Positions 1-63,379 of a stretch of DNA of 63,379 nucleotides are shown piece by piece (the stretch's first letter is position 1; every line of letters begins with the position of its first letter). Below the pieces are notes generated by a model. The model was not told where the DNA came from, made no database searches, and saw only the letters and a program-made list of their open reading frames with translations. The DNA lies in contig DVDT01000068.1 of assembly GCA_015296085.1 (NCBI GenBank), positions 1-63,379 on the forward strand, written 5' to 3'. Both the position numbers and the translations under genes were made by a program. This DNA comes from Trichormus sp. M33_DOE_039 (lineage in GTDB: Bacteria; Cyanobacteriota; Cyanobacteriia; Cyanobacteriales; Nostocaceae).

Positions 1-537
1 CGGTACGAAGAACGTCTTCCATAGCATCCCGAAGACAGTGAAAGAGGACTATTTGTTGACGAATTCGACTTTTCAACCAAGACCAACATCGCTCAATGTT
101 ATTCAGGTCAGGTGAATAAGGTGGCAAGTATTTTAACTGACAACCTGCTGTTTCAATTAATTCTTGAATACGACCTCCACGATGAAATGTAGCATTGTCG
201 GCAATCACTATTTGTCCGGGTTTTAGCGATGGGAGTAAACAACTTTCAAGCCAAGTTTCAAAGACATTACGGTTACAAGCACCTTCAACAGTAAATGGAG
301 CAAATAACTTGCCATTACAGTAGGCGGCAATCATATTAACTCGTCCTTGTCTTTTGCCACTCTTGAGTGCATGAAATCGCTTTCCTTTTTCATTCCACCC
401 ATAGCCATAATCGTCTCTATTATCCATTCCAGATTCATCTATATAGATGATTGACTCTGGTTTATACTTGTTGATCTGTTCTCTAAATTCTTGTCGTTTA
501 GCTTCATCTCTTTCTTGATAGCCGTAAGTTTTTTTTT
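1..537 (-). CDS. IS630-family transposase, DDE part (downstream frame, cut by window edge)
   Basis: Reading the minus strand in the frame that follows the nine-A run gives a catalytic DDE domain that continues to the window edge. The three acidic residues are visible in IIYIDESGMD, IVIADNATFH and YSPDLNNIERCW. These motifs are the hallmark of the IS630/Tc1-mariner transposases, which cut at TA dinucleotides. The frame has no start codon of its own, so it is presumably made by a -1 shift from the upstream helix-turn-helix frame at 529-537. Only the last residues of the protein are likely missing. The element looks intact, so it is probably recent. Confidence 0.85.
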
Positions 538-867
538 GCGCGTTAACCCAATTTTTTTTAAGGCTCTTGAGATTGTGCGCTCACTAATTTCTTCTGGCCA
601 TAGTTTGGCCATCTGGGCTTGAGTTTTACCCCCATTCACTTCCACAAATTTCTGAAATTTCTCCCAGTCCGTGATTTTATGCCCATTGCCTGGTGGTTGG
701 TTTGGTAGTGCTTGGTAATCTCCCGTGCTGGCTTTTCTTTGTAGCCATAGGTTGATTGTATTTCGACTGATTTGAAAAATTTGTGCCGCTTCAGTCTTAC
801 TCATCCCGTCTAACTCTATTGCTTGGATGACCTTCTGACGTAAGTCGTAACTGTAGGGTTTTGGCAT
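439..867 (-). CDS. IS630-family transposase, N-terminal helix-turn-helix part
   Basis: This 142-residue frame begins MPKPYSYDLRQKVIQAIE and contains an HTH segment (SKTEAAQIFQISRNTINLW). A second helical DNA-binding region follows (AQMAKLWPEEISERTISRAL). This is the usual bipartite N-terminus of cyanobacterial IS630 transposases. The family homology stops at RKKK, exactly at the nine-A run. The remaining ~30 residues are low-complexity shadow sequence, while the DDE homology continues in the -1 frame. I infer that the functional product is the fusion made by frameshifting; the short product could act as a regulator. Confidence 0.85.
   Translation of the reverse strand: MPKPYSYDLRQKVIQAIELDGMSKTEAAQIFQISRNTINLWLQRKASTGDYQALPNQPPGNGHKITDWEKFQKFVEVNGGKTQAQMAKLWPEEISERTISRALKKIGLTRKKKLTAIKKEMKLNDKNLENRSTSINQSQSSI
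529..537 (-). promoter_or_regulatory. A9 slippery run for -1 frameshifting in IS630
   Basis: The minus strand has nine consecutive A residues (T9 on the plus strand) where the HTH frame (CGC AAA AAA AAA CTT) must switch to the DDE frame (ACT TAC GGC TAT). Re-reading one A, or one extra A in the transcript, joins the frames. Programmed frameshifting is established for many IS630 elements. That it operates here is inference. Confidence 0.65.
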
Positions 868-1057
868 GAGCTTTTCTTGTCTTGAATGTTTAATCGGTGT
901 CTAGTTTTACTTTCCTCCTAGAGTATACTGTTTGTCCTAACCACCCTGGCGGTTGCTATAAATTTGCTTTTAACTCTTATAGACACTGCAATTTATAATC
1001 TAAAATCCAAAATTTGGCATTACTGAAAATAATTTGATTCCATGTGAGATTGTAAAG

Positions 1058-1110
1058 AAAACGCCCACAAATTCGATACACCAATTCTCATGAAAATGTG
1101 AGCGCGTTTT
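1058..1110 (-). terminator. Candidate terminator downstream of the small orphan gene
   Basis: An imperfect inverted repeat pairs AAAACGCCCAC (1058-1068) with GTGAGCGCGTTTT (1098-1110). On the minus strand it ends in a short T-rich run. It lies 33 bp beyond the stop of the gene ending at 1143. The large loop (about 30 nt) makes this only a moderate candidate. Confidence 0.35.
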
Positions 1111-1142
1111 TAAGCTATAGTCAATTCTTTCTTGACCGGAGA

Positions 1143-1601
1143 TTATACTTTATATTCTACGCGTGCGTGAAATCCCGCGTTTCTCGTGTTGCTAGCATGG
1201 ACATCTAATTTGATATTTGTAGTCGAAAACAAATTTGTCTTAATGCTGGCTGATTGCGGTCTATTGATAGATACATTACTCCATTCTCCACCGCCTCCAC
1301 CGCTAGACGATAGTTTGGCACTGAATGTATCATCGGGAGAGAAGATAGTTACTGTTAAGTTTACACTTTGTCCTGCTCCATACTTTGAGCCTTCAAAATG
1401 ATAGTTGCCGTTTCCATCTAGCTGTTCATAAACGTCAAAGCCACCAGATACTAATTCGAGCTGTTCTTGTATTCCTGAACTATCTGGTAATACCCCTGCT
1501 TCTGCCGCCGCTAAATTACTCTTGATGTCCTCTCTGATTTTTTCAAAAATTAGCTCTAATACTTCGTTGAATCCAGTTTTTTCAGTAGTCATTAAACTCA
1601 T
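1143..1601 (-). CDS. Hypothetical small glycine-rich protein
   Basis: I do not recognise this protein. I place the start at ATG 1601 (MSLMTTEKTGF) because AGGAGA lies about seven bases upstream. An in-frame extension to 1682 exists but has no such site. The product is about 152 residues. The first 50 are helical and charged (EVLELIFEKIREDIKSNLA). The rest looks beta-rich, with DGNGNYHF, a five-glycine run (SSSGGGGGEW) and a basic C-terminus (ARVEYKV). It has no signal peptide or membrane segment. It stands alone between an IS630 element and a gene-poor 700-bp region, so it may be an accessory gene. Confidence 0.6.
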   Translation of the reverse strand: MSLMTTEKTGFNEVLELIFEKIREDIKSNLAAAEAGVLPDSSGIQEQLELVSGGFDVYEQLDGNGNYHFEGSKYGAGQSVNLTVTIFSPDDTFSAKLSSSGGGGGEWSNVSINRPQSASIKTNLFSTTNIKLDVHASNTRNAGFHARVEYKV

Positions 1602-2329
1602 TGCACTTCTCCTGGTATTTTCACTTTCGTTATAATGTTTGAATTTTGGAGTAACCAAATATTCATTCGACATTGTTACCATTAAGACAATTTACCCGGT
1701 CAATTTCTGCATTTATTAAGTTAGAGGTATTTTTTCCTTAACCCAAATCACAGAATGAAATCAGCTTTGCCAAGAAACTGCAAAATTCCACACTGATTAC
1801 TTGAATCTTGCTATGAGCATCGCCAAAATTTATCTTAGTAATAAAGTTGATATGGAAAAGTTTGACTCTGGAGAACCAAACCCTCATTCTCGACAGATTT
1901 TTGACAAAGGATTGATTGCTTAGTTGATGTCCAATTCTAGATATAGACGAACTTTAAGATACTTGATACTCTTTTAACAAATTGGTCAGTGTATCAACCA
2001 TCTAATATGAATCTTAAATCAGGCTAATCGAGTTTAATAACCGTAATATTACTGAAATAACCGTAATAATATTTATTTTGGAAGTATTCACAATAAATCT
2101 TGTATGCGTGATCATCCAGTGTTAGTTTTATTGTTCTTGACTAAGATGCTGATCAGTATTTAGCAAAGATGTTTTTTCTAATGCAAATTATAGTGTGTCT
2201 ATTAAAGGTTAAAAAAACCATATCTGAGCTAGATCAAGAAAATTCTGAATTTATTAAAGAAATCATGACCAGGAATCAGACAAGAGAGCGATCGCTAAAA
2301 TTTTGCGGTTTTTCTAAATTCTCTAGCCG
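1602..2329. other. Gene-poor spacer with a short 20-bp-period direct repeat
   Basis: No convincing gene is seen. The 13-mer AATAACCGTAATA occurs at 2036-2048 and again at 2056-2068, about two helical turns apart. Two short plus-strand frames can be read: 1814-1924 (36 codons) and 2181-2333 (50 codons, running into the stop of the convergent gene). Neither has a clear ribosome binding site or recognisable content, so I leave them uncalled. Confidence 0.4.
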
Positions 2330-3121
2330 CTAACCCTCACCATACTTATAGATAAATTTTTCTGTAGTGCTGCATAGATGCTCATCTAGATGCGCTAGAG
2401 TTTGTTGGGCGATCGCAGGTGGTACGCCTCCATAGTATGCTTGAGCAATACCCCCTGTAATACAGGCGATGGTGTCACTATCACCACCTAGGGAGATAGC
2501 ATTGCGAATGGCATCTTCAAAATTAGTAGATTCTAGAAAGGCGATAATCGCTTGGGGGACAGAACCCAGAGAAGTTGCATCATATTGATATTTAGGTCGA
2601 ATTTGGTCTAGGGTGCGTTCCAGATTGTAGCCAAAGTTTGTCTGAATGTAAGATTTAATACCCACTTGATCATAACCTGTGCGAGCCAGAAAAATGGCGG
2701 CGGCGGTGGCTTGCGCGCCTTTAATACCTTCGGGATGATTATGGGTAACTTCTGCACTGCGTTTAGCTTCTCTTAACACAGTCTCTAGGTCATTAATAGC
2801 AAAGCCGATGGGACTAACACGCATGGCTGCACCATTACCAAAGCTGTTGTATGGTTGGCGACTGTGAGATTTAGCCCAGTTACTAAAGTTACGACCATAG
2901 CCTGCATACTGATAACGACTGTAGTACCACTGAAATTGGTCAATGTACTGACTGCTGGTGGGGAATTGGTCGGTATGGAGGATGACATCGGCCACTGCTA
3001 CAGTTAACACTGTGTCATCTGTGAAGCGGCACTGTCTACCAAATAAGGGGAAATCCTTACTTTTTAGGCTATTGCCTTCATAGACTGAACCAATAATGTC
3101 ACCTGCGATCGCACCCAGCAT
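2330..3121 (-). CDS. ADP-ribosylglycohydrolase family protein
   Basis: This 263-residue protein belongs to the ADP-ribosyl-glycohydrolase (DraG/ARH, crystallin J1) family, which removes ADP-ribose from proteins or small molecules using two metal ions. The N-terminus (MLGAIAGDIIGSVYEG) and FTDDTVLT carry the first metal-binding acidic residues. GGDSDTIACITGGIAQAYYG near residue 220 is the second signature. Length and motif order fit an intact, probably active cytosolic enzyme. It lies 23 bp downstream of the molybdopterin oxidoreductase gene on the same strand, so the two are probably co-transcribed. The true substrate is unknown. Confidence 0.88.
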   Translation of the reverse strand: MLGAIAGDIIGSVYEGNSLKSKDFPLFGRQCRFTDDTVLTVAVADVILHTDQFPTSSQYIDQFQWYYSRYQYAGYGRNFSNWAKSHSRQPYNSFGNGAAMRVSPIGFAINDLETVLREAKRSAEVTHNHPEGIKGAQATAAAIFLARTGYDQVGIKSYIQTNFGYNLERTLDQIRPKYQYDATSLGSVPQAIIAFLESTNFEDAIRNAISLGGDSDTIACITGGIAQAYYGGVPPAIAQQTLAHLDEHLCSTTEKFIYKYGEG

Positions 3122-3144
3122 AATCTTTTCATGGTGTTGTAATA

Positions 3145-5370
3145 TTAGGCTAGTTTTTCCAGGAGAACTACAGCGTTATAGTCAGGGACACCTTCGAGCG
3201 ATCGCTTGCTTTTGTCTAGTAAGACATTACCTTCTGGCCAATGTACTTGCAAGTTACCTGCCTGAATGGGCGCAGTATAAATTCGTCCTAGCAACTCACC
3301 TAATTGATTCTTGAGAATTACTTTATCACCATCTTTTAACCCTAAATTCACTGCATCTTGAGGATTTATTAACACAGCATCCCGTAAAGCACCTGTAATT
3401 GCATCTTTGCTCTCTTGCACCATGCTGTTAAACTGCTTACCCCGACGGGTGGCGACAAAAAAGTAGCCTGTTGGTAATTCTTTTTGAGTAGGTGACAAAC
3501 TAGCAAAATGAGCTTTCCCATCGCCTGTAGGAAAATTCCAACCAAAACACAGATGTGAACCGCCATACTGAAATTGATCTCCGGCTTGGTGCAAATGCTG
3601 AATCCCCGCGTATTGGGGAACAATACGGGCAATTTCTTGGCGCATGGTGGCTGTATCTGCAAAAGTTAGCTTGTCAGCCAATTCTGGTTTGACGCGTCTG
3701 GCTAATTCTAAAAACACTTCCCACTCTGGACGGGCTTCGCCGATGAGTTGTCCTGGGATTTCTGGGCTGAAAATCACCCGGCGTTCGGTGTTGGTTTCGG
3801 TGACTCCCCCAGGAATTTCGTAACGAGTAGTAGCAGGTAACAGGACAACAGTATCGGCTGGTTCGACTAGCATTTGGCTAGACAACACAATATCCATGTG
3901 TACCCGCAGAGGAATTTGTTGTAATGCCGCTTCTATATAATCTGGTTCTGGTAAAACTTCTAAGAAATTTCCACCTACAGAAAATAATACATCTAATTTT
4001 CCCTGATAGGCAGCATCAATCATTTCTGGGGCAATCAAACCTTTACTTGTGGGGACTGCAAAACCCCAATGTTGACTTAATTGGCGAGCATTTTCGGTAT
4101 TAATCAGTTTACCACCAGGAAATACAGTTGCATAACAACCCATCTCTGCACCACCTTGCACGCCGGAGTGTCCGCGAATAGGCATTAAACCGCAACCTTC
4201 CCGGCCGACAAAACCTTTAGTGAGGGCGAGGTTGATAATACTTCTGACGTTATCTTCACCGCATTCATGTTGAGTAATGCCCATACTCCAAACAAATACA
4301 GCTTTGTTCGCCGCACCCACCATTTGAGCAAAGGCGTACATTTCCTCACGAGATGCACCGGAAATTTTTTCTAATTCTTCCCAAGATTGTTGTGTTAATG
4401 TGGCTTGGAGTTCAGTAAAACCACTGGTGTAACTTTCAATAAATGATTGGTCAATCCAGTTATTGGCAATCATATGTTTGATTGTGCCATTTAAAAACGC
4501 CAAATCACCACCCAGGTTCACCAAAAAGAAATCTTCAGCGAATTTAGTTCCAAATAAAGCACTTTCTACAATCGAAGGAACCCAATAGCGTTCCATTCCT
4601 GGCTCGCGGTAGGTATTAATGACGACAATCTTCGTTCCAGCTTTTTTGGCGTAATGTAAGTATTTAACGGTGACAGGCTGATTGTTAGCGACATTAGAAC
4701 CAATAAACACTAATAAATCAGTGCCAATCCAGTCTTTATAAGAACAGGTAGTAGCCCCTGCACCCAGGGCAGCTTTTAAACCAGCTGTACTAGGGGAATG
4801 GCAAATCCTAGCAGCGTTATCTATATTGTTAGTCCCCATTGCTCGCACAGCTTTTTGGGTAGCGTAGTAGGTTTCGTTGACTGTACCCCGGCTGGTAATG
4901 TAAAAACTGAGACGTTCAGGTGTGGTTTGACGGATGCGATCGCTAATTACATCTAAAGTAGCATCCCAACTCACACGGCGAAAACCTTTTTCTCCCCGAT
5001 GTCTAATCATGGGGTAAGGTATTCTGCCCAAATCGCGCAATTCGCTGCTTTTTTGCTGGCGTAACTCTGCTACATCTGCTAATATCTGCTCTTCAAAGGC
5101 TGGCATGGTATTCATCCGCAACAACCGCAACCGCACATTGCAGACATGAATTCCATCCACAGTCCAATCTTTCATGCCGGTTGTTCCTAAAGCACAACCA
5201 TCGCAAACACCTTGATTGAGAATTTTCCAAGCATAGGGCAATTGATCACGCGATAACCAAATAGCCCGGAATACTTCCCAATAGTTGTTCGGGTACTGTT
5301 CGCCAATACCAAAAGGTTTCCAACTTGCCCAATTGGATGGTGTCCAGCGTTTTTTGGGTTTGGGTAGCAT
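3145..5370 (-). CDS. YdeP/FdhF-type molybdopterin oxidoreductase
   Basis: The 741-residue product is a molybdopterin guanine dinucleotide enzyme of the formate-dehydrogenase-alpha-like (YdeP) family, for which no substrate is firmly established. Near residues 55-80 it has Cys residues suited to an iron-sulfur cluster (GVCDGCALG, then HVCNVR). The central part carries the Mo-bis-MGD fold (ICHSPSTAGLKAALG, DLLVFIGSNVANNQP, GITQHECGEDN, MPIRGHSGVQGG). A C-terminal molybdopterin dinucleotide-binding domain follows (DAVNLGLKDGDKVIL). It has no Tat signal, so it is probably cytoplasmic. It heads an operon with the ADP-ribosylglycohydrolase and could use molybdate imported by the modA/modBC locus 40 kb away. 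Confidence 0.87.
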   Translation of the reverse strand: MLPKPKKRWTPSNWASWKPFGIGEQYPNNYWEVFRAIWLSRDQLPYAWKILNQGVCDGCALGTTGMKDWTVDGIHVCNVRLRLLRMNTMPAFEEQILADVAELRQQKSSELRDLGRIPYPMIRHRGEKGFRRVSWDATLDVISDRIRQTTPERLSFYITSRGTVNETYYATQKAVRAMGTNNIDNAARICHSPSTAGLKAALGAGATTCSYKDWIGTDLLVFIGSNVANNQPVTVKYLHYAKKAGTKIVVINTYREPGMERYWVPSIVESALFGTKFAEDFFLVNLGGDLAFLNGTIKHMIANNWIDQSFIESYTSGFTELQATLTQQSWEELEKISGASREEMYAFAQMVGAANKAVFVWSMGITQHECGEDNVRSIINLALTKGFVGREGCGLMPIRGHSGVQGGAEMGCYATVFPGGKLINTENARQLSQHWGFAVPTSKGLIAPEMIDAAYQGKLDVLFSVGGNFLEVLPEPDYIEAALQQIPLRVHMDIVLSSQMLVEPADTVVLLPATTRYEIPGGVTETNTERRVIFSPEIPGQLIGEARPEWEVFLELARRVKPELADKLTFADTATMRQEIARIVPQYAGIQHLHQAGDQFQYGGSHLCFGWNFPTGDGKAHFASLSPTQKELPTGYFFVATRRGKQFNSMVQESKDAITGALRDAVLINPQDAVNLGLKDGDKVILKNQLGELLGRIYTAPIQAGNLQVHWPEGNVLLDKSKRSLEGVPDYNAVVLLEKLA

Positions 5371-5490
5371 GATGTTTGTAATTGGTGATTTGAGGTGTAA
5401 ATAATAGTATGCGGAAGTCTTTCCTAAGCAGCAAAAATATTGATTATTTTTGAAATTTTATGAATTTTTGAGCTTGCTTCTCCCCACCCT

Positions 5491-6666
5491 TCACGGAAGC
5501 AAGCCACGCGGAACGTCCCGGAAGAAAGGATTATTTTGAATGTTGACTTGCTCTCGTTGGGCAGGAATGATGACTGTAAACTTAGTGCCAACTTTGAGTT
5601 CACTGGCTACTCTAATCTCGCCACCATGAGCCTCAACGCACTTTTTGACAATGGATAATCCTAAACCCGTCCCTGGGATTTTGCCCACATTGAGTCCTCG
5701 ATGGAAGGGTGTAAATAGTTTAGCTAAATCATAATCTGTTAGACCAATACCCTGATCTGTAATTTGAAATTCAACGTTGTCTGGCTCACATTGGATATGA
5801 AATGTCACGGTACTATCTACTGGAGAATATTTCATAGCATTCTCTAGTAAATTGGTGAGGATATGTTGCAATAGCTGGGGATCAATACTGTATATAATAT
5901 TGGTTGCTTCGTCTTTTTCCACTGTCAACACCAGCCTATGTGCGGTTGAAATGCGAGATTGTAAATCTGCTATGAGGTTGGAACAAAAATAGTAAATATC
6001 AATGGGTGCTGGTTGACAATGAAACTGTTCCTGCTCTAATTGACCTACAACTAAAACATCTGTGATCAATTGTGCCATTTGCTTGATCGCTTGTTTACCT
6101 CTTTCGATATGAGCTAGTTGTTGTTCAGGATTGAGTACATTAGGTTGTTCTAAAAGTTCTAAACTCATGAGTAGAGAACTTAGGGGGTTGCGAAATTCAT
6201 GGGAAACAATGGAGACGAATTGCGATTTTAGTTCGTTGAGGCGTTTTTCTTTAGCTAAAGCTTGTTTTATGACTTGTTCGGCTCGATGGTTAGCTAAAGC
6301 TACCTGGATACCAATACTCAAATCTTGTTCTTCAAATGGCTTCACAATGTAGCCGTAGGGGTGGGTGGCGATCGCCTCTGTTAATGTAGACTCATCTGTA
6401 TGAGCTGACAGAAACACTACAGGTAAATTAAATTGTTGCAAAATTTGATTTGCCGCTTCAATCCCTGTGATGCTGTCTTGCAAATAAATATCCATTAACA
6501 CCAAATCGGGTTGAGTGGTAGCTACCAGTTCTAAGGCTTTCTTCGCAGAGTTAGCAGTTCCCACAACTCTGTAGCCTAATTTGTGGAGATGCCGTTTAAT
6601 ATCTAGAGCAATCACCCATTCATCTTCGACGATGAGAATACTGAAGTTAGAAGCAGCTTGTGTCAT
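5491..6666 (-). CDS. Receiver-histidine kinase hybrid protein
   Basis: From ATG 6666 (MTQAASNFSILIVEDEWV) the product is 391 residues. An N-terminal receiver domain (1-125) has its phospho-acceptor in LVLMDIYLQD (about Asp59) and the conserved Lys in YIVKPF. It is followed by HisKA (FVSIVSHEFRNPLSSLL, about His156) and a HATPase domain (NLLENAMKYS, DQGIGLT, GTGLGLSIVKKC). It has no membrane segment. I chose this start because it lies one base after the stop of the upstream kinase gene, behind an AAAAAGG site. The in-frame extension to 6702 would overlap that gene. The arrangement suggests a phosphorelay in which the upstream kinase signals to this receiver. Confidence 0.88.
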   Translation of the reverse strand: MTQAASNFSILIVEDEWVIALDIKRHLHKLGYRVVGTANSAKKALELVATTQPDLVLMDIYLQDSITGIEAANQILQQFNLPVVFLSAHTDESTLTEAIATHPYGYIVKPFEEQDLSIGIQVALANHRAEQVIKQALAKEKRLNELKSQFVSIVSHEFRNPLSSLLMSLELLEQPNVLNPEQQLAHIERGKQAIKQMAQLITDVLVVGQLEQEQFHCQPAPIDIYYFCSNLIADLQSRISTAHRLVLTVEKDEATNIIYSIDPQLLQHILTNLLENAMKYSPVDSTVTFHIQCEPDNVEFQITDQGIGLTDYDLAKLFTPFHRGLNVGKIPGTGLGLSIVKKCVEAHGGEIRVASELKVGTKFTVIIPAQREQVNIQNNPFFRDVPRGLLP

Positions 6667-6667
6667 A

Positions 6668-9652
6668 CTACAACCTTTTTTCAAAGCGAATTTTAAATTC
6701 ACTGCCTCTTTGCCGATTTAATTGGATTTCACCACCAATTTGTTCTGTTAGTCCATATACTAGTTGCATTCCCAGTGAGGTAGTACACTGAGGATCAAAA
6801 TCACCAGGAATGCCAACGCCATTATCTTGAATTACCAAGCAATAATATCCGGTATCATCTAGCCAAAATCGCAGCATAATTTCGCCTTTTTGGTCAGGAA
6901 ACGCATATTTGAGGGCATTAGACACTAATTCATTGATAATTAAACCGCAGGGAACAGCAGTATCTAAGTCTAGCTCTAAGTCAGCAACCTCCAGTGTGAC
7001 CTGGATCGCTGAATGCGAAGATGTATATGATTGCACTAGATTTGTCACTAGTTCTGGAACATAGGTGGCAAAATTAATTCCCGCTAGGTTTTTAGAGCGA
7101 TAAAGCCGTTCGTGGATTAATGCCATTGTTTTGACTCGACGCTGGCTTTCGGTGAGTAACTTTAAGACAGTCTGATCATCGATACTGCTGGTTTGTAGGC
7201 TTAATAGGCTCGAAACCATTTGCATATTATTTTTAACTCGGTGATAGACTTCACGCAACAGCACTTCTTTTTCTTTTAAAGAGGTGCGGATTTGCTCTTC
7301 AATTTGTCTACGTTCTTGGAGTTCGGTTTGCAGTTTGCCATAAAGTTCTGATTGTTGGATAGCGATTGCTAGTTGATTGCCTATCTGTTCTAGCAATTCT
7401 ATCTCCCAGGATTCCCAGTGACGGGAGGCAGTATTTTGGTAGATTGCTAACAAGCCCCAAAGTCCTTCTCCACAAAAAATAGGAGCTATGGCATAAGCTC
7501 TGGCTTGAAACTGCTCTAAGAGGGCGACGTGACAATCCTGGTGTCCGACGGTGTAAATGTCATTGACAGCAAAGGTTTCGTGATTTTTATACCTTCCTCC
7601 TTGAGTTTCTTGTAAATAGCTATCTTCCCAAACTGTTTGTACATCTACGCCTACAAGTTTGTTCCAACCTTTACCAACAGATTCGACGATAAAACTACCA
7701 CTCCAATCGGGATGGAAGCGATAAACAGCAGCCCGATCTACCGCTAATGTGTGCCTAACTTCAGTGACAGTAGTGGTGAGAATGGCATCTAAATCTAAAA
7801 ACTGGCGAATTTCTTGGGTAATTAGCCTCAGTAACTTTTCATTTCTAGCTTGCTGCTGTCTAGCGGCTTCTGCCTGTTTGCGTTCTGTAATATCGTTGCC
7901 TGTGGTGAGAAAGCAGGGAGTTCCGTCTACTTCAATGTATTCTGCTGATGCGAGAAAAGTCCGCGTGTCTCCAGTCTTGGTGCGGATGACACATTCGAGA
8001 TTACGAACACTGCCTTTTGCTAATATGTACCGACGAATCACTCCCTGAAAGGCTGGATCAGCAAAAAAAGTGAATTGGTCTGCATTTGAACTGATTAATT
8101 GTTCGCGGGAATAGCCAAACAGCTGACAAAAAGCCTCGTTAACTTCAATAAAACGTCTATCTGGTAAGGAAGTAATGACAATGGGATAGGGTGATGTGTG
8201 AAAAATTCGCTCAAACTTTGCTTCTGCTTGATGGAGTTGTTGAGTGCGTTCTTGAACTCGTTGTTCTAGTTCCTGATTTAGTTGTTGTAATGCAGTTTCA
8301 GCTTTTTGACGCTCGTTGAGTTCTTGCTGCATCTTTTGGTAGAGTTGTGCTTGCTGAACGGCGATCGCTAACTGATCGGCAACTTTCCCCACTAGTTCTA
8401 CTTCCTCATCTTTCCAGGGACTATCACTTTCTGGTTTGGTAATCGACAAGCTACCCCAAATTGTACCGTTAACAATAATGGGCGTTAACAGCCACACTTG
8501 GGTAAAGTTCTGGGCGAGTTTTTGGTGGATGGGATCATGAATTTCATCCACGCCGCTAATTCGCACTATTTGCAGCTGTTTGAGTTGGGCTGTATATAGA
8601 TTGCCCTGATCAGGAATTTCTAAACCTGTGCTGTCTGGGAGAGATTCATCTAAGCGATGAACTGCCAGAATTTTCCACAATTGCTGCTCTGGCAAATACT
8701 GGATAATAGAAGTCCGATTTACTGCCAATAGTTGAGTGACTTCTGCTGTAGCCGTCGAAAAAATCGTTGGTAAATCTAGGGAACTGCGAATCATCTGGAC
8801 TACTCGATTTAAAGCTTGTGCTTGCTGTGCCTGACGCTTGAAAGCTATTGCTGCTGCTTTGCGATCTGTGACATCCCGTGAAATACATAATATCGATTCA
8901 ATTATGTTGTCATTGCTCAACTCAGGGGCGATCGCCATTTCAAAAGCACGTGTACCGTTAAGGGTCTCTACTTCAAATTCAATAATCTGTTTTTCCCCTG
9001 TTTGCAGTAATGCTTTAACAGCAGTTTCCCAGGTGTTCACCATTGTTTCTGACATCCCCAACTCTCGGCAGGTTTTACCCAAAAACACTTCTGTGGGAAT
9101 ACCTGTAATATTGTTGAGGGATGGACTAACATAAAGATGCCGCAGTTGAGTATCGAAACGTTCGATAATGTCAGGGGAATTTTCTACCAAGGTTTGATAT
9201 TGCCGTTGTGACTCTTGCAGGGCTGTTTCGGTAGCTTGGCAGTAGCAATCTGCTGTTGGTGGGAAAATTTTCTGTCTAGCCTGATGAATTGCTTGCACCA
9301 ATTTGTCAATGTGGTTGGGGGATTTGATTACATAATCATCTAACCCCGCTTTCATCGCTGTCACTGCAATTTCGACACGATTACAGCGTGTAAATATAAT
9401 CACAGGACAATTCTGTCTCTGCGCTTTGATGGTTTGTAACACATCGAGTCCAGTTGTCCAGGGTAAATCATACTCAGTGATGACTAAATCAAAGTTATGA
9501 GTGGCGATCGCTTGGGTTAAATCTTCTGCATTCAGAATTTGTACAATGTCAAATCCTGGGAGTTCTTCAGTTAATGCTTGCACAGTCACAGCACGATCAA
9601 CATGGTTAGTGTCGATTAACAAAATTCTGGGTAGCAGAAAGTCTCGACTCAT
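6668..9652 (-). CDS. Receiver-PAS-GAF-PAS-GAF histidine kinase (HisKA_2 type)
   Basis: From ATG 9652 (MSRDFLLPRILLID) the product is about 994 residues; a GTG extension to 9685 is possible. Order: receiver-like domain (8-130), PAS (150-270), GAF (285-440), coiled coil, PAS (475-595), GAF (605-775), HisKA_2 (VYHRVKNNMQMVSSLLSL, about His804) and HATPase (INELVSNALKYAFP, GVGIPGDFD). The receiver has Glu at the usual phospho-acceptor position (VITEYDLPW, about Glu60). The second GAF has a Cys-His pair (GHQDCHVALLEQFQ, about Cys707) placed like the bilin-binding Cys of cyanobacteriochromes. The first GAF lacks it. The protein is soluble and is translationally adjacent to the next kinase gene. Confidence 0.87.
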   Translation of the reverse strand: MSRDFLLPRILLIDTNHVDRAVTVQALTEELPGFDIVQILNAEDLTQAIATHNFDLVITEYDLPWTTGLDVLQTIKAQRQNCPVIIFTRCNRVEIAVTAMKAGLDDYVIKSPNHIDKLVQAIHQARQKIFPPTADCYCQATETALQESQRQYQTLVENSPDIIERFDTQLRHLYVSPSLNNITGIPTEVFLGKTCRELGMSETMVNTWETAVKALLQTGEKQIIEFEVETLNGTRAFEMAIAPELSNDNIIESILCISRDVTDRKAAAIAFKRQAQQAQALNRVVQMIRSSLDLPTIFSTATAEVTQLLAVNRTSIIQYLPEQQLWKILAVHRLDESLPDSTGLEIPDQGNLYTAQLKQLQIVRISGVDEIHDPIHQKLAQNFTQVWLLTPIIVNGTIWGSLSITKPESDSPWKDEEVELVGKVADQLAIAVQQAQLYQKMQQELNERQKAETALQQLNQELEQRVQERTQQLHQAEAKFERIFHTSPYPIVITSLPDRRFIEVNEAFCQLFGYSREQLISSNADQFTFFADPAFQGVIRRYILAKGSVRNLECVIRTKTGDTRTFLASAEYIEVDGTPCFLTTGNDITERKQAEAARQQQARNEKLLRLITQEIRQFLDLDAILTTTVTEVRHTLAVDRAAVYRFHPDWSGSFIVESVGKGWNKLVGVDVQTVWEDSYLQETQGGRYKNHETFAVNDIYTVGHQDCHVALLEQFQARAYAIAPIFCGEGLWGLLAIYQNTASRHWESWEIELLEQIGNQLAIAIQQSELYGKLQTELQERRQIEEQIRTSLKEKEVLLREVYHRVKNNMQMVSSLLSLQTSSIDDQTVLKLLTESQRRVKTMALIHERLYRSKNLAGINFATYVPELVTNLVQSYTSSHSAIQVTLEVADLELDLDTAVPCGLIINELVSNALKYAFPDQKGEIMLRFWLDDTGYYCLVIQDNGVGIPGDFDPQCTTSLGMQLVYGLTEQIGGEIQLNRQRGSEFKIRFEKRL

Positions 9653-10007
9653 TGCACGGAGGTTGAGTAGTTTCCAAAAAGCCACATGACTTTATGTTCA
9701 TCCTAAACCCCAAACTTAGCCTTGAGCAATCAAGTTGGAATCAGCTAGTCCCATATTCATATTTCTTATAAAAAGAATCCTCCTTAAGATATATAAATAA
9801 ATCTATAAATAGACTGATTTATAAAACAATGGAATTATGCAATTTCCCATACAAACCCAAATAAATGAAGTGGTATATTTTTGTGTAGCAATATTGAAAT
9901 AAATATATATTTAGAGATGATTTGATAAGTATAATCAAAGCCTCATTAGTAATAGCAAAATGCTATCTTAGGGGCAAAGTTATTTGCTCAAATGAGAGGA
10001 AAATTTT
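9653..10007. other. Divergent promoter region, sensor kinase and aldolase
   Basis: This very AT-rich 355-bp spacer separates the kinase from the aldolase and must hold both promoters. The only structure I see is a small inverted repeat, ATAGC-AAAAT-GCTAT (9952-9966), 41 bases before the aldolase ATG. It could be an operator or a leader hairpin. No clear NtcA site (GTA-N8-TAC) was found. Confidence 0.35.
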
Positions 10008-11090
10008 ATGACTGCAACACTCATAGAAAGCAATTCTATCGAGTCATTATTAGGGAACGAAGCCGAAAATCTACTGACTTACACAGCTAAAGTTTCTAAA
10101 GATTTGCTGCATTTACCAGGACCTGACTTTATAGATCGAGTTTGGTTGCAGAGCGATCGCAATCCGCAAGTATTGCGTAATCTCCAGCAGCTTTACTCTA
10201 CGGGTCGGTTAGCATATACTGGCTATCTCTCAATTCTTCCAGTAGACCAAGGTATTGAACACTCAGCCGGCGCGTCTTTTGCTGCTAATCCGATTTATTT
10301 TGATCCAGAAAATATTATCAGATTGGCAATAGCAGCAGGTTGCAATGCTGTGGCTACTACTTTAGGCGTATTGGGCAGTGTGTCACGTAAATATGCTCAC
10401 AAAATTCCCTTTATTGCTAAGATCAACCATAACGAATTGTTGACTGTTCCCAATCAATTTGACCAGGTATTATTTGCTGATGTTGAGCAAGCCTGGAATT
10501 TAGGCGCAGTCGCAGTCGGCGCAACGATTTATTTTGGTTCAGAACAATCAACTAGACAAATTCAAGAAATCAGCCAAGCTTTTAAATACGCCCATGAATT
10601 GGGAATGGTGACGATTCTGTGGTGTTATTTACGTAACAATGCTTTTAAGCAAGACAAAGATTATCATGTTGCCGCTGACCTCACTGGACAAGCAAATCAC
10701 TTAGGTGTAACTATCGAAGCTGACATCATTAAACAAAAACTCCCAGAAAATAATCATGGCTATGAAGCAGTAGCTAAAGCCACAGGTCAAAGTTACGGCA
10801 AAATTGACCAACGAATATACACAGAATTAACTACTGACCATCCCATTGATTTAACCCGTTATCAAGTATTAAATTGCTACTGTGGACGCGCAGGTTTAAT
10901 TAATTCTGGCGGTGCATCTGGCAAGAATGATTTTGCCGAAGCAGTTCGTACTGCCGTGATTAATAAACGTGCTGGAGGTACAGGTTTAATTTCTGGAAGA
11001 AAGACTTTCCAAAGACCCTTTGAAGAAGGAGTAAAACTATTTCACGCTATTCAGGATGTTTATTTGTCGCCAGATGTAACTATAGCCTAA
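10008..11090 (+). CDS. fbaB: Class I fructose-bisphosphate aldolase (DhnA/FbaB type)
   Basis: The 360-residue protein is a class I (Schiff-base) aldolase of the DhnA/FbaB family. It would interconvert fructose-1,6-bisphosphate with dihydroxyacetone phosphate and glyceraldehyde-3-phosphate in glycolysis, gluconeogenesis and the Calvin cycle. The family signature [20 protein letters not shown] is present, followed by TIM-barrel strands ([37 protein letters not shown]) and a phosphate-binding end ([22 protein letters not shown]). ATG 10008 follows GAGAGGAAAATTTT. It is slightly longer than E. coli FbaB. It stands alone, with a candidate terminator just downstream. Confidence 0.92.
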
Positions 11091-11102
11091 AGACAATAAA
11101 GG

Positions 11103-11160
11103 CAAAAGGCAAAAAACTATCTTTTACCTTTTGAATTTTGACTTTTTACTTTTTCATTTT
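11103..11160 (+). terminator. Candidate terminator after the aldolase gene
   Basis: CAAAAGG (11103-11109) pairs with CCTTTTG (11127-11133). Four more A-T pairs close the stem inside one mismatch, and several T-rich runs follow. The same AAAAGGC-type repeats are common in Nostocales spacers, so this may also be a repetitive element. Confidence 0.5.
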
Positions 11161-11240
11161 CTAATCCCTGCCTAAAGAAAGAAGTTAGCCACATTGAAAA
11201 TTCTCTAAGTTTGTGAAAGAGTAAAAAGGGAATTTTTTCA

Positions 11241-11603
11241 ATGTTGGCAATCAAAAATAGGCTAAATCAGTGGCAGCGCATAGTCGCTTCAGTAGTGTTA
11301 GTTGGGTTAATTTGGTTCATGAGTTTACCTACCAATTCTGTGGAAGCGGCTGGTTATTATGTAGTCAAAGACCACAATTCAGGAGTAGCTGCACCTTATT
11401 ACACCAATAAACAACGCCGTATAGGATACACAGAACCTACTACTCCTTACTATGCCACTAAAAATAGAAAAAAACACATCACAAGAACAAGTGATGATTA
11501 TATCGAGAGTGGTAAAAGAGCAGGAGAAGTTATCCCTAAGGAATTAGGTACTGGTAAGCGACAAAAAAATTCTGTCACCATGTTAAGACGTTCTGGTGAA
11601 TAA
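11241..11603 (+). CDS. Hypothetical small exported protein
   Basis: I do not recognise this 120-residue protein. A Sec-type signal peptide is clear: KNRLNQWQR, a hydrophobic core (IVASVVLVGLIWFMSL) and a likely cut after SVEAA. The mature part is basic and Tyr/Thr-rich with repeated PYY/YYT elements (AAPYYTNKQR, TTPYYATKNR), and it contains no cysteine. The ATG follows AAAAAGGGAATTTTTTCA. A strong hairpin terminator lies 130 bp downstream, so this is a single-gene unit. Its location would be periplasm or outside the cell. Confidence 0.7.
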   Translation: MLAIKNRLNQWQRIVASVVLVGLIWFMSLPTNSVEAAGYYVVKDHNSGVAAPYYTNKQRRIGYTEPTTPYYATKNRKKHITRTSDDYIESGKRAGEVIPKELGTGKRQKNSVTMLRRSGE

Positions 11604-11732
11604 TGGACAAAAAACCTAATTAAAAGAGCTTTTGTTGCCAAAGATGATGAGCATAGTACACTAGAAAAATAACTCGCTCGTAATTGGAGAGCAAAGGGAA
11701 ATTTTGATTGAATTAATAGATAAATGATCAAT

Positions 11733-11764
11733 ACCTCGGTTTTTAACAAAAGCCGGGGTTTTAA
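11733..11764 (+). terminator. Rho-independent terminator
   Basis: The stem ACCTCGGTTTTT / AAAAGCCGGGGT (11733-11744 with 11748-11759) forms 12 base pairs, including two G-U pairs, around a three-base loop. TTTTAAATT follows on the plus strand. It closes the small exported-protein transcript. Confidence 0.8.
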
Positions 11765-11948
11765 ATTCTATGAATCACTGTCAACTAAATAAAATTACTA
11801 GAACCCTATGTACAGAATCGCACCACGAAACGATGAAAATTGAACTCCTCTTTTTTCTAGCTTCTAACGTCTATTCTTTAGCCTCTATTTTTAAGACAAA
11901 TTCTGGGATATCCTAAAGTAAGTGAAAGATTTGCCAAATAGAGTAAGA

Positions 11949-13115
11949 ATGAAGCTGGCAACAAGAGTAAGTCAGGTAACACCTTCACTCACCTTAGCGA
12001 TCGCCGCGAAAGCTAAGGCGATGAAGGCAGAGGGTATAGACGTTTGTAGTTTTAGTGCTGGTGAACCGGATTTTGATACCCCAGCGCATATTAAAGCAGC
12101 AGCAGCCAAGGCTTTGGAATCAGGCAAAACCAAATATGGCCCAGCCGCCGGTGAACCAAAGTTAAGGGAAGCGATCGCCCACAAGCTGCAATCGGATAAT
12201 GGTCTCAACTACAAAGCGGAGAATGTCCTTGTCACCAATGGCGGTAAGCATTCTCTGTACAATTTAATGGTGGCCTTAATTGACCCTGGTGATGAGGTAA
12301 TTATTCCTGCTCCCTATTGGCTCAGTTACCCAGAAATGGTGACATTGGTAGGTGGGAAACCAGTAATTATCCAGACTGATGTCGCTACAGGTTATAAAAT
12401 CACCCCTGAGCAACTAAGAAAAGCCATTACCCCCAAAACAAAGCTATTTGTCCTCAATTCCCCATCTAATCCTACAGGAATGGTGTATACACCGGAGGAA
12501 ATTAAAGCTTTAGCACAGGTAATAATTGATGCAGATATCTTTGTAGTTTCGGATGAGATTTACGAAAAGATTCTCTACGATGGCGCAGAACATATCAGCA
12601 TCGGTTCTCTAGGTCAGGAAATTTTTGAGCGCACCTTAATTAGTAATGGGTTTGCCAAAGCTTACTCCATGACTGGTTGGCGACTAGGTTATTTAGCCGG
12701 GCCAGTGGAAATCATTAAAGCCGCCAGCACCATCCAAGGACATAGTACATCTAATGTATGTACTTTTGCTCAATATGGGGCGATCGCAGCTTTAGAAAGT
12801 TCCCAAGACTGTGTAGAAGAAATGCGTCAAGCCTTCGCAAAACGAAGACAAGTAATGTTAGACAGACTCAACGCCATCCCTGGCTTGAGTTGTCCCAAAC
12901 CAGACGGCGCGTTTTATCTGTTCCCCGACATCAGCAAAACTGGTTTGAAATCCCTAGAATTCTGTGATGCTTTAATTGAAGCACATCAAGTAGCTGTAAT
13001 TCCCGGAATTGCCTTTGGTGCTGATAATAACATTCGCCTTTCCTATGCCACAGATTTAGCCACAATTGAAAAAGGTATGGATAGGTTAGAAAAGTTTGTG
13101 CTTTCTCGTATCTAG
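11949..13115 (+). CDS. aspC: Aspartate aminotransferase, class I PLP enzyme
   Basis: This is a fold-type I aminotransferase of 388 residues, starting at [20 protein letters not shown]. It would transfer the amino group between aspartate and 2-oxoglutarate. [32 protein letters not shown] and the PLP-lysine segment [16 protein letters not shown] are all present. The C-terminal arginine motif (NNIRLSYA) should bind the substrate carboxylate. A GTG at 11922 would add nine residues. I prefer ATG 11949, which matches the family N-terminus and has GAGTAAG upstream. A broad-specificity type Ib enzyme acting also on prephenate is possible. Confidence 0.9.
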
Positions 13116-13183
13116 TTAATCATTGATAATTTCTCATTGTCCACCTGTGACTGAGCAATGAAGATGAATATATTTTATTCTTG

Positions 13184-13216
13184 GGTTGAAAGCTAAAGTT
13201 TTCAACCTATTTTTTA
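13184..13216 (+). terminator. Rho-independent terminator after aspartate aminotransferase
   Basis: GGTTGAAA (13184-13191) pairs with TTTCAACC (13200-13207) around a short loop and is followed by TATTTTTTAACC. It lies about 70 bp past the stop codon. Confidence 0.65.
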
Positions 13217-13305
13217 ACCTGAGTTCGGGTTAAGCAGATGGAGGTAAAAGCTAACCTCTATGGGCAAAGATTTTACCAAACAGCTACTGAGTAAATCTTT
13301 GATAG

Positions 13306-13692
13306 GCTGACGGTCATCAACATACCCAAATCACCATTCTGCTTGATCATGGCTATCACCCAGATACCATCACCATTGCCTTACAAAATCTCTATCCCCA
13401 GATTATGACCAAGATTCGGTTTAAACTAGCACCCAAGCCAACCAAAGCCGAAAAGGCCGCACTTGGGAAAACTGGATTCGTCCCGGTGGCAACTCGGTGG
13501 GTGATTGAACACTCAAATGCTTGGATGGAACGATGTAAGAATTCCATTACTACGCTCTCTAACATGAAAAGCTGTGTTCCTTGTTGTGTAAGGCTTATAG
13601 TTTTTCTTAGTGCCATTCGCGTCGGAATGTTTAAACATCGGCATTTGGTGAGAGTACAACAAGCTCAAGCATACTTTTCGTGGAAATGTTAG
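13306..13692 (+). pseudogene. Decayed IS5-type transposase, C-terminal remnant
   Basis: The frame opens just after a stop codon with no start and reads QITILLDHGYHPDTIT..., then KIRFKLAPKPTKAEKAA, GKTGFVPVATRWVIEHSNAW and MERCK. This is the C-terminal DDE region typical of IS5/IS4-group cyanobacterial transposases. After MERCK the sequence departs from the expected continuation (KSLVKNFERTL-like, then a terminal LCFIRLMLKRLA-like segment) and is scrambled. The N-terminal half is gone. It lies 55 bp from the first polysaccharide gene and marks the left border of that locus. Confidence 0.75.
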
Positions 13693-13747
13693 TGTCGGCT
13701 TACATCCACCTATCTCTAGGGAACATCGACGCGAATTATTTTATTTT

Positions 13748-14596
13748 TTACGTCAGATTGTCACTCTTAATTTTTCTAGCTACAGCTAAACTTAGTAGTT
13801 GTTTTAAGACTAGCCAAATAAAAACTGGGATAGTGTTACTGTATCGACTCAATAGTCTAAATGGTTCTTGAATCAGGCGATATAACCATTCACCCCCTAA
13901 ATGGCGTATCAAATAGGGTGCTCTTTGTTGAGTTTCTGCAAAGACGGGAAATGCTCCCCCTAAACCAATCATCACAGCCTTAATTTCGTTTTTGTGTTTG
14001 TTCATCCAGTATTCTTGTTTCGGGCATCCTAAAGACACTAAAACTATTCCAGCTCCACTGTCATGGATTTTTTGGATAATAGCTTCATCCTCTATATCTG
14101 TAAGTGGGCGGAATGGTAAAGGTTCCATCCCAGCAATTTTAAAATTTGGGAATAAACGCTCCAATTTATGTTTCATCTTGTCTAGAATTACTACCTCAGA
14201 ACCCAAGAAGAAAATTTTAATGCCTCTTAGTGGAGCTAACCTACACAAAGATAAAAGTATATCGAGTCCAGCAACACGGTTTTGAGTACGCGCTCCCATG
14301 AGTCTCAACATCCAAACTAACGGCATACCATCAGGAGTAACAATATCTGCATTCTTTAAAACAGAAGAAAACTCTGGATGCCTGTATGCCTCTACGAGCA
14401 TATGAGTATTAGCTACACAAACAACTTTGCTAACTTTTTCCATAGCCCATTCTAGTATCATATTTATTTGCGACTCAAAGGGCAATGCAGTCACAGGCGA
14501 GCCAATTAAAGTAATTTTTGTAGAATTTTTTAAAGCTTCAAACTCTAGAGCAGGAGTTAGAGATTGAATTTCAAATTGATTGTTTAGTTTCAACAT
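13748..14596 (-). CDS. WecG/TagA/CpsF family glycosyltransferase
   Basis: The product (282 residues from ATG 14596; a TTG-initiated extension to 14629 exists) belongs to GT26. Members transfer N-acetylmannosaminuronate, N-acetylmannosamine or similar sugars to a lipid-linked GlcNAc, the second step in many surface polymers. Characteristic segments are VVCVANTHMLVEA, ADIVTPDGMPLVWMLRLMG and VLVSLGCPKQEYWMNKHK. The hydrophobic C-terminus (TIPVFIWLVLKQLLSLAV) suggests membrane association. It lies downstream of the BY-kinase gene on the same strand, with a 146-bp gap. The exact donor sugar cannot be told from sequence. Confidence 0.85.
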   Translation of the reverse strand: MLKLNNQFEIQSLTPALEFEALKNSTKITLIGSPVTALPFESQINMILEWAMEKVSKVVCVANTHMLVEAYRHPEFSSVLKNADIVTPDGMPLVWMLRLMGARTQNRVAGLDILLSLCRLAPLRGIKIFFLGSEVVILDKMKHKLERLFPNFKIAGMEPLPFRPLTDIEDEAIIQKIHDSGAGIVLVSLGCPKQEYWMNKHKNEIKAVMIGLGGAFPVFAETQQRAPYLIRHLGGEWLYRLIQEPFRLLSRYSNTIPVFIWLVLKQLLSLAVARKIKSDNLT

Positions 14597-14742
14597 ATCT
14601 CGATTATGTTTTATTATTATTATTGTCAAATTGTAATTTGTTCAGCATATTAACCTAGTACAAATATTATTACTATGCGATATGCAACTCAGATATTGAT
14701 TTTACAAAATCCTTAGTGTGTAGGAGGATAGTAAAACTATAT

Positions 14743-16983
14743 TTATCCTTGTATATTGACGGCGATCGCACCCAAAATTGGAGTAAAAGAGAAATTCCAC
14801 TGCTCCAATATTTTTGCTAAGAAAGAACGCTTGGTTTTTCCTATTCCCATAACTAAAATACTTGCATCTATATGCTTAGTTAAGAGGTTAGTATCTGCAC
14901 AACCAAGTAGATGCGATGTGTCATATATAATTAAGTCAAAACTTTGCGTAAATTGTTCTGCTAAACTTTGCATCTTAGAAGATGAAAATAACATTGTAGG
15001 ATTTTGAGGAATATGACCACTAGTTAAAATAAAAAAATTCTGCTCTAAATATAATTCTCCTACATCCTGTAAAATTGGTTTCTGCGAGCTATGATTTTGT
15101 TCCCTAATATAACTGCTGGGTTTTTGTATAACATTCTCAAAATTCAGTCCTTCAGCAATAACGTCACTTAATCCTGATGTATTTGGTAAGTCCAACATTT
15201 TATGGATAGTAGGATTGCGTAGGTTCGCATCTACTAATAACACACGCTTACCCATTGCTGCGGCTGTCTGAGCTAAATAGAGAGCAATTGTAGATTTGCC
15301 ATCTCCCTCAGCAGCTGAAATAATTGCTAGAGAGCGAATAGCATTATCACTGTTGAGAAAGCAAATATTTGTATAAACAGAGTGCAAAGATTCCCAAAAA
15401 TTAAAAATATCCTGTTTTTGAGAAATTTGACGATTCTTTTCTAGCTTGATGTAGGGAACTTCCCCTAATATCGGCAGTTTAGTTTGATACTTAAATTCTT
15501 CAAGGTTATAAAAAACATTACCGAGCTTGTCTATAAATAAAGCAGAGCCAGCACTTAATAATAAACCCAAAACCGTTCCTAAAACCAAACTAAGTTTAAT
15601 ACTCGGTGCAATATTTTCAGGTTCACTAGGAGGAGTAAGTATCTGCCAAGGTACTTGCTTTTGGGCTGAATCTATTCTTAATTTCTCACGTTCGCCTAAA
15701 AAGTGATTAAGGTTATCGACAGTAACTTTTAATTGTCGTTCTAAATCATCTTTTTGGCGTATGAGAGCCGGAAACTGTTTAACCTTTTGTCTTAAATTGC
15801 TTTCAACTTGACTAAGAAATTGAATTTGGGTTTGTAATACCTTAATTTCTTTAGCAGCATCAATAAATTTCTGTATTTCTCGAACACGAGCCGAATTTGG
15901 AGCAAATGAACTGGGAGAATTAATATTTATGCTGGACAATTTACTGCCCAATATACGTTGTCTATCTTGAACCATTAGATCAACTAAATTTTGTTTTTGA
16001 ATCAGCAGGTTTTGAATACTAGGATCATTTTCCGTATATTGAGATGATTTTGTCGCAATTTTAGCTTCCACATCTTGGAGTTGATTCAATAGCTTCTGAT
16101 AACCAGGAGACTCACTCAGAGCTAAGACAGCTTCCGCTTCATCAATTTCCAGCCCCAACTGTTTCTGCACACTCATGTAGAATGCTTGAGTCTTAGTTAA
16201 TAGTGTTTCGGCATCTAGCCGTTTTTGCACAATTTGGTCAAGTTGATTAGCAAGCTGCTGGCTTTGAACTTCAGCATTAATGATGCCATATTTTTGACGA
16301 AAAGCTTGTAACCGTGACTGGAGAGTTTCCACTCGCTGTAGCAGTTGTGGCAATTGCTCTTGTACGAATTTTATCGCCAACCTCGTGTCTGTTTGCCGTT
16401 CTTCTAAACTGTATTGTAAGTAAGCTTCAGATACTTTATTTAATACAAATATAACTTTCTCTGGGTTGGGGTCTTGGTAACTAACTTCTAAGATTTGAGT
16501 ATTGGGCAGGAGTTTGATATTTAATTTAGGTGTGCTACTGCCTGGATAATACATCTGGACTTGTTGGGTAATAGGAGACATTAGTTTAGGACTTTGTAAA
16601 ATCTTCACCTTGGTGTCATCAATTTTGTTAGAATTTTCATCTCTTTTATATCTGTTATCTGGTGTGACTTTATCTTCGGCAGTTACAGGCTCAGTTAAAA
16701 GCTCAAATTTAGCGAGATAAGTCGGTGTACTAATCACAGCGAATCCTATTGCCGCAGATGCAACCATAGTTGTTCCGATTACAATTACAAATATTCTGCG
16801 ACGAATCACCACCAATAATTCGCCTAGGTTCAATCCGCCTTCATTCCCTTCTTCAGACTCAACTGTGTAAATAGGACGCACAACTTGAGTTTGCTGACCA
16901 TTAATTTCAACACAATTTTGCTGATTATAAAGTTGTTTTTTCATAATAAACACATGGCAAAGCTTGCCAGAAAATTTTTTCAT
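14743..16983 (-). CDS. Wzc-like polysaccharide chain-length regulator / BY-kinase
   Basis: This 746-residue protein fuses a Wzz domain (membrane segments near 60-80 and 475-495, with a long coiled-coil periplasmic region between) to a cytoplasmic ATPase. Such proteins control polymerisation and export of capsule or EPS. Walker A is AAEGDGKSTIALYLAQ (about residue 560). Walker A' is VLLVDANLRNP, with Asn where DxD is usual. Walker B is FDLIIYDTSHLLG. The C-terminus (ILGAIAVNIQG) lacks the tyrosine-rich tail that BY-kinases autophosphorylate. An alternative ATG at 16944 would remove 13 residues. It diverges from the sugar-biosynthesis operon across a 778-bp spacer. Confidence 0.87.
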   Translation of the reverse strand: MKKFSGKLCHVFIMKKQLYNQQNCVEINGQQTQVVRPIYTVESEEGNEGGLNLGELLVVIRRRIFVIVIGTTMVASAAIGFAVISTPTYLAKFELLTEPVTAEDKVTPDNRYKRDENSNKIDDTKVKILQSPKLMSPITQQVQMYYPGSSTPKLNIKLLPNTQILEVSYQDPNPEKVIFVLNKVSEAYLQYSLEERQTDTRLAIKFVQEQLPQLLQRVETLQSRLQAFRQKYGIINAEVQSQQLANQLDQIVQKRLDAETLLTKTQAFYMSVQKQLGLEIDEAEAVLALSESPGYQKLLNQLQDVEAKIATKSSQYTENDPSIQNLLIQKQNLVDLMVQDRQRILGSKLSSININSPSSFAPNSARVREIQKFIDAAKEIKVLQTQIQFLSQVESNLRQKVKQFPALIRQKDDLERQLKVTVDNLNHFLGEREKLRIDSAQKQVPWQILTPPSEPENIAPSIKLSLVLGTVLGLLLSAGSALFIDKLGNVFYNLEEFKYQTKLPILGEVPYIKLEKNRQISQKQDIFNFWESLHSVYTNICFLNSDNAIRSLAIISAAEGDGKSTIALYLAQTAAAMGKRVLLVDANLRNPTIHKMLDLPNTSGLSDVIAEGLNFENVIQKPSSYIREQNHSSQKPILQDVGELYLEQNFFILTSGHIPQNPTMLFSSSKMQSLAEQFTQSFDLIIYDTSHLLGCADTNLLTKHIDASILVMGIGKTKRSFLAKILEQWNFSFTPILGAIAVNIQG

Positions 16984-17209
16984 GCGGTCTGTGAAAGCTA
17001 TTGCAAGGTTTCATTGATAACATCTTCCAGCTTTCCAGAAAGTGAAATTGCAAAGAAATCCAGCGAATTCAAGATATAGATAATTATCATGAAAGACTAC
17101 GCTAAACTTCCGAGATTTTGGTTTATGAAGTGACAATTATACTCTTGATGCTTGCACAATAACAAACAATTGACTAAGCACATTGTATTTTTGTGATTAG
17201 CTATATCTA

Positions 17210-17225
17210 TCTATCATCTGATAGA
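17210..17225. promoter_or_regulatory. Palindrome TCTATC-N4-GATAGA, copy 1
   Basis: TCTATCATCTGATAGA is an inverted repeat whose half-sites TCTATC/GATAGA are separated by four bases; the two spacer bases nearest the centre are the only mismatch. It lies about 540 bp before the acyltransferase start and 227 bp before the BY-kinase start. It shares its half-sites with copy 2. It is a candidate operator for a dimeric regulator. Confidence 0.45.
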
Positions 17226-17307
17226 GGTTTTTATCTTGTTGATATATTTTTTGGTGTGTATTAATACAATTAACGACACTATACATATTAATTAAAGAAA
17301 GAATAAT

Positions 17308-17327
17308 AATCTATCTCCAGATAGATT
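17308..17327. promoter_or_regulatory. Palindrome TCTATC-N4-GATAGA, copy 2
   Basis: AATCTATCTCCAGATAGATT is a nine-base inverted repeat around a two-base centre. Its core matches copy 1 at every half-site base. The offset from copy 1 is exactly 100 bp, a little over nine helical turns. Confidence 0.5.
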
Positions 17328-17761
17328 TTATAAAACCTTCAGCCTGTTAACTTTTTCATACAGACTTAATACAGTAAGTAAGTATTTATCAAGTAAGAAT
17401 TAAATGCTAAACCGACTTTCTTGATTCCTCAAATTCTTACATATTTGAAACGCATACATTACACTAAGTCTAAACGAAAATAAGTCTTGTAACAGTTGCT
17501 CTTGGGGAAACCTTTTTCTTTGAGGAAAAACCATAATGGCTTGTTTTTATAGGTAATATATTTGCATTTTTTCGATACTGTAATTACTCCAAGCTTATTA
17601 GTAAACATGATGATTATTATCTATTGTTGCATTGCTGAATTAATAAGATTGCAGCCAAGATAAATGAGTAAAAAGCATGAAAAGTATTTAGAAAAGTGTA
17701 TAGATTTTCTGGAATCATCATTATTATCGTTAAATTTTGCGAAATAGTGGGCTGACAAATA

Positions 17762-18277
17762 ATGGCTGTAAATGATAATGTTAAGCTAGGAAAAAATGTT
17801 AAGATTTTCCATCCTCATCTTGTCAATCTTTACGGTTGTTTAATTGGAGATGAAACTAAGATTGGCAGCTTTGTTGAAATTCAAAAAAATGTCATAGTCG
17901 GAACTAGGTGTAAAGTTTCATCGCATAGTTTTATTTGTGAAGGTGTAATCCTTGAAGATGAAGTATTTGTTGGTCATGGCGTTATGTTTACCAATGACCT
18001 TTACCCACGTGCCACCAATGCAGACAGTAGCCTAAAAACTGAAGATGATTGGTCTGTAATTCAGACATTGGTAAAACGTCGTGCTTCTATTGGTAGCAAT
18101 GCAACTATCTTGGCAGGAGTCACAATTGGCATAAATGCCATAATTGGAGCTGGAGCAGTAGTAACTCATGATGTACCTGATTACACAACTGTGGTTGGAG
18201 TACCTGCTCGCGTCATAGGCCATGTTCCTAACACTGATGAATTGATCAATAGTGGCTTGTTAAGTTCAGTGAGCTAA
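17762..18277 (+). CDS. Left-handed beta-helix acyltransferase (WbpD/WlbB-like)
   Basis: The 171-residue protein shows hexapeptide repeats throughout ([63 protein letters not shown]) and ends in [10 protein letters not shown]. That is the trimeric left-handed beta-helix fold of the sugar O/N-acyltransferases. [15 protein letters not shown] resembles the region holding the catalytic His in 3-amino-sugar N-acetyltransferases. The next two genes are an oxidoreductase and a PLP aminotransferase, the classic partners. I therefore infer N-acetylation of a UDP- or dTDP-linked 3-amino sugar. It is the first gene of the plus-strand run. Confidence 0.85.
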
Positions 18278-18320
18278 TACCTCAGTTTTTCAAGATATTA
18301 AGTTATTTAATTTTGAGCCA

Positions 18321-19448
18321 ATGACAAATACTTATACTCACTTAAGGCAGTCTTTTGATATTAATACCTACCTAAATGAGGAAAACATCTGTATAGAACA
18401 GCAAAGCCAAACAATTAATCCCATCAGAATTGGTGTTATAGGCTATGGTTACTGGGGTCCTAACCTAGTACGTAGTTTTGCTGAGATACCAGGAGCAGAG
18501 GTCATAGCAGTTAGTGACTTTAAACTAGATAGATTAGCAAAGGTGCGATCGCGCTATCCATCTGTAAAGCTGACGACAAATAGCCAAGACCTATTTGCAG
18601 ACCCAAGAATTGACGCGATCGCGATCGCCACACCAGTTTCAACTCATTACGATTTGGCTTTAGCAGCTTTGCAAGTCGGGAAACACGTCTTAGTAGAAAA
18701 ACCTATGACTGTTTCCTCCCCGCAGGCAATGAGACTGATTGACGAAGCCCAAAAGCGTAATTTGGTGTTGATGGTAGATCACACCTTTGTCTATACAGGT
18801 GCTGTGCGGAAGATGCAGGAACTAGTAGCGACAAAGGCTATAGGCGATGTTTATTACTATGATTCTGTACGTGTCAACCTGGGGTTATTCCAACACGATG
18901 TGAATGTGATCTGGGATTTGGCAGTCCATGACCTCTCGATTATGGACTATGTGTTGCCATCCCAGCCTTACGCTGTCTCGGCCACAGGTATGAATCATCT
19001 ACCCGGTGAACCGGAAAACATAGCTTACTTAACATTATTTTTTGAGCATAACTTGATTGCACATATTCATGTCAACTGGCTAGCACCAGTAAAAGTGCGG
19101 CGAACACTGCTGGGTGGTAGTCAAAAGATGATCTGTTATGACGATTTGGAGCCAAGTGAAAAGATTAGGGTATACGACAAAGGAATTACTGTGAATGGTA
19201 GTCCTGAGAACGTGTATCAGATGCTAGTCGGTTATCGCACCGGTGATATGTGGGCCCCGAAGTTAGATATGACTGAAGCATTACAAACTGAGGCATTACA
19301 CTTTATTCATTGTATTCAGTCAGGCGATCGCCCAATCACTGACGGAGAAGCGGGGTTGAGGGTGGTCAGAATCCTCGAAGCTGCTACTCAATCTATTAAA
19401 CAGCAAGGTCGATTAGTTGAACTTGACTTAGCAGAGGTGGCAGCATGA
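18321..19448 (+). CDS. Gfo/Idh/MocA-family sugar oxidoreductase (WbpB/WlbA-like)
   Basis: The 375-residue protein has an N-terminal Rossmann fold (IRIGVIGYGYWGPNLVRSF), the EKP motif of the family (HVLVEKPMTVSS) and a C-terminal alpha/beta domain with a substrate His (VIWDLAVHDLSIMDYV). Such enzymes oxidise the 3-hydroxyl of a nucleotide sugar with NAD(P), making the keto substrate for the following aminotransferase. An N-terminal extension of about 30 residues precedes the Rossmann strand; the start at 18321 has GAG just upstream. It overlaps the next gene by four bases (ATGA), so the two are translationally coupled. Confidence 0.87.
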   Translation: MTNTYTHLRQSFDINTYLNEENICIEQQSQTINPIRIGVIGYGYWGPNLVRSFAEIPGAEVIAVSDFKLDRLAKVRSRYPSVKLTTNSQDLFADPRIDAIAIATPVSTHYDLALAALQVGKHVLVEKPMTVSSPQAMRLIDEAQKRNLVLMVDHTFVYTGAVRKMQELVATKAIGDVYYYDSVRVNLGLFQHDVNVIWDLAVHDLSIMDYVLPSQPYAVSATGMNHLPGEPENIAYLTLFFEHNLIAHIHVNWLAPVKVRRTLLGGSQKMICYDDLEPSEKIRVYDKGITVNGSPENVYQMLVGYRTGDMWAPKLDMTEALQTEALHFIHCIQSGDRPITDGEAGLRVVRILEAATQSIKQQGRLVELDLAEVAA

Positions 19449-20539
19449 TTCCATTTGTAGACCTGAAAGCTCAGTACAATAGCATCAAACGTGAAATTGA
19501 TACTGCTGTCTTTAAAGCTCTAGAAAGCACACAATTCGTTCTAGGAAGTGAGGTCGTTGCTTTAGAAGAAGAATTTTCTGACTATTGTGGTGCGAACTAT
19601 GGGATTGCGGTGAATACAGGTACAAGTGCGCTGCATCTAGCATTATTAGCTGCTGGTATTGGCCCTGGCGACGAAGTAATTACTACACCGTTCACCTTTA
19701 TCGCTACCGTAGCAGCAATCTCTTACACTGGTGCTACACCTGTTTTCGTCGATATTGACCCGATTGCCTACACCATAGATGTGACACAGATTGAGGCAGC
19801 CATCACCGCAAGAACTAAAGCAATTTTGCCAGTACATCTCTATGGCCAGCCAGCAGATATGGATCCGATTTTAGAGATTGCTCACCGTTACGGTTTGATT
19901 GTCATTGAAGATGCCGCACAAGCACACAGGGCTGAGTACAAAGGGCGACGAGTGGGTAGTATTGGTGATTTAGGTTGTTTCAGCTTTTATCCTGGTAAGA
20001 ACTTGGGAGCTTATGGTGAAGGTGGCATGGTCGTCACCAATAATTCTGAATATGCCCATAAGATTGAGATGCTGCGCGACTGGGGGCAAGAGCGCAAGTA
20101 TCACCATGCCCTCAAGGGTTATAACTACCGCATGGATGGTTTGCAAGGAGCAGTTTTACGCGTTAAGTTACGTCACTTAGATACCTGGACGGAGGCTCGG
20201 AGAGCGATCGCCGCCCAGTACGACCAACTACTCGTCAAAGCAGACGTGATCACTCCGACGGTAATGCCATACAGCCATCACGTCTACCATATTTATGCTG
20301 TGCGATCGCCTGAACGGGATTTACTACAACAGAGTTTACATAACCAAGAAGTGCAAACAGGAATTCACTACCCAATTCCTGTGCATTTGCAACCAGCTTA
20401 TGCAGATTTAGGATATAAGGCAGGTGATTTTCCTAACTCGGAACTAGCAGCTAAGGAAGTGCTTTCACTACCTATGTACGCTGAACTGACAACAGAATTA
20501 CAAACTCAGGTTGCAATGGCGGTAATTAGCTCAATATGA
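19445..20539 (+). CDS. DegT/DnrJ/EryC1 sugar aminotransferase (WbpE/WlbC-like)
   Basis: This 364-residue PLP enzyme carries NTGTSALHLALLAAGIGPGD, the Asp that contacts PLP nitrogen (VIEDAAQAHRA) and the Schiff-base lysine in CFSFYPGKNLGAYGEGG. It would transaminate the 3-keto sugar from the preceding oxidoreductase, using glutamate. The full length and the GAGGTGG ribosome binding site support the start. With the two upstream genes it forms a keto/amino/acetyl cassette for a 3-acetamido sugar. The nucleotide carrier cannot be told from the sequence. Confidence 0.9.
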   Translation: MIPFVDLKAQYNSIKREIDTAVFKALESTQFVLGSEVVALEEEFSDYCGANYGIAVNTGTSALHLALLAAGIGPGDEVITTPFTFIATVAAISYTGATPVFVDIDPIAYTIDVTQIEAAITARTKAILPVHLYGQPADMDPILEIAHRYGLIVIEDAAQAHRAEYKGRRVGSIGDLGCFSFYPGKNLGAYGEGGMVVTNNSEYAHKIEMLRDWGQERKYHHALKGYNYRMDGLQGAVLRVKLRHLDTWTEARRAIAAQYDQLLVKADVITPTVMPYSHHVYHIYAVRSPERDLLQQSLHNQEVQTGIHYPIPVHLQPAYADLGYKAGDFPNSELAAKEVLSLPMYAELTTELQTQVAMAVISSI

Positions 20540-20649
20540 CTGAAACTTTTGCTTGAGATTCCTCGAGCACACTGGCATTCTTCTAAAAGTCCATAGTCGG
20601 CAAACCGTCATACCACAAAATAGTTTTGCAAGAGTGCTAATAATTCTTT

Positions 20650-22044
20650 ATGTCTAATTTTTTGGAACAGTACCGTTATTTATGGCCGCATACTAGTTTA
20701 CAGAATGCTCCAAATTGGCAGGTGATAGAAGATAAAAGGATCTTTCTTCGCAATATGCCAGAAAGTTTGGAGGAAATAGCTCTCGATAGTCGATGGCCTG
20801 GATTTTTCCCTTCTCCAATTTGCTTTGTCACCACCGCTGATGGCACACAAGTTGGCTTGGAAAAAGTCGTAGGTCCATCAATCGTAAATAGATTCCCCTA
20901 TGTTTTGGCTCTTAGCTTCTGTATTCTACCCCTGTCTGAACGGCATCATATCCGACGTGCCTTCACCAATATGTTAGAGAACAGTGGCAGTGTGGCTTTA
21001 CAGTTTTTACCACCGGGGGAATATCTTGACAGAACAATGTCTGCCATTAACACTATCCCTGAAGAAAAGACTAACTCGCGCATTGCATATTCGGGATTAT
21101 CAACGCGGAAAGCTCTTACAAATGATGCGCCTGTCTTTGAAGCTGCCTACATGGTATATGAGGCAAGTTTAGTAAAACCCTCCAAGGACTTTGACGGCAA
21201 TCCCATTTACACGCAACCTTGGATTGATGTTGGCAGTCACAGAATCTATTTCTTGGAAATCAACACGATTCAATTGCGACAAGACATTGCCGAAGGACGC
21301 AGTCAAATCCTCTGGCGCAGTCTTCCGGTTTGGCAACCCCAGCATGAACTACAGGGTTTAGTGTCTGTTGATGGTGACGCGATCGAAGATAATGGTTACA
21401 AGAAAGGGTATACACCCCATTATGCCTTTCCATCACCAGGTACGATTGCCTTTGAAGCTGATCACGTGGAAAATGGTATGGCAGTCAAGTATCTTCCTAC
21501 TCTACCTGAAGACCAAGTAGAAGTTGATAATGATAAGGCACGCTGGCCTTGTTTCTTTCCCTCTTCAGCTGGGATGATTACTTCTTGGTCGCCGGATGGT
21601 CATCCTAACTTAATGCCCTGCGGCTCAACAACTATTGTCAGTCGCCATCCACTCATCATCACACCTTGTGTATCTTACGCCAAAATTAATGAGCGATACG
21701 CCCCTCGCGCCAGTTTGGATATGATCAGAAAAACGGGTAGATTCGGCTGCGGTGTGCCGTTTATCAATGAAGTTATTCTCAACGCCATGAAATATGCGGG
21801 TAACATTTCGTTGGCGAAAGACCCTCAAAAGGTGGCTCACGCAGGATTGCAAGTCGAGTCTGATGATTGGTCGCCTGTATTGCCTGCTTTACCAGTACAC
21901 TTTGATTGTCAGGTAGTAAAAGAAGTATCATTAGGCACGCATATTATGTTTATAGGGGAGGTGCAACGGATACGAGTTCGTGCAGATGTGACACCAGAAA
22001 ATCCTATAGAGTGGTGTCCGTGTCCGAATGTCGTGTCTTTGTAA
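20650..22044 (+). CDS. Tandem flavin-reductase-like (split-barrel) protein
   Basis: The 464-residue protein holds two copies of one domain. RWPGFFPSPICFVTTADGT (about residue 48) mirrors RWPCFFPSSAGMITSWSPDG (about 297). Each is followed by a parallel stretch (VVGPSIVNRFPYVLALSFC; STTIVSRHPLIITPCVSYA). The end GTHIMFIGEVQRIRV resembles the closing strands of flavin reductase/DIM6-NTAB split barrels, and a matching segment (VGSHRIYFLEINTIQL) ends the first half. I infer FMN binding; the reaction is unknown. It sits between the amino-sugar cassette and a Rossmann protein, 35 bp before the latter, which suggests a redox step on a sugar or lipid intermediate. No signal peptide. Confidence 0.6.
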   Translation: MSNFLEQYRYLWPHTSLQNAPNWQVIEDKRIFLRNMPESLEEIALDSRWPGFFPSPICFVTTADGTQVGLEKVVGPSIVNRFPYVLALSFCILPLSERHHIRRAFTNMLENSGSVALQFLPPGEYLDRTMSAINTIPEEKTNSRIAYSGLSTRKALTNDAPVFEAAYMVYEASLVKPSKDFDGNPIYTQPWIDVGSHRIYFLEINTIQLRQDIAEGRSQILWRSLPVWQPQHELQGLVSVDGDAIEDNGYKKGYTPHYAFPSPGTIAFEADHVENGMAVKYLPTLPEDQVEVDNDKARWPCFFPSSAGMITSWSPDGHPNLMPCGSTTIVSRHPLIITPCVSYAKINERYAPRASLDMIRKTGRFGCGVPFINEVILNAMKYAGNISLAKDPQKVAHAGLQVESDDWSPVLPALPVHFDCQVVKEVSLGTHIMFIGEVQRIRVRADVTPENPIEWCPCPNVVSL

Positions 22045-22079
22045 TGGATTGAAAACGTCAAGAGATACAGGTTTTTTAA

Positions 22080-23123
22080 ATGAGCAATTATTCTCCTGGT
22101 TTTAATCCCCGGCGTTTAGTCACCTTGATGATGGATGCAATTCAGCGGTGTGAACTGCATCTAGATGGGATAAATATACTAACTGAAGCCGCTACGGGAA
22201 TATATGCAGTTACATCGGTTCTCTCTGCAATGGCAGGTGCAAGAAAGGTATTTGCCTTCTGCCGCAATAGTTCTTATGGAACAGTGGAAGAAGCGATTGC
22301 CCAGACAAAGCACCTAGCTGAACTAGCGGGGGTGAGTCAAAACATCGAGTTTATTACCGAAAAATCAGAGGATATCGTTGCCCAAGCTGACATTATTACA
22401 AACACCGGGCATCTACGCCCTATTGATGCCAAGATGATTTCGTGGATGAAGCCAACAGCCGTCATCCCATTAATGTACGAAGCTTGGGAACTTAGACCCG
22501 GCGATATCAATATTGGGGCTTGTCGTCAACGAGGTATTAAAGTAGCAGGAATTAATGAGCGTCATCCGGACGTTGATGTTTTTTCATTCCTAGGGGTAAT
22601 GGCAATTAAGCTATTACTAAATGCTGGCATTGCTGTTTATAAAAGCAATATTTTATTATTGTGTGATAATCACTTCGCTGAATTTATCGAAAATGCTCTA
22701 GTTAGGGCTGGTGCCAGTGTTGACACCTCCAAGGATATATCAGTAGCAAACAAAAGCAGAAAATATGATGTAATTTTAGTGGCGATGCAACCTAAGTCTG
22801 AACCAGTGTTATCCTCGGTAGATGCTGCTTTGATTGCACATCACTGGTCTGGAGTGGTAGTTACTCAACTCTGGGGCGATATTGATCGTATCGCTTTTCT
22901 TTCTAATGACATATCAGTTTTTCCACTAGAGGAACCAAAAAAGGGACACATGGCCATGATGGCATGGACAGTAAGTCCAGAACCGATTATAAGGTTACAG
23001 ACAGGAGGATTAAAAGTTGGGGAATTGCTCTGGCATTCTTGTAAAAATAGCACATCAATTCAAGATGATCTCTCTCAAGAATTAGTAAATTCTCAATTTA
23101 TTGACCAAATCATTTCTTGCTAG
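22080..23123 (+). CDS. Rossmann-fold NAD-binding protein, uncharacterised
   Basis: I do not recognise a named family. The 347-residue product has a Rossmann-like segment (ILTEAATGIYAVTSVLSAMAG then ARKVFAFCRN). It also has an acidic NAD-ribose region and a stretch like those of 2-hydroxyacid dehydrogenases or adenosylhomocysteinase (ADIITNTGHLRPIDAKMI, GIKVAGINERHPDVD). A second nucleotide-fold lobe follows from about residue 185 (NILLLCDNHFAEFIENALV). It begins 35 bp after the tandem flavin-reductase-like gene, so the two are probably co-expressed. Function as an NAD(P)-linked dehydrogenase in monosaccharide modification is inference. Confidence 0.55.
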   Translation: MSNYSPGFNPRRLVTLMMDAIQRCELHLDGINILTEAATGIYAVTSVLSAMAGARKVFAFCRNSSYGTVEEAIAQTKHLAELAGVSQNIEFITEKSEDIVAQADIITNTGHLRPIDAKMISWMKPTAVIPLMYEAWELRPGDINIGACRQRGIKVAGINERHPDVDVFSFLGVMAIKLLLNAGIAVYKSNILLLCDNHFAEFIENALVRAGASVDTSKDISVANKSRKYDVILVAMQPKSEPVLSSVDAALIAHHWSGVVVTQLWGDIDRIAFLSNDISVFPLEEPKKGHMAMMAWTVSPEPIIRLQTGGLKVGELLWHSCKNSTSIQDDLSQELVNSQFIDQIISC

Positions 23124-23238
23124 AAAACTAATGACTTCGATTCAGAAATATCGCCTGAAGCAATTATCTCTGAACGTACCTATATGGCTCCCAAAATGTT
23201 CGTAATCGAATGCTCGTATTACCTCACGGAAAAACTTC

Positions 23239-24258
23239 ATGTCTGAAATTTCATTAGAGATATTAAATTCAAATCAGATATGTTACGACGAAATTGATAA
23301 TCTATTTGGTTCCGCATCAAATGAAACCTTATTTCATCATCCGAAGTTCCTCTCCTATCATGCTAATGAAAAATTCCCTCATGCCAACTGGAGACACTAT
23401 TTATTTCGGGAAGGTTCTCGCCTTATTGGGTATCTTCCCGGCGCACTTGTCAAAGAAGATTCCGGTTGTATTTACAAAAGCCCATTTGCTTCATCATTTG
23501 GCGGACTCGTTCATGGGAACTTAAGTTTTTCTCAAATTGATATATGTCTTGAGATGTGGTGGAATGACCTTCATCAGCAGAATATCCAACGGGCTGAAGT
23601 AGTTCTCGCTCCGCTTCCCTATAGTTCCCCCAATTTTTGCGAAGGGGTTGAGTTTAAGCTTAACCAACTTGGTTTTAAGCTAGAGGAACCTGAGCTTTGT
23701 TTAACAGTACCGATGACCGAACACCCGGAGTTTCCAAGACAGCTATTTCGAGATAAGGCCTGGCGGTACTTAAAACAGGCAAGACGACAGAATTTAATTA
23801 CTATAATCTACACTCAAGAAATTAATGATATCAAACGCTTTTATCCCGTTCTAATTGAAAATAAGAAAAAACATGGAGTTCTTCCGACCCATTCTCTCGA
23901 AGAACTTATGTATTTACATGAGCTTTTCCCACACGCGCTTCATCTTTTTTTAGCAACCATAGACGAAAATGTGATGGCAGGTATTCTGGCATTTAAATCT
24001 AGCCAAAGGGTTCTGACTTCTTTTTACCCAGCTATTAATGAGGAAGGGCGTAAAATACAGGGTGGCTATTTAATGAATCTCCTTTTTGCCGAACTTTACT
24101 GCTGGTCTTTAAGTCAATCCATTGCTTGGGTGGATTTAGGGTCATCCTCTTTTGGACTTGAAGCTCATAAAACCCTGATTAATTTTAAGGAAACTTGCGG
24201 CGGAAGAAAATTTTTGCGTAGACGCTATGTCTGGCACCGCAACAATTTTCAAAACTAG
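23239..24258 (+). CDS. FemAB/GNAT-like acyl or aminoacyl transferase
   Basis: The 339-residue protein has the double-GNAT layout of FemAB/BcsL-like proteins. An N-terminal half has LFHHPKFLSYH and HYLFREGSRLIGYLPGALV. A C-terminal GNAT half has HLFLATIDENVMAGILAFK, IQGGYLMNLLFAELYCWS and WVDLGSSSFGLEAHKTLINFKE. Relatives transfer amino acids from tRNA or acyl groups to sugars and cell-wall precursors. In this locus it probably decorates an amino sugar, perhaps the one made by the aminotransferase at 26234. No membrane segment is seen. Substrates are unknown. Confidence 0.7.
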   Translation: MSEISLEILNSNQICYDEIDNLFGSASNETLFHHPKFLSYHANEKFPHANWRHYLFREGSRLIGYLPGALVKEDSGCIYKSPFASSFGGLVHGNLSFSQIDICLEMWWNDLHQQNIQRAEVVLAPLPYSSPNFCEGVEFKLNQLGFKLEEPELCLTVPMTEHPEFPRQLFRDKAWRYLKQARRQNLITIIYTQEINDIKRFYPVLIENKKKHGVLPTHSLEELMYLHELFPHALHLFLATIDENVMAGILAFKSSQRVLTSFYPAINEEGRKIQGGYLMNLLFAELYCWSLSQSIAWVDLGSSSFGLEAHKTLINFKETCGGRKFLRRRYVWHRNNFQN

Positions 24259-24441
24259 GGTACCAAATTAGGGATTAAGGGGACGAAGCCTTCTTTCGAT
24301 GATTTTTAGCCTGCAACAATTGATCATACATTTTGAAAATCAAAACCTCTGAAAACAGGAAATTCCTTTCTTACTACTTTTAATGCCGAGTTAATAAAGC
24401 CAAATCATGTATCGGCTAACCTAATTTTGGAGTGAATAAAA

Positions 24442-25203
24442 ATGATCGAATCAACGAAACAGGAAAATTTTACAACAGAACTAGAGCAAATAAAAGCTGA
24501 GTATCTTAACCCAAACCCAGGAAGAAAAGTTGACCAGAAAATAATAAATCTAGTTTCAGAATTTGTCATACCAAGGTTGAGCGGCGATCGCATTTTGGAG
24601 TTAGGTGTTGGGGATCAAATTTGGACTCCAAAGTTATTGGAAAAATTTGCATCTGTTACAAGTATAGATGCTTCACCAGGATTGTTAGTTTCCATGCAGG
24701 AAAAACTAGCGGATCATCCTAATGGTAAACAATGGTCATCAGTTTGTTCTTTTTTTGAAGACTACCAGCCAGATGAACTGTTTGACACAGTCTTGGCGAC
24801 TTTTGTCCTTGATCTTGTAGATAATCCTTCGCTCATTCTCCGTCTGGCTTACCAGAATTGGCTAAAACCAGGGGGTAAATTAGTAGTTGTAGTGCCTCAC
24901 GCACTCAGTTTACACCGTCGTTTGTCCGTCAAGCTCGGCTTGGCTTCCTATCCAGGAGAATTTGAACCGGGCCGACAGCTAAGGCATAAACATGACTTTA
25001 CATGTTATGAGATGGCAAAACTAATCACAGAGGTTGGGTTTGAGATCATTGAGCAAAAGGGAATGTTCACTAAGGCGTTACCTAATAGTGGGCTTGTTTC
25101 CTGTAGTGATGAACAACTACGGGGTTTGTTTGAGCTAGGTCTAGATCTTCCCATTGAATACTCAGCAACCATTTACTTTTTGGCTGAGAAAAAACTTGAT
25201 TGA
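24442..25203 (+). CDS. SAM-dependent methyltransferase, class I
   Basis: The 253-residue protein has motif I ILELGVGDQIWTPKLLEKF, a motif II acidic loop (VTSIDASPGLL), the post-motif LVDNPSLILRLAYQNW and WLKPGGKLVVVVPHA. That is the seven-strand Rossmann methyltransferase fold. A GGAG site precedes ATG 24442. Its place between a FemAB-like protein and a nucleotide-sugar epimerase suggests methylation of a sugar hydroxyl or amino group. It could also modify the acyl substituent. No signal peptide. Confidence 0.85.
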   Translation: MIESTKQENFTTELEQIKAEYLNPNPGRKVDQKIINLVSEFVIPRLSGDRILELGVGDQIWTPKLLEKFASVTSIDASPGLLVSMQEKLADHPNGKQWSSVCSFFEDYQPDELFDTVLATFVLDLVDNPSLILRLAYQNWLKPGGKLVVVVPHALSLHRRLSVKLGLASYPGEFEPGRQLRHKHDFTCYEMAKLITEVGFEIIEQKGMFTKALPNSGLVSCSDEQLRGLFELGLDLPIEYSATIYFLAEKKLD

Positions 25204-25263
25204 CTTTTCTAGCTTTCGGTCATTCATTAATTTCATAATCCTTAAACTTCTACAAATCGAAAA

Positions 25264-26241
25264 ATGCAGATACTCAATAGAGTTTTGATTACGGGCGGTG
25301 CAGGTCTAGTTGGCTCCCATATCGCCGATTTGCTAGTCCGGGAAGGAGTAGCTGAAATCATTATTTTGGATAACTTCACACGCGGACGGCTGGAAAACCT
25401 TGCCTGGGCAAAAGAGCATGGAGCCTTAGTCATTGTTGAGGGTGACATCCGGGATCGAAAACTCCTAGCGGAAGTCATGCAGGATGTGGATGTAGTTTTT
25501 CACCAAGCGGCTATTCGCATCACTCAATGTGCTGAAGAACCCCGTTTGGCCTTAGAAGTCCTCGCAGATGGAACTTTCAATGTCTTAGAAGCCGCAGTAA
25601 ATGCTAAGGTAAAAAAAGTAGTCGCAGCCTCTTCAGCCTCAATATATGGCATGGCAGAGGATTTCCCAACAACTGAATCTCATCATCCCTACAATAACCG
25701 CACCCTCTACGGTGCAGCCAAAGCCTTTAATGAGGGTTTATTCCGCAGTTTTTATGAAATGTATGGGCTGGATTATGTCGCATTACGCTACTTTAATGTC
25801 TACGGTCCTAGGATGGATATTTATGGCCTTTACACTGAAGTCTTAATTCGCTGGATGGAGCGGATTGTTGCAGGTCAGCCACCACTGATTTTTGGTAATG
25901 GTGAGCAAACAATGGATTTTGTGTGTATCGAAGATATTGCTAGAGCCAACATCTTGGCAGCCAAAGTTGATGTCACAGATGAGGTTTTCAATATTGCTAG
26001 TGGTGTGGAAACCAGTTTAAATGACCTAGCTGATAATTTGCTAAATGTGATGGGATCTAATCTGAAGCCCGAATATAGACCAGAACGTAAAGTTAACTCC
26101 GTGCAGCGCCGACTAGCAGATGTGAGCAAAGCCAAGCAGTTACTCGGCTTTGAAGCACAGATATCTCTACAAGAAGGCTTGTCTCGGCTGTTTACATGGT
26201 GGCGCGAACAAAAGCTGACCAAGGAAACGAGTCATGTCTGA
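25264..26241 (+). CDS. NAD-dependent nucleotide-sugar epimerase/dehydratase
   Basis: This extended short-chain dehydrogenase of 325 residues starts with VLITGGAGLVGSHIADLLV (GxxGxxG). It has the catalytic Tyr-x-x-x-Lys in LYGAAKAFNEG and the Ser in VVAASSASIYG. RYFNVYGPRMD is typical of UDP-glucose/GlcNAc 4-epimerases and related enzymes. It overlaps the next aminotransferase gene by eight bases, so it may supply that enzyme's keto sugar or epimer. 4-epimerase is the most likely activity, but 4,6-dehydratase or 5-epimerase cannot be excluded. Confidence 0.87.
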   Translation: MQILNRVLITGGAGLVGSHIADLLVREGVAEIIILDNFTRGRLENLAWAKEHGALVIVEGDIRDRKLLAEVMQDVDVVFHQAAIRITQCAEEPRLALEVLADGTFNVLEAAVNAKVKKVVAASSASIYGMAEDFPTTESHHPYNNRTLYGAAKAFNEGLFRSFYEMYGLDYVALRYFNVYGPRMDIYGLYTEVLIRWMERIVAGQPPLIFGNGEQTMDFVCIEDIARANILAAKVDVTDEVFNIASGVETSLNDLADNLLNVMGSNLKPEYRPERKVNSVQRRLADVSKAKQLLGFEAQISLQEGLSRLFTWWREQKLTKETSHV

Positions 26242-27400
26242 GCAGATACAGAATATCCCAATTACTAAACCCTGGCTCGGAGAAGCAGAGGCGGAAGCAG
26301 CAAGACGAGCTATCATGTCTGGTTGGGTAACTCAAGGTACAGAAGTTGCGGCCTTCGAGCAGGAATTTGCAGCATATGTAGGAGCAAAATATGCTTGTGC
26401 TGTTTCTAATTGCACTACAGCATTGCACTTAGCACTGTTAGCTGTAGGTGTGCAGCCAAAAGATGAAGTGATTACTGTCAGCCATTCTTATATTGCCACC
26501 GCTAACAGTATCCGTTACTGTGGAGCAATTCCAGTTTTTGTGGATATTGAACCGCAGACATACAACATCAACCCATTATTAATTGAAGATGCGATTAGCG
26601 ATCGCACTCGCGCTTTTCTTGTCGTTCACCAGATGGGAATGCCCTGCGACCTCAAAGCGATCTTAGACATTGCCCACCGCTACGAGTTGCCAGTAATTGA
26701 AGATGCTGCTTGTGCGATCGCTAGCGAAATTCTTTGGGATGGACAATGGGAGAAAATCGGTAAACCGCATGGGGATATTGCCTGCTTTTCCTTTCACCCC
26801 CGCAAGGTCATTACCACAGGTGATGGTGGGATGATAACCACTAATAATCCTGAATGGGATCAACAATTTCGTCTCTGGCGACAACATGGGATGAGTGTAC
26901 CTGATACTGTGCGTCACGGAGCCAAACAAGTCATTTTTGAGTCTTACCCAATTTTGGGCTATAACTACCGCATGACTGATATTCAGGCAGCTGTCGGACG
27001 GGAACAACTCAAACGCCTACCAGAGATTGTGGAACGCCGCCGTTACTTAGCACAGCGATATCACCAACAGTTGGCAGATATACCTGGATTGAAATTACCA
27101 ACAGAATCTGCATGGTCTAAGAGTAACTGGCAAAGTTACTGTGTACGCCTTCCTGATATTTGCGATCAGCGTCAAGTCATGCAGGTAATGCTGGATGCTG
27201 GGATTGCCACCAGAAGGGGAATTATGTGCGCTCATCGGGAACCAGCATATCAGATGGAAACTTGGTCTTGTGGGAGCGATCTTCTTTCTAAAAGCGAACA
27301 AGCCCAGGATAAGTCCATTATTTTGCCATTGTTTCATCAAATGACTGAGCAAGAACAGGCTCAGGCAGTCGAAGTTTTGAAAAAAGTTTGTTTGGTTTGA
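26234..27400 (+). CDS. DegT/DnrJ/EryC1 sugar aminotransferase (second copy)
   Basis: This 388-residue PLP enzyme of the sugar aminotransferase family has VSNCTTALHLALLAVGVQ, VIEDAACAIAS and the Schiff-base lysine in CFSFHPRKVITTGDGG. The PRK in place of PGK at the lysine and the C-terminal WQSYCVRLP region place it with PseC/perosamine-synthase-like 4-aminotransferases rather than with the 3-aminotransferase at 19445. That placement is inference. It is translationally coupled to the upstream epimerase. The amino group made here is a natural acceptor for the FemAB-like protein at 23239. Confidence 0.88.
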   Translation: MSEQIQNIPITKPWLGEAEAEAARRAIMSGWVTQGTEVAAFEQEFAAYVGAKYACAVSNCTTALHLALLAVGVQPKDEVITVSHSYIATANSIRYCGAIPVFVDIEPQTYNINPLLIEDAISDRTRAFLVVHQMGMPCDLKAILDIAHRYELPVIEDAACAIASEILWDGQWEKIGKPHGDIACFSFHPRKVITTGDGGMITTNNPEWDQQFRLWRQHGMSVPDTVRHGAKQVIFESYPILGYNYRMTDIQAAVGREQLKRLPEIVERRRYLAQRYHQQLADIPGLKLPTESAWSKSNWQSYCVRLPDICDQRQVMQVMLDAGIATRRGIMCAHREPAYQMETWSCGSDLLSKSEQAQDKSIILPLFHQMTEQEQAQAVEVLKKVCLV

Positions 27401-27440
27401 GTGTAGTGCTTACCAGAATTTAACAGCAGAAGGAACATCT

Positions 27441-29093
27441 ATGGAAGCATTATCTAACGATAGACTCAACCTTTGGCGAGAAGAAGGCCGTCTCCTGATT
27501 CAACAGAACTTTAAGGAATTTCGTAGCCTAGTTGTTCAGGCAAAGGATTATGTAGTGCGTGGCGAGTATACTATGGCTGCTGTATATGCAGAAATGGCTG
27601 CTTTATATGCAATGGGAAAACATTGTGGTCTTTTTGTCAGCCCAGAGATTGAGCGCATTTTGATCGAAGTTGGACAAAAAGCTATAAAAAGTAACAGTTC
27701 TCCTAGTAAGAGTCTGTCTTTGTGTAGAACTCCCAGAAATGTGTTACATGTTGCTACCAAAGTGTTGAATATTGGTGGACACTCCAGAATGATCTGGCGT
27801 TGGATTCAGCAAGATACTGGGTCTTCCCACTCCGTTGTGTTAACGCGACAAGCACTACGTAAGGTACCAAAAGATCTGAGAGAAGCTGTAATCAAAAGTA
27901 ACGGCAAGATATACGTGCTGAACACAAGATTCGATGGTCTTATCTCTTGTTCCAAACGCCTGCGGGAAATTGCCGTTGGAGCAGATTTGATTGTGCTTCA
28001 CACCTCCAACGAGGATGTTATTCCTATAATTGCCTTTGCCAACAAGGAGCAATCTCCACCGATTCTCTTCCTGAATCACTCCGACCATATGTTCTGGCTA
28101 GGAGCTAGTATTAGCGATATAGTGATTAATCTCTGTGAGTCGGGTATGTCCTTAGCACATACCCGCAGAGGAATCGAAGCTGATCGTAACGTACTGCTTC
28201 CTATCATTCTAGAACCTACTCAAAGAATACTGTCTCGTGCAGAAGCCAAGAAAAAGATTGGTATTGCTGAAGATACTATCTTGCTACTTTCCATCGCTAG
28301 GTCTGAGAAGTACAGAACGATAGACAAAATAACTTTTGCTGATGCACATCTGCCATTACTAGAACAATATAAGCAAGCTATTTTAGTTGTTATTGGACCG
28401 GGTAATGGTGATGAAGATTGGTCATCAGCTATTCAGAAAACCCAAGGGAGAATTCAAGTTCTGGCTGAAACCGAAGATACTGCTTTGTTTTACCAAGCTG
28501 CTGATATCTATGTGGATTCGTTTCCTGTTCCCTCGCCTACATCGCTTTTGGAGGCTGGGAGTTACGGTTTATCTTTAGTAAGTCAATATCCTTACCCCTC
28601 AGATGTGTGCAAAATTCTTGCTGTTGACGTACCAGGTCTAACTGACAATCTACTTCTTGCCACGAATCTAAATGAATACACAGACATTCTCTCAAATTTG
28701 ATTAATGATGAACAATTCCGCCTGTCTTTGGGGGAGAGAACCAAAAGAAAAATTGCAAATCTCCATACAGGAAATCACTGGCAATGTTCTTTACAAGAAA
28801 TATACATTCGAGCCGCTAATGTACCTAAAACTAATATAACTTTAGACTCAACAGATGATCAGATATATATTGCTGAACCAGATGTTTTTATGCCATATGT
28901 ATATGGATGGGATGTAGATATTGATTGGCATATTAGTCTAATGCCAATCAATCAACGATTGCAGCATTGCTTCAGACTAGCTAAAAAGTATAATTGGCGC
29001 AGAATTATAATCCTATTACTACCTCGGTGGATTGGTGGATATTACTCATACCTAAAGATGAGCTTAACAACATATTTGAATCTGAAACTTTAA
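27441..29093 (+). CDS. GT4-like glycosyltransferase with N-terminal helical extension
   Basis: The 550-residue protein has an unusual N-terminal helical domain of about 95 residues (RGEYTMAAVYAEMAALYAM, TPR-like). A GT-B fold follows: VLHVATKVLNIGGHSRMIWRW with the glycine-rich donor loop, ILFLNHSDHMFWLG, ILLLSIARSEKYRTI and the nucleotide-binding FPVPSPTSLLEAGSYG. The C-terminus is basic and hydrophobic (RRIIILLLPRWIGGYYSYL), which suggests membrane contact. The AAGGA site and 40-bp spacing put it in the same transcript as the aminotransferase. Donor and acceptor are unknown. Confidence 0.78.
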   Translation: MEALSNDRLNLWREEGRLLIQQNFKEFRSLVVQAKDYVVRGEYTMAAVYAEMAALYAMGKHCGLFVSPEIERILIEVGQKAIKSNSSPSKSLSLCRTPRNVLHVATKVLNIGGHSRMIWRWIQQDTGSSHSVVLTRQALRKVPKDLREAVIKSNGKIYVLNTRFDGLISCSKRLREIAVGADLIVLHTSNEDVIPIIAFANKEQSPPILFLNHSDHMFWLGASISDIVINLCESGMSLAHTRRGIEADRNVLLPIILEPTQRILSRAEAKKKIGIAEDTILLLSIARSEKYRTIDKITFADAHLPLLEQYKQAILVVIGPGNGDEDWSSAIQKTQGRIQVLAETEDTALFYQAADIYVDSFPVPSPTSLLEAGSYGLSLVSQYPYPSDVCKILAVDVPGLTDNLLLATNLNEYTDILSNLINDEQFRLSLGERTKRKIANLHTGNHWQCSLQEIYIRAANVPKTNITLDSTDDQIYIAEPDVFMPYVYGWDVDIDWHISLMPINQRLQHCFRLAKKYNWRRIIILLLPRWIGGYYSYLKMSLTTYLNLKL

Positions 29094-29100
29094 GTTAATT

Positions 29101-30105
29101 ATGAATGTTAATAAATTAATTAATAATCATGAGCAAATTGGTATCACAAATGGCGACAATATTGTCGTTGTTTGTGCTGCTGATGATAACTATGCTATGC
29201 AACTAGCCGTAACGGGTCGTTCTGCACTTGTAAATCTTAAGGGCGATCGCAAAATACTTTTATTTATTATTGACGGAGGTATCAAAAAACACAATAAACG
29301 GAAGATACTAAAATCGCTAGATTCAGAAAAGTGCCAAGTCAAATTCTTACCACAACCTGATTCTTTGCTTGGAAATGATATTGAAGAAATCAACAAACGC
29401 CTTGGTCCAGATGGTAAAACAATAGCCAAATACGTTTCAATTGCTACGTTTTTTAGGTTACTCATTCCTGAAATTTTACCTGAACAGTTGGAAAAGGTAA
29501 TTTATCTAGATTGTGACTTAGTAGTTAGGGGAAATTTGGAGCAACTATGGCAAACTGACTTGGGAGATAATTACGTATTAGCAGCACAAGATACATGGAT
29601 ACCTTATGTGTCAAATTCTAATGGACTACTAAATTATAAAGAACTAGGAATTTCTTCAGATTCTAAATATTTCAATGCAGGTGTTTTAGTTATCAACCTC
29701 AAAAAGTGGCGTACGGATGATATTAGTGCTAAAGCTATAAATTACCTGAAGCAAAAGACAGAGTATATCCGTTGGCACGACCAAGATGTCTTAAATCCAC
29801 TGTTTGTAGGTCAATGGGGAGAACTAGATCCCAGATGGAATTGTTCACCTAGTAGCGTCTATGCTTATTCCTCCTGGAAAGACAGTCCATTCTCAGAAGA
29901 AGTTTACAACAATCTCATTCGTGATCCCTATATTATTCACTACGTCTCAAATAAAAAACCTTGGACATCTCGCCATACTCTACTTAAAGAATATTTCTTT
30001 GAGTATGTAGATATGACAGAATGGTCAGGTTGGAGACTGACGATTTGGAGAAGGTTCTGGTTGAGGTTAATTCATGAATTCAGAAAAGCTATATCCATAT
30101 TTTAG
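29101..30105 (+). CDS. GT8-family glycosyltransferase (LgtC-like)
   Basis: The 334-residue protein shows the GT8 pattern: an N-terminal nucleotide-sugar fold (IVVVCAADDNYAMQLAVT), the metal-binding DxD in VIYLDCDLVVRGNLEQLW, KYFNAGVLVINLKKWR, the WHDQDVLN loop and IIHYVSNKKPW near the end. GT8 enzymes are retaining galactosyl- or glucosyltransferases acting on LPS and other surface glycans. The basic C-terminal helix (WRRFWLRLIHEFRKAI) probably binds the membrane. It starts seven bases after the preceding gene's stop. Confidence 0.88.
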   Translation: MNVNKLINNHEQIGITNGDNIVVVCAADDNYAMQLAVTGRSALVNLKGDRKILLFIIDGGIKKHNKRKILKSLDSEKCQVKFLPQPDSLLGNDIEEINKRLGPDGKTIAKYVSIATFFRLLIPEILPEQLEKVIYLDCDLVVRGNLEQLWQTDLGDNYVLAAQDTWIPYVSNSNGLLNYKELGISSDSKYFNAGVLVINLKKWRTDDISAKAINYLKQKTEYIRWHDQDVLNPLFVGQWGELDPRWNCSPSSVYAYSSWKDSPFSEEVYNNLIRDPYIIHYVSNKKPWTSRHTLLKEYFFEYVDMTEWSGWRLTIWRRFWLRLIHEFRKAISIF

Positions 30106-30148
30106 ATATTCCTCTTCATAGATTCAATTCATCTGAGATTAAGCACTA

Positions 30149-31942
30149 ATGACTTATTTTATACCCAAATTTTTATATATTACAAAAGGAAATCACAAAT
30201 CTCTCATAAAGATACTTTTTCTATTTATTCTGATTTCTGGCTTGGAAGTTTTTGGAACTGGAATGATTAGTCCGTTCATTGCAATCGCTATAAACCCAGA
30301 TGGAATCAAAAATATTTACTGGTTAAATTTAATCTACAACCAGATAAATTTTAAGTCTGAACAGCAATTTTTGATTATTTTTGGATCACTGGTTGTTATT
30401 GCTTTTTATCTGAAATCATTCCTAGCTTTTAATGCTCAAAAAACAGTCTTCAAATTTAGCTATGGTTTAAAAAAAGAACTATCCTGTAAGCTCTTGAAAG
30501 CATATATTCAAGCTCCTTACAGCTATCATTTACGCATTAATTCTGCAACACTGATTCAAAATCTCATTAACACAACAGATTCAGTTTCTCTTGGTGTAGT
30601 ATCAACGTTTTTGACATTGATATCTAATACTGTAATTGTCCTGGCATTAATGCTACTTTTAATCAAAACTAATGCGATCGCCTTGATTCTCATTGCTGTG
30701 CTTCTACTTATTTCCTTTGGGTTATTGCATCCAATGAAAGATCATTTAGCTCGTTGGAGCAAAGAGGGATTTCATGCTTATGGCGAAATGATTCGCATTA
30801 CGAATCATGGACTAGGAGGCTTGAAAGAAACTCGTGTCATTGGTTGCGAATCCTATTTTGAAAATCAGATGAAGGAGCAGTCAGAAGTTTACGCCAAGAC
30901 TACCACTTTAAGTTCATCTTATAGTAATCTTTCTCGTTTTGTGCTTGAGCCGTTAATGATGAGTTTCTTAATTGGCTTTACATTTTTATTTATCACCTTA
31001 AATCAACATGAGACGCAAAGCCTGACTGGGGTTTTAGGGATTTTTGCACTCGCCTCAGTTCGTCTGCTACCTGCTGTCGGAAATTTAATCTCTGGCATTA
31101 ATGTGATTAGAGGTAACAGTTATTCTCTTGATCGACTATTCTTTGATCTCAAGGAATTAGAAAAAGAAAAGCTGATAACTGACTGTGATTTTGCTAGTAG
31201 CTCTTACAACTTATTGCCGAACCAAAGTCAGCAAAGGTTTCAATTTTTTGATAAGGTCATTTTAGATAGGCTTACTTTTCAATATCCAAACACTACAAGA
31301 AATGTACTAGAAGAAATTTCCCTATCTATTCGCAAGGGAGAGTCTATTGGATTAATTGGTAAATCAGGCGCTGGTAAAACCACTTTGGTTGATGTTATTC
31401 TGGGTCTTTTTATCCCTCAATTTGGAGATATCAAAGTTGACGGGGTTTCAGTTTATAGCAATTTACGAGCCTGGCAGAATATGCTTGGCTATGTTCCCCA
31501 GTCTATATTTTTAATTGATGATACCCTTGAACGGAATATTGCATTTGGGGTTCCCGATCACTTAATTGACCAAAATAGATTAAAGAAAGCAATTGAAATG
31601 GCTCAACTCAGCGAAGTGGTCAAGCAACTTCCAGACGGAGTGAAAACTATTGTTGGCGAACGCGGAGTTCTCTTGTCGGGAGGACAACGCCAAAGAGTTG
31701 GGATTGCACGGGTGCTTTATCACGAAAGAGAAATACTGGTTTTTGATGAAGCAACTGCCGCTCTAGATACTGAAACGGAACATCTGATTACTCAAGCGAC
31801 AAAAGCTTTAGCGGGTAATAAGACGATCATTATTATTGCTCATCGCTTTTCAACAATTGAGCATTGCGATTGTATTTACCAACTTGAACAAGGTCGAATC
31901 CTAAAATCAGGCAGTTACCAGGAAGTCATTGTAGGAAGATAA
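30149..31942 (+). CDS. ABC exporter for lipid-linked oligosaccharide (PglK/HepA-like)
   Basis: This 597-residue half-transporter has six membrane segments (about 20-340) fused to an ABC ATPase. The ATPase has Walker A GLIGKSGAGKTTLVDVILG, signature LLSGGQRQRVGIARVLYH, Walker B ILVFDEATAALD and the switch His in IIIIAHRFS. The N-terminal region (LEVFGTGMISPFIAIAINP) resembles PglK-type flippases. Anabaena HepA, needed for the heterocyst polysaccharide layer, is of the same general kind. No Wzx flippase is seen in this locus, so this protein may flip the repeat unit. Substrate assignment is inference from context. Confidence 0.85.
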   Translation: MTYFIPKFLYITKGNHKSLIKILFLFILISGLEVFGTGMISPFIAIAINPDGIKNIYWLNLIYNQINFKSEQQFLIIFGSLVVIAFYLKSFLAFNAQKTVFKFSYGLKKELSCKLLKAYIQAPYSYHLRINSATLIQNLINTTDSVSLGVVSTFLTLISNTVIVLALMLLLIKTNAIALILIAVLLLISFGLLHPMKDHLARWSKEGFHAYGEMIRITNHGLGGLKETRVIGCESYFENQMKEQSEVYAKTTTLSSSYSNLSRFVLEPLMMSFLIGFTFLFITLNQHETQSLTGVLGIFALASVRLLPAVGNLISGINVIRGNSYSLDRLFFDLKELEKEKLITDCDFASSSYNLLPNQSQQRFQFFDKVILDRLTFQYPNTTRNVLEEISLSIRKGESIGLIGKSGAGKTTLVDVILGLFIPQFGDIKVDGVSVYSNLRAWQNMLGYVPQSIFLIDDTLERNIAFGVPDHLIDQNRLKKAIEMAQLSEVVKQLPDGVKTIVGERGVLLSGGQRQRVGIARVLYHEREILVFDEATAALDTETEHLITQATKALAGNKTIIIIAHRFSTIEHCDCIYQLEQGRILKSGSYQEVIVGR

Positions 31943-32076
31943 GAAATTATGTCATTTTTCATCCAATCCAAAAATTATCTGAATGCTTAACTGACTTCTG
32001 ATCAGCAGAAGGAATCAAAAAAGTTTCTCGACTTTACATTTTCGATGATATTTATTCAGAAAGGATTGAAAAATCA

Positions 32077-33237
32077 ATGAGAATAGCTTATGTTACTACT
32101 TTTGATGCTAGGACTCTTCGTGATTATAACAACTGGGCTGGAATAGGTTATTATATTTCTCAGGCACTTACTAATCAATCTATACATCTTGATTATATTG
32201 GACCATTAGAGGATAAATTAACCATACATTTTGTTAATAGATTGAAAAGTCGTTACTATAAATATTTGGGAAAAAACTATATAAAATACATCGATTCATT
32301 AATTTTAAGAAACTATGCAAAACAAATTAACGAAAAGATAAACAATATCAAAACTGATATTATCTTTAGTGCAGGAAGTGATTCAATTGCCTATCTCGAA
32401 TGTAATCAACCGACTGTTTTTTGGGCAGATGCCACCTTTGCCAATATCATAGATTTTTACCCTGGATATAGTAATCTTTGTCAAGAATCGCTACAGAATG
32501 CTCATTTGGTTCAGAGGATGAGTCTACAAAAATCTGAGCTAGCAATTTACTCTTCTGAATGGGCAGCCCAAACAGCTATTGACTATTACAATGCCGCTCC
32601 TGAAAAGGTGAAAGTAGTACCTTTCGGAGCTAATATCGAAAGTGATCACAATATTGACGAAATAAAAGCTGCAATTGAATCTAGACCAACGAATAAATGT
32701 AAACTCTTGTTTTTAGGAGTTGACTGGTTTCGTAAGGGAGGTGATGTTGCTCTAGAGGTGGCTAAAAAACTGAATAATTCTGGTTTAAATACCGAATTAA
32801 CGGTAGTTGGCAGCCAACCTAGTTTAGATGAAAATGAAAATTTACCTGATTTCATTAAAGTTCTCGGTTTTATTCCGAAATCTACTCCTGAAGGTAAAAA
32901 GAAAATATATCAACTCATTGCCTATTCTCACTTTTTAATCCTACCTTCAATTGCAGATTGTACACCTATAGTTTTCTGTGAGGCGAATTCATTAGGAGTA
33001 CCTTGTATCTCTAGAAAAGTGGGTGGAATTCCAACAATTATCAAAGATAATGTGAATGGAAAATTATTTGATAGGGATAGTGACCCTACTGAATACTGCG
33101 AATACATTTTTAATATATTTACTAATTACACTCAATACAAAGAGTTAGCTCTCTCTGCTTTTAATGAATATGAGTTGCGTCTAAACTGGAGAGTAGCCGG
33201 ACGGAAAGTTAGAGATTTGCTAACGACAATTGCATGA
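32077..33237 (+). CDS. GT4-family glycosyltransferase
   Basis: The 386-residue GT-B protein has an N-terminal acceptor domain (RIAYVTTFDARTLRDYNNW) and a linker VKVVPFGANIE. The C-terminal donor domain has CKLLFLGVDWFRKGGDVALE, the EX7E-type region ADCTPIVFCEANSLGVPCI and GGIPTIIKDNVNGKLF. Retaining transfer from a nucleotide sugar is expected. The gene is AT-richer than its neighbours, which could reflect later acquisition. It ends just before the next glycosyltransferase. Confidence 0.86.
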   Translation: MRIAYVTTFDARTLRDYNNWAGIGYYISQALTNQSIHLDYIGPLEDKLTIHFVNRLKSRYYKYLGKNYIKYIDSLILRNYAKQINEKINNIKTDIIFSAGSDSIAYLECNQPTVFWADATFANIIDFYPGYSNLCQESLQNAHLVQRMSLQKSELAIYSSEWAAQTAIDYYNAAPEKVKVVPFGANIESDHNIDEIKAAIESRPTNKCKLLFLGVDWFRKGGDVALEVAKKLNNSGLNTELTVVGSQPSLDENENLPDFIKVLGFIPKSTPEGKKKIYQLIAYSHFLILPSIADCTPIVFCEANSLGVPCISRKVGGIPTIIKDNVNGKLFDRDSDPTEYCEYIFNIFTNYTQYKELALSAFNEYELRLNWRVAGRKVRDLLTTIA

Positions 33238-33292
33238 AAATCACAAATATCTTGCAAAATTTTTACTTATTTTATTACAGTCACAGAAGCCA

Positions 33293-34222
33293 ATGAAAGC
33301 AGCGATATCTGTATGTATCCCAACATATCAAAGACCCAAGTTTCTCAAAGAAGCTTTGCATTCAGTATTTGAACAAACTCTCCAACCGATCGAGATTGTT
33401 ATAGGCGACGACTCTCATGATGACCTAACTGAAAACCTAGTTTTAGATATTAAGAAGACATCCAAAATTCCTATTTCCTATACTAGGCATTCTCCTTCAC
33501 TAGGTCAAACAGGAAATGTCAACTTTCTATATGAGATAGCAAAAGGTGATAAAATAGTTCTTCTTCATGATGATGACTTACTACTACCAAATTCGCTAGA
33601 AGACTTAAATAGTTGCTGGGATATTCATCCAAATTTAGTCGCAGCATACGGCAAACAGTACTTCATTTCAGATGCTGGTACTATTGATATGGATCTTAGC
33701 TCCAAATTGAATCAATTCTATTTTCGTACTAGTGACAGGTCTGGATTGCAAAAATCTTCTGTAGAGGCCGCCTTACTTCACCAGTTCCCTAATGATTGCT
33801 TTATGATCCTGGCATCTGCAGCTAAGGCTATAAAGTATCTTTCTGAAGCAGGAAATGCAGGAGATTTTGATTTTGGTTTACGACTTAGCCTTAAATACTC
33901 TAGTTTCTTTTTTTTGGATAAATATACTGCTAAGTATCGACTTTCCAACGTTTCAATCTCGAAAACTACTGATTCAACTGCAAAATCTTTCTATATAATC
34001 CTAAATACTGCTTTTCCAGAGGAACTGTCTTGGGCTAAAGAGTATGAGCTTAAAAGAGAAGCATCAACCGCAATTATTCAGTTGATTAATTATGGTAAGA
34101 AAAAGCAAGCTTTAGATATTTATTTCAGCCAATACTATCCACTATATAAAAGATTCAGCTTAGGAGGAATTCGGCGGTTGGTGAAAATATTGTTACCGCA
34201 ATCAATAGAAAAATTTCTTTAA
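33293..34222 (+). CDS. GT2-family glycosyltransferase
   Basis: From ATG 33293 (MKAAISVCIPTYQRPKFL) the product is 309 residues. A TTG-initiated extension to 33230 would overlap the upstream gene. The GT-A fold shows VIGDDSHDD for nucleotide binding and a DDD metal site in IVLLHDDDLLLP. After residue 200 the protein has helical content and a basic end (IRRLVKILLPQSIEKF), perhaps for membrane contact. An inverting transferase building the repeat unit is inferred. Confidence 0.84.
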   Translation: MKAAISVCIPTYQRPKFLKEALHSVFEQTLQPIEIVIGDDSHDDLTENLVLDIKKTSKIPISYTRHSPSLGQTGNVNFLYEIAKGDKIVLLHDDDLLLPNSLEDLNSCWDIHPNLVAAYGKQYFISDAGTIDMDLSSKLNQFYFRTSDRSGLQKSSVEAALLHQFPNDCFMILASAAKAIKYLSEAGNAGDFDFGLRLSLKYSSFFFLDKYTAKYRLSNVSISKTTDSTAKSFYIILNTAFPEELSWAKEYELKREASTAIIQLINYGKKKQALDIYFSQYYPLYKRFSLGGIRRLVKILLPQSIEKFL

Positions 34223-34285
34223 CTATTTACTCATTATGCAGAAGTTTACAACCTAGATTCAGCAAATTATGAGCGAGTTATTAAT

Positions 34286-35341
34286 ATGAAGTTCCAACCC
34301 TATATAAGTATCATTATCAACAATTACAACTACGCTCGCTTTCTACCAGACGCGATCAATAGTGCAATTAACCAAACCTATCCTCATACTGAAGTTATTG
34401 TTGTTGATGATGGTTCGACCGACAATTCCCATGAGATTATTGCTGAGTATGGTGATTGCATAATTTCCGTCCTGCAAACCAACGGCAAACAAGCTGCTGC
34501 TTTCAATAGCGGTTTTGCTAGAAGCAAGGGCGACATCATTATTTTCCTAGATTCTGATGATTACTTGTATCCCCAAGCAGTTGAGCAAATTGTTGCAGTT
34601 TGGCAACCAGAATTCTCCAAAGTACACTATCGCCTAAAGGTTGTTGATACGCACGGAAAATTCCTTGGATACTCTTCTCCTCAAGGTTCTGCCCCTCTTT
34701 CGAGTGGTGAGGTATGGAAATTCCTCTTAGATAAAGGAGGATATATCAGTACTCCAACTAGTGGTAATGCGCTGAACCGTCGAGTTCTGGAGAAACTATT
34801 TCCTATTCCTGACGAATATAAGCTCACGGCAGATGACTATTTATCCTTCCAAGTTCCTTTTTATGGTGATGTTGGAGCAATAGAAGAGCCACTGGGTGCT
34901 TACAGAATTCACGATACAAATCAGTGGGCCTTGGCGACAGTCACCGCTGCTCGTTTCCAACGTTTTGTTCGTCACGATTTACAAAACTTCGCCCTGTTGA
35001 CCAAAAAAGCAAAAGCATTGGGTTATAAGATTCCTGGGGATCTAGAACTCCGCTCAATTGGACGATTATGGTCTCGCATTATCTCTTTACGCCTAGATCC
35101 TCAAAAGCATCCAGTTAATAGCGATCGCCCACTAGATTTAATTTATTACGGAATTCGTTGTTTATGGAAATACTCAGATTTTAACTGGCCAAAACGACTT
35201 TTATACAGCCTGTGGTTTATCTGGGTTGGATTAATACCGTTACCTCTAGCAAAACCTGCAATTACGTGGTTGTATGCACCACAACATCGACCCAAGCTAG
35301 TTGATTGGACTGTTACTAGACTTCGCGCACTTATTGCTTAA
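34286..35341 (+). CDS. GT2-family glycosyltransferase
   Basis: The 351-residue GT-A enzyme starts with ISIIINNYNYARFLPDAINS and has VIVVDDGSTDNS and the DxD-type motif IIFLDSDDYLYP. The C-terminal third has a hydrophobic stretch (LYSLWFIWVGLIPLPLA) that probably anchors it to the cytoplasmic membrane. It lies 64 bp after the previous GT2 gene. The sugar transferred is unknown. Confidence 0.87.
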   Translation: MKFQPYISIIINNYNYARFLPDAINSAINQTYPHTEVIVVDDGSTDNSHEIIAEYGDCIISVLQTNGKQAAAFNSGFARSKGDIIIFLDSDDYLYPQAVEQIVAVWQPEFSKVHYRLKVVDTHGKFLGYSSPQGSAPLSSGEVWKFLLDKGGYISTPTSGNALNRRVLEKLFPIPDEYKLTADDYLSFQVPFYGDVGAIEEPLGAYRIHDTNQWALATVTAARFQRFVRHDLQNFALLTKKAKALGYKIPGDLELRSIGRLWSRIISLRLDPQKHPVNSDRPLDLIYYGIRCLWKYSDFNWPKRLLYSLWFIWVGLIPLPLAKPAITWLYAPQHRPKLVDWTVTRLRALIA

Positions 35342-35424
35342 AAAACTTAATTAAATAGACTTCCAACTCGTTTCTTGAATCCTAAACCGGATTGATTAAC
35401 CAAAACAAATGAGGCTAGTTAGGG

Positions 35425-36654
35425 ATGAAACAACAGCACTGTAACAATTTGCCCTTAGCCAAAGTGAAAACAACTTCTAGTGCTTTAAAAGTTCTTTTTG
35501 TCAGTCACACCTATGTTGTAGGCGTAAACCAGGGGAAATTGAATGCGATCGCCTCCGGTGGGCGTTCCACCATTGCACAGATTGACAAGGTTAAGGTTGG
35601 TCTTTTAGCTCCCAGCAACTGGAAAGCATTGGAATGGAATAAGACGATTCCATTGGAAACTCCATGTTCTCAGATCCACACCTACTCCGCACCTGTCTTA
35701 TTTAGTGGGCGTGGAGGAGCGCACATATACGCTCCTTGGACACTTTGGCAAGTGCTGAATGATTTTCGTCCCGACATTGTCCAAGTAGAGGAAGAAGTGT
35801 TTTCCCTGTGTGCATTTGAGTTTGCTATCTGGAGCCGATTGACAGGTAAACCACTTGCCATTTTTGGTTGGGAAAATATTGATCACCGCCTATCTTTTCT
35901 CCGTCGCTGGATCTGTCAGTTTGTCCACAATACTGCCCGTCTCGTGCTTTCCGGTAATCAGGATGGGGCAGAAATTATGCGCCGATGGGGTTACACAGGG
36001 TTGCTGGAAGTGATGCCGCAGATGGGTGTTGACCCTGAATTTTTTGCACCTCGTCAAAAAACAGTAGGCGATCGCCCATTCCATATAGGGTTTCTCGGAC
36101 GATTAGTCCACAGCAAGGGAATCGACCTGATTTTCGCTGCGGCTCACCATTTGCGTCAGCAGGGGTTCAACTTCCGCGTCCTGATATGCGGCTCTGGTTT
36201 TATAGAAGCAGAACTCAAGCAGGTATCTCAGAAGCAAGGTGTGGCAGATTGGGTGATATGGCATGGTGCTGTCCACCACGAACAAGCTCCAGAAGTGATC
36301 TGCCACTTTGATGTGCTGGTCTTGCCTTCCCGTACAACTCTTGAATGGAAAGAGCAATTTGGTCACGTCCTGATTGAAGCGATGGCAATGGGAGTTCCGG
36401 TGGTAGGTTCTGATAGTGGAGAAATTCCCAATGTGATTGGGCGATCAGATTTGGTTTTTCGCGAAGAAAATACTCAGGAACTAGCAAACATATTGGCACG
36501 CCTGATTCGGGAACCCCAATGGTATCAAGAGGTGAGCAATTATTGCCTTCATCGGGTAAATCAACTTTACTCCCATGATCAGATTGCAGCTTGTCTAATC
36601 ACTTTATGGCAGAAAGTTTTACAGCAAAAAAACAGTGAACTTGTTCTGAATTAG
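35425..36654 (+). CDS. GT4-family glycosyltransferase
   Basis: The 409-residue GT-B enzyme has FVSHTYVVGVNQGKLNAI near the N-terminus, the typical helix FRPDIVQVEEEVFSL, the hinge VMPQMGVDPEFF, FHIGFLGRLVHSKGIDLI and FGHVLIEAMAMGVPVVGS (the EX7E motif). GC content is higher than in the two preceding genes. GGG precedes ATG 35425. The glycan position is unknown. It is close to the GT4 gene that follows (47-bp gap). Confidence 0.88.
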   Translation: MKQQHCNNLPLAKVKTTSSALKVLFVSHTYVVGVNQGKLNAIASGGRSTIAQIDKVKVGLLAPSNWKALEWNKTIPLETPCSQIHTYSAPVLFSGRGGAHIYAPWTLWQVLNDFRPDIVQVEEEVFSLCAFEFAIWSRLTGKPLAIFGWENIDHRLSFLRRWICQFVHNTARLVLSGNQDGAEIMRRWGYTGLLEVMPQMGVDPEFFAPRQKTVGDRPFHIGFLGRLVHSKGIDLIFAAAHHLRQQGFNFRVLICGSGFIEAELKQVSQKQGVADWVIWHGAVHHEQAPEVICHFDVLVLPSRTTLEWKEQFGHVLIEAMAMGVPVVGSDSGEIPNVIGRSDLVFREENTQELANILARLIREPQWYQEVSNYCLHRVNQLYSHDQIAACLITLWQKVLQQKNSELVLN

Positions 36655-36701
36655 GAAGTGAGATGAATGGCACAGTATGTCTTTTGTGAGGTAAACCATC
36701 C

Positions 36702-37853
36702 ATGCGGTTAGTGATTGTTCGCAGAGAAGTGGGTGTTGCTCTGAGTATGGATGTCTATGCTGACAATTTGGTTGCTGAATTAAAAGCGATTCGTCCAAAT
36801 TGGGAAATTGTTGAGTTTGCACCGCAACTCTGGAGCCGAAACCACGAAAACCTGTGGCACTCTGGTACTGGTATCCGCAAGTATTACGAACGCTATTGGC
36901 ATCATCCTCAACAAGTCTGTCAGATAGAAGGAGACATCTATCACATCATTGATCACACCAATGCTCATGTAGCGTATTGGTTGAGAAGAAAAAACAAACC
37001 TATCATTATCACCTGTCACGACCTAGTACAGTTTGTCTATCCAGAAATTCTCAAGGGACAATCCCGTTTTCCTGCTTTCAGTATGGCATCCTGGCAATTT
37101 TCAGTAAAAGGATTGCGTTATGCCAACTGTGTAGTAGCTGATTCGTCAAATACAGCCAAGGACGTTCATGAAAAACTCGGTATTGAATTACAGCGAATTA
37201 TGGTAGTTCCTCTCGGAGTTGAAGCATCGTTTCGGCCATTACCATTGGCAGAGGTGAAATCCTTTCGACAACAATCTAAGAGATTCCCTGAAGAAATCTG
37301 TTTACTTAATATTGGTTCAACTCACCAGCGTAAAAATATTATCACTGTTTTGAAAGTTCTAAAAACCCTCAAAGATCAAGGTCTATCAGTATGTCTTTGG
37401 CGTTCAGGGGGGAAATTTACGACAGAGCAGATAGCCTTTATTAAAGAACATAATCTTGACCAAGATATTCTGGATTTTGGTACTGTTGAGAAAAATATTC
37501 TGATTCAACTTTATAATGCAGCCGATGTTTTATTAGCTCCATCTCTTTATGAAGGTTTTGGTTTGACAGTTATCGAGGCAATGGCGTGCGGACTACCCGT
37601 AATTACTTCTAATGTCTCATCTCTACCAGAAGTGGTAGGTAATGCGGCGGTGCTAGTAGAACCTATGGATATCCAAGCTATATCTGAATCTGTAGTTAGC
37701 CTCGAACAGAATTCTATCTATCGTCAAAATTTGATTGATCAGGGATTCGTAAGAGCTAAACAGTTGACTTGGAAAAAATCAGCAGAACAGTTGGTTTCGA
37801 TTTATGAGCAGTTAACAAGTCAACAGTCAAAATTCGCAGATGCAAAAAAATGA
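36702..37853 (+). CDS. GT4-family glycosyltransferase
   Basis: The 383-residue GT-B enzyme has the mannosyltransferase-like pattern [64 protein letters not shown] and [19 protein letters not shown] with [12 protein letters not shown]. This series is typical of the WbpY/RfaB-like subgroup, suggesting but not proving a mannose or related donor. It is the last gene before a 194-bp spacer containing a coding-like fragment. Confidence 0.88.
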
Positions 37854-37882
37854 AGTTGATGTAGCACTGTTACAAAAATTAG

Positions 37883-38014
37883 AAATTCAGTCTCTGTGAT
37901 CCTCAATCAATTGAAGCTTTGATTAGCAGTATTCGACTATCTGGTAAAAGGATTGTCAAAGTACATTTTTTGGCTGGCAGAATACTGCGGAATGTGGGTT
38001 TGATTTACGAGTAG
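37883..38014 (+). pseudogene. Coding-like fragment without start codon
   Basis: Between the GT4 gene and the methyltransferase, one plus-strand frame reads 43 codons between two TAG stops. It has no ATG and includes CDPQSIEALISSIRL and GKRIVKVHFLAGRIL. The composition looks protein-like, but the segment is too short to assign. It may be the residue of a lost polysaccharide gene. Confidence 0.25.
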
Positions 38015-38047
38015 TTAATTAGATCAAATATAAATTTGAGGTGATTA

Positions 38048-38680
38048 GTGATACATAGTTACGAAGAACTTAACAAAGCGCAAGAAGTAAGTGAAACAGA
38101 TACGTTTACTATCGATAGATATCGGCAGTTCTTCCATTTTTTTCACCCTGATGTGAAAAAAATTTTGGATGTAGGATGTAATACAGGTAGGGGAGGAAAG
38201 ACTTTAAAGGAATTAAATAGAGAACTTCAACTCATTGGTCTAGATTGCGTCAATAGTCGTCTAGAAAAACTCCCATGTGGAGTCTACGATCAAAAGGTTT
38301 GCTCTTATTCGACTAATGTCATTTTAGAAAGTTCATCAATCGATGCGATTGTTGCAGGAGAATTTATTGAACATTTATATCCTGATGATGTCACTAAAAC
38401 ATTATATGAGTTTTATCGGTTGTTGAAACCAAGCGGACAGTTACTACTAACAACGCCAAATCCGAACTATTTACTTTTGACTTTAACCAGTAGAAGCGTT
38501 TTAGGGGGAGCGCATGTATCTCAGCATTATCCTGCTGATTTAGTAAAGCATTTAAAAGTTACAGGGTTTGATGAAATCAAAATATTTGGTAGTGGTAAGG
38601 TATCCCGCTACCTCGGTCAATATTTTCCCTGGTTAAGGGTGTACGGCAGTTATTTAGTTATTGCAAACAAAGTCACCTAA
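38048..38680 (+). CDS. SAM-dependent methyltransferase, class I
   Basis: The 210-residue protein (GTG start at 38048 behind GAGGTGATTA) has motif I ILDVGCNTGRGGKTL, LIGLDCVNSRLEKL and the motif-IV-like IDAIVAGEFIEHLYPDD. FYRLLKPSGQLLLTTPNPNY is typical of UbiG/Methyltransf_11 proteins. In glycan loci such enzymes O-methylate a sugar, which can stop chain growth or alter the surface. No membrane segment. Confidence 0.84.
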   Translation: MIHSYEELNKAQEVSETDTFTIDRYRQFFHFFHPDVKKILDVGCNTGRGGKTLKELNRELQLIGLDCVNSRLEKLPCGVYDQKVCSYSTNVILESSSIDAIVAGEFIEHLYPDDVTKTLYEFYRLLKPSGQLLLTTPNPNYLLLTLTSRSVLGGAHVSQHYPADLVKHLKVTGFDEIKIFGSGKVSRYLGQYFPWLRVYGSYLVIANKVT

Positions 38681-38812
38681 ATTTTATCTTGTCTACTTAT
38701 TTGTGTGAATCGTGAAAGATTTAAAATTCCAATGGTCTAGCAATAAATCTCTAATTTAAGATAGATATTTAGTAGCAAAAAAGAAAAGTTTCTGAAATAT
38801 TCAATAAATATC

Positions 38813-40204
38813 ATGTATTTGCAGATAGTTACAACTAATAAATCGCAAAAGAAGGAAATAATTAGTAACACAACCTTAATTATATTTGCCTTTTCTACAG
38901 TTTTTTACTCACGAATTTTTTGTGCAATTACTCGCGCTCCTACAATACTTAATCTTGCTCACTTTGCAGTTGTTCCCTTAGTTTTAGGGATTGTATTATT
39001 CACGAGTCGGGCGAAAGACCGCAAACAGATTGCAATTGCCTATTCTTTTCTATTCGGACTTTTCATTTTGTTAGTAGTAGTGTTGGCTAGTGCTTTATGG
39101 AATAATGCAGGTTTGATTAACGCAATTGTCTCTTTTATGATGCTTGGCGAACCCTTCATGTTCCTACTTGCTATCACCTGTATTCCTATGTCTACTGAAT
39201 CCATTACACGAATGAAAAAGTTGTTGATCTGGTCTGCATTGATTAACTTTTTGCTCGCTGCTGTCCAAAAACCTTTAATTGATTCAGGAAAAATTTATGC
39301 TAACGGATTAGATGGAACAGATGGATGTGGTGGAGTATTTTTCGTCTCAGGGGCTGGAAATTATGTATCGGCTTCGGTATCAATTGCCTTTTCTCTCTAC
39401 TTCTTCATTCATGAAAAAACTTTTCCCTTATGGATGAGAATTATGGCAATTATTGCTACTTTCTGGCAAATTCTATTTTCCGATTCCAAACAACTTGTAC
39501 TCGCCTATCTGGTAGCTTGGGGTCTTCTAATTTTGGTGAATTTAAAAGATATGAGTAAAACTATCAAACTTCTGATTGCGAGTGTTATCTTCGGATGCGG
39601 ATTTCTTTGGTGTGTACAAAATTTAGAAGCATTTGCCGCATTTACAGTCTGGGCGCGACCAGAACTCTACGAGCCAAATGGTGAAGCTTGGTACGCCAAA
39701 TTTTACTCGGTGCGTGCTATCTTGTCGCAATATCAATCATCTTTGAATTGGTTATTTGGTCTTGGCCCAGGACATACGGTGAGCCGATTAGGGGCGTGGT
39801 TTCTCAGAGATTATTGGTCTTTACTCGGACCATTAGGTGCTACCACCACTCCCATTGGTCAGGAAGCAATCGATTTTGTAAATAGTTTCTGGCTTTGTTA
39901 TAGTTCCAGTCTCTTCAGCCCTATTTTTGGTTGGGCAGGAATATGGGGAGATTTAGGTCTTTTAGGCCTAGGAGCATACCTATTTCTATCCTTTTTAGCC
40001 TGGCAACACTTTGGTCTAGATGATTCTTTGAAAGTTACTCTGCTAGCTATTTTCGTTTTTGGTTTTATTTTTACGCAAATGGAGGAACCAGGTTTTATGC
40101 TGGCGATCGCATTTATCTTAGGGCTTTCATGGCAAAAACAACGACTAAGAAAACAGGCTCAACAGGCTACTAGAGCAGCACAGCAACAAGGATTAATACT
40201 CTAA
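38813..40204 (+). CDS. O-antigen ligase/polymerase-like membrane protein (Wzy candidate)
   Basis: The 463-residue protein has about eleven or twelve hydrophobic segments (IIFAFSTVFYSRIFCAI, IAYSFLFGLFILLVVVLAS, LLIASVIFGCGFLW, LLGLGAYLFLSFLAW). A large soluble loop lies near residues 270-350 (LNWLFGLGPGHTVSRLGAWF). This is the layout of Wzy/WaaL-type polymerases, whose sequences are otherwise poorly conserved. It is the only such protein in the locus, so it is the best candidate for the repeat-unit polymerase. The C-terminal tail is Gln/Ala-rich and cytoplasmic (KQAQQATRAAQQQ). Confidence 0.72.
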   Translation: MYLQIVTTNKSQKKEIISNTTLIIFAFSTVFYSRIFCAITRAPTILNLAHFAVVPLVLGIVLFTSRAKDRKQIAIAYSFLFGLFILLVVVLASALWNNAGLINAIVSFMMLGEPFMFLLAITCIPMSTESITRMKKLLIWSALINFLLAAVQKPLIDSGKIYANGLDGTDGCGGVFFVSGAGNYVSASVSIAFSLYFFIHEKTFPLWMRIMAIIATFWQILFSDSKQLVLAYLVAWGLLILVNLKDMSKTIKLLIASVIFGCGFLWCVQNLEAFAAFTVWARPELYEPNGEAWYAKFYSVRAILSQYQSSLNWLFGLGPGHTVSRLGAWFLRDYWSLLGPLGATTTPIGQEAIDFVNSFWLCYSSSLFSPIFGWAGIWGDLGLLGLGAYLFLSFLAWQHFGLDDSLKVTLLAIFVFGFIFTQMEEPGFMLAIAFILGLSWQKQRLRKQAQQATRAAQQQGLIL

Positions 40205-40328
40205 CACAAAAAGCGATGGAAAAAACCTGATGCTGCACCACAAGGTTAATATCCAAGACTACCGTATTAATCCCAGTAACAGACTGAACAACTTGTACAA
40301 CATATTGATTAGCTACTTAATTACAAAT

Positions 40329-41591
40329 ATGAAAATTTTAATGTCTGCTTACTCCTGCGAACCAGGTATGGGTTCTGAACCTGGTGTGGGTTGGAATATT
40401 GCACAAGAAGCAGCTAAGTACCATGAAGTTTGGGTACTCACCCGACCTGATGAGAGTCAGAATATTATCAAGGCAGAACTGGAACGCAACCCTAACCCAA
40501 ATCTTCACTTTGTTTATTTTACTCTGCCCTTTTGGCAGGATAGTAGACGATGGGGATATTCTGGAGGAATGCAACTTCACTATTATCTTTGGCAAATTCA
40601 GGCATACTTTGTTGCCCGTCGCTTACATAAAAAAATTGGCTTTGACCTTAGCCATCATGTCACTTTTGTCAAATATTCCAATCCTTGCCTCCTATCACTG
40701 CTGCCAATTCCCTTAGTTTGGGGACCAGTAGGCGGTGGAGAATCTGCACCGCTAAGTTTCTGGTATGACTTTAGCTTAAACGGCAAAATGTATGAAATTG
40801 CCCGCAGCTTTGTTAGATACCTGGGAGAGCAAGATCCATTGGTACGTCTTACTGCTAAAAGAAGTGCTGTAGTCCGAGCCACAACTAAGGATACAGCCCA
40901 ACGCCTCTATAAGCTAGGTGTGAATCATGTGCAGATTCTGCCGGAATCAGGGCTATCGGAGGAAGACATAGCACTTTTGGCTCAATATGAAGTACCTAAA
41001 GAAGCACCAGTAAGGTTTATCAGTATAGGTAGACTTTTCCACTGGAAAGGTTTTTATTTGGGACTGCGTGCTTTTGCTCAGGCGAATTTACCCAATACAG
41101 AATATTGGATTGTAGGACAAGGGCCAGAGTCGGATAGGTTGCAAGCTTTGGCAGCAGATTTGGGAATTACTCAAAAAGTTAAATTTTGGGGCAAATTACC
41201 TCGTTACAAGGCTTTAAATCTGTTGAAAGAGTCTCATGTGCTAGTTCATCCCAGTCTGCATGATTCTGGAGGATGGGTATGTATGGAAGCAATGGCCGCA
41301 GGTCGTCCCGTGATTTGTCTAGATTTAGGAGGCCCAGCCGTCCAAGTTACAGACGAAACTGGTTTTAAGATTCCAGTAGACGAACCATATCAAGTGGTAC
41401 GTGACCTAGCAACTGCGATGATTCATTTAGTTAAAGATTCAGAACTGAGAGTTAATATGGGTCAAGCTGGTCGGAAATTAGTCAGTGAGAATCACAGTTG
41501 GCCGGTTATAGGGAAACGTCTGAACAAACTTTATTTAGAGGTTGGTAGCAGGAAAGTTTCAGAGAATGGTGTTGTGTCTCAAGTGTTTTGA
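40329..41591 (+). CDS. GT4-family glycosyltransferase
   Basis: From ATG 40329 (MKILMSAYSCEPGMGSEPGV) the product is 420 residues. An in-frame extension to 40230 lacks family character. Typical GT-B elements are GVGWNIAQEAAKYHEVWVLT, VWGPVGGGESAP, RFISIGRLFHWKGFYLGL, VKFWGKLPRYKALNLL and GGWVCMEAMAAGRPVICLD. The N-terminal SAYSCEPGMGSEPGVGW signature is widespread in cyanobacterial EPS glycosyltransferases. It follows the polymerase gene in the same direction. Confidence 0.86.
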   Translation: MKILMSAYSCEPGMGSEPGVGWNIAQEAAKYHEVWVLTRPDESQNIIKAELERNPNPNLHFVYFTLPFWQDSRRWGYSGGMQLHYYLWQIQAYFVARRLHKKIGFDLSHHVTFVKYSNPCLLSLLPIPLVWGPVGGGESAPLSFWYDFSLNGKMYEIARSFVRYLGEQDPLVRLTAKRSAVVRATTKDTAQRLYKLGVNHVQILPESGLSEEDIALLAQYEVPKEAPVRFISIGRLFHWKGFYLGLRAFAQANLPNTEYWIVGQGPESDRLQALAADLGITQKVKFWGKLPRYKALNLLKESHVLVHPSLHDSGGWVCMEAMAAGRPVICLDLGGPAVQVTDETGFKIPVDEPYQVVRDLATAMIHLVKDSELRVNMGQAGRKLVSENHSWPVIGKRLNKLYLEVGSRKVSENGVVSQVF

Positions 41592-41688
41592 AACTGCTTT
41601 CAACTATTTAGTAATTAGTGTTCCAATATGCACAGAATTATTCAATAGAAATTAGTCAATCACCTCAATTGTTAGCAGGGTTAATCTA

Positions 41689-42894
41689 GTGAAAGTTTTA
41701 CTCCTACATAATCGGTACCAGTATGCTGGAGGAGAAGATTCAGTAGTACAGGCTGAAAAAAATTTACTGGAGAAAAAAGGGCATCAGGTTTCATTAATTG
41801 AAGTTAGCAATGATGACATAGTTGGCATTGAGGGCAGAATTAATGCAGCTTTTAGTGCTTTATATTCACCTGTATCTAAACGCTATGTGAGCAAAGCGAT
41901 CGCTCACTTTTGTCCTGATGTAGTACATATTCATAACTTTTTCCCACTACTCTCTCCATCCGTTTATGATGCGTGTAACAATGCTAATGTGCCTGTCGTA
42001 CAGACCCTACACAATTACAGGCTGGGCTGCCCCAATGCAATGTTATTTCGCAACAATACTGCTTGTGAAGATTGCTTGGGCAAGAGGATAGCATGGTCTG
42101 GTATTTTACACGCTTGCTATCGTGGTTCGCACATTCAAAGCACTGTTGTTGCTACAATGCTAGCTGTTCATTGGCAGCGTGGTACTTGGCAAAAATCAGT
42201 TGATGCTTACATTGCTCTCACAGCTTTTCAAAAAGAAAAGATAGTTCAGGCTGGCCTTCCTAGGGAAAAAATCTACATTAAACCTAATTATATTTTCGCT
42301 CCACAATCATTAAATATCACTAGAGCAAACGGTGAATATGCCCTCTTTGTGGGGCGAATTTCTCCGGAAAAAGGTATTTTAACTCTCCTAGATGCTTATT
42401 TACAGAATAGTTTGCGTATACCACTAAAAATAGCTGGCACTGGCCCTCTACTTGAGAACTTACAGGCAAAGATTCAGTCTGCTGGGCTTGATGATGTGAT
42501 TACATTTCTAGGTCAACAGGATAAGTCAGCAGTAATGAGGCTAATGTGTAATGCGAGATTTCTTATTTTCCCTTCAATTTGGTATGAAACGTTTGGTTTA
42601 GCGATGATTGAAGCTTTTGCTTGTAGCTTACCCGTATTAGCATCAAGTTGGGGTAGTATGGCGGAAATTGTGGAGAACAATGTGACTGGTCTGCATTTCC
42701 AAGCTGGTAGTTCAACAGATTTAGCAAATAAAATAAGATGGGCTTACGAGCATCCTGAAGAAATGATTTGTATGGGTAAAAATGCTCGCTCTGCTTATGA
42801 AGCGTATTACACCTCTGATCATAATTACCAGCAACTAATAGCAATTTACCAAGCAGTAATTGCTCAAAAACTAGGGCGTGTTTTAACAATGTAG
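41689..42894 (+). CDS. GT4-family glycosyltransferase
   Basis: The 401-residue protein starts with GTG 41689 (KVLLLHNRYQYAGGEDSVV). It has VVHIHNFFPLLSPSVYDAC, VVQTLHNYRLGCPNAM, a Cys pair (CEDCLGKRIAWSGILHACY), IYIKPNYIF, YALFVGRISPEKGIL and YETFGLAMIEAFACSLPVLA. This HNF/Cys-containing subgroup is common in capsule loci. It is the last intact gene of the polysaccharide run; a transposase fragment follows directly. Confidence 0.88.
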   Translation: MKVLLLHNRYQYAGGEDSVVQAEKNLLEKKGHQVSLIEVSNDDIVGIEGRINAAFSALYSPVSKRYVSKAIAHFCPDVVHIHNFFPLLSPSVYDACNNANVPVVQTLHNYRLGCPNAMLFRNNTACEDCLGKRIAWSGILHACYRGSHIQSTVVATMLAVHWQRGTWQKSVDAYIALTAFQKEKIVQAGLPREKIYIKPNYIFAPQSLNITRANGEYALFVGRISPEKGILTLLDAYLQNSLRIPLKIAGTGPLLENLQAKIQSAGLDDVITFLGQQDKSAVMRLMCNARFLIFPSIWYETFGLAMIEAFACSLPVLASSWGSMAEIVENNVTGLHFQAGSSTDLANKIRWAYEHPEEMICMGKNARSAYEAYYTSDHNYQQLIAIYQAVIAQKLGRVLTM

Positions 42895-42908
42895 CTTTTG
42901 TTTACGAA
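42895..42908 (+). repeat. 14-bp direct repeat, left copy
   Basis: CTTTTGTTTACGAA occurs here and again at 43139-43152, exactly flanking the IS5-type transposase fragment. The copies are identical. The repeat is longer than the usual IS5 target duplication. Confidence 0.6.
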
Positions 42909-43137
42909 CCATCAGTCCGTCAAGCTCCTTTGTGGAGAACAGGTTCGTGTTGAGGTGATTGAAAGAATATCGAAAACATTTGAACGATTACCCAATCGGT
43001 GGATTGTGAAAAGGACATTCGGCTGGCTCAATCGATTTCGGCGTTTGAGTAAGGATTATGAGTTGTACACAGAGATAAGTGAAGCAATAATTTACGGCTC
43101 ATTGATTCGTCTGATGGTAAAACGAATGGCAGCTTAA
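42898..43137 (+). pseudogene. IS5-type transposase C-terminal fragment
   Basis: The 79-codon frame reads VEVIERISKTFERLPNRWIV, then [19 protein letters not shown] and EAIIYGSLIRLMVKRMAA. This is the conserved C-terminal catalytic region ([22 protein letters not shown]-like) of IS5-family transposases. The catalytic glutamate of the WIVERTF motif is replaced by Lys (WIVKRTF). The N-terminal three quarters are absent, so it is inactive. It abuts the last polysaccharide gene and marks the right border of that locus. Confidence 0.8.
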
Positions 43138-43138
43138 T

Positions 43139-43152
43139 CTTTTGTTTACGAA
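43139..43152 (+). repeat. 14-bp direct repeat, right copy
   Basis: This is the second copy of CTTTTGTTTACGAA, starting two bases after the stop of the transposase fragment. The offset from the left copy is 244 bp. Confidence 0.6.
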
Positions 43153-43164
43153 TCAGCTCTAAGA

Positions 43165-43779
43165 CTAAACAGTGCTGTCTTCTATATCTCGTTTTCGCTG
43201 ATACAGTAGTGAACTTACAGCAACAGCGACTAACATAGGGGGTATTAAATCTGATTCAGGAACTGGTACAATTCGGACTGAACCAGTGATTGTGTTGGTA
43301 AAGACACCAAAGTCAGCTGTTTGACGACCTGTTGTCACGAGGAAATACTTTTGTTGAGCAGTCAATTCTCTGCTAAACGCAACAATCCCATCATTAGGAG
43401 TAGTATTTGCTACAAGAACATTAGTCAATTGTTGAATGGGATTGAAACTGTCTTTATATAAAACTAAGAAATTATCCCAAGCTCCATTTGCAGGTGAAGT
43501 AGCTCCAGGTACAGTGCTGGAGAATCTATATAAACCCGATTGTTCAACTGTAAAGGCAAAAACACTGTAAGGTACACTCATTCCAACAGTTCCAGCATTC
43601 TGTCCGCTGATTCTATTAGGAGGATCGCCTGGTGCTGTACGCCGCCAGATCGGTTTATTTGTTGTATCTCCTTGATAAGTAAAGATAGCGGCTTTGGCAG
43701 GGTTATTAGTAATAACACTAGTTAATAATAACCACAAAGCAATTATTAATGGTTTCTGTACAAAGTTTTTTCTCAACAT
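43165..43779 (-). CDS. Exported protein with PEP-CTERM-like tail
   Basis: The 204-residue protein has a signal peptide (KPLIIALWLLLTSVITNNPAKAA). The beta-rich body has segments such as FAFTVEQSGLYRFSSTV and KYFLVTTGRQTADFGVF, resembling pre-peptidase-like or lectin-like extracellular domains. The C-terminus VPVPESDLIPPMLVAVAVSS followed by LLYQRKR has the PEP-CTERM plan (motif, hydrophobic helix, basic cluster), with PES in place of PEP. Exosortase recognition and surface anchoring are inferred. No exosortase gene is in the window. It is the first of three neighbouring minus-strand genes with such tails. Confidence 0.72.
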   Translation of the reverse strand: MLRKNFVQKPLIIALWLLLTSVITNNPAKAAIFTYQGDTTNKPIWRRTAPGDPPNRISGQNAGTVGMSVPYSVFAFTVEQSGLYRFSSTVPGATSPANGAWDNFLVLYKDSFNPIQQLTNVLVANTTPNDGIVAFSRELTAQQKYFLVTTGRQTADFGVFTNTITGSVRIVPVPESDLIPPMLVAVAVSSLLYQRKRDIEDSTV

Positions 43780-43899
43780 AAACTCATGCTTAATTAAATG
43801 TCAATTGTAAAAGATAGCATTGCTGATGAGCGCAAATAATTCATCTAAGATTTTGGAAAAAACTTAGTTCATTACTTTGTTATACAACGCCTCAAAAAT

Positions 43900-44718
43900 T
43901 TATGATTGCTGAGATTCTTGGCGTTTTTTCTGTAGTGTCAAGGCTGTGAGCCAAAATACGCTTATTAGCATCAAACCGGAAACTGATGGTTCTGGTACTT
44001 GAGTAATGACTAACGAGACATTATCTGCATATGAATCATTGACTCGACCTCGTGCATAATTGGCACTCAGAACTACATTGATTTGACGTGTACCTACAGG
44101 TACATAACCGTTAGTTGATTGGAAAAATAAACCCGTGATATTATTTCTCTCTGCTGCATTTGGTGCAGAAATATTAGCTGCGCCTAAAGATTGGTTCGTC
44201 GCATCTAGGAAAGTGATATTGAGTGATGCAATATCTTCATCATTAGCGTATCCACCTAACCAGGCACTCAAATCAAAAGCTGCTCTACCTGCATCAATAA
44301 CTGAAGCGAGACTCTCCACATCAATAGATTGGTAAGCACTAGATGAGCCTCTACCTGCACCACCAAAAAAGAGATTTTGACCCCTATTGCTTGGCCCTGG
44401 AACATCAACAGCCGGTAAGGTAACGCTCACTAAATTACCCAAGCCATTGACAAAGTTAAAACCTGACGCACCGTATTGAATGACGCTAAAATCACCAGTT
44501 TTATTCCAACCAGGGATGAAGGGAATATCAGTTCCAACACTATTACCGATTGGATCTCCTAATCCTTGTTCTGCGTCACCATTGACAATCAAATTTTGGC
44601 CTAGTGTGGCAGCATAACTAGAATGAGCAAATAAAAAGCTAGGTACTAGCCCTACTATTAAAGAAAGGCATAGTTTGTTTATGTTCTGCGAAACTGTTTG
44701 CAAAATAATTTGATTCAT
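43900..44718 (-). CDS. PEP-CTERM exported protein
   Basis: From ATG 44718 (MNQIILQTVSQNINKL) the product is 272 residues. A signal peptide (LCLSLIVGLVPSFLFAHSSYA) precedes NLIVNGDAEQGLGDPIGN, typical of DUF642/carbohydrate-binding-type PEP-CTERM proteins. A jelly-roll-like body follows (ARGRVNDSYADNVSLVIT). The sorting tail is canonical: QVPEPSVSGLMLISVFW, LTALTLQKKR. It would be processed by an exosortase and retained in the outer layer or EPS matrix. It lies next to a large EPS locus, a recurrent association for this protein class. Confidence 0.82.
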   Translation of the reverse strand: MNQIILQTVSQNINKLCLSLIVGLVPSFLFAHSSYAATLGQNLIVNGDAEQGLGDPIGNSVGTDIPFIPGWNKTGDFSVIQYGASGFNFVNGLGNLVSVTLPAVDVPGPSNRGQNLFFGGAGRGSSSAYQSIDVESLASVIDAGRAAFDLSAWLGGYANDEDIASLNITFLDATNQSLGAANISAPNAAERNNITGLFFQSTNGYVPVGTRQINVVLSANYARGRVNDSYADNVSLVITQVPEPSVSGLMLISVFWLTALTLQKKRQESQQS

Positions 44719-44763
44719 CACTGCCTATTTATGAGATTGATAGCTTTTGTAGAAAATGTATGG

Positions 44764-45690
44764 TTAAACTTTCTTGGTAGCTATTGACTTTTTGCGAACC
44801 GCAAAAGCCACACTTAAAGCCAGTAAAGTACCATATGCACCCTGATGTTCTGGAATAGAGGTAGAGGGACTACTAAATCCATACTTTGTTAGAATTGCTT
44901 GTCCTTTTGGCGAGAGAATATATGCAGCTAACTTCTCACCATCTGGATCAGCATTCTTGAGGACAGTCAAACCATAATCAGCCTTAGTCGCCAAATAGTT
45001 AGGTAACTCTACTATTTGTAAATCTTTGCCTGCTTCTAGTTCTTGAGCAGACTTGCCACTGGTGTAATAGGCTAAAAAGATATCTGCCAGCGGATTCGTT
45101 TTGAGGAAATAGACGAGATTATTTTCTCCTGTGGGGACTGGTGGTGCAGAGGGATTCCCACCCACTAATTGCAAGGCTTGACTTTTGAGAATTTGAGAAC
45201 TACCTGGTTTAATTGCATCGGCTTTATCAAATATCTGCCATGTGTAATCCCCAGAAGGATCAGCTAGTGGTGTTGATGTGCCTACTTTGATGTTGGTATC
45301 AAGGAAGAAATCCAAGAGATTATCTGATGTGACACCAGTTAACCTTGGGTTGACAATAGCAACCATACGATTGCTAGTGAAATTTTGGACAGGATTGCTC
45401 AAACCCTGCTGGAATAGTTGTTGGGAATTTCCTAAATCAGCACTGGCAAAGACATCAGCTGATTTACCTGTCGTTAATATTTCCTGTTCTATTTTTTCTC
45501 TTGTTAAACCTGAGGGGCCAAAGTAGGTATTTACAGTGATGCCATACTCTGTAGTAAAAGCTTGTGCTACTTCCGTTAAGCTATTTCGCAAACTACCAGC
45601 ACCATATAAGGTAACGGCTAATATTGGGGTTGGTAATATGACATTGACAGCATAAGCTATCAATGAAAAGGCAAAAAACTGCTTTTTCAT
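44764..45690 (-). CDS. modA: Molybdate-binding protein ModA with PEP-CTERM-like tail
   Basis: The 308-residue protein has a signal peptide (FSLIAYAVNVILPTPILA) and a type II periplasmic binding fold: LYGAGSLRNSLTEVAQAF, YFGPSGLTREKIE, ADVFASADLGNSQQL, NRMVAIVNPRL, VGTSTPLADPSGDY, LADIFLAYYTSGKSAQE. These are ModA/WtpA hallmarks for molybdate or tungstate. Unlike ordinary ModA it ends in SIPEHQGAYGTLLALSVAFA then VRKKSIATKK, a PEP-CTERM-like anchor. The ABC part (modBC) lies 2.4 kb away. The upstream spacer holds TACCAA/TTGGTA repeats shared with modBC. Confidence 0.82.
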   Translation of the reverse strand: MKKQFFAFSLIAYAVNVILPTPILAVTLYGAGSLRNSLTEVAQAFTTEYGITVNTYFGPSGLTREKIEQEILTTGKSADVFASADLGNSQQLFQQGLSNPVQNFTSNRMVAIVNPRLTGVTSDNLLDFFLDTNIKVGTSTPLADPSGDYTWQIFDKADAIKPGSSQILKSQALQLVGGNPSAPPVPTGENNLVYFLKTNPLADIFLAYYTSGKSAQELEAGKDLQIVELPNYLATKADYGLTVLKNADPDGEKLAAYILSPKGQAILTKYGFSSPSTSIPEHQGAYGTLLALSVAFAVRKKSIATKKV

Positions 45691-45823
45691 GGTTGGTATA
45701 TAGCCATAAATTATTTAGACTACTGCTTGAATTTCTGGCAAATAATACTCAAACAGTGGTTGCATTGAGCTTAAAAGCCTTAGTCTTTGAGGATTAATGA
45801 TGATTTAATGGATGAAAATACTC

Positions 45824-45840
45824 TACCAAGTATGTTGGTA
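45824..45840. promoter_or_regulatory. Operator-like inverted repeat TACCAA-N5-TTGGTA, copy 1
   Basis: TACCAAGTATGTTGGTA is a perfect six-base inverted repeat around five bases. It lies 134 bp from the modA start and 162 bp from the porin start. It has the size of a site for a dimeric winged-helix or helix-turn-helix regulator. Confidence 0.6.
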
Positions 45841-45961
45841 TAAATCAATCCGTTTAAGTCAGAGAATTGCAACAATTAAGCGATCGCACCAGATATCTTT
45901 TTAAGAGATTCAGTAACAAAAGCTACTTTTTTTAGGAAACAATATATATTAATTTGTTTTA

Positions 45962-45978
45962 TACCAACTAGATTGGTA
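45962..45978. promoter_or_regulatory. Operator-like inverted repeat TACCAA-N5-TTGGTA, copy 2
   Basis: TACCAACTAGATTGGTA shares both half-sites and the spacing with copy 1, while the central five bases differ. It ends 23 bases before the porin ATG, where a bound protein would be expected to block transcription or translation start. Confidence 0.6.
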
Positions 45979-46001
45979 GGAAGTTTTCAGGTGTGAGGTC
46001 A

Positions 46002-47756
46002 ATGTCAAATATTGTATGGAAGTCTTGTTATGTAGCTCCTATACTGCTGGGAGTACATGTAATCATGACTCAAGTTGCATCAGCATCTCCAGTAGAAGGG
46101 GACATTGCACAGATGCAAACACAAGAAGACGTAAGAGATAAGGCTCTGATGAGTCAAGTGACATCAGTGTCCCAACTATCAGATGTGCAGCCAACAGATT
46201 GGGCTTTTCAAGCTTTGCAATCTTTAGTTGAGCGTTACGGTTGTATTGCTGGATATCCCGACAGTAGCTTTCGGGGCAATCGCGCCATGACTCGTTATGA
46301 GTTTGCGGCCGGTTTGAATGCTTGTTTGAATCGCATTAATGAACTGATAGGAACAAGTACGGCGGATTTGGTCACAAAAGAAGACCTAGCAACACTACAA
46401 AGACTGCAAGAAGAGTTTGCAGAAGGATTAACAGAACTGCGTGGGAGGGTTGATAGTTTAGAAGGACGTACAGCTACCTTAAAAAGTCAACAATTTTCTG
46501 CCACTACCAAGTTAAACGCAGAGATTATTTTTACTGCTGGTGGTGTATTTGGTGAAGATAGAGCTTTAAACTCTGACCAATGGCGGACTATCAATGCTCA
46601 ACCTGCTGGTGCTAGGCGAGAAGCTGCTAAAAACAGTGCTTATGGAAGTGCAGGACGAGACTTACAAGATAATGCTATTTTTGCCGATCGCGTCCGCATA
46701 AACCTCATCTCTAGCTTCACTGGCCAAGATCGTTTGTTTGCTCGTTTGGAAGCTACCAATACTACAGCTTTTAATGCTCCAGTCACAGGAACTAATATGA
46801 GTCGTCTGGGGTGGGACTCAACTAATAATTTGGATAACAGCGTCCAATTAGGTAAATTATTCTATCGCTTTCCTGTAGGCGATCGCCTTAACGTCATTGT
46901 TGATGCCATTGGTGGGGAGTTTTACGACAACTTCAATACGATTAACCCGTTGTTAGCATCAGCTCCAAGTGGTGCAATATCACGCTTTGGTCGCTTCTCC
47001 TCGATTTACCGCGCCAGTAACACTGGTTCTGGGAGTAATACAGGTTCAGGAATCAGTGCGATTTTTCAGTTGAGTGATGCTGTCACTTTGTCGGGGGGAT
47101 ATATTGCTAGACGAGGTAATGAACCTACACCCGGTAGAGGCTTATTTGATGGTAGCTATGGAGCATTGGCGCAGTTAGAATTTCGACCCAATAAAAACTT
47201 TACTCTGGGTTTGAGCTATGCCCACTCTTATCTGAGTGGTGGGGCTGGGGATGTGACGGTTTCTGGTGCTTATGGTAGTACCTTTGCTAATACTCCCTTT
47301 GGTGCTGGGATTGCTACTTCTGCTAACCATTACAGTTTACAAAGTAGCTATATTTTCAATCCTCAATTTGTTCTCTCTGGATGGGTGGGATATACTCAAG
47401 CGATCGCCGAAGTCAGTTCTGGTACAAATGTGAATCGTGGTGATCAAGCAGATATTTGGAACTGGGCTGTAACTTTAGCTTTTCCTGATTTGGGTAGAAA
47501 GGGGAATTTGGGCGGTCTAATTTTTGGACAACCACCAAAAGTTACTAGTAATGACTTTGGCCCTGCTGTTATAACTCCTACTAGTAATCGGCGTGAAGAT
47601 ACAGATACATCTTTCCATGTAGAAGCTTTGTATCGTTACCAAGTTAATAGTAATATTGCGATTACACCAGGATTAATTGTCATATTTAATCCAGAACATA
47701 ACAGTAACAATGATACAATTTATACGGGTGTTTTTCGGACTACATTCCGATTCTAG
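46002..47756 (+). CDS. SLH/OprB-type outer-membrane porin
   Basis: From ATG 46002 (GAGG seven bases upstream) the product is 584 residues. A signal peptide (CYVAPILLGVHVIMTQVASA) is followed by an SLH domain (VQPTDWAFQALQSLVERYG, GYPDSSFRGNRAMTRYEFA) that binds peptidoglycan-linked polysaccharide. Then come a coiled coil (LQRLQEEFAEGLTELRGRV) and a long OprB beta-barrel ending in Phe (TIYTGVFRTTFRF). Cyanobacterial relatives are general or iron-uptake porins. Its divergence from modA, with a shared operator-like motif before both, suggests a role in molybdate entry across the outer membrane. That role is inference. Confidence 0.87.
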   Translation: MSNIVWKSCYVAPILLGVHVIMTQVASASPVEGDIAQMQTQEDVRDKALMSQVTSVSQLSDVQPTDWAFQALQSLVERYGCIAGYPDSSFRGNRAMTRYEFAAGLNACLNRINELIGTSTADLVTKEDLATLQRLQEEFAEGLTELRGRVDSLEGRTATLKSQQFSATTKLNAEIIFTAGGVFGEDRALNSDQWRTINAQPAGARREAAKNSAYGSAGRDLQDNAIFADRVRINLISSFTGQDRLFARLEATNTTAFNAPVTGTNMSRLGWDSTNNLDNSVQLGKLFYRFPVGDRLNVIVDAIGGEFYDNFNTINPLLASAPSGAISRFGRFSSIYRASNTGSGSNTGSGISAIFQLSDAVTLSGGYIARRGNEPTPGRGLFDGSYGALAQLEFRPNKNFTLGLSYAHSYLSGGAGDVTVSGAYGSTFANTPFGAGIATSANHYSLQSSYIFNPQFVLSGWVGYTQAIAEVSSGTNVNRGDQADIWNWAVTLAFPDLGRKGNLGGLIFGQPPKVTSNDFGPAVITPTSNRREDTDTSFHVEALYRYQVNSNIAITPGLIVIFNPEHNSNNDTIYTGVFRTTFRF

Positions 47757-48129
47757 GGGATGGATGTTCAGAATTAACGTAATACCATTTTTTAATGAAG
47801 ATGCACTTTATTCTGCAATGTAGAGACGTTGCATGCAACGTCTCTACATGATTTATTTGGTACAACTTCATAGAGAATGGGTATCACCCCCTTGTGAATA
47901 TTAAGAGGGTTAATTTTGTATTTTATAGCAGTTGATATTTGACGGACTTAAAAGCCTGTTATTATCAGGGTTTTATGTTTCTATCTATCTGGCTACAACC
48001 ATATGCAGCTGATATTTAAAAATTCATGAGCAGTATGTCTAATATAGTAAATACAATACTTTTAGCTTCTCCTAAATCTACGCCACTGAAGGTAAATAAA
48101 TTCGCCCTTGAGAGAGTGAACTTGTTAAA
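47757..48129. other. Spacer holding a MITE
   Basis: This 373-bp region lies between the 3' ends of the convergent porin and modBC genes. Besides the MITE at 47779-47887 I see only AT-rich sequence. Confidence 0.45.
47779..47887. mobile_element. 109-bp MITE-like palindromic element
   Basis: A perfect 32-bp palindrome (47818-47849, arm ATGTAGAGACGTTGCA) sits at the centre. The flanks are also inverted: GTAATACCATT...AATGAAG at the left pairs with CTTCAT...AATGGGTATCAC at the right. There is no coding capacity. Similar GTAGAGACGTTGCA palindromes are frequent dispersed repeats in Nostoc and Anabaena genomes. It lies in a convergent intergenic space and could form a bidirectional terminator-like hairpin. 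Confidence 0.7.
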
Positions 48130-49944
48130 TTAATTCATCAAAATTAAGTGCAGAGGATCTAATTTGACGTGCCAAGGGAATGATTGGTCTTTAATAGTTA
48201 GCCATTTTTCCTTGAAGACTTCTGCTTGTAGGTGGTAGTCTTGTGGGTTATTAGCTGGTGAATGAAGTTTTAAAAATAATGTGATGCGGTGGGGTGTTTC
48301 ACTTGTCCGCACTAGCCAACAAGGAAAGGTATTTTCCTGATCTGGGTTGTTGGTAAAGGCGATGTGATGAGCGCGAATGCCTACATGAGATAATTCCTGC
48401 TCATCTTGTTCAATGACTTTGAGGCTGCAACCCCAATCAATTGCTTCTATTTCGCGGGCTGAATTCATAACAGCATGAGAGAAATTCTTGCAACCTGTAA
48501 TTTGTGCAACACTTACAGTCGCAGGATGCTCAAAAATTTCGTATCGAGAACCATGATGCACTGGTCTACCCTCTTCCAATACTAAGAGATTCGGGCAGAT
48601 TCGATAAGCTTCTTCCATGTTGTGGGTAACAAATATAGACACACCCTGGTAATTGCTCAGGGTTTCTGTCATTTGTTGTTCTAATTGACTCCGCAGGTGG
48701 GTATCGAGGGCAGAAAATGGTTCATCTAACAGCAAGGCTTCTGGTTGACTAGCTAAAGCTCTAGCTAAAGCTACTCGTTGTTGTTGACCTCCAGAAAGTT
48801 GGTGCGGATAGCGATCGCCTAATCCCTGTAGTTGCATAGCCACTAGTTGTTCTTCTACCTGCGCTCGTATACTTGTGGCGGATAGTCCTTGAGGTAAGCC
48901 AAAGGCAATGTTTTGTGCGACGGTCATATGGGGAAACAAGGCATAATTCTGCACTAAAAAACCGATGCGGCGATCGCGGCTAGGGATGTTAATTCCTTGT
49001 TGCGAGTCAAATAGTACTCTGCCATTTAAAACTATACGCCCCTTTGTAGGTGTTTCAATCCCAGCAAGACAGCGCAAAATCATACTTTTACCTGCACCTG
49101 AACCCCCTAACAATCCTAGAGGTCGCTCATCGGTACTGAAAGCTACTTGTAGATCAAAACTCGGTAAATGTTGTTCTATATCTACAAGCAATTCCACCTC
49201 AGAAGTAGGCGCAGATAATAACACAGCCTCGTTTTCTTGTCCTTGTTTCCTGAATCGACTTCTCTGTTTATCTCCCCATCTTCTCTTTTCCCTCACTTCT
49301 TGCCAAAAGTTGACAGCAATAATCCCCGACAGAGAAATTGCCATAATCATAATTGCCCAAAACCAAGCTTCCTCAGTTGCTCCAGCTTCCACTGCAAAAT
49401 AAATTGCCATTGGGATTGTCTGCGTTTGTCCAGGGATATTTCCAGCTAACATGAGGGTTGCGCCGAATTCTCCCAAGGCACGGGTAAAGGCTAAGGTGGT
49501 AGCAGCCACAATACCTGGTAGTGCTAAAGGTAAACTGATGCGCCAAAAGATGGTTGTCTCTCTAGCTCCGAGGGTTCTAGCTACCCGCAGTAAATTACTA
49601 TCAATTTGTTCAAAAGCCCCTAATGCAGTTTTATACATCAGAGGAAAAGATACTACTGTAGCCGCGATCGCTGCCCCATACCATGTAAATACAATTGTGA
49701 TGTCGAAAGGCTGCATGAGTTGCCCTACAGGGCCGTTTTTACCAAAAAACAGCAACAGCATAAAGCCCACAACCGTAGGAGGTAAAATCAAGGGAGCGAC
49801 AAAGATACCTTCAATCAGCGACTTGCCTTTGCCGTGATAATTCAGCATCCAATAAGCAGCAGCAATACCCAAAAAGAAGGTAATAAATGTTGCCAGAAGA
49901 GAAGTTTTGAGTGATATCCAAAGTGGTGACAAGTCCAATGGCAT
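48130..49944 (-). CDS. modBC: Molybdate ABC transporter, fused permease-ATPase
   Basis: This 604-residue protein fuses ModB (residues 1-220) to ModC (about 255-604). ModB has membrane segments such as LLATFITFFLGIAAAYWML and the EAA loop LGAFEQIDSNLLRVARTLGA. ModC has Walker A LLGGSGAGKSMILRCLAG, signature LSGGQQQRVALARAL and Walker B ALLLDEPFSALD. The last 100 residues resemble a degenerate TOBE region. The fusion gives an ABC importer in which one gene supplies both subunits. It would energise molybdate uptake from ModA. A TACCAA/TTGGTA repeat lies about 110 bp before its start. Confidence 0.9.
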   Translation of the reverse strand: MPLDLSPLWISLKTSLLATFITFFLGIAAAYWMLNYHGKGKSLIEGIFVAPLILPPTVVGFMLLLFFGKNGPVGQLMQPFDITIVFTWYGAAIAATVVSFPLMYKTALGAFEQIDSNLLRVARTLGARETTIFWRISLPLALPGIVAATTLAFTRALGEFGATLMLAGNIPGQTQTIPMAIYFAVEAGATEEAWFWAIMIMAISLSGIIAVNFWQEVREKRRWGDKQRSRFRKQGQENEAVLLSAPTSEVELLVDIEQHLPSFDLQVAFSTDERPLGLLGGSGAGKSMILRCLAGIETPTKGRIVLNGRVLFDSQQGINIPSRDRRIGFLVQNYALFPHMTVAQNIAFGLPQGLSATSIRAQVEEQLVAMQLQGLGDRYPHQLSGGQQQRVALARALASQPEALLLDEPFSALDTHLRSQLEQQMTETLSNYQGVSIFVTHNMEEAYRICPNLLVLEEGRPVHHGSRYEIFEHPATVSVAQITGCKNFSHAVMNSAREIEAIDWGCSLKVIEQDEQELSHVGIRAHHIAFTNNPDQENTFPCWLVRTSETPHRITLFLKLHSPANNPQDYHLQAEVFKEKWLTIKDQSFPWHVKLDPLHLILMN

Positions 49945-50056
49945 GGTTTATTTGAGACAGAATGATATACGGAAATTGACTTGGGCTAATTTATGTCTGG
50001 ATTCATGACTCAAAATAGCCGAATTAAGATTTTAATTTTCACTTCAATTCATAATT

Positions 50057-50084
50057 TACCAACCTTTTTGATAAAAAGTTGGTA
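50057..50084. promoter_or_regulatory. Operator-like inverted repeat TACCAA-N16-TTGGTA before modBC
   Basis: The half-sites TACCAA (50057-50062) and TTGGTA (50079-50084) are the same as those before modA and the porin. They are 16 bases apart instead of five, a difference of one helical turn. The inner bases (CCTTTTT / AAAAAG) extend the symmetry. Confidence 0.55.
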
Positions 50085-50292
50085 GATAACAACAAAATAC
50101 TCAAAATATACTGCGTTGTTGGGAACAGAAATTGGCACGACGCAGTGGAGATACTAAGCAAACACTGCAACCGGCTGAATATTGAGATTTTCTTCTCATG
50201 TTGAAAATCTGACACAGGAATGCACTGCTTTTTAAATTCCCAAGCTTTTGATCTGCAACATTCCCACACAAGAGCAAGTGAATTTAAACTTG

Positions 50293-50310
50293 ATATTAGC
50301 TTGCTAATAT
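50293..50310. promoter_or_regulatory. Palindrome ATATTAGC-TT-GCTAATAT before DUF2214-modD
   Basis: This perfect eight-base inverted repeat lies 145 bp before the DUF2214 start. A second palindrome, ATATAGCTATAT, follows at 50319-50330. They could be operators for the modD operon, but AT-rich palindromes also arise by chance. Confidence 0.35.
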
Positions 50311-50454
50311 TTACTGTTATATAGCTATATGGTTATATTAAATACAGTTATCCAAATCAAGTTGCCCTACCTTGAAAAGCACTTCTCAATTACTACATCA
50401 AAGTTCTTGTAGAGAAGGTATGGGCGCACACATAAATATATTACAGGACAAGCA

Positions 50455-50910
50455 ATGTGGGAAAGTGCTATCACGGCATATTTACATTATCTAAGCTTCA
50501 TGGTGGCGTTTGGGGCGTTAGTGGTTGAAAGCCAAAACTTGAGCAAAGATATCAGCCTAGAAGCAGCGTGGAAAGTGGTGATAGCAGATGCTATTTATGG
50601 TTTATCTGCTGTCACAATTCTCATCACAGGCGTATTGAGAGTTATTTACTTTGGTAAAGGCACTGATTACTATCTCAGCAGTCTAGTGTTTTACACTAAG
50701 GTTGGTATTTTTATCTTAGTGAGTTTATTGTCTTTATATCCTACCTTTTCGTTTCTGTCGTGGATTAAAAACTTGCGAAATAATCAACCTCCTCAGATGG
50801 AATTACCGCAATTACAGCGACTCTCTTGGCTAATTAGAGGAGAGTTATTTGGGTTTGCGCTCATTCCATTATTAGCAGCAGTTTTGGCGCGAGGAATTCA
50901 ACTTTTTTAA
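50455..50910 (+). CDS. DUF2214 family membrane protein
   Basis: This 151-residue integral membrane protein has four hydrophobic segments (AYLHYLSFMVAFGALVVE, IYGLSAVTILITGVLRVIYF, KVGIFILVSLLSLYPTFSFL, GFALIPLLAAVLARGIQLF). It matches the DUF2214 pattern, a family without known function found mainly in cyanobacteria and proteobacteria. It precedes modD by 46 bp on the same strand, so a role around molybdate transport or homeostasis is possible; no motif proves it. Confidence 0.78.
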   Translation: MWESAITAYLHYLSFMVAFGALVVESQNLSKDISLEAAWKVVIADAIYGLSAVTILITGVLRVIYFGKGTDYYLSSLVFYTKVGIFILVSLLSLYPTFSFLSWIKNLRNNQPPQMELPQLQRLSWLIRGELFGFALIPLLAAVLARGIQLF

Positions 50911-50956
50911 AAAAGGGTGTAGGGGTGAACAATTAATGACTAATGACAATTAACCT

Positions 50957-51814
50957 ATGAGAAATATACTTTCAGATGCAGCGATCGCTCAACTCATTGA
51001 AGAAGACGTTCCTTATTTTGATTTGACCACCTTGGGACTTGGTATTGGTAAGCAACCAGGTGAAATTGAATTTCATTCCCGTCATCCAATGGTAGTCTGT
51101 GCGACAGAAGAAGCTGCTAGAGTTTTTGAGCAGTGTGGTGCGACAGTTCTTTCTCAGGTTGAAAGTAGCACTACCGTAGCGGAAAAACAACTCATCCTGA
51201 AAGCGACAGGTTCAGCCGAAGCTTTGCATATTGCCTGGAGAATTGCACTTAATTTGCTGGAATATGCTTCTGGGATTGCTACTCGTACTAATAATTTAGT
51301 TAAGGCGGCTCATCAGGTTAATCCGTCAGTGGGAATTGTCGGTACGCGTAAAGTCTTTCCTGGTACACGTGCGCTATCCATGAAGGCTATCTTAGCAGGT
51401 GGTGCAATTCCGCATCGTTTGGGGTTATCTGAGAGTATTCTCATCTTCAAGGAACATCTGACCTATCTGGGTGGAATGTCAGGACTCTTGGAATGCTTAC
51501 CAGCACTCAAACAACGCTTTCAGGAACACAAAATTGCGATGGAAGTGGAAACTATCGCCGATGCCTGGGCGATCGCGCAAGCTGGAGTTGATATGATTCA
51601 GTTTGATAAGGTTTCCTGTGCTGACCTCAAGTCTGTAGTACCGTCACTAAAAAATCAGTATCCCAGGATTAAACTCGCGGTAGCTGGGGGAATTACCTTA
51701 GATAACGTTCAAGAATACGCCAGCACAGGAGTAGATTTACTCGTAACGAGCTTTCCCTATTTCGGCAAACCTGCTGATATTGGTGTAAAAATGGGGAATC
51801 TGTCCAATCGGTAG
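50957..51814 (+). CDS. modD: ModD protein (NadC-like phosphoribosyltransferase fold)
   Basis: The 285-residue protein resembles quinolinate phosphoribosyltransferase (NadC) but has the ModD signature: EEDVPYFDLTTLGLGI at the N-terminus, ASGIATRTNNLV, VGTRKVFPGTRALSMKAILA, and a barrel end VAGGITLDNVQEYASTGVDLL. ModD genes recur in molybdate transport operons. Their reaction is not established; a phosphoribosyl transfer is assumed from the fold. NadC itself is a less likely alternative, given TRKVFPGTR in place of NadC's TRKTTPGLR-type motif and the Mo-locus context. A short repeat (AATGACTAATGACAATTAAC-type) lies just before the start. Confidence 0.85.
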   Translation: MRNILSDAAIAQLIEEDVPYFDLTTLGLGIGKQPGEIEFHSRHPMVVCATEEAARVFEQCGATVLSQVESSTTVAEKQLILKATGSAEALHIAWRIALNLLEYASGIATRTNNLVKAAHQVNPSVGIVGTRKVFPGTRALSMKAILAGGAIPHRLGLSESILIFKEHLTYLGGMSGLLECLPALKQRFQEHKIAMEVETIADAWAIAQAGVDMIQFDKVSCADLKSVVPSLKNQYPRIKLAVAGGITLDNVQEYASTGVDLLVTSFPYFGKPADIGVKMGNLSNR

Positions 51815-51879
51815 ATTCAGTGAGATTTACAGCAGATTGCAGGTTAATAAGGGAAAAAATGGATAATTCCAGCTTTTCT

Positions 51880-53067
51880 TTACACTAAACCCATTTCTCG
51901 CAACCCCTGACGTAATCTTCTCGCTTCGTCTGGGTTGCTTTGTTCATGCAGGAGAATGGCATTTTTAAAAGCAGTGATACTTGCTTGCACATTACCAACT
52001 TTCAGCTGCACTACACCTAAATTTTGATAAGCTTCGGCATATTTAGGTTGCAGTCGAATCGCTTTTTGGTAAGCTGCGATCGCATCTGTAAACATCCCCA
52101 AAGCTTTATATATCATCCCCAAATTGTAATATCCCATAGCAAAGTTAGGGTCAATCTTTAACGCTGTTTCATAAGCTTTTTTCGCTCCGTTGATATCTCC
52201 GGCTGCTTTGAGTAAGTTCCCTAAATTGTTATATGCACCTAATTTGAGTATGGGATAAATAGGTAATTTAATCGCTGCTTGGTAATGGGAAATCGCCTGT
52301 TGGGGATGATTTAAACGACTGTAGGCAATGCCTAAATGATAATTTAATTCATATAAAACTTCATAGTTTTCCTTACAGGCTGCAATACCTCGGTTTAATA
52401 ACTCCATTCCTTGGTTAAGTTTACCCATTTCTACATACAAAGCTCCTAACTTACTGCAAACATAAGGATCATGAGGGTGCTTTGCTAAGAAGCTTTCCAT
52501 TGTGGCTTGGGCTTTGGCGTACTTGTCGTTTTGCGCGATCGCAGTTTTTTGATAACCGGAATGGAGAATTGCAATACCCGGTAAATAGCCGATTTCCCAA
52601 TGGGGTTCTGTTTCTAGAAGAACTGCAACACTATCATCGATTAAGGCATGATAGGGACGCTCAAAACGAATCTGAGGATGGTTGCGAAACAGACGCGACA
52701 CCAGAGAATAAGGAGATTGTTCCGCCTCGACTTCGTGACGCACAAGGTTAATCAGCAGATATTCATCTCTGGCGATCGCCTCTTTAATCTGTGGCACAAT
52801 TGCGGGTGTCAAAGCCTCATCTGCATCTAAGACTAAAACCCAATCACCTGTGACATATTTTAAAGCAGCATTGCGAGCCGCACTAAAGTCATTACACCAT
52901 GCGAAATAATGTACCTTAGCACCAAATTCTTGGGCAATATTCGGGGTGCGATCTATAGAGCCTGTATCCAGAACTACCATTTCATCCACAACATTTTTCA
53001 CACTGCTCAAGCATTTAGGCAGTGCGGTGGCTTCGTTTTTCACAATCATGCACAGGCTCAGACTCAT
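51880..53067 (-). CDS. GT2 glycosyltransferase with C-terminal TPR repeats
   Basis: The 395-residue protein has an N-terminal SunS/WaaE-like GT-A domain (SLCMIVKNEATALPKCLSSV, VVLDTGSIDRTPNIA, DFSAARNAALKYVTGDW, VLDADEAL). About six TPR repeats follow from residue 190 (GAYNNLGNLLKAAGDINGAK, AMGYYNLGMIYKALGMFTDA, AEAYQNLGVVQLKVGNVQAS). Such fusions are frequent in cyanobacteria and are thought to glycosylate proteins or peptides bound by the repeats. It is separate from the polysaccharide locus and convergent with modD. Confidence 0.86.
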   Translation of the reverse strand: MSLSLCMIVKNEATALPKCLSSVKNVVDEMVVLDTGSIDRTPNIAQEFGAKVHYFAWCNDFSAARNAALKYVTGDWVLVLDADEALTPAIVPQIKEAIARDEYLLINLVRHEVEAEQSPYSLVSRLFRNHPQIRFERPYHALIDDSVAVLLETEPHWEIGYLPGIAILHSGYQKTAIAQNDKYAKAQATMESFLAKHPHDPYVCSKLGALYVEMGKLNQGMELLNRGIAACKENYEVLYELNYHLGIAYSRLNHPQQAISHYQAAIKLPIYPILKLGAYNNLGNLLKAAGDINGAKKAYETALKIDPNFAMGYYNLGMIYKALGMFTDAIAAYQKAIRLQPKYAEAYQNLGVVQLKVGNVQASITAFKNAILLHEQSNPDEARRLRQGLREMGLV

Positions 53068-53304
53068 AAGCTAATCGTTATATTATTTACTTGTATAGGA
53101 CATTTAAAGTTAAGGTTGGCTCAATCTTAACTCCATCACAAATAGATACAATTAAACCATCAATTAATGAATTTTCGCCTAAAATTAAATGCTTATTTTA
53201 ACTTCCTGCAAAAAAAGTCAAATAATTGACGGCAAACAAGAAGTTACAAACTATGTGTAAAAATCAATAATTAAAGAGTTAGTAAGTGATTACTTCTAGG
53301 GAAA

Positions 53305-54708
53305 ATGGTAAATTTAATGCTGGGGCAGACAGTAGGTGGACGCTACCAAATTCTCACGCAGTTGGGTGGAGGTGGATTTAGTACAACTTTTATTGCTCAA
53401 GATATCCAACGTCCAGGGAATCCGCAGTGTGTTGTCAAGCAATTTAAACCACTCTCCCATGATCCATATACCTTACAGGAAGCCAAACGTTTATTCCAAC
53501 TAGAAGCGGTCACTTTAGAAAAACTGGGAAAACATGACCAAATTCCTCAATTGTTGGCGCATTTTGAAGAAAATCAAGAATTTTACTTAGTCCAAGAATT
53601 CATTCCCGGACACGACCTTTGCGAAGAATTACCGCCGCTAAAACAACCGTTAGCTGAGACTCAAGTCATCAAACTTTTACATGAGATTCTGGAAGTTTTA
53701 GTATTTGTTCACCAACAAAATGTTATTCACCGTGATATCAAACCAGCCAATATTCGGCGCAGGACTTCAGATGGCAAAATAGTTTTAATTGACTTTGGCG
53801 CAGTCAAACAAATGAGTGTACAGAAAACCAGTGTTGATGGACAAATAAATATGACTGTCGCCATTGGTACACCTGGTTATATGCCTAGTGAGCAAGCTAA
53901 TCAAGTACCGAAATTAAGCAGTGATATTTATGCGGTTGGTATTATTGGCATTCAAGCTTTAACAGGAATAAACTTTCCTCATGTTGGTAGTCAAGGGCTA
54001 CCAAGACACCCTGAGACGGGTGAAATAGAGTGGCGTAAACAAGTAAAAGTTAGTCCCAAATTAGCGAATTTATTGGATAAAATGGTGCGTTATGATTTTC
54101 GTCAACGCTACCAGTCAGCAGAGGAAGCTTTGCAAGCTGTCAAAAAAATCTCATCTAAAGCTTTAAATAGAACAATATTAATTGGCTTAGGAATAATCGT
54201 TGCTATTATGCCAGTAATTATCCTGTTGTTACAAGCGATAATTCCCAAAGACAATTTATTAAGTTATACAAATGATAGTGCAGGTATCAAGATCAAATAT
54301 CCTCCAAACTGGGAAAGACAAGATATACAAAATATTCTGACTCAAGAATTAGTAACTTTTTTATCGCCCAAACAGAATGATGCTAATAACTTCCAAGATA
54401 AATTAACGATTAATGTGGGAAAATTTGCTGGTACATTGGATGAATCGAAGAATTTATTTATTCAGGAAATCAAAAACACGTTGCCAGAGGCTAATATTGT
54501 CAGTACAAGTACCGCTACTTTAGCCAATAAAAGGGCTTATCAATTAATTTTTACCGGGAAGAATGAAAATACTAGGTTAAAAAATCTGCAAATTTGGACT
54601 CTCAAAGATGAGCAGACCTATGTCATTACTTACACGGCTACGATAGACGATTATGATAAATTTCTGCCTTTAGCAGAAAAAATGATTCAATCTTTTGAAA
54701 TTGAATAA
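53305..54708 (+). CDS. Membrane Ser/Thr protein kinase with PsbP-like C-terminal domain
   Basis: This 467-residue Hanks-type kinase has the glycine loop LGGGGFSTTFIAQD, catalytic loop VIHRDIKPANIRR, LIDFGAVKQ in place of DFG-x-A, and the activation segment AIGTPGYMPSEQ. A single membrane helix (ILIGLGIIVAIMPVIILLLQ, about 290-312) leads to an external domain of about 150 residues. Its start (DSAGIKIKYPPNWERQD) resembles PsbP/DUF1795 proteins. An ATG 12 bases further in (MLGQTVGGRYQI) is an equally good start. Input ligand and targets are unknown. Confidence 0.85.
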   Translation: MVNLMLGQTVGGRYQILTQLGGGGFSTTFIAQDIQRPGNPQCVVKQFKPLSHDPYTLQEAKRLFQLEAVTLEKLGKHDQIPQLLAHFEENQEFYLVQEFIPGHDLCEELPPLKQPLAETQVIKLLHEILEVLVFVHQQNVIHRDIKPANIRRRTSDGKIVLIDFGAVKQMSVQKTSVDGQINMTVAIGTPGYMPSEQANQVPKLSSDIYAVGIIGIQALTGINFPHVGSQGLPRHPETGEIEWRKQVKVSPKLANLLDKMVRYDFRQRYQSAEEALQAVKKISSKALNRTILIGLGIIVAIMPVIILLLQAIIPKDNLLSYTNDSAGIKIKYPPNWERQDIQNILTQELVTFLSPKQNDANNFQDKLTINVGKFAGTLDESKNLFIQEIKNTLPEANIVSTSTATLANKRAYQLIFTGKNENTRLKNLQIWTLKDEQTYVITYTATIDDYDKFLPLAEKMIQSFEIE

Positions 54709-54864
54709 GTTGCAGCATCACGGAACAGTATGTAATTTTATCAGTCGAGTCAGATATCACACTGAAAATACTACCCGACAATGACTTGGCTGCAAATCTC
54801 TGGGAATTACACCTTAAAGTGTCTACACTGTATTTAGACTATATACTTAAAAACAATATTTTCT

Positions 54865-55767
54865 CTAATATCCTTGTTGATTTAGCATATCCATAGCTAT
54901 TTTTAAGCTAGATTTCATGCGATTGAATGCTGCTGCTAAACCGCCAATTTCATCTTTTGCAGTTTCATCAAAATCAGCACTCATGTCACCAGTGCTAACT
55001 TTTTGAGCAATTTTCTCTATATTTTTAATACGCTGGATGACGGTTTTTTTGATTAAAAAATTAATTAAAAATAGCACTACTGCAAAGATTGCAATTAACA
55101 AACCCATAATCAATGACCAACTACTACGGGCATGATTAAAAATCTCTTTGGAAGGTACAGAAATGATTTGAGACGCTACAATTTCATTCAGTGTCCATCC
55201 AAAACCATTTTTTGTTCCATAGGTAGTTAACTGACTCTTGGGAGCTAGTTCTGGTGTAGAATGACATCGCAGACAAGTCTGTTTTGTAATTGCTAGAGGT
55301 CTAGCAATATAAAAGACTTCACCTTCAGGCAAAGAGCGAAAACCTACAATTTCCTTAGTTTGGGATTCTCTGCGAAATCTTTCTACTAGTTGGCTTTCAA
55401 AATCATCAGCTTTATCTCTTAAGTTAGTAGGATTGAGTGTGGCTTCTTTGTAGAGGAAATTTTCATTTCCTTCGGTTTTGCGAAAATTTTCAAATACTTC
55501 TGTGGCGGAAAAAGCTGGGACTGTTTCTGGAATAAACGCGGTTGCTGTTTCTAGTTGCGGTGCTAATAAAGGATTTATCCGTTCTTGTGTATAGCTTCTG
55601 ACTGAGTTAATGGTTTTCATCAACAGTAGTGCTTGAGAACTGACTTCTTTCTGCGCTCGTTGTTGTAATACGCTTGATAAGATAGCACCACTTACACAAA
55701 TACTGACTATAAACACTAATATTAAAAGTAAATTGAATTTAGTGCCAATTTTTAAGTTATTCAACAT
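54865..55767 (-). CDS. Tll0287-like heme-binding membrane sensor with HAMP domain
   Basis: The 300-residue protein has an N-terminal membrane helix (FNLLLILVFIVSICVSGAIL). A periplasmic DUF3365/Tll0287-like domain with a c-type heme motif CLRCH (about 165-169) follows. After it come a second membrane helix (LIMGLLIAIFAVVLFLINFL) and a HAMP domain with DEIGGLAAAFNRMKSSL at the end. There is no kinase or cyclase output, so it must signal through a partner or act as a redox or gas-sensing adaptor. It diverges from a PhnD-like binding protein gene. Confidence 0.82.
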   Translation of the reverse strand: MLNNLKIGTKFNLLLILVFIVSICVSGAILSSVLQQRAQKEVSSQALLLMKTINSVRSYTQERINPLLAPQLETATAFIPETVPAFSATEVFENFRKTEGNENFLYKEATLNPTNLRDKADDFESQLVERFRRESQTKEIVGFRSLPEGEVFYIARPLAITKQTCLRCHSTPELAPKSQLTTYGTKNGFGWTLNEIVASQIISVPSKEIFNHARSSWSLIMGLLIAIFAVVLFLINFLIKKTVIQRIKNIEKIAQKVSTGDMSADFDETAKDEIGGLAAAFNRMKSSLKIAMDMLNQQGY

Positions 55768-55932
55768 GATTTATAATAAGATTTATGCAAAAATAATAGA
55801 ATATCTTATCAGATTTAAGAGCAACAGATAACAATAAAAAGTAAATAAATATTAAAATTGTTCTATGTCGTCAGTTTAGGTATGATTTTAATCAATCAGG
55901 TTTAAGAAAAAATCAAGATAAACATAGTGATA

Positions 55933-56796
55933 ATGTGGAGATTTTCACGTCGTTTTTTGCTGTTAAATTTGCTAGGGTTGGCAGTTGCTAGATGCTCATC
56001 AGCACCAACTTATCAAGGTAGATTAACTATAGGTGTGATTGATTATGATGGCGATGCAGAAGTAATTAACAAGTATGCGAAATTCAATCGTTATTTAGCA
56101 GAAAAAACCAAAGCCAGCATTCAACTAGAGCCTACTTTTAATGAGAATAAAGCGATTGAGCGTTTACAGGCTCAAGCTTGGTCTTTGGTGTTCGCACCAC
56201 CAGGGTTAGCAGCCGTGGCGATCGCGCGTTCTCAATACGTCCCGATTTTCCCATTAGTGGGTGTGAACAATTTACGCTCAATATTTGTAGTGCGTAAAGA
56301 TAACCCCATCAGTGATTTAAAGCAGCTACAAGGTAAAATTGTCGCTTTAGGCCAAGCAGGTTCAGCCACAGGATATTATTTCCCCCTGTATAATCTGTAC
56401 GGTTTAACCCTAGCGGAAATCATGTTTGCACCAACACCAAAAACACTTCTAGAGTGGGTAGCAGAAGGGAAAGTTGCGGCTGGTGCGATTTCACTGGCAG
56501 AATTTAATCTCTACAGTTCCCCAGTTACTCAAAATGAGCTAAAAATACTCTACACAGATCCTCACTACGTCCCTCCTGGCTCAGTTTTAATGAGTCCCAC
56601 CATCACAAGCGATCGCCAAGCATTTATCCGCAAAGTGATGGGTGAGTTTCCTGGTGTTTCGGCTCAAGAAGTTGGGTATGTCCCTAATGGACAAATACCT
56701 GATTATCAATACATGATTGATGTTGTTGAACGAGTACAATTGATTGCTACAGAACTGCAAAATAAACCTGTGCAATTATTCAAAAAAACAACTTAA
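55933..56796 (+). CDS. PhnD-like periplasmic substrate-binding protein
   Basis: From ATG 55933 (MWRFSRRFLLLNLLGLA) the product is 287 residues; a GTG two codons earlier is possible. The N-terminus looks like a Tat/Sec lipoprotein signal (SRRFLL, then LAVARCSSAP), but the residue before the Cys is Arg, atypical for a lipobox. The body is a phosphonate/phosphite-type binding protein (LTIGVIDYDGDAEVINKYA, QAWSLVFAPPGLAAVAIA, GKIVALGQAGSATGYYFP). No ABC permease or ATPase is adjacent. It is divergent to the heme/HAMP protein, so I infer a sensory rather than transport role. Its tail overlaps the next gene by 17 bp. Confidence 0.82.
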   Translation: MWRFSRRFLLLNLLGLAVARCSSAPTYQGRLTIGVIDYDGDAEVINKYAKFNRYLAEKTKASIQLEPTFNENKAIERLQAQAWSLVFAPPGLAAVAIARSQYVPIFPLVGVNNLRSIFVVRKDNPISDLKQLQGKIVALGQAGSATGYYFPLYNLYGLTLAEIMFAPTPKTLLEWVAEGKVAAGAISLAEFNLYSSPVTQNELKILYTDPHYVPPGSVLMSPTITSDRQAFIRKVMGEFPGVSAQEVGYVPNGQIPDYQYMIDVVERVQLIATELQNKPVQLFKKTT

Positions 56797-57550
56797 ATCT
56801 GGCTAGTTGAGTTTCAATTGATTTGATGAGGATTTTATTTAAGTCTTTAATATCCTTAAATTGTAAAATTTGCTGGGTGGGCAAATCAAAGGGAAATTGA
56901 CCTTCAATGTCCTGGCGTTGCATTTGTGCTAGCAAAATTTGTTCAGAACGTTTGCTTTGAATGGCGTAGCCAATTTCCACACACACATTCGGACTAGGAA
57001 TTACTTGCTGGGTTGCTTCGCCATCAATACTAGCAATGGGCGTAGTGTCAGCGATAAACAGCAAACTTCTGCGAATTTTACGCATCACGGTGCGGTTGAG
57101 ACGGATTGGTGCGTTGCTGGGACGATATGATTCTACTAACGTGAGGGGGAGACGCGATCGCAAGTTTAAAGTCTCTAAACTTTTTTGCAATCCCTCTTTG
57201 AGCGCATCACTAGCAGCGGCATACTCAATTTGATACGAGAAAAAAATTGTAGGTTCTAACTGCCCTAACACCGCCTGTTTCGTGAAATAAATTTCATGAC
57301 TGATTAAGTCAATATTCGCAACACAGTAGCCACCACTACCTTCAACGTAAAATTCAATGTTTTCCCCTTCTAGGTAGCGTCCAAACCAAGTAGATTGTTT
57401 AACTTCGTCACTATCTTCTAAAAAATCCGCACGTAACGCGGATCTCAGCAGACTTTTTTTACTAAGGCGAATGTCTGGCGGACGTTTTTCCAGTTCTGAA
57501 ATAGGTTCATAGTCCTGGAGATACCATGCTCTGAGCGCAATGATTGACAT
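56780..57550 (-). CDS. Protein of unknown function with TIR-like nucleotide-binding C-terminal half
   Basis: I do not recognise a named family. The 256-residue protein has a distinctive N-terminal half (SIIALRAWYLQDYEPI, ELEKRPPDIRLSKKSL, FYVEGSGGYCVANIDLIS). The C-terminal half has SLLFIADTTPIA and SPNVCVEIGYAIQSKRSEQI followed by LPFDL-like text. That strand-(S/N)PNV-E-GYA-strand pattern resembles TIR-like/nucleoside-deoxyribosyltransferase-like domains, where the Glu would be catalytic. The resemblance is by eye. No signal peptide. It converges with the PhnD-like gene, and the two 3' ends overlap by 17 bp. Confidence 0.55.
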   Translation of the reverse strand: MSIIALRAWYLQDYEPISELEKRPPDIRLSKKSLLRSALRADFLEDSDEVKQSTWFGRYLEGENIEFYVEGSGGYCVANIDLISHEIYFTKQAVLGQLEPTIFFSYQIEYAAASDALKEGLQKSLETLNLRSRLPLTLVESYRPSNAPIRLNRTVMRKIRRSLLFIADTTPIASIDGEATQQVIPSPNVCVEIGYAIQSKRSEQILLAQMQRQDIEGQFPFDLPTQQILQFKDIKDLNKILIKSIETQLARFKLFF

Positions 57551-58017
57551 AAGACGCTATCTTAACTGTCTATGTTTATTTGCGTATAATTTTACACTGA
57601 GTCTCTCATCTGTCAAAAGAAAGTAGTCCAGATTAAAGAAGTCTTATTAGCCAAGCATAAGGGACTTACAACTAAAAAAATATACAATCGCTTTGGTAAG
57701 CATGGGAGGCAGGGTAGCAGGGGAAGCAGGGGAGGAAGAATACAATGATCATCTTTGCTCTGACCCATTGAATAATTTATTTTCTGGAAGTCCCTAATAA
57801 AAAATAATTTAGGGATTGGAAACAAATCTTTACCCCAAACTTTTACACCCCTACCCACATTCAATATTTTCAAGCTAGGAAGCAGAGGAGACAAGAAATT
57901 TGCGGTTTTCTGTTTGAAATTTTAAATCAATCTTAATTTAAAAATCCTGTGGTTGCGACTCAGGGCGAATTTTCGCATTTTCAACTAATTAGGGATGCTC
58001 ATGAAAAATATATCTAC

Positions 58018-58299
58018 ACACAACAACACCCAAGCATCTACTAGTTATAACTACTTCCTCTCCTTGCTAATTATATCTAGGGATCTAATCTGTTTTACCC
58101 CTTTTTAAAGGCATCAAAAACAGTTACATTGCCCTCATTTTTGGATATTTGAGGAAATATTAACTTTCGCGTTGGGTGTTGCCGGTTTTCAACGAGACAG
58201 ATATGAAATTCAACAGCGTTTTTTACCTCTTATACTAACTACACTCTAGCTGTTACATCTGCCAGGGAAGCTTTGTAGCTTCAATTAATAGATTAGCAT
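58018..58299 (+). repeat. Duplicated ~280-bp element, copy 1
   Basis: This segment is repeated at 58484-58763 (offset 466 bp). The 5' third has diverged, while the 3' two thirds are almost identical. Conserved parts include an inverted pair CGTTG...CAACG and the hairpin GAAGCT-TTGT-AGCTTC (58267-58282). Strand is arbitrary. Confidence 0.75.
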
Positions 58300-58483
58300 T
58301 CATAGATTAAGAGAAGGATTTTCGCAACTAAACTTTACTTCTCAATACCTTTTACTTCATGCTTACACTTATTTTGTTAACTATTGATTGCTGACGGTTC
58401 ATATTCAATAGTCAATCAACCTCTAACCTCATAGGTGATTGTGTAATTTCAAGGCTTAACAGTAAATTGAATACTATTCCTCA

Positions 58484-58763
58484 ACACAACAACACCCAAC
58501 CGTCTACTAGTTCTATCTACTTCCTCTTTCAGTGCATTTCTTCCAGGGATATAATCTGTTTCACCCCTTTGAAAAGGAACGAAAAGCAGTTACATTGCCC
58601 CCATTTTCAGATATTTGAGGAAATATTAACTTTCGCGTTGGGTGTTGTCGGTTTTCAACGAGACAGATATGAAATTCAACAGCGTTTTTACCTCTTATAC
58701 TAACTACACTCTAGCTGTTACATCTGCCAGGGAAGCTTTATAGCTTCAATTAATACATTAGCA
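58484..58763 (+). repeat. Duplicated ~280-bp element, copy 2
   Basis: This is the second copy of the element at 58018-58299. The hairpin here is GAAGCT-TTAT-AGCTTC (58732-58747); only the loop differs from copy 1. One base is missing in a T run (58685-58690 region), which would shift any reading frame relative to copy 1 and argues for a non-coding role. Confidence 0.75.
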
Positions 58764-58995
58764 CCTGTAGATAATTATGGAATTACTTGCAAACAAACTT
58801 TACCATTTTTGCTGATTAAATAGGTGTCTTATCCAGTAATATCAAGGCTTTTACAAGCTAACAGTATCAAATATCATATTTGTTTCCAAAAGTAAAAACT
58901 CATTTATATTTAAGTTTTGTAACACAAACACACAGAAAATTTGATTTATACATACCATCCAGAACAAGATGGTTGTGAAGTGGAATAAATTTGAT

Positions 58996-61746
58996 TTACT
59001 GCAACGATTGCTGAATCATCACAGCAGGATTGATTTTCGTTTTGAGTTTCACAGGTATTTCAATCCAGAACTCTGTCCCCTTACCGATTTCGGAGATACA
59101 TTCCATCACTCCACTGTGTTTTTCCACAACAATCTGATAACTGATGGCTAATCCTAAACCTGTTCCCTTACCTACTGACTTAGTAGTGAAAAAGGGATCA
59201 AAAATGCGGTTTTTGATCTCTGGTTTCATACCTGGGCCATTGTCAGCAATGCGAATGAGAATCTGGGCTTTATCGGCAGAAATTTGGGTGGAAATGCAAA
59301 TTTTTGGTACTATACGATGATTCTCTCTATCTTCTTCTAAGGCATCAATAGCATTAGCAAATACATTCATGAATACTTGATTCATCTGTCCGGCGTAGCA
59401 TTCTACTAATGGTAAATCTCCATAATCTTTAATGATCTCAATAGCAGAACTATGAGCATTTGCTTTGAGTCGGTGTTGCAAAATTAATAAAGTGTTATTA
59501 ATCCCTTCATGAATATTAGCTAACTTATGGTCTGCTTCATCCAGACGAGAAAAGTTACGTAATGATAAAACTATAGAACGGATGCGATCTGCACCTGATT
59601 GCATAGAAGCAATAATTTTTGCTAAATCTTCAACTAAAAAATCTAAATCTATATCTTCTAATGCTTGGGAAATTTGACTATGCGGCTGAGGATGGTAAGT
59701 TTGATAAAGTGCTATCAGTTCTAGTAATTGTTGAGCGTAATCACTAGCATGGCAGAGGTTGCCGTGAATAAAGTTGATAGGATTGTTGATTTCATGAGCT
59801 ATGCCTGCTACTAACTGTCCTAAGCTGGACATTTTTTCATGTTGAATTAATTTAGTTTGGGTTTCTTGTAGTTGTAGTAAAGCTTTTTCTAACTGCGTAG
59901 CTTGGGCTTTGGCTGCGGTTTCAGCTTGGCAACTTTGTTCGTAGAGTTGGGCTTGATAAATTGCGATCGCTGCTTGATCTGCTAGCTGCTGTAATAAATC
60001 TATTTCTGCCTCTTGCCAATCTCTGGGCGTATGACATTGATGAGCAATCAGTAATCCCCAAAGTTTTTGACCCATATTAATAGGAACAACCAAATTGGCT
60101 TTTATTTGCAAACTCTGCAAAAATTCTCGATGACAATCGCTTAAAGAAGCTATGGCAACATTATTAATTGCCCGTACCCGACCACGAAAAAAGAGACGAG
60201 CATACTCATTGGGGAGACATCCTGATGGCATTTTCAATCCTAAAACTGAATCCCAATTGCCATTCAATTCTTCTACAATTACCTCGCCATCCGATTCTCC
60301 CATCATCTGATAAATTAACACCCGGTCTGAATTGATCAGGAAACGGACTTCTGCCACAATAGTTTGTAGCGTAGTTTGTAAATCTAAGGTACTGCGGATT
60401 TGCTCTGTAACTTGCTTAATAACTTTGGTAATTAGGAATGATTTTTCTAACTCAGCAGTTTGTTCTTTGACCCGACATTCTAAGTCCAAGTTCAGTATCT
60501 CTAACTGTTGATGTGTATGTAGCTGTTGAATTGCCACAGCAAAATCAGAGGCCAAAGTTTTTCCTAGAGCGATTTCTGCTGTACTCCATTGCGGTGCTTG
60601 GCCTTTTCTTGATTCACGCCAAACATCAAAAGATAGCTTTGGTAGCCTTTGACGTTGATTATCTTCACACCTTCCCGCCCATAAAATTTCTGTATCCCAT
60701 TCGGGGCGAAAAATACTCATAACTCCGACGAAGCGTTGGCGATAGTGTAGAGGTATGACCAGTATGCCGCGAATGGCAGTAGACTGAAATGCAAAACTTA
60801 AAATTGGTAATTGTGTTTCTTTATAAAGGTCAGGAATTGCCCAAACTTGATCCGGTTTAGACTCAGCCATCCAGGTTAGCCACATAGGATGCTGTTCAAT
60901 CAGGCTTTTGTCCAACTCACGGGGTAGACGCGGTTGCTCACCGTAAGTGTAGAGTTCTTGAGTTTTTTCTAAATAAAGTCTGCCACCTGTAGCACCTAAA
61001 GCAGTGATAGTTGCTTCTAAGGCTGCTTGCAATTCGATGTTAGGTTGCTTGTGTAAGAGGTGACTGATGCGGTTAATTACAGCTTCTCGCTGTTGTTGGG
61101 CGCGAGTTGCACTCAGAAGATGGCTTTGTGCGATCGCGATCGCTACTTGGTCAGTAATTTGCTGAACTAATTTTAGTTCTTGACGGTCAATAGTATGTGG
61201 TTGACTATGATGTGATACCAATAGTCCCCAAAGTTCTGGCTGTGTGGATGGTTCTTGCAAGTCAGACAAGACAATCGGTAATACCAAAGAAGACTGTACA
61301 CCCATCGCCTGTAAGTATTCTAAATGGCATGGATCTACTGAGCGATAGTAGATATTTTCATCTAATAGAGTTTGGGCTTTGTCTGGTGAATTTAATGGAG
61401 ATAGCCCAATTTTGCCGGTAGATACATCTACAATTGAGCGTTGTTTTGCCCAGAGAAACATCTGTCTTGCTTCTTGGGGGAGATCATTGGCAGGAAAATG
61501 TAATCCTAGTAAAGATGGTAAATTTTGTCCCAGCAGAGACTCAGCAATAACCTCGCCACTAGCATCAGCATCAAATCGATACACCACGACTCGGTCTGTA
61601 GCTAAAAATTCACGGATTTCAGCAACTGTAGCTGTTAAAATTTCTTTTAGTTCTAGCGATCGCCTGATTCGACTGGTGATCCGATGTAATAAACTTTCTT
61701 GCTCAAAATTGGGCGGCAAACTACTCGTTTTATCCGTAGATTTCAT
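58996..61746 (-). CDS. Three-GAF phytochrome-like sensor histidine kinase
   Basis: The 916-residue protein has GAF1 (20-215), GAF2 (225-410), a coiled coil, GAF3 (435-605), HisKA ([20 protein letters not shown], about His651) and HATPase ([37 protein letters not shown]). GAF1 has [11 protein letters not shown] and [10 protein letters not shown] (about Cys140-His141). GAF3 has [13 protein letters not shown] (about Cys538-His539). Both are placed like bilin-binding Cys-His pairs of cyanobacteriochromes. GAF2 lacks the pair. It has no membrane segment and no receiver, so its response regulator lies elsewhere. A light-sensing role is inference. Confidence 0.87.
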
Positions 61747-62382
61747 TAACTGTTACACCTAAACAAGACAATTTTTCCTGCCAACATCTAAACCCAATAT
61801 CTAATTCAGAAAATTTGACCCTGGTTTTTCACTGATATCAGGGTAAAATATTTTATTAATAATGATTTTAATTTTACCTGCTGACTTTTTCTGTGAATTC
61901 GGTGAAAATATCTAAATTAGACAAGAAAAAATGTTTTTTCTTTGAAGATTTTTTTCTTTAAATCAAGAGGAATAAGAATCCGAAAAATTCCATGCTTTTA
62001 TAGGTGGATTTTTTAATATTAAAGAAGGTTTAAATTCTATTAATTCAGGCTTAGATTTGTTTATTTCTGAGTTCTACACTCTTGTTAAAACATATTTATT
62101 TTCTTATATACTCTCTGGCTATGCTAAAAAAATTCTGGAAATTTATCATTGAAAATCCTCCTAGTTTATAGGAGGATATAAAAATCTGACTTCAAGTAAT
62201 TAACTTAACATTTAACTAGCCGTAATCAACGAATCAAGCCTGTTGAAATATTGATTAGACCGCTTCTCCTCCCTTTCAATTATCACCCCAATCATCGCGG
62301 ATAATTAGAGCTAATCAACTATTGCAATCACATCTATTTTGTATACAATGTATAACCAAAATACTTATAGAGTATAGATTGT
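61747..62382. other. AT-rich spacer, no gene seen
   Basis: This region is very AT-rich and has no convincing gene. It contains a hairpin ACCCTG...CAGGGT (61818-61844) about 70 bp before the three-GAF kinase start, and the terminator candidate at 62155-62177. Confidence 0.45.
62155..62177 (-). terminator. Candidate terminator downstream of the NADAR gene
   Basis: ATCCTCCTA (62155-62163) and TAGGAGGAT (62169-62177) form a perfect nine-base stem with a five-base loop. On the minus strand TTTTC follows. It lies about 200 bp past the NADAR stop, so it could also be an unrelated structure. Confidence 0.4.
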
Positions 62383-62910
62383 TCATTTGGTAGTTTTGCC
62401 TTCCCGTAGGGTATTTTGAATTTTGTAGCTGGCTTCTTGGCAGGAGTATTTTGAATTACTGATGTGTAAATTACGGAGGTCTTCACGCACACTCATCAGA
62501 ACTTTACCAAGATGGTTTTGACCAGTTTTATCCATACCACAACCCCAAAAATAATCAATAGGTGAATTTTCTACTAAAAGTTCATTCCCGGTACTCAGTA
62601 AAGTTTCTTGAATATCAGGATGGGTAAGAAACTTTTCCCAAACCGCTTCTCGCATTACTGGGATTTTGACTAAATCCCAATCTGAGCGCAGTCTGCGGCT
62701 GGTACATCGTCCTAAAGCGGCTGCCTCTTCTGGAGTTTTAGCTGCTCGAATAACGGGGATAATCATTGCATCTGCGCTTCCTGCAAACTTTTGTGCTTGA
62801 TAGTAATGCTCTACTGTTGGCCAGTAAATCCCTTGAATTTCAATACCGTGAGCAGAAAAGTTAGAAAAACAGCCGAAAGGCTGCCAAACTTTATAAAAGT
62901 AAATGGTCAT
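62383..62910 (-). CDS. NADAR family protein (YbiA/DUF1768)
   Basis: From ATG 62910 (MTIYFYKVWQPFGCFSNFS) the product is 175 residues; a TTG extension to 62931 is unlikely. PFGCFSNFSAHGIEI, YWPTVEHYYQAQKF and FWGCGMDKTGQNHLGKVLM are the conserved blocks of the NADAR superfamily. These N-glycosidases act on ADP-ribose- or riboflavin-related N-ribosides; some members reverse guanine ADP-ribosylation. The invariant Glu in TVEHYYQA and the Asp/Trp segments are intact. It is longer at the C-terminus than YbiA, with a polar tail. It stands alone. Confidence 0.86.
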   Translation of the reverse strand: MTIYFYKVWQPFGCFSNFSAHGIEIQGIYWPTVEHYYQAQKFAGSADAMIIPVIRAAKTPEEAAALGRCTSRRLRSDWDLVKIPVMREAVWEKFLTHPDIQETLLSTGNELLVENSPIDYFWGCGMDKTGQNHLGKVLMSVREDLRNLHISNSKYSCQEASYKIQNTLREGKTTK

Positions 62911-63010
62911 TTGAAAACTTTTTTTTATCAAGATATCAATTTCACTTTAGCCCGACAATGAACCGTAAAATAACTCCCCGTTAGGTGAGTCAACAGTTAC
63001 ATTACATTAG

Positions 63011-63229
63011 TTAAATAGACTGCTTCAGTTCTTTAAACAGCAATCTGAGACTATAAGCAGCAGTTTGACTGATGATTAAGTTGCCAAGACAGCGTTTGAT
63101 TTCATGTTCCTTGACATCTGAAGTTTTACCAGCAAGTGACTGATCTAGTGACAACTGCATATTTTGTAAAGTCAGGTTGAGTATTGCCTCTATCTGTGGT
63201 TGCTGTTCCTTTGGAAGTAGTGGGATTTC
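63011..63229 (-). pseudogene. Coding-like fragment, start missing
   Basis: On the minus strand one frame reads IPLLPKEQQPQIEAILNLT, then SLAGKTSDVKEHEIKRCLGN and AAYSLRLLFKELKQSI before a stop at 63011. It begins directly after two in-frame stops, and the only ATG is about 24 codons in. Together with the frame ending at 63244 it looks like one gene broken by a frameshift, or an operon partner that has lost its start. The family is not recognised. Confidence 0.35.
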
Positions 63230-63243
63230 TTAAAACCGTTAAC

Positions 63244-63379
63244 TCATTTCTTGCACCTGGAAATATGAATGTCAAAACCACAACTAAGTGCAAGATGAGC
63301 AAGGCGTTCAATATCAAGTAAAAGAAGATACACAACTATATGAGGGAAAATAGATTCAAGAGCAGTTTGTGCAGCCTGA
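63244..63379 (-). CDS. C-terminal end of an unidentified gene (cut by window edge)
   Basis: The minus-strand frame from the window edge reads QAAQTALESIFPHIVVYLLL, then DIERLAHLALSCGFDIHISR and ends CKK at a TGA (63244). The composition is protein-like with a helical hydrophobic stretch. Only 44 residues are visible, and the family is not recognised. Confidence 0.35.
   Translation of the reverse strand, partial: QAAQTALESIFPHIVVYLLLLDIERLAHLALSCGFDIHISRCKK

Follow-up and report, generated by a model that had tools for sequence, protein, structure and literature searches.

In E. coli, the molybdate regulator ModE combines a winged-helix N-terminus with two Mop domains, and its operator is TATA-rich. 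ModG, MopII and Tub are described as binding or storage proteins, and we know of no DNA-binding domain in them. NikR, a ribbon-helix-helix (RHH) repressor of metal uptake with the operator GTATGA-N16-TCATAC, is called the sole metal-regulated RHH protein in the accessible part of its source (PMC7055735). For heterocystous cyanobacteria, the accessible part of a review (PMC4284476) names the molybdate regulator only as a modE homologue; in A. variabilis this gene, found directly upstream of modA, is the probable molybdate regulator, and a Mo-transport gene is repressed by molybdate and tungstate. The same part describes VnfR1 and VnfR2 as Mo-dependent repressors of the V-nitrogenase genes and places vnfR2 before vnfH (PMC4284476). 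Among the matches listed, the titles and abstract openings of the open-licence literature mention neither an RHH molybdate regulator nor a TACCAA-N5/N16-TTGGTA motif.

The window, by which we mean the whole stretch of DNA analysed (63,379 nucleotides of contig DVDT01000068.1 from Trichormus sp. M33_DOE_039), carries such repeats at its molybdenum genes. We consider it probable (about 0.8) that they are operators of a predicted regulator, here named RHH-Mop, whose gene is on a different contig of this genome.

Repeats at the molybdenum genes of the window

The features of the locus are as follows.
44764..45690, minus strand, modA2, molybdate-binding protein of the NF002920 type (608 bits, cut-off 470)
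45693..45698, minus strand, lone half-site TTGGTA (TACCAA on the coding strand), 2 bp from the modA2 start codon
45824..45840, no strand, putative operator 1 on the modA2 side, TACCAAGTATGTTGGTA, perfect TACCAA-N5-TTGGTA
45962..45978, no strand, putative operator 2 on the porin side, TACCAACTAGATTGGTA, perfect TACCAA-N5-TTGGTA
45993..47756, plus strand, porin of the SLH + OprB type, divergent from modA2 (NF033921, 697 bits)
48130..49944, minus strand, fused modBC permease/ATPase (TIGR02141, 257 bits)
50057..50084, no strand, putative operator 3, TACCAACCTTTTTGATAAAAAGTTGGTA, perfect TACCAA-N16-TTGGTA, 112 bp 5' of modBC

The earlier note had reported two perfect N5 repeats between modA and the divergent porin, an N16 repeat 5' of modBC and a lone TTGGTA at the modA start, and all of them were found, perfect and in the places given. 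Operator 2 ends 14 bp before the porin GTG (45993) and 23 bp before an in-frame ATG (46002). A scan of positions 45680-46020 found no sigma-70-like promoter beside the operators.

When spacers from 0 to 30 are allowed, TACCAA-N-TTGGTA occurs three times in the window, where 0.25 occurrences are expected, and in 100 shuffles the count never rose to three. The base composition of the window predicts 0.007 perfect N5 sites for the window and 0.74 for the whole genome, and the genome contains eight, with none of the reversed motif. The eight N5 sites compare with a mean of 2.03 for each other spacing (Poisson 0.0012), an excess that is moderate because the half-site pair is common at spacings generally (69 pairs at spacings 0-30 pooled vs 18 for the reversed motif). 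Three of the eight are intergenic at molybdenum genes, two in the window and one on contig C83; four lie within other ORFs and one, close to the end of a contig, follows a tRNA-Leu gene at a distance of ~225 bp. With five of eight away from molybdenum genes, a perfect site alone is no proof of function.

Downstream of modA2, the window (43165-44721) encodes what appear by eye to be two secreted-type proteins with PEP-CTERM-like ends, and the C-terminal end of modA2 itself is also PEP-CTERM-like. A protein resembling the second of the two adjoins modA2 in one relative (L252) and lies near the porin in another (L266). A conserved protein of ~80-110 aa is found by the N5 site and the mod/porin genes in L213, L218 and L266.

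A candidate regulator with a Mop domain

The N5 site on contig C83 lies between a second, canonical modA (TIGR01256, 233.5 bits) and the gene of the candidate regulator, and it ends 5 bp before the ATG of the latter.
C83:92498-92941 (= L007:5023-5466), RHH-Mop gene, outside the window's contig, divergent from the canonical modA

The product has 148 aa, with one Mop/TOBE stretch behind an N-terminal domain. The Mop domain scores above its cut-offs (TIGR00638, 67.5 bits, cut-off 55; PF03459, 52.7 bits, cut-off 22.3), TOBE was found in 23/23 members of the family, and S83, R85, T119, S122, K139 and S140, which we take to be the Mop ligand residues, are invariant across these 23 proteins. In a Foldseek search the Mop part groups with Tub, ModG and MopII, ModE following just above E 0.001.

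The N-terminus keeps the form MPRKxQGWITFQ...KTEILRELVR in the 23 aligned proteins and is a probable ribbon-helix-helix fold, a call that we grade as weak. RHH_1 matches 11/16 of the N-terminal domains and so does TraY (11/16), presumably another family of the same fold, and in PHROGs there are weak matches to Arc-like (7/16) and CopG-like (3/16) repressors. For the protein of the window's own genome, the RHH_1 score is 15.1 bits, below the Pfam cut-off of 20.5, and TOBE is its only match in Pfam. The AlphaFold model has helices at 15-28 and 32-44, a disordered linker at 48-74 and a Mop barrel, with a mean pLDDT of 69, and the N-terminus modeled alone reaches 78. A sequence search of the PDB matched no solved RHH chain up to E 10, and Foldseek with the N-terminal model gave no firm match, the one chain returned coming from a VapBC entry (E 8.5; VIA-align on a single chain). 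In plasmid records we found three partial matches (residues 1-46 or 1-43), all unannotated.

Two described regulators were considered and rejected. The TOBE search of the window's genome (E up to 0.001) returned four matches, RHH-Mop, a 70-aa Mop protein and two that we read by eye as ABC ATPases; no winged-helix protein was seen among them, and a canonical ModE was dismissed. NtcA was also set aside, its consensus GTA-N8-TAC, as given in the accessible part of the source (PMC4284476), running in the opposite orientation.

The motif and its genes in relatives

The motif, its spacings, their conservation and the way in which they follow the RHH-Mop gene can be read directly from the genomes. 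We drew 47 RHH-Mop loci from two samples, one of 195 genomes across the order and one of 60 genomes across the family. The best N5 site within 100 bp of the RHH-Mop start was perfect in 36 loci, had one mismatch in 5 and two in 3, and was absent at up to two mismatches in 3; it usually stands 5-8 bp before the ATG, in proteins down to ~41% identity. All five Mop-only loci (5/5) lack an N5 site at up to two mismatches. At up to one mismatch, the RHH-Mop loci have 41 matches at N5 and 9 at N16, and spacings such as N25-N27 also recur 5' of the gene because extra half-sites are present there. Across 80 named loci, most of them from Nostoc, the best N5 site within 200 bp was perfect in 26, with one mismatch in 1, two in 12 and three in 30, and no match at up to three mismatches was found in the other 11. 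The N5 operator has drifted in many Nostoc loci, and this counts against the RHH-Mop reading. In a 386-genome sample of the phylum, at least 41 genomes have a near-full-length RHH-Mop match among the matches listed, and all of these but two (G299 and G484) belong to the window's order.

Two Nostoc genomes have two RHH-Mop paralogues each (L131/L139 and L138/L150). In both, the paralogue by modA has a drifted site such as AACCAACTATATCGGTA, and in the paralogue away from modA an everted TTGGTA-N6-TACCAA replaces the usual operator.

The 60 family genomes together contain 263 perfect N5 sites vs 63 of the reversed control. Genomes with RHH-Mop (n=50) have 5.0 perfect N5 sites on average and those without (n=10) have 1.3 (Mann-Whitney p 1.4e-4), a comparison that rests on ten negative genomes, which are smaller, and in which the RHH-Mop gene's own site is counted; the reversed control is level at 1.06 and 1.0. 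Subtracting one site per positive genome leaves means of 4.02 vs 1.3 (p 0.0065), scaling per megabase gives 0.66 vs 0.23 (p 4e-4), and both corrections together give p 0.014, and all of these p-values are optimistic because the compared genomes are related. The earlier note had also staked its proposal on where the motif lies in relatives, and the placement leaves that proposal standing. The 100 regions fetched contain 113 perfect N5 sites: 26 precede a mod gene, the porin gene or RHH-Mop by no more than 500 bp, 65 fall in ORFs (150 aa or longer) and the remaining 22 are in other gaps.

A modBC match is present in 60/60 family genomes, some partial or split. Allowing no more than one mismatch and searching 600 bp upstream, we found an N5 or N16 site before modBC in 20/46 regulator-positive genomes and in 0/10 regulator-negative ones (Fisher p 0.0095, likewise optimistic given the relatedness); some of the counted sites lie 430-544 bp upstream, and a few N5 and N16 matches overlap each other (G000, G232). 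The other 26/46 regulator-positive genomes have neither spacing within these 600 bp. Across spacings 0-30 before modBC in 44 positive genomes, there are 8 matches at N5, 15 at N16 and 6 at the 29 other spacings together. That N5 and N16 alone stand out makes the N16 form a genuine second geometry. Within the modBC genes (30 loci) N5 and N16 are both absent, and N8 (11 matches) and N15 (5 matches) are present, presumably as conserved codons. Most of the 12 N16 sites compared have the longer halves TACCAACTT...AAGTTGGTA in common, and the difference between N16 and N5 is 11 bp, about one helical turn.

At modA2, five aligned regions including the window's keep the halves of operator 1 (TACCAR/TTGGTA) while the spacer varies, and the lone half-site before modA2 is present in all five. 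Conservation at orthologues, on which the earlier proposal depended, was borne out in the two relatives whose porin adjoins modA2 (porins 84 and 89% identical to the window's), where both sites hold their position. Two other relatives have modA2 with no porin in the fetched stretch; in these the site on the modA2 side persists with one mismatch and that on the porin side is absent. Porins 64-69% identical to the window's have the site in three other genera (G168, G207, G221), and in all three the fetched stretch also contains a modA; the G168 porin reads in two frames. We conclude that the TACCAA/TTGGTA pairs are very probably sites of a molybdate-sensing regulator of uptake and an outer-membrane pore. 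The earlier suggestion of one regulator for molybdate uptake and the porin is thus supported at the level of sequence, with RHH-Mop as the candidate and with the modBC site limited to the 20/46 regulator-positive genomes given above.

A protein with HTH_3 and PBP_like domains (XRE-PBP), of the VnfR type, is found in 24/60 family genomes including the window's. An N5 site lies 265-286 bp before its gene in 7/30 loci (6 perfect, 1 with one mismatch), that is, in 7/25 loci of regulator-positive genomes and 0/5 of negative ones. The gene in the window's own genome has no N5 site; an N16-like match with one mismatch lies 354 bp upstream. In L244 the XRE-PBP gene precedes a nifH-family gene, matching vnfR2 by position only. 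XRE-PBP is likely a target of the operator rather than its binder, and the candidate regulator very probably also covers another regulator gene in some relatives.

Elsewhere in the window's genome (L368, G000:C68, 223-3738), XRE-PBP lies beside partial ORFs that appear by eye nifH-, nifE- and nifN-like, and the region gives the impression of an alternative-nitrogenase cluster that has decayed or been broken. An N5 site also lies 44-149 bp before a protein of 296-337 aa in L191, L211, L244 and L285; an HsdR N-terminal domain (PF04313) is present in the proteins of L211 and L244, those of L191 and L285 look similar by eye, and the L285 one is next to a nifN-like gene. Close to the site in L251, L244, L261 and L225 is a pair of adjoining small proteins (114-134 and 119-133 aa), which in three of these loci lies opposite the XRE-PBP gene; neither Pfam nor NCBIfam gave a match for the L251 pair.

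These data bear on four other explanations. That a third regulator binds the operator, with RHH-Mop as a molybdate-binding member of its regulon, is unlikely; co-occurrence and a site before its own gene do not prove that RHH-Mop binds, and the RHH call is weak, but genomes without RHH-Mop have about as few sites as the reversed control gives, the most regular site is the one before the RHH-Mop gene itself (36/47 perfect), and the RHH-Mop N-terminus does weakly match DNA-binding RHH, Arc-like and CopG-like families. The binder could instead be the VnfR-type protein, which has a clear DNA-binding domain next to its PBP-like domain, occurs in 24/60 family genomes and in 7/30 loci has a site at a steady distance upstream, RHH-Mop being just one of its targets. 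We find this very unlikely: among 44 regulator-positive genomes, modBC sites are as frequent without XRE-PBP (14/29) as with it (6/15), and the five XRE-PBP loci of genomes lacking RHH-Mop have no N5 site.

It is quite unlikely that the N16 site before modBC belongs to a factor other than that of the N5 sites. The spacing differs, and the RHH-Mop loci mainly use N5; against this, the half-sites are the same, the 11-bp difference is about one turn, both spacings occur before modBC orthologues, and neither is found there in the ten genomes without RHH-Mop. That the repeats are chance matches or a DNA repeat family is extremely unlikely and is contradicted by the placement data. More than half of the perfect N5 sites (65/113) do fall in ORFs and the pair is common at many spacings, but the halves are kept while spacers vary, the sites are placed before mod genes across genera, and N5 exceeds its reversed control (263 vs 63). 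RHH-Mop is our preferred candidate for the binder of both forms.

A proposed molybdenum switch and its relation to known regulators

In the model that we propose for RHH-Mop, each of the two half-sites would be occupied by one of two RHH dimers, both lying on one face of the DNA and separated by one helical turn at N5 and by two at N16, and the Mop domains would join the dimers through the long flexible linker. DNA binding would be favoured when the Mop domains carry molybdate (or tungstate), and the bound protein would repress uptake (modA, modA2, modBC), the outer-membrane porin and its own gene. When molybdate is scarce, modA, modA2, modBC, the porin and RHH-Mop would be released. The repression by molybdate and tungstate described for A. 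variabilis fits a ligand-activated repressor of this kind. More broadly, and only tentatively, RHH-Mop may be a molybdate-gated RHH protein, an oxyanion counterpart of NikR that reads half-sites one or two turns apart, and may act as the top molybdenum switch of heterocyst-forming cyanobacteria, setting molybdate entry at both membranes and, via VnfR-type repressors, deciding the release of the vanadium nitrogenase. An operator, a candidate with an unusual domain pairing and two geometries make the regulator directly testable; if true, the model would bring the outer membrane into molybdenum uptake as a further step, and the supply of molybdenum could prove to be tied to whether the Mo- or the V-nitrogenase is used.

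Compared with known systems, RHH-Mop resembles E. coli ModE as a putative molybdate-sensing repressor of mod genes with a Mop/TOBE domain, and its profile finds ModE chains with E about 2e-5 to 4e-5. Unlike ModE, it has a probable RHH domain, one Mop domain and the motif TACCAA-N5/N16-TTGGTA. The ModE-type HTH_1 is not among the matches listed for the 23 members (25 of 28 families), the N-terminus being predicted as two-helix, and in place of two Mop domains there is one TOBE stretch in the 148-aa protein. With ModG, MopII and Tub it has the Mop fold in common, and the HTH_3 + PBP_like architecture of the VnfR type (as in XRE-PBP) is absent from it in Pfam. In contrast to NikR, its ligand domain is predicted to be Mop/TOBE, without the C-terminal nickel-binding domain of NikR, and an N5 form of the operator also exists; the NikR operator, as given in the accessible part of its source, and the modBC N16 site have the same 6-N16-6 layout, a likeness of layout only, as the letters differ. 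The modE homologue of A. variabilis probably belongs to the RHH-Mop gene family.
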